This document shows, piece after piece, positions 1 through 13,673 of a stretch of DNA of 13,673 nucleotides. Source of the DNA: an uncultured Pseudomonadota bacterium. GTDB taxonomy: Bacteria; Pseudomonadota; Gammaproteobacteria; Burkholderiales; Burkholderiaceae_C. The stretch spans positions 1 through 13,673 of the forward strand of contig ONTY01000051.1 in the NCBI GenBank assembly GCA_900320815.1, written 5' to 3'. A program made the position numbers and the translations under genes. Under the pieces are notes generated by a model. It worked only from the letters and a program-made list of their open reading frames with translations. It had not been told where the DNA came from and did no database searches. Every line of letters begins with the position of its first letter. Positions within the stretch are counted from its first letter, which is position 1.

Positions 1-306
1 CATCAGCTCAGCGAGCATCATGGCGCGCGGCACGATGGGAATGCGGCGCGCGCGCGCGGCCTGCACCTCCGGGTTGTCGTCCTTGACGGCGGTGGACGTC
101 ACGACGGCATCCGCGCCCTCAATGTGCGCGGCGTCGTGCCCCACAAAGGTGCGGATGCCCAGCGACGCCAGCCGCTGCAGCGTGGCGCTGTCAGCCAGGT
201 CAGAGCCGGAGACGGCGTAGCCCAGGTTGTGCAGCACCTCGGCAATGCCGCTCATCCCAGAGCCGCCCAACCCGACGAAATGAATGTGGTGCACGTGTTG
301 CCTCAT
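1..306 (-). CDS. murC: UDP-N-acetylmuramate--L-alanine ligase, N-terminal part (cut by window edge)
   Basis: MurC adds L-Ala to UDP-MurNAc in the cytoplasm, the first amino-acid ligation of the peptidoglycan stem peptide. Only the first 102 codons are inside the window. They read [20 protein letters not shown] near the start, the Rossmann-type UDP-binding loop ([14 protein letters not shown]) typical of MurC, followed by SGSD and the STAV/NPE segment of the N-terminal domain. The ATG at 306-304 overlaps the murG stop as ATGA, which fixes the start and implies translational coupling. No frameshift is visible in the part present. The family call is secure; whether the rest of the gene is intact cannot be judged. 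Confidence 0.97.
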
Positions 307-1376
307 GCCACCACCTCCTCGCACGCAGCGACGATGGCCTGCGTGGCACCAGTTTTTTGCATGTTTTTTGCCTTTACCGCGCATTCCACCAAGGCGTTGC
401 GCTCTGTTGTTTGAATGAAATCGGCCAGCTTTTGCGGCGTCAGCTCCTTTTGCTGCACCAGCCAGGCTGCGCCCTGCTCCGAGAGAAAGCGCGCGTTTGT
501 CGTCTGATGGTCGTCCACGGCGTGCGGGAACGGCACAAACAGCGCCGCCGCGCCCACAGCGGCAATTTCGCTGATGGTGCTGGCGCCGGCGCGGCACACC
601 ACCAGGTCGGCCTGCGCCAGCGCGCCGGCCATGTCGTCAATGAAGGGCACAAGCTCGCCCTGCACACCCGCGCGCTCATACGCGGCACGCAACGCCTCAA
701 GCTGCTTTTCGCCACTTTGGTGCGTGACGATGGGGCGCTTGTCTGCATCAATGAGCGCCAGCGCCTGCGGCACCATGTCATTGAGCGCCTGCGCGCCCAG
801 GCTGCCGCCCACCACCAGCAGGCGCAGCGCGCCGCTGCGCGCGGCAAAGCGCTCTTCTGGCGCCGCCTGCTGGCTGAACACGGCGCGCAGCGGATTGCCC
901 ACCCATTCGCCCTTTGGCAGTGCATTCGGAAACGCTGTAAACACGCGCCGCGCCACGCGCGAAAGAGTGCGGTTGGCCAGCCCGGGCACCGAGTTCTGCT
1001 CGTGCAGCAGCAGCGGCGTGCCCATCGCTGCACCCGCCAGCCCTGCGGGCACGCTGATGTAGCCGCCCATGCCGACGAGCACATTGGGGCGCACGCGCCG
1101 CAGCACGCGCACGCTTTGCGCCACAGCGCGCGCCAGACGCAGCGGCGCCAGCGCCATGGTGGAGAGTTTTTTGCCGCGCACGCCGCCAAAGTCCACCGCT
1201 TCAAAGGCAAAGCCCTGCGGCGGCACAAGCCGTGCCTCCATACCACCCGGTGCACCCAGCCAGTGCACACGCCAGCCCGCTTCGCGCAGCGCCTGCGCCA
1301 CGGCCAGCCCGGGGAAGATGTGCCCGCCCGTGCCGCCCGCCATCACCAGCGCGCATCTGTCCTGCACCGCGCTCAT
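303..1376 (-). CDS. murG: UDP-N-acetylglucosamine--N-acetylmuramyl-(pentapeptide) pyrophosphoryl-undecaprenol N-acetylglucosamine transferase
   Basis: MurG moves GlcNAc from UDP-GlcNAc onto lipid I to make lipid II on the inner face of the cytoplasmic membrane (GT28, GT-B fold). The product has 357 residues, normal for the family. Visible marks are the glycine-rich loop GGTGGH at residues 14-19, the [11 protein letters not shown] loop, [12 protein letters not shown], the GGSLGA loop that opens the C-terminal domain, and [15 protein letters not shown] followed by [14 protein letters not shown], which bind UDP-GlcNAc. The frame stays open upstream to about 1646, but that extension is the antisense of nothing and reads into ftsW copy 2. 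The start [15 protein letters not shown] at 1376 overlaps the ftsW copy 2 stop as ATGA, and its stop overlaps murC in the same way. Confidence 0.97.
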
Positions 1377-2557
1377 GGCCGCTCCTTCTCGACGTGCATC
1401 AATTCCTGGTTTTCTGCCTCCACGCGCAGCACCAGTGCGATGGCCACCATATTCGCCATGATGGATGAGGCGCCGTAGCTCATAAAGGGCAGCGCAAACC
1501 CGTTTGTCGGCAGCACGCCCAGGTTCACACCCATATGGAAAAACGCCTGTAGAGCCAACCACACACCCATACCCTGCGCCAGCAAGCCGGCAAACACACG
1601 CCCCTGTGCAATCGCACGCCAACCAATACCCATTATAAGACGCCACGCAAGCCAGCTAAACACAAGGGCAAGACATGCAATACCCATCAAACCAAACGCC
1701 TCACCAATGGCTGCCAGCAGGAAACTGTTGTGCGCTTCTGGCAAGTGCAGCGTTCCAATGCCATTGCCCAGCCCCACGCCAAACATTTCACCGCGCCCAA
1801 TGGCGATGAGCGCCGTAGAGAGCTGATAGCCCGCGCCTACTGCATCACTCCACGGGTCAAGGAAGGTAAACATCCTCCATCTCTGGTATTCCGAGCCCCA
1901 AAACATCGCCACGCATACAGCAAGCAGTGCTGCGACAAGCAGGACGACGCGCGCTTTGACGCCGCCCAGATACATCAGGCACAGCGCAACGGCCATCACC
2001 ACAGCAAACGCTCCCGTGTCCGGCTGCGCCAGCAGCAACGCGCCCACCATCGCCACCAGCGCCAATATGGGCGCGACAACGCGCCAAGAACCTGCTTGAG
2101 GCAGGCGCGCCAAGCGGCTGGCCGCAAACAGCACCACGACCAACTTGGCCAACTCAGAGGGCTGCACACGCAGCGAGCCGAGTGCAATCCAGCGGCGCGC
2201 GCCCGTGATTTTCGGCCCCAGCAGCGTCGCCGCCAGCAACAGCACCGTGCCAGCGGCCAGCCACAGCGCATTGCGCTCCCACCAGTGCATCGGCGCGTGA
2301 AACACCGCCACAGCCACCAGCAGCGACAGAGCAATCCACACGCCTTGCTGCAGCACGTCATAGTCAGGCGGGACATTGGCAAAGTAGCCGCTTGTGTGCT
2401 GCGTTGTTACCGCAGACACCATCACCGCCCCCCAGCACAGCAGCGCCAAGCACACCCAGAGCAACGGGCTTTTCAAGGGACGAGCAAATCGCCCAAATCG
2501 CCCGAGTCGCCCGAAGACCAGCACACCCTTGTCGTTCGCCATTTCTGCGCCGCTCAT
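1373..2557 (-). CDS. ftsW: second, divergent FtsW-like SEDS protein with altered catalytic loop (ftsW copy 2)
   Basis: A 394-residue multi-pass membrane protein of the SEDS family, directly downstream of and homologous to the complete ftsW next to it. About ten hydrophobic segments are visible. Family marks kept include GARRWIALG (119-127), QPSELAK (132-138), a TFLDPW motif (231-236), [15 protein letters not shown] and the C-terminal [19 protein letters not shown]. However, the loop that carries the catalytic aspartate in SEDS polymerases reads PEAHNSF (273-279) instead of PEAHTDF, so Asp is Ser278. GEE became GEA (285-287), LPTKG became LPTNG (Asn352) and SYGGSS became SYGASS. The N-terminus is basic and repetitive ([12 protein letters not shown]). 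ATGA overlaps link it to the ftsW copy before it and to murG after it. By established SEDS biochemistry, loss of this Asp should abolish glycan polymerisation. I infer a pseudoenzyme or a diverged paralog, not the main septal polymerase. Confidence 0.9.
2481..2516 (-). repeat. 9-bp tandem repeat inside the 5' end of ftsW copy 2
   Basis: On the minus strand three consecutive 9-base units TTCGGGCGA, CTCGGGCGA and TTTGGGCGA (2516 down to 2490) are followed by a degenerate fourth, TTTGCTCGT. They encode [16 protein letters not shown] repeats in the cytoplasmic N-terminal tail, just before the first membrane segment. Nothing comparable is present in the other ftsW copy. Confidence 0.8.
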
Positions 2558-3789
2558 GCCTGCGTCCCCCCGGTGTGCATCAGCTCCTGGCTTTCAGCTT
2601 CCACGCGCAGCACCAGCGCGATGGCCACCATGTTCGCCATGATGGACGAGCCGCCGTAGCTCATAAAGGGCAGCGTCAGTCCCTTGGTGGGCAGCGCCCC
2701 AAGGTTCACGCCAATGTTCACCAGCGCCTGAAAGCCCAGCCACACCGCCACGCCTTGCGCCACCAGACCGGAAAACACGCGATCCAGCGCAATGGCGCGT
2801 CTGCCAATAATCATGATGTGCCGTGTGAGCCACCAGAACATGACAATGACGCACACTAGCCCCACCAGCCCGAACTCCTCGCCCAGCACGGCCAGCAGAA
2901 AGTCGGTGTGCGCCTCGGGCAGCCAGTGGAGCTTTTCAATACTTCCCCCCAGTCCCACGCCGAACACCTCGCCGCGCCCGATGGCGATGAGCGAGTGCGT
3001 GAGCTGGTAGCCCTTGCCCAGCGCGTATTCCTTGCCCCACGGGTCAAGGTAGGCAAAGATGCGATCGCGCCGCCAGGGCGAGGCCCAAATCATCAGCGCC
3101 AGCACCGCCGCCAGCACCGCCGCCAGCGTAAAAAAGATGCGTGCGTTTACCCCGCCCAAAAACAGGATGCCCATTGCAATCACCGTAATCACGATGAAGG
3201 CACCCATATCTGGCTGCCCCAGCATCAGCGCCCCCATCACGCCCACCAGCATCAGCAGCGGCCCCACAGTGCGCACAAAGCTGGCATCCAGCCGCTGCAC
3301 CATGTAGCGGGACACGTAGAGCAGCACCGCCAATTTCGCCAGCTCCGAGGGCTGAAAGCGCAGCGGTCCGAGCGCAATCCAGCGGCGCGCACCATTGATG
3401 CGCACACCCACCAGCAGCACCACCACCAGCAGCAGTGTGGCACCGATGAACAGCCAGGGGGCGTTGCGTTCCCACCAGCTCATCGGCACCTGGAACGCCA
3501 TCAGCGCCACCAGCAGCGACAACACAATCCACATACCGTGCCGCAGCGCGTAGTAGTTGTGCGAGAGATTGGCAAAGCGCGGGTTATCTGGCAGCGCAAT
3601 AGTGGCCGAATACACCATCACCAGCCCCCAGCACAGCAGCGCCAGACACACCCAGATGAGCGAGCGGTCAAAGTCCGGCGCCGGCATTGGTGCGCTGCCC
3701 AGGTGCGCGGCGTATTGCGTGCCGCCCAGGCGCACCGGCGGCGGCATTTGGGGGGCGCTGTGCCGATCCCACAAATCGGAAACGTTCAT
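2554..3789 (-). CDS. ftsW: peptidoglycan glycosyltransferase FtsW (copy 1, catalytic residues present)
   Basis: FtsW is the SEDS-family septal glycan polymerase that works with FtsI (PBP3) and uses lipid II at the outer face of the cytoplasmic membrane. The product has 411 residues with a proline-rich cytoplasmic N-terminal tail of about 40 residues and about ten membrane segments. Marks seen are [20 protein letters not shown] (133-152), [21 protein letters not shown], the catalytic loop PEAHTDF with Asp296 followed by GEE (303-305), [10 protein letters not shown] and SYGGSS near the C-terminus. The frame is open back to 3828, but ATG 3789 has a very strong AAGGGGGGG ribosome binding site 2 bases upstream and overlaps the preceding small ORF stop as ATGA. 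Its stop overlaps copy 2 as ATGA. This is the copy expected to supply FtsW activity. Confidence 0.95.
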
Positions 3790-4001
3790 TGCCCCCCCTT
3801 TGTCACCACAGTGTCTGCTGTCAAGCAAGCACCGCCATCCATATACCCAGCAGCATCATCTTCACCTGCCCGCTTTATACGCGGGTATGAAGCACTATAC
3901 CCATGAAATACGGAAAGCGTGGCACCTGCCTGGTGCACAGCGCCAATCCGCCCGCACACCGTGGGTGCACCCAAAAGAACCAAAATGCTTGTCTGCACCA
4001 T
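3786..4001 (-). CDS. 71-codon ORF in the murD position, possible internally deleted murD remnant
   Basis: In a typical proteobacterial dcw cluster murD lies between mraY and ftsW. Here the slot holds only this 71-residue ORF. Its translation signals are excellent: the mraY stop is embedded in TGAGGAGAAAATG, giving an AGGAG site just before the ATG, and its own TGA overlaps the ftsW start as ATGA. The first third contains ILVLLGA and, later, AGATLSVF, which loosely resembles the VLVLGLGxSG...GAxVTV opening of MurD with the glycine loop damaged. The rest has no MurD motif and no P-loop, and I recognise no other family. No basic n-region or good lipobox is visible, so a signal peptide is unlikely. 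It is either a murD relic kept as a coupling leader or an unrelated small protein. That the ORF is translated is more likely than that it is functional. Confidence 0.45.
3869..3902. other. two mutually exclusive short hairpins between mraY and ftsW
   Basis: CCCGC (3869-3873) pairs with GCGGG (3881-3885) across a 7-base loop. GGGTAT (3883-3888) pairs perfectly with ATACCC (3897-3902) across an 8-base loop. The two stems share GGG at 3883-3885, so only one can form at a time. No T-run follows on either strand, so neither is a convincing terminator. Confidence 0.4.
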
Positions 4002-4011
4002 TTTCTCCTCA
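4002..4011 (-). promoter_or_regulatory. strong ribosome binding site overlapping the mraY stop codon
   Basis: On the minus strand the mraY stop TGA is followed by GGAGAAA and then ATG, so the Shine-Dalgarno AGGAG is made partly of the stop codon. This is one of the best ribosome binding sites in the window and it serves the 71-codon ORF that replaces murD. Confidence 0.7.
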
Positions 4012-5187
4012 CCGCAGTTTCAATGTGGACAGACCCAGCAAACACAACAGCATGGTGACAATCCAGAAACGCACCACGGTTTGCGTTTCCGACCAGCCGC
4101 CTTTTTCAAAATGATGGTGCAGCGGCGCCATGCGCAAAATGCGTCGCCCCTCGCCATAGCGGCGGCGCGTATATTTGAAATAGCCCACCTGCACAATGAC
4201 AGACAGAGCTTCTGCCACAAAAATGCCACCCATCACAGCCAGCACCAGCTCCTGGCGCACCACAATGGCTACCACGCCCAGCGCGCCGCCCAACGCCAGC
4301 GCCCCCACATCACCCATGAACACCTGCGCCGGGTGCGCGTTGAACCACAAAAATGCCAGCCCAGCGCCCGCCATCGCGGCGCAAAAAATCAGCAATTCGC
4401 CCGCCCCGGCAATATGGGGAATCAGCAGATATTTTGCAAACACCGCGCTGCCGCTGACATAGGAAAAAATACCCAGTGCCGTGCCAACCATCACCACCGG
4501 CATAATCGCCAGCCCGTCCAGCCCATCGGTAAAATTGACAGCGTTGCTCGCCCCCACTATCACCAGATAGCTCAAAATCATAAAACCGAGCACACCCAGC
4601 GGATACGCCACTTCCTTGAAAAACGGCAGCCATAAACCTGCCGCGTGCGGCAGCGTAATAGAAAAGCCGGAGCGCATCCAATCGATAAACAACCCCCATG
4701 CCTGCGCGCCACTGCTCCCAGAGATGGCAAACAGCAAGTACAGCGACGCTGCCAGCCCGATGAGCGATTGCCAGAAAAACTTCTCACGCGAGCGCATGCC
4801 CTCCGGGTCGTGCAGCGCCACCTTACGCCAGTCATCCACCCAGCCCACAGCGCCCAGCGCCAGCGTCACTGCCAGCACCACCCAAATGAAGCGGTTGGCC
4901 CAATCCGCCCACAGCAGCGTGGAAATGGTGATGGCCAACAGCACCAGTGCGCCGCCCATCGTTGGCGTGCCGCTTTTTGACAGGTGCGCCTGCACGCCGT
5001 ATTCGCGCACCGGTTGGCCAATTTTCAATTCCGTCAAGCGGCGAATCAGCCACGGCCCAAACGCCAGCCCAATGAGCAGCGCCGTCACCGCTGCCAGCAC
5101 CGCACGCAGCGTCAGGTATTGGAAAACGCGGAAAAACCCCAGCGAGGGAGAAAGCGTCTGCAGCCAGGCGGCGAGCGCGGTCAACAT
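4009..5187 (-). CDS. mraY: phospho-N-acetylmuramoyl-pentapeptide-transferase
   Basis: MraY is an integral membrane enzyme that transfers phospho-MurNAc-pentapeptide from UDP to undecaprenyl phosphate, making lipid I. The product has 392 residues with about ten membrane segments. Motifs seen in order are the paired aspartates in WVDDWRK (Asp118, Asp119), [10 protein letters not shown] (218-227), [12 protein letters not shown] (290-301), where many relatives have Ser in place of the first Ala, and the cytoplasmic histidine loop [13 protein letters not shown] (355-367). The start ATG at 5187 overlaps the murF stop (ATGTTGA), consistent with translational coupling. The normal next gene would be murD; here a small ORF follows after 7 bases. 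Confidence 0.97.
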
Positions 5188-7595
5188 GCTGCGCCCCCCC
5201 CTTGTTGCAGCGCCTGCACCAGGCGCTCCATGTGCATAAAGCGCGAGCCTTTGGCTGCCAGCACATCTACGCCCTCCAGCGCGCCGCGCGCCGCAGCAAT
5301 GAGCGCAGGCATATCGGCACAGTGCTGCGCGCCCGCGCCAAAGGCGTCTGCCGCGCTCTGCGCCAGTGCGCCCAGCGTAAGGAAGTGCTGCACGCCGCGC
5401 TCGCGCGCATACGCACCCACCTCGCGGTGAAAGGCTTCGCCCTGCGCGCCAACTTCACCCATGTCGCCCAACGCCAGGCAGCGCGCTCCAGGCAGCTCAG
5501 CCAGCACATCGATGAGCGCGCGCACCGAGTCCGGGTTAGCGTTGTAGCTGTCGTCAATGAGTGTGATGGCGCGCCCGCCGCATTTCAGCGCCAGCGTGCG
5601 CCCACGCCCGGGCAGCGGGCGGAAGTCCTGTAAACCCTGCTCTATCGCCTGCTGCGGCACGCCCGCCGCACTCGCGCAGGCGCACGCAGCCAGTGCGTTG
5701 AGTGCGTTGTGATGGCCTGGCGCGTGCAGCGCAAAGCGCGCCACGCCACCAGGCAGCTGCACCTCCATCTCCCAGGCGCCACCTTGCCAGCGGGCGCTGC
5801 GCGCAAAAACTTGCGCACCGGCTGATTGCTCACCAAACATGAGCACAGTGCCCGCGTTTGCGAGGCGCTGCCATGTGCCTTGATAGTCATCTCCTGCTGG
5901 AAACACCGCCACGCCATCAGCAGGTAGCGCGGCCAGCACCGCGCCGTTTTCTTCCGCCGCAGCCTGCACGCTGCCCATGAACTCCTGGTGCTCGCGCTGC
6001 GCGTTGTTCACCAGCGCCACTGTGGGTGCCGCCATGCGTGCCAGCTGCTCCATCTCGCCCGGGTGGTTCATACCCAGTTCCACCACCGCCAGGCGGTGCG
6101 CCGGACGCAAGCGCAGCAATGTGAGTGCCGCGCCGATGCTGTTGTTGAGGTTGCCGCGCGTGGCCAGTGCGGCGTCGCCCAGCCAGGCGCGACCTATGGC
6201 AGCCAGCATTTGCGTGACGGTGGTTTTGCCATTGCTGCCCGTCACGGCGATGAGCGGCAGCTTGAAACGCTGGCGCCAGCCGCGCGCCAATTCGCCCAGT
6301 GTCTGTTGCGTGTCGTCTGTCAGCACGCCGGGCAAACCACTGGCAGCAAGCTGCGCTGCCGCCTGCCGGCTGCACAGCGCCGCTGCTGCGCCCTGCTGCG
6401 CCACTTGCGGCAAGAAATCGGCGGCATCAAAACTCTCGCCCTTCAAAGCCACGAATAAATCGCCCTCTTGCAGCGTGCGCGAGTCCGTACTCACACGCTG
6501 GCAAATGCGCGCCCCGTCGCCCGTCAGCGCCGTCCCCGGCAGCATGGCGGCCACTTCGCCAAGGGGTAGGTTCATGCCCGCACGCGCCTGCAAAACGTTG
6601 CGCGCCATTTGTGCATCAGAAAACGGCAGGCGCCGCCCGCGCACGTCCTGATAGTCCTCATGCCCCTTGCCTGCGATGAGCACTATGTCCGCAGCAGCAG
6701 CTTCGCTGAGCGCATACGCAATAGCGCGCCCGCGATCCGGCTCCACGCACACGCGCGTCTGCGCGCCCAGCCCTCGCAGCACGTCCTCAATGATGGTGCC
6801 CGGCTCTTCCATGCGCGGGTTGTCACTGGTGAGCATGACTTCATCGGCTGCGGCCACTGCGGCGGCGCCCATGAGCGGGCGCTTGGTGCGGTCGCGATTG
6901 CCGCCGCAGCCAAACACCACATGCAGCCGCCCACCGCGCGCTTTGGTCAGCGGACGCAGTGCGTGCAGCACTTTTTCCAGCGCGTCTGGCGTGTGCGCGT
7001 AGTCCACCACGGCAAGCGGCGCTCCCTCCACCTCCACGCGCTGCAGGCGTCCGGGCACAGCGGGCAAATGGGCGCAGGCGTGCAAAGCATCCTCCAGCGA
7101 CACGCCCAGTGCACGCAAAGCACCCAATACGCCCAGCAAGTTGCTGACGTTGAACTCACCTGCCAGCACATTGGCGCTGCCACCAAATGGCAGCGCCTGC
7201 ACCATGCCTTCCTCGCGCACTGCCCAACGCAGCCCTGCGCTGCTGTGTTCAATGGCACTGGCAGACAGACGTGCCGGGGCGCCAGCGCGCGAAAGCGTCC
7301 ATACATCCAGCCCGCGCCGACGGCAATGCTCCGCAAGCTCTGCGCCACGCGCATCGTCCACGTTAATGACGGCCGCTTGCAGCGCAGGCCAATCAAACAG
7401 GCGCAGCTTGGCGCGCCAGTAGCTGTCCATATCGCCATGCCAGTCCAAGTGGTCTTGCGTGAAATTGGTGAACACCGCCACGCGAATGGCGCAGCCTTCC
7501 AGCCGCCGCTCTTCCAGTCCAATAGACGATGCCTCTATCGCGCACGAATGCACTCCGGCATCCACCCACGCGCGCAACTGCCGCTGCAGCCGCAC
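5181..7595 (-). CDS. murF: MurF (D-alanyl-D-alanine-adding ligase) fused behind the C-terminal part of MurE
   Basis: MurF adds D-Ala-D-Ala to UDP-MurNAc-tripeptide; MurE adds the diamino acid before it. From 7595 the frame encodes the MurE central and C-terminal domains ([51 protein letters not shown], then DNPRMEEP, the signature of meso-diaminopimelate-specific MurE, and AGKGHEDYQ). It then runs without a stop into MurF at Met6575 (464 residues) with the P-loop [32 protein letters not shown] and [11 protein letters not shown] MurE-MurF fusion is known in Bordetella and relatives. The MurF part looks complete. The GTG at 7595 is only the first possible in-frame start after a TAG at 7601-7599 and is unlikely to be native. 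The first 30% of MurE is in another frame (see the neighbouring pseudogene). MurF may still be made by internal initiation or coupling. Confidence 0.93.
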
Positions 7596-8016
7596 GGTCT
7601 ATGAGGCGGATGCGCTGATGTCCCGATAAGGCATGTGCCAGCCACCAGGCGCTGGACGTTTTGCCGTTGGTGCCCGTGAACGCCACCATATTCAGTCGCT
7701 GCGAAGGATGGCCATAAAACGCGCTGGCAATCTCCCCTGCGGCTACGTGCAAGCGCGCGTAACCAGCCACAGCCGGGTGGCTGGCCTCTGGCAAGTCATC
7801 TGGCGCACCGTCCAGTTCCATCAAACAGCCAGCGGCGCCCTGTGTGAGCGCCTGCGCCAAAAAGCTGCGCCCATCACACCACTCACCGGGCCAGGCAAAA
7901 AAACCGTCGCCCGCACCAACGCTGCGGCTGTCGGCACAAAGCTGCCGCACACCGCGTGCGCACAACCACTGCACAGCTTCGTCGGGCGTGTGCAGCACAG
8001 TCTTACATAGGTTCAT
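7393..8016 (-). pseudogene. murE: N-terminal fragment of MurE, separated from the rest by a deletion and frame change
   Basis: MurE ligates meso-diaminopimelate to UDP-MurNAc-L-Ala-D-Glu. This frame starts at ATG 8016, which overlaps the ftsI stop as ATGA. It encodes a normal N-terminal UDP-binding domain (CADSRSVGAGDGFFAWPG, DGRSFLAQA) and the ATP P-loop FTGTNGKTSSAWWLAHAL. MurE similarity ends near 7602 (…QRIRLI). It resumes at 7598 in the next frame with [14 protein letters not shown], behind a TAG. Compared with the family as I know it, the connecting stretch (about 25 residues, including the conserved GTLG and LTTPD region) is absent, so this is not a single-base slip. The present gap equals a deletion of length 3n+2. 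The out-of-frame tail to 7393 is meaningless. Because MurE is normally essential, either a second murE exists or the assembly is wrong here. Confidence 0.85.
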
Positions 8017-9761
8017 TGCTGCGCTCCTGCTGCTGCCGCCACGATTTCATTTTTGACGGCCAGGTCTGGCGGCACGCCAAGTGTGCGCAGCGTGTGTTGC
8101 ACCACCTGGCTAAACACGGGTGCCGCCACAGCGCCACCGTAGTACGTGCCCGCGCTTGGCTCATCAATCATCACGGCCACCACCACGCGTGGGTGCTCGA
8201 TAGGGGCAATACCGGTAAACCAGGCGCGGTAGCGGCTGGTGCTGTAGCCCTTGCCCACTTGTTTACGCGCAGTGCCGGACTTGCCGCCCACGGAATAGCC
8301 CTCGGTTTGTGCGCGCTGGCCTGTGCCGCCCTGCCCCACAGCCAGCTTCAACATACGTCGTACGGCGCGCGCGTTTTCTGGCGAAAACACCTGCACACCC
8401 CGCGCCTGCTGGCCATCGGGCACTTTCAGCAACGATGCGTCAATCACACGCCCATCGTTCGAGAACGCCGTATAGGAATGCGCAATTTGGAAGAGCGATG
8501 CCGATAAGCCGTAGCCGTATGACATCGTCGCCTGCTCCACCGGTCGCCAGCTTTTCCAGGGGCGCACACGTCCAGTGGCTGCGCCAGGGAAACTCAACTT
8601 GGGTCGCTTGCCATAGCCCAGCGCGTCATAGGTTTCCCACATTTGTTTTGGTGTGAGCATCCGCGCAATTTTGAGCGAGCCAACGTTGCTGGACTTCTGG
8701 ATAACCCCCTCCACGGTGAGCGCGCCGTAATTGTGCGTATCGCGCACCGTGAAACGGTCAATCTGGATGAAGCCAGGTGCCGTGTTGATGACGGTGCGCG
8801 GCGTGACTTTTTTTGCCTCCAGCGCCATTGCCACGGTAATGGGCTTCATCGTTGAGCCGGGTTCAAACTCATCCGTGAGCGCGGTGTTGCGCAGCTGTGC
8901 ACCTTTGAGCCGGCTGCGGTCATCAGGCGAATAGCTGGGGTAATTGGCCAGCGCCAGCACCTCGCCGCTGTGCGCGTCCAACACCACCACGCTGCCCGCA
9001 CGCGCCTTGTGCGCCCGCACCGCTTCGCGCAACCGTTGGTAGGCAAAAAACTGCACCTTGCTGTCAATGGAAAGCTGCACGTCTTTGCCATCAACCGGCA
9101 GGACGGCGTCCCCCACGGATTCCACCACGCGCCCAAGCCGGTCTTTGATGACGCGGCGCGAACCAGGGCGGCCTGCGAGCTGTTTTTCAAACGCCAACTC
9201 CACGCCCTCCAGCCCTTTTTCCTGCCCTTTGTCCCCTATGCCGGTAAAGCCCACCACGTGTGCCAGTGCCTCGCCTTCCGGATAGCGGCGCTTGTAGCTT
9301 TTGTCCTGATGCACGCCCGCGATGTCCAGCGCAGCAATCTCGCGCGCCACCGGCACATCGACTTGGCGGCGCAGCCAAACAAAGTTTTTGCTTTCATCGG
9401 CGAGCTTGGCGCGCAGTTCAGCTTCTTTCATCTCCAGCAACCGTGCCAACTCGACCAGTTTCTCCGAGTCACGCTCCACATCTTCGGGATCAGCCCAGAT
9501 ATCGAACGCCTCCACGCTCGATGCCAGCAACAAACCATTGCGATCCAGGATGCGTCCACGGCCAGCCGGTAATTCCAGCGTGCGCGTAAAGCGTGCTGTG
9601 CCCTGTTTCTGGAAAAACTCGTTGTCAAATACCTGTACGTACGCTGCACGCCCAATCAGCCCGGCAAACGCCAGCGCCAACAGCGCCACGATGAACTTGC
9701 TACGCCACACCGGTGTGCGCATGGCCAGCAGCGCGCGGCTGCCATAGCGGATTCCCATCAT
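8013..9761 (-). CDS. ftsI: peptidoglycan D,D-transpeptidase FtsI (PBP3)
   Basis: FtsI is the class B penicillin-binding protein that crosslinks septal peptidoglycan in the periplasm, working with FtsW and the FtsQLB complex. The product has 582 residues. It has a short cytoplasmic tail, one membrane anchor (about residues 22-42), a non-catalytic domain with GRGRILDRNG (67-76), and a transpeptidase domain with EPGSTMKP (active-site Ser303 and Lys306), SSN (357-359) and KSGT (494-497). YYGGAVAAPVF near the C-terminus is also typical. The start ATG at 9761 overlaps the ftsL stop as ATGA; the protein begins MMGIRYGS. Its stop overlaps murE. All catalytic residues are present and the length is normal. 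Confidence 0.98.
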   Translation of the reverse strand: MMGIRYGSRALLAMRTPVWRSKFIVALLALAFAGLIGRAAYVQVFDNEFFQKQGTARFTRTLELPAGRGRILDRNGLLLASSVEAFDIWADPEDVERDSEKLVELARLLEMKEAELRAKLADESKNFVWLRRQVDVPVAREIAALDIAGVHQDKSYKRRYPEGEALAHVVGFTGIGDKGQEKGLEGVELAFEKQLAGRPGSRRVIKDRLGRVVESVGDAVLPVDGKDVQLSIDSKVQFFAYQRLREAVRAHKARAGSVVVLDAHSGEVLALANYPSYSPDDRSRLKGAQLRNTALTDEFEPGSTMKPITVAMALEAKKVTPRTVINTAPGFIQIDRFTVRDTHNYGALTVEGVIQKSSNVGSLKIARMLTPKQMWETYDALGYGKRPKLSFPGAATGRVRPWKSWRPVEQATMSYGYGLSASLFQIAHSYTAFSNDGRVIDASLLKVPDGQQARGVQVFSPENARAVRRMLKLAVGQGGTGQRAQTEGYSVGGKSGTARKQVGKGYSTSRYRAWFTGIAPIEHPRVVVAVMIDEPSAGTYYGGAVAAPVFSQVVQHTLRTLGVPPDLAVKNEIVAAAAGAQQ

Positions 9762-10036
9762 CGTGCTCCCTCCTTGCTCGTCACATATTCCGTAATCGCT
9801 GGCGTGATGGAGCGCATGGACAGCTTCTGGCGCGCCAGCGTCTCCACACGCAGTGACGTGGCAGCGTCGCGCTTTTCCACCTCCAGCCGCACGCGCTCAG
9901 ATTCCAGCCGCCGCGCTTCGGCGCCAGCACGGTCAATCTCGGCAAACAGGCGGCGCGACTCGTACTGCACGTGCACCAAATACAGCGCCGATGTCATCAG
10001 CGCTGCCAACAGCACTAGGGAGAGCTTGGCGCTCAT
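9758..10036 (-). CDS. ftsL: cell division protein FtsL
   Basis: FtsL is a small bitopic protein that joins FtsB and FtsQ and activates FtsWI at the septum. The product has 92 residues: a very short cytoplasmic start, one membrane helix (about residues 5-22), then a charged heptad-like stretch rich in Arg, Glu and Leu (about 27-60) expected to form the periplasmic coiled coil. FtsL is poorly conserved, so the call rests on size, topology and position between rsmH and ftsI. ATGA overlaps link it to both neighbours. Confidence 0.93.
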
Positions 10037-10950
10037 GCCAGCGCCTCCTGCGTGCGCTCGGCCACGCGCATGATGGCGCTGCGCGCGCGCGCATTCGCCG
10101 CCACTTCCTCCGCACTGGGACGCACGCGCGCAAGCTGCCGCAGCAGCACCGGCGGCGGCGGCGCAAAAGGCGCACGCCGATCCACTGGCGCCGTTGCATG
10201 GCGCGCGATAAACCGCTTGACGATGCGGTCTTCTAGAGAGTGGAAACTAATCACCACAAGCCGTCCCCCGGGCTTCAATACGCGCAAGCCAGCTTTCAGC
10301 GCCTGCCCAAGCTCATCAAGCTCGGCGTTGATGTAAATCCTGATGGCCTGGAACGTGCGCGTTGCAGGGTTCTGGCCCGGCTCTCGGGTCTTGACTGCAC
10401 CGGCCACGATTCGTGCCAACTCAGCGGTGCCCTCCACAACACCTGTCTGCCGCCGACGCGCGACAAGCGCCGCTGCAATGGCGCCAGCAAACCGTTCTTC
10501 ACCATAGTTGCGTATCACCTCTGCTATTTCTCGTTCACTGGCCTCTGCCAGCCATTGCCCCGCTGTTAGCCCGCGCGTGGTGTCCATGCGCATATCCAGC
10601 GGACCGTCGCTGCGGAACGAAAAACCCCTTGCGGGGTTGTCGATTTGCGGCGAACTCACACCCAAATCCAACAACACCCCCGCCACGCTGGCGCTGGGCA
10701 ACTCGCCCAGCGCCGTAAAGCTGCTGTGGCGTGCAGTAAAACGGGCATCGGCAATGCTCGCCGCTGCCTCCAGAGCCTGTGGGTCTTTGTCGAATGCCAG
10801 CACACGCGCATCCGGCGCCAGCCGTGCCAGCAATGCGCGTGTATGCCCGCCACGCCCAAACGTGGCGTCCACGTAGCAGCCGTGCGCGTCCCAGAGCAGC
10901 GCATCGACCGCTTCGTGCAACAGAACCGTGGTGTGTGTGCATGTGCTCAC
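10033..10950 (-). CDS. rsmH: 16S rRNA (cytosine(1402)-N(4))-methyltransferase RsmH
   Basis: RsmH (formerly MraW) methylates N4 of C1402 in 16S rRNA using S-adenosylmethionine and is a standard dcw member. Conserved segments are [10 protein letters not shown] near the start, the SAM-binding [48 protein letters not shown] and [15 protein letters not shown]. The start is uncertain because no in-frame ATG exists at the 5' end. The frame offers TTG at 10968, directly after the mraZ stop, and GTG at 10950. I chose GTG, which has GGGAAA upstream and gives a normal 305-residue protein with HTTVLL at residues 6-11. The TTG would add six residues. The stop overlaps ftsL as ATGA. Confidence 0.95.
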
Positions 10951-10968
10951 CTGTTTCCCGCATCCCAA

Positions 10969-11397
10969 TCAAAAAGAAAAGTTCTTGAGCACTTCTGGCA
11001 TTTCTTCCTTCATTGCGCTCGCCTCTTTTTCCTTGTATGTCGCCTTGTCCCACAACTCAAAGTGGCTGCCCATGCCCAGCAGCAGCGCATCGCGCCCCAA
11101 CTGGGCGGCATCCCGCAGTTCCGGTGCCACAAGCACGCGCCCTGTGCCATCCATCTCAACATCCTGTGCATTGCCTAAAAAAATGCGTTTCCACCACTGC
11201 GCCGACATCGGCAAAGCGGCAACCTGTCCGCGGAACACCTCCCATTCGTTACGGGGAAATACCAACAGGCAGCCGTCAGGATGCTGAGTCAGAGTCAACT
11301 GCCCACCGGCCATCTTCATGAGCGCCTCACGATGCCGCGTGGGCACGGAAAACCGCCCCTTGGCATCCAGCCGCATGGAGGAAGACCCCTGGAACAC
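10969..11397 (-). CDS. mraZ: transcriptional regulator / division protein MraZ
   Basis: MraZ is a ring-forming DNA-binding protein with two AbrB-like half domains and represses the dcw operon through repeats upstream of its own gene. The product has 142 residues. Both diagnostic DxxxR-type motifs are present: [14 protein letters not shown] near the N-terminus and [14 protein letters not shown] in the second half. The frame is open to 11520, but family proteins begin at (M/V)FQGxSS, so I place the start at GTG 11397. No good Shine-Dalgarno precedes it, which suggests weak initiation. Four 10-bp-spaced repeats lie 45 to 78 bases upstream and are the likely autoregulatory site. rsmH follows within 18 bases. 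Confidence 0.95.
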
Positions 11398-11441
11398 TTG
11401 AATACACCGCAGAAGTTCGAGGCAATCCAAGGCAGAAAACA

Positions 11442-11475
11442 CCACCTTCCACCACCGAATTGCACTTTCCGCCAC
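11442..11475 (-). promoter_or_regulatory. candidate MraZ operator: four GTG(G/C) repeats with 10-bp period
   Basis: On the minus strand GTG occurs at 11475-11473, 11465-11463, 11455-11453 and 11445-11443, exactly 10 bases apart. Three are GTGG and the second is GTGC. MraZ proteins in other bacteria bind tandem short G-rich repeats spaced by one helical turn just upstream of mraZ. The position and phasing here match that pattern, though the exact core differs from the E. coli TGGG type. Confidence 0.65.
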
Positions 11476-11519
11476 TGTACCAGACGCCCTTATTTCCTGC
11501 CTGTGTGCAGACGCAGCCA

Positions 11520-11537
11520 TTGCCAGAGAATTGGCAA
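11520..11537. promoter_or_regulatory. perfect 6-bp inverted repeat TTGCCA-N6-TGGCAA in the dcw leader
   Basis: TTGCCA (11520-11525) and TGGCAA (11532-11537) are exact inverted copies with a 6-base spacer, the layout of a dimeric repressor or activator site. It lies 123 to 140 bases upstream of mraZ and overlaps the weak -10 candidate. No regulator is identifiable from the window. Confidence 0.4.
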
Positions 11538-11558
11538 CTTTTCATATGGACTTATCAA
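11530..11558 (-). promoter_or_regulatory. weak sigma70-like promoter candidate for the dcw operon
   Basis: TTGATA at 11558-11553 matches 5 of 6 bases of the -35 consensus. At the ideal 17-base spacing lies GCCAAT (11535-11530), only 3 of 6 to the -10 consensus. It is the best pair I see between the terminator and mraZ and it is not strong. Other promoters are possible. Confidence 0.25.
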
Positions 11559-11652
11559 CAGCGTTTTGAGCCAACAACATATTTTTTGATAGCGGTGTAG
11601 CGCCAGCGCAATCTGTGTCACTCGGCGTTGCGGCACTCACCATATCCGGCCT

Positions 11653-11686
11653 AAAAAAATACGGCGTCTGTACCCCAAACGCCGCA
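11653..11686 (-). terminator. intrinsic terminator after the DOMON-DUF1343 gene pair
   Basis: On the minus strand CGGCGT (11684-11679 on the plus-strand numbering) pairs with ACGCCG (11667-11662), extended by a G-T wobble and a T-A pair. The loop has 11 bases and the stem is followed at once by TA and seven T (11659-11653). It sits about 55 bases past the intended end of the NamZ-family gene and separates that transcript from the dcw promoter region. Confidence 0.85.
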
Positions 11687-11739
11687 CCTTCAGCACCCAC
11701 CACCGCAACTCCCATGCCCTCCTCCCCACACCTCGCCGT

Positions 11740-11853
11740 TCAATAGCGCATAAATGCCCGCCGTTCCGCCTCCCATACTGCCTCATCCGCGCGCGCCGCA
11801 GCGTCCAGGTCGGCACACGTAGCCGCCGTGTCATCCAGATGACCAAGGTCGTC
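11740..11853 (-). pseudogene. displaced C-terminal tail of the NamZ-family gene
   Basis: This frame, one base off the upstream gene, reads DDLGHLDDTAA, then ADLDAAARADEAVW and finally AERRAFMRY before TGA. The last part matches the usual end of proteobacterial DUF1343 proteins (…DLDxLAxADExAWxxERxxFLLY as I recall it). It has no start of its own and joins the main frame directly after FPYEY, with about 15 residues apparently missing at the junction. Confidence 0.75.
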
Positions 11854-12910
11854 GATATTCATACGGAAAGTCGCGCCAGAGTGGGTACTGCGGCTGCTGG
11901 CGGCGCAGCGCCTTGAACGCCAGCGCCACGAGCCGCCACGGGCGAAACGCCTCGTGCGCGTAGTGCGTGCCCTCGGCGTGAATCTGCACGCCCGCGCAAA
12001 GCCGCCCCGCGTGCTTGTGAAACGTCGGCTCAAACCAGCACTCGCGCAGCAGGCAGCCGCGCAACCATTCGGGCGCCAGCGCGCGCATATCCGCCAGCAG
12101 GCGGTGCGCGTCAATATCGGGCGCGCCGAAAAGCTCCAGCGCGCGCGTCGTGCCGCGCCCTTCGCTCAAAGTCGTCCCCTCCAGCATCACCGTGCCCGCA
12201 TACGCACGCGCCATATTTAAAGTAGGCGCATTGGGACTTGGGTTTACCCATGCGCGCCAGTCATGGGCTGCCATTGGCCAGCCATAACCCGGCGCCGCCT
12301 GCGGCTGCCAGCCGCGCATTTCAATCACCCGATATTCCAAATCCAAACCCAGCCGCGCGATAAACCACGCCCCAAGCTCGCCCATCGTCAGCCCGTGGCG
12401 CATCGGCAGCGGCCCCGCGCCCACAAAACTCTCCCAGCCCGCGCGCAACAGAAAACCCTCTACTGGGCGCCCCGCCGGATTCGGGCGATCCAGCACCCAC
12501 ACCGCCTTACCTGCACGCGCGCAATCTTCCAGCACGTAGCGCAGCGTCGTAATAAACGTATAAATGCGGCAACCCAAATCCTGCAAATCCACCAGCAGCA
12601 CATCAAACGCATTCAACATTTCAGGCGTCGGGCGCCGCACCTGCCCATACAAACTGAATACTGGAATGTTCAGACGAGCATCCACCTCGTCCGCCGTCTC
12701 CACCATATTGTCCTGTTTATCGCCGCGCAGGCCGTGCTGCGGGCCAAACGCCGCCACGAGGCGCACCTGCGGCAGCGCCGCCAGCGCGTCCAGCGCGTGC
12801 TGCATCTCGTTCGTCACCGACGCCGGATGCGCCAGCAGCGCCACACGCCGCCCGGCCAGCGGCGCACGCAACGCCGCATCCTCAATCAAGCGTTCCAAAC
12901 CAATCTGCAT
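11831..12910 (-). CDS. DUF1343 / NamZ-family protein (exo-beta-N-acetylmuramidase family), C-terminus frameshifted
   Basis: DUF1343 includes Bacillus NamZ (YbbC), which removes MurNAc from the non-reducing end of peptidoglycan fragments. This ORF of 359 residues shows VALLAHPASVT, FGPQHGLRGDKQDNMVE (55-71), VFSLYG, LLVDLQDLGCRIYTFI, VLDRPNPAG, WVNPSPNAPTLNMARAY, EGTTLSEGRGTT, CWFEPTFHKHAG and LWRDFPYEY. After FPYEY (residue 352) the frame runs into RRPWSSG and stops, while the genuine C-terminal tail continues in the next frame to 11740. No signal peptide is seen, so the protein looks cytoplasmic, unlike secreted YbbC. The family-typical PEHG is PQHG here (Gln58). It follows the DOMON-like gene by 13 bases (an operon pair) and precedes a terminator. 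Family membership is secure; the substrate is inferred. Confidence 0.9.
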   Translation of the reverse strand: MQIGLERLIEDAALRAPLAGRRVALLAHPASVTNEMQHALDALAALPQVRLVAAFGPQHGLRGDKQDNMVETADEVDARLNIPVFSLYGQVRRPTPEMLNAFDVLLVDLQDLGCRIYTFITTLRYVLEDCARAGKAVWVLDRPNPAGRPVEGFLLRAGWESFVGAGPLPMRHGLTMGELGAWFIARLGLDLEYRVIEMRGWQPQAAPGYGWPMAAHDWRAWVNPSPNAPTLNMARAYAGTVMLEGTTLSEGRGTTRALELFGAPDIDAHRLLADMRALAPEWLRGCLLRECWFEPTFHKHAGRLCAGVQIHAEGTHYAHEAFRPWRLVALAFKALRRQQPQYPLWRDFPYEYRRPWSSG

Positions 12911-12923
12911 TTCTCAAAAATCC

Positions 12924-13487
12924 TCACCACTCCATCACCGCACGCCAGCCCGCGCGGTCGTGAAAATCAGGCTGCGCCTTTGCGTGGTGCAACGCCCAAT
13001 AAGCCAAACCGCCTTCATTATCTTCAACCACAGCACTCAAACCCCACTGCCAGCGCCCCGGCGTCATACCCGACCAATCTGCCAGCCACACATTAATCAA
13101 AAGCTCATCCGCCGCTCGCATACATTCAATACGCGGCGGCTGCCACAAAACCAACGGCGCTGCACTGCGCACCCGCTCGCGCTCAAAAGCATACGCCGCC
13201 CAATCACCCGACGGCGAAAAATTAAACTCCCAATATCCAGAGTTCTCCGCCGCATCAGCGCGCGCCACAAACGCTTCAAAACACGTATGCCGCCACAGGC
13301 CATGACGCTGCTGCGGCACGCCACTCACCGCCGGCAGCGCCAGCCGCCCCACTTCACCACGCAGCGCATAGCACAGCCGCCAGCCGTCAGCTTCCCGCGC
13401 CAACGTGCAGCGCAGCGCCTGCACTGGCAAATGCACGCTGCCCGGATGCCGCAGCAAAGCCAAGCCTTCAGACAATAGTGTTGGCAT
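12924..13487 (-). CDS. DOMON-like domain protein
   Basis: The 187-residue product matches the single-domain DOMON-like proteins of proteobacteria, a beta-sandwich family related to type 9 carbohydrate-binding modules; a similar domain is attached to some MurB proteins. Visible marks are HPGSVHLPVQALRCTL near the start, LCYALRGEVGRLALP, LWRHTCFEAFVA, YWEFNFSPSGDWAAYAF and a C-terminal YWALHHAKAQPDFHDR. There is no signal peptide or membrane segment, so it is probably cytoplasmic. The ATG at 13499 has no ribosome binding site. The ATG at 13487 has GGAG six bases upstream, so I prefer it. The NamZ-family gene follows after 13 bases, suggesting joint action on cell-wall sugars, but a biochemical role is not established. 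Confidence 0.85.
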   Translation of the reverse strand: MPTLLSEGLALLRHPGSVHLPVQALRCTLAREADGWRLCYALRGEVGRLALPAVSGVPQQRHGLWRHTCFEAFVARADAAENSGYWEFNFSPSGDWAAYAFERERVRSAAPLVLWQPPRIECMRAADELLINVWLADWSGMTPGRWQWGLSAVVEDNEGGLAYWALHHAKAQPDFHDRAGWRAVMEW

Positions 13488-13541
13488 CAAATACTCCATA
13501 TACTAATGATTACTTGCCCTTATATCTTGCTGGCAAATAGC

Positions 13542-13547
13542 AGTATA
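13542..13547 (-). promoter_or_regulatory. possible -10 element for the DOMON-DUF1343 operon
   Basis: TATACT on the minus strand, 55 bases upstream of the chosen start, matches 5 of 6 bases of the -10 consensus in a locally AT-rich stretch. No convincing -35 hexamer sits 16-18 bases upstream, so the call is weak. Confidence 0.35.
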
Positions 13548-13594
13548 CCCCTATGAATTAGACGAAATATTTAAGGAAAGTCTGCATAACCCCA

Positions 13595-13642
13595 TCACTG
13601 GCTGCCACAGGCAGCCAGTGACGGCTTGCTCGGCGTTTTTTT
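13595..13642 (+). terminator. perfect 12-bp hairpin, with a T-run downstream on the plus strand
   Basis: TCACTGGCTGCC (13595-13606) pairs perfectly with GGCAGCCAGTGA (13610-13621) around a 3-base loop. Seven T follow at 13636-13642, 14 bases beyond the stem on the plus strand, so it is not a textbook terminator. On the minus strand no T-run follows. It could end transcription of a gene outside the window, act as an RNA-processing or protein site, or be a copy of a dispersed repeat. The remaining bases of the 174-base end region show no recognisable gene. Confidence 0.45.
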
Positions 13643-13673
13643 GAGCGCTCGCGCGCATCGTTTGCCCCGCTTT

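Follow-up and report, generated by a model that had tools for sequence, protein, structure and literature searches.

A tandem ftsW paralogue without the catalytic aspartate in the dcw operon of an Ottowia-like lineage

The window (the whole stretch of DNA that was analysed, 13,673 bp, contig C200) comes from a draft assembly, G000, of 2.10 Mb in 339 contigs that is 81% complete. Its minus strand carries dcw genes in the order mraZ, rsmH, ftsL, ftsI, murE-murF, mraY, ftsW1, ftsW2, murG and murC (partial). The FtsI, MurEF and FtsW proteins were identified with profiles and the remaining dcw names were given from sequence and order. A first-pass annotation of this DNA had described two complete SEDS genes in direct tandem inside the dcw operon, joined by ATGA, and both reading frames and the overlap are present in the sequence (Table 1). 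In addition, a second ATGA overlap, beyond the one named there, joins ftsW2 to murG, and an AAGGAG stretch inside the 3' end of ftsW2 is a possible ribosome site for murG. Like the ftsW of the reference order mraY-murD-ftsW-murG-murC, taken from the E. coli annotation, ftsW2 adjoins murG. Its GC3 of 0.713 lies inside the 0.64-0.88 range of the other window genes. A scan for transcription signals separating the two genes gave a single promoter-like and a single terminator-like sequence across positions 1200-4300, not above what shuffled sequences gave.

Table 1. Features of the ftsW1-ftsW2 region and of ftsI, in window coordinates
Feature	Position	Strand	Basis
ftsI	8013..9761	-	PF00905 at 8100-8996
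71-codon ORF at the place of murD, TGA overlapping the ftsW1 ATG	3786..4001	-	sequence
ftsW1 (copy 1), 411 aa, canonical FtsW	2554..3789	-	PF01098 328.8 bits; TIGR02614 373.3; residue mapping
Catalytic Asp296 codon of ftsW1	2902-2904	-	residue mapping
ATGA shared by the ftsW1 stop and the ftsW2 start	2554..2557	-	
ftsW2 (copy 2), 394 aa, SEDS paralogue without catalytic Asp	1373..2557	-	PF01098 261.5 bits; TIGR02614 284.2; predicted SEDS fold
Gln225 codon of copy 2 (E. coli R243)	1883..1885	-	alignment
Asn277-Ser278 codons of copy 2 (E. coli T296-D297)	1724..1729	-	alignment
Ala287 codon of copy 2 (E. coli E306; GEE to GEA)	1697..1699	-	alignment
Asn352 codon of copy 2 (E. coli K370)	1502..1504	-	alignment
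Ala363 codon of copy 2 (E. coli G381)	1469..1471	-	alignment
ATGA shared by the ftsW2 stop and the murG start	1373..1376	-	

Four transpeptidase matches were found in the assembly, and ftsI is the only one with a dcw setting. A second ftsI serving ftsW2 was considered and rejected, one of the four matches lying in dcw in this 81%-complete genome and the other three being taken, by frame length alone, as PBP2 and class A proteins. FtsI is a candidate partner for both FtsW1 and FtsW2.

Two neighbouring genes are also irregular. In genome G011 murD lies between mraY and ftsW; it is absent from that place in the window, where the 71-codon reading frame, with a ribosome-site-like GAGGAG (3786-4011, minus strand), is perhaps a remnant of a former murD start. 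Another murD occurs on contig C223 (L061:6650-7891). It scores 253.4 with TIGR01087 (cut-off 211.95) and is 26% identical to MurD of G011; a search of the other 28 genus genomes at E 1e-20 found no match to it. Transfer may have replaced the native gene, which presumes that C223 is rightly binned. The murE-murF fusion (5181-8016, minus strand) is interrupted in its murE part, with reading frames at 7393-8016 and 5181-7595 and a deletion and frameshift between them. An uninterrupted 973-aa MurEF homologue, 99.6% identical over 804 aa and belonging to a cluster of 11 members, exists in the database. The murE break therefore reflects either strain variation or faulty assembly, and decay of the operon as a whole was rejected on the same ground.

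Both copies belong to the SEDS family, their PF01098 scores exceeding the gathering cut-off of 26.4. The predicted structure of FtsW2 has the SEDS fold; its active-site loops are of low confidence, those of copy 1 somewhat better, and they were not used. With the NCBIfam FtsW equivalog TIGR02614 (cut-off 337.5) copy 1 passes and copy 2 falls below. The assembly has one more SEDS protein, which clusters with RodA. Read from both translations, the motif differences are those listed in the first-pass annotation: copy 1 has PEAHTDF...GEE, LPTKG and SYGGSS, copy 2 has PEAHNSF...GEA, LPTNG and SYGASS, and the DPW motif is present in both. The lost aspartate had been equated with E. coli D297, and alignment with E. 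coli K-12 FtsW confirmed it, D297 corresponding to D296 in copy 1 and S278 in copy 2. The same alignment places further changes in copy 2 at R243, E306, K370 and G381, an asparagine at T296 (Table 1) and a threonine at E. coli L198, while most of the lipid II cavity residues (E. coli numbering) are retained. Glutamine at the R243 position is also found in 7 of 7 RodA rows. With Ser278, copy 2 does not have the catalytic Asp of the fourth extracellular loop that characterizes a SEDS glycosyltransferase, and FtsW2 is probably unable to polymerise glycan.

The first-pass annotation had also proposed to follow the loop residue across relatives, to search databases with the second copy, to place it in a tree with FtsW and RodA and to compute its dN/dS. 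The residue is Asp in 120 of the 122 proteins of the first search (all but copy 2 and its near-copy P0003). It is also Asp in all but one of 231 other FtsW rows (a partly redundant set, without L029, L051 and L038) and in all seven RodA rows; the loss is not usual variation. The sole other exception in the 231 rows, P0186, is a metagenomic FtsW with Ala for the catalytic Asp (LPEAHTAF) and with GEE, LPTKG and SYGGSA intact.

The changes in copy 2 extend well beyond this loop. Of the 122 columns with at least 99.5% conservation across the 231 FtsW rows, 40 are altered in copy 2, counting gaps, against 2 in copy 1. When columns are sorted by conservation, copy 2 is changed at 31-33% of positions in the top two classes and at 94% in the least conserved class. 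With segment borders read from the predicted structure by the analyst, conserved positions are changed at 1/10 in ECL2 (a weak contrast, p 0.17), 1/9 in TM8 and 1/9 in TM10, and at 45-100% in TM1, TM2, TM4 and TM6. ECL4 and ECL5 together are changed at 15/51 conserved positions versus 35/106 elsewhere (Fisher p 0.72). The active-site loops are no more changed than the rest, and the loss is therefore general and extends beyond the active site. In the P. aeruginosa complex, as described in PMC7614612, FtsI is touched by TM8/TM9 and FtsL by TM1 and EC1. The FtsL-facing TM1/ECL1/TM2 region of copy 2 is more altered, a weak contrast (10/17 versus 40/140, p 0.024). Better keeping of the FtsI-facing TM8/TM9 was considered and rejected as not significant (5/25 changed versus 45/132, p 0.24).

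Copies 1 and 2 share 57% identity. Copy 1 reaches 84% with P0006, the nearest FtsW of another species, and copy 2 is 52-57% identical to every FtsW compared. In a 60-row tree, which took in 22 P proteins and left out L029, L051, L038 and L009 (fragments or near-copies), copy 2 joins copy 1 and the P0006/G011 group at a tentative node (support 87/92). On that provisional placement it groups with the FtsW of its own lineage, and a foreign origin of ftsW2 was rejected. The stem of copy 2 is 2.46 changes per column versus 0.16 for copy 1, about 15-fold longer. Between the copies the synonymous distance is 0.86 and the nonsynonymous distance 0.33 (eight chosen sequences, 389 codons). The synonymous difference never falls below 0.35-0.38 in 40-codon windows, and recent gene conversion was rejected. 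A purpose-written branch codon model, run on the same eight sequences with three topologies, one start point each and an outgroup order fixed by the analyst, gave omega values for copy 2 of 0.356, 0.381 and 0.339, about four times the background (0.083-0.086); copy 1 gave 0.096-0.136 and the G011 gene 0.204-0.249. An omega of 1 on copy 2 was rejected on every topology (2dlnL 32.4, 18.4 and 32.6), leaving an estimate near 0.36. Of the three topologies, the one that pairs copy 2 with the G011 gene fits best, ahead by 4 to 9 log units; the duplication may therefore be older than that divergence, G011 having lost a copy. The best reading is that ftsW was duplicated in tandem inside one small Ottowia-like lineage.

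The ftsW2 frame is open throughout, with six whole-codon length differences in the aligned core (counted by eye). Copy 1 was evolved neutrally to the divergence of copy 2 in 1000 runs at each of two base compositions. Copy 2 has no new prolines in its membrane segments (simulated means 10.0 and 12.7), a membrane hydropathy of 1.56 (1.62 in copy 1; simulated means 1.00 and 0.94) and a mean BLOSUM62 score of changes of -0.09 (simulated means -0.78 and -0.83), values that none of the simulations reached. Its three new charges compare with simulated means of 14.2 and 13.6 and are inside the range at GC 0.8; its total charged (14) and polar (27) membrane-segment residues are within the simulated ranges. 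In a separate simulation the probability of no stop codon at t 0.55 was 0.0005 at GC 0.6 and 0.0365 at GC 0.8. Because this result depends on GC, the argument for maintenance leans on the substitution simulation. Hydropathy, prolines and substitution types all lie beyond the simulations, and therefore copy 2 has been under selection to remain a membrane protein for the greater part of its history; constraint may have been lost very recently. The stops, frameshifts and neutral pattern of a pseudogene are not seen in ftsW2. As in a pseudoenzyme paralogue, the catalytic residue is lost and the protein is intact and maintained.

The tandem is a real and rare arrangement. It occurs in 1 of 29 genus genomes, G000; all 29 have a PF01098 match, some being incomplete and FtsW not visible in a few, and where a third match occurs (G001, G012, G015) it is a fragment or RodA-like. 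With ftsW2 as query at E 1e-50, 247 of 250 family genomes match, and two matches are found only in G000. With ftsW1 as query at E 1e-62, all 150 order genomes match, with two matches in G000 and G337. Both thresholds would overlook a more diverged second copy. The two strong FtsW matches of G337 lie on separate contigs, C7 and C9, and are a second FtsW or contamination.

Among the 120 database matches listed, the sole close relative of ftsW2 is P0003 (98.7% identical, 5 differences in 394), and the gene is known from one species-level lineage. Stop-filled copies in relatives had been named in advance as evidence of a decaying duplicate; P0003 is full length. Its cluster holds eight member sequences, possibly including the window's own protein, and its longest contig is 15,117 bp. 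Two of the five differences from ftsW2 strike positions at least 99% conserved in FtsW. The next matches listed are near 58% identity and carry the Asp. For P0006 and the MurEF protein P0205, whose longest contigs are 10,614 bp each, no accompanying ftsW2-like protein is found among the matches listed. P0008, a near-copy of ftsW1, is missing four residues within a repeated stretch, a repeat slip or an assembly effect. The first-pass annotation knew of no described dcw cluster so arranged, and likewise none of the matches listed in the open-access PMC literature names a SEDS pseudoenzyme or a dcw operon with tandem ftsW genes of which one is dead.

The leading interpretation, held with somewhat less than even confidence, is that ftsW2 is a lineage-specific duplicate kept as a folded non-polymerising SEDS protein, its likeliest role being that of a pseudo-polymerase that engages FtsI and/or lipid II. 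After tandem duplication of ftsW in a small Ottowia-like lineage, the polymerase role would have stayed with FtsW1, and FtsW2 would have given up the catalytic Asp along with further conserved residues while being retained as a folded multi-helix SEDS membrane protein. The ATGA overlaps would couple its synthesis to that of FtsW1 and MurG. FtsW2 may still engage FtsI and/or lipid II and so limit or modulate septal synthesis by FtsW1-FtsI, by analogy with the stable dominant-negative FtsW mutants of E. coli. The more specific proposal, that dead FtsW2 is a competitor for FtsI and lipid II, or joins them in one complex, and thereby sets the rate or timing of septal synthesis, is put forward a shade more tentatively. 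Several results count against a pseudo-polymerase and keep this interpretation provisional: the near-invariant changes are protein-wide, omega is raised, only one lineage is known, the retention of TM8/TM9 is not significant and the FtsL-facing region is more changed. RodA, moreover, has Gln at R243 naturally, and T296A is harmless in E. coli. The earlier suggestion of an intact, coupled pseudo-polymerase thus stands in that the protein is intact, has lost the Asp and is a maintained membrane protein, while a clean new role is opposed by the single lineage and by the third of near-invariant positions that are changed.

The same results can be read in a second, somewhat less plausible way, as a tolerated, weakly constrained duplicate with no selected role, which may be disappearing. 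Coupling to murG would keep its frame, and harm from misfolding would keep its membrane character. The long stem, the omega of 0.34-0.38, the loss of near-invariant positions across the whole protein, the single lineage and the two P0003 differences at highly conserved positions all agree with this, as do the ATGA overlap and the possible murG ribosome site in the end of ftsW2. However, the substitution pattern is not neutral, omega is below 1, and coupling alone does not demand conservative substitutions. The comparison with near relatives also speaks, weakly, against such a duplicate: ftsW2 has 5 differences in 394, ftsW1 has 1 and a four-residue deletion and MurEF has 3 in 804; ftsW2 is only a few times faster than its neighbours, with the reservation that the strain pairs may differ. 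A new biochemical role, for example on another lipid-linked substrate or with a different penicillin-binding protein and not as a modulator of FtsW1, is unlikely, since most lipid II cavity residues are retained and ftsW2 is locked in the dcw operon with no new partner gene adjoining.

The remaining two explanations are considerably less probable. That genes of different strains or species were joined in one contig would fit a draft genome of this kind, and murE is interrupted here although its homologue is not. But the flanks are equally close to G011 (MraY 90.6%, MurG 90.2%, the MurC part 93.1%), the ATGA overlap is clean at both junctions, and the 98.7% identical ftsW2 occurs in a cluster whose longest contig exceeds the window, adjacency to ftsW1 not being seen there; an artefact is thus very improbable. 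Least credible of all is that FtsW2 is still a polymerase in which another residue replaces the Asp. The fold and much of the cavity are retained, but the Asp is nearly universal in FtsW and RodA rows, Ser is no substitute for its charge, and E306, K370 and G381 are also altered.

FtsW2 is accordingly presented as a candidate SEDS pseudoenzyme, paralogous pseudoenzymes being already known as a kind. If the pseudo-polymerase interpretation is true, FtsW2 would be the first SEDS pseudoenzyme with a regulatory role, as far as the open-access literature search reaches. Dead FtsW mutants block E. coli division when overproduced; therefore a genome that keeps such a protein beside the active gene must have made it harmless or useful. 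If FtsW2 binds FtsI, it offers a natural handle on the gating of FtsW-FtsI activity; if it does not, the changed positions mark surfaces that a dead FtsW gives up to be harmless. Both outcomes bear on an enzyme essential to bacterial cell division.

FtsW2 shares with the divisome FtsW (E. coli; P. aeruginosa 8bh1, 8p1u) the PF01098 domain, the predicted fold, the dcw place before murG and most cavity residues. It differs in the missing catalytic Asp, in the altered E306, K370, G381 and R243 and in falling below the NCBIfam FtsW cut-off. According to passages of PMC8765783, substitutions at D297, R243 and G381 give dominant-negative E. coli FtsW, T296A is the harmless change, and nine FtsW variants were purified, their identities being unspecified in those passages. 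FtsW2 has the same three positions altered in an FtsW-like protein. The E. coli mutants, however, are laboratory single changes, whereas FtsW2 is a natural gene adjoining an intact ftsW and has many more changes. More than one FtsW per genome, as here, is described in Listeria and Enterococcus (PMC6686043, PMC12724132, PMC7154730); compared by description only, those paralogues are described as enzymes or glycosyltransferases, presumably unlike FtsW2. In the trypanosomatid case, as PMC3663545 and PMC5201418 describe it, the enzyme family is another one and activation of the partner is proven, in contrast to the presumed role of FtsW2. As is proposed for FtsW2, a dead paralogue there stands beside an active enzyme.
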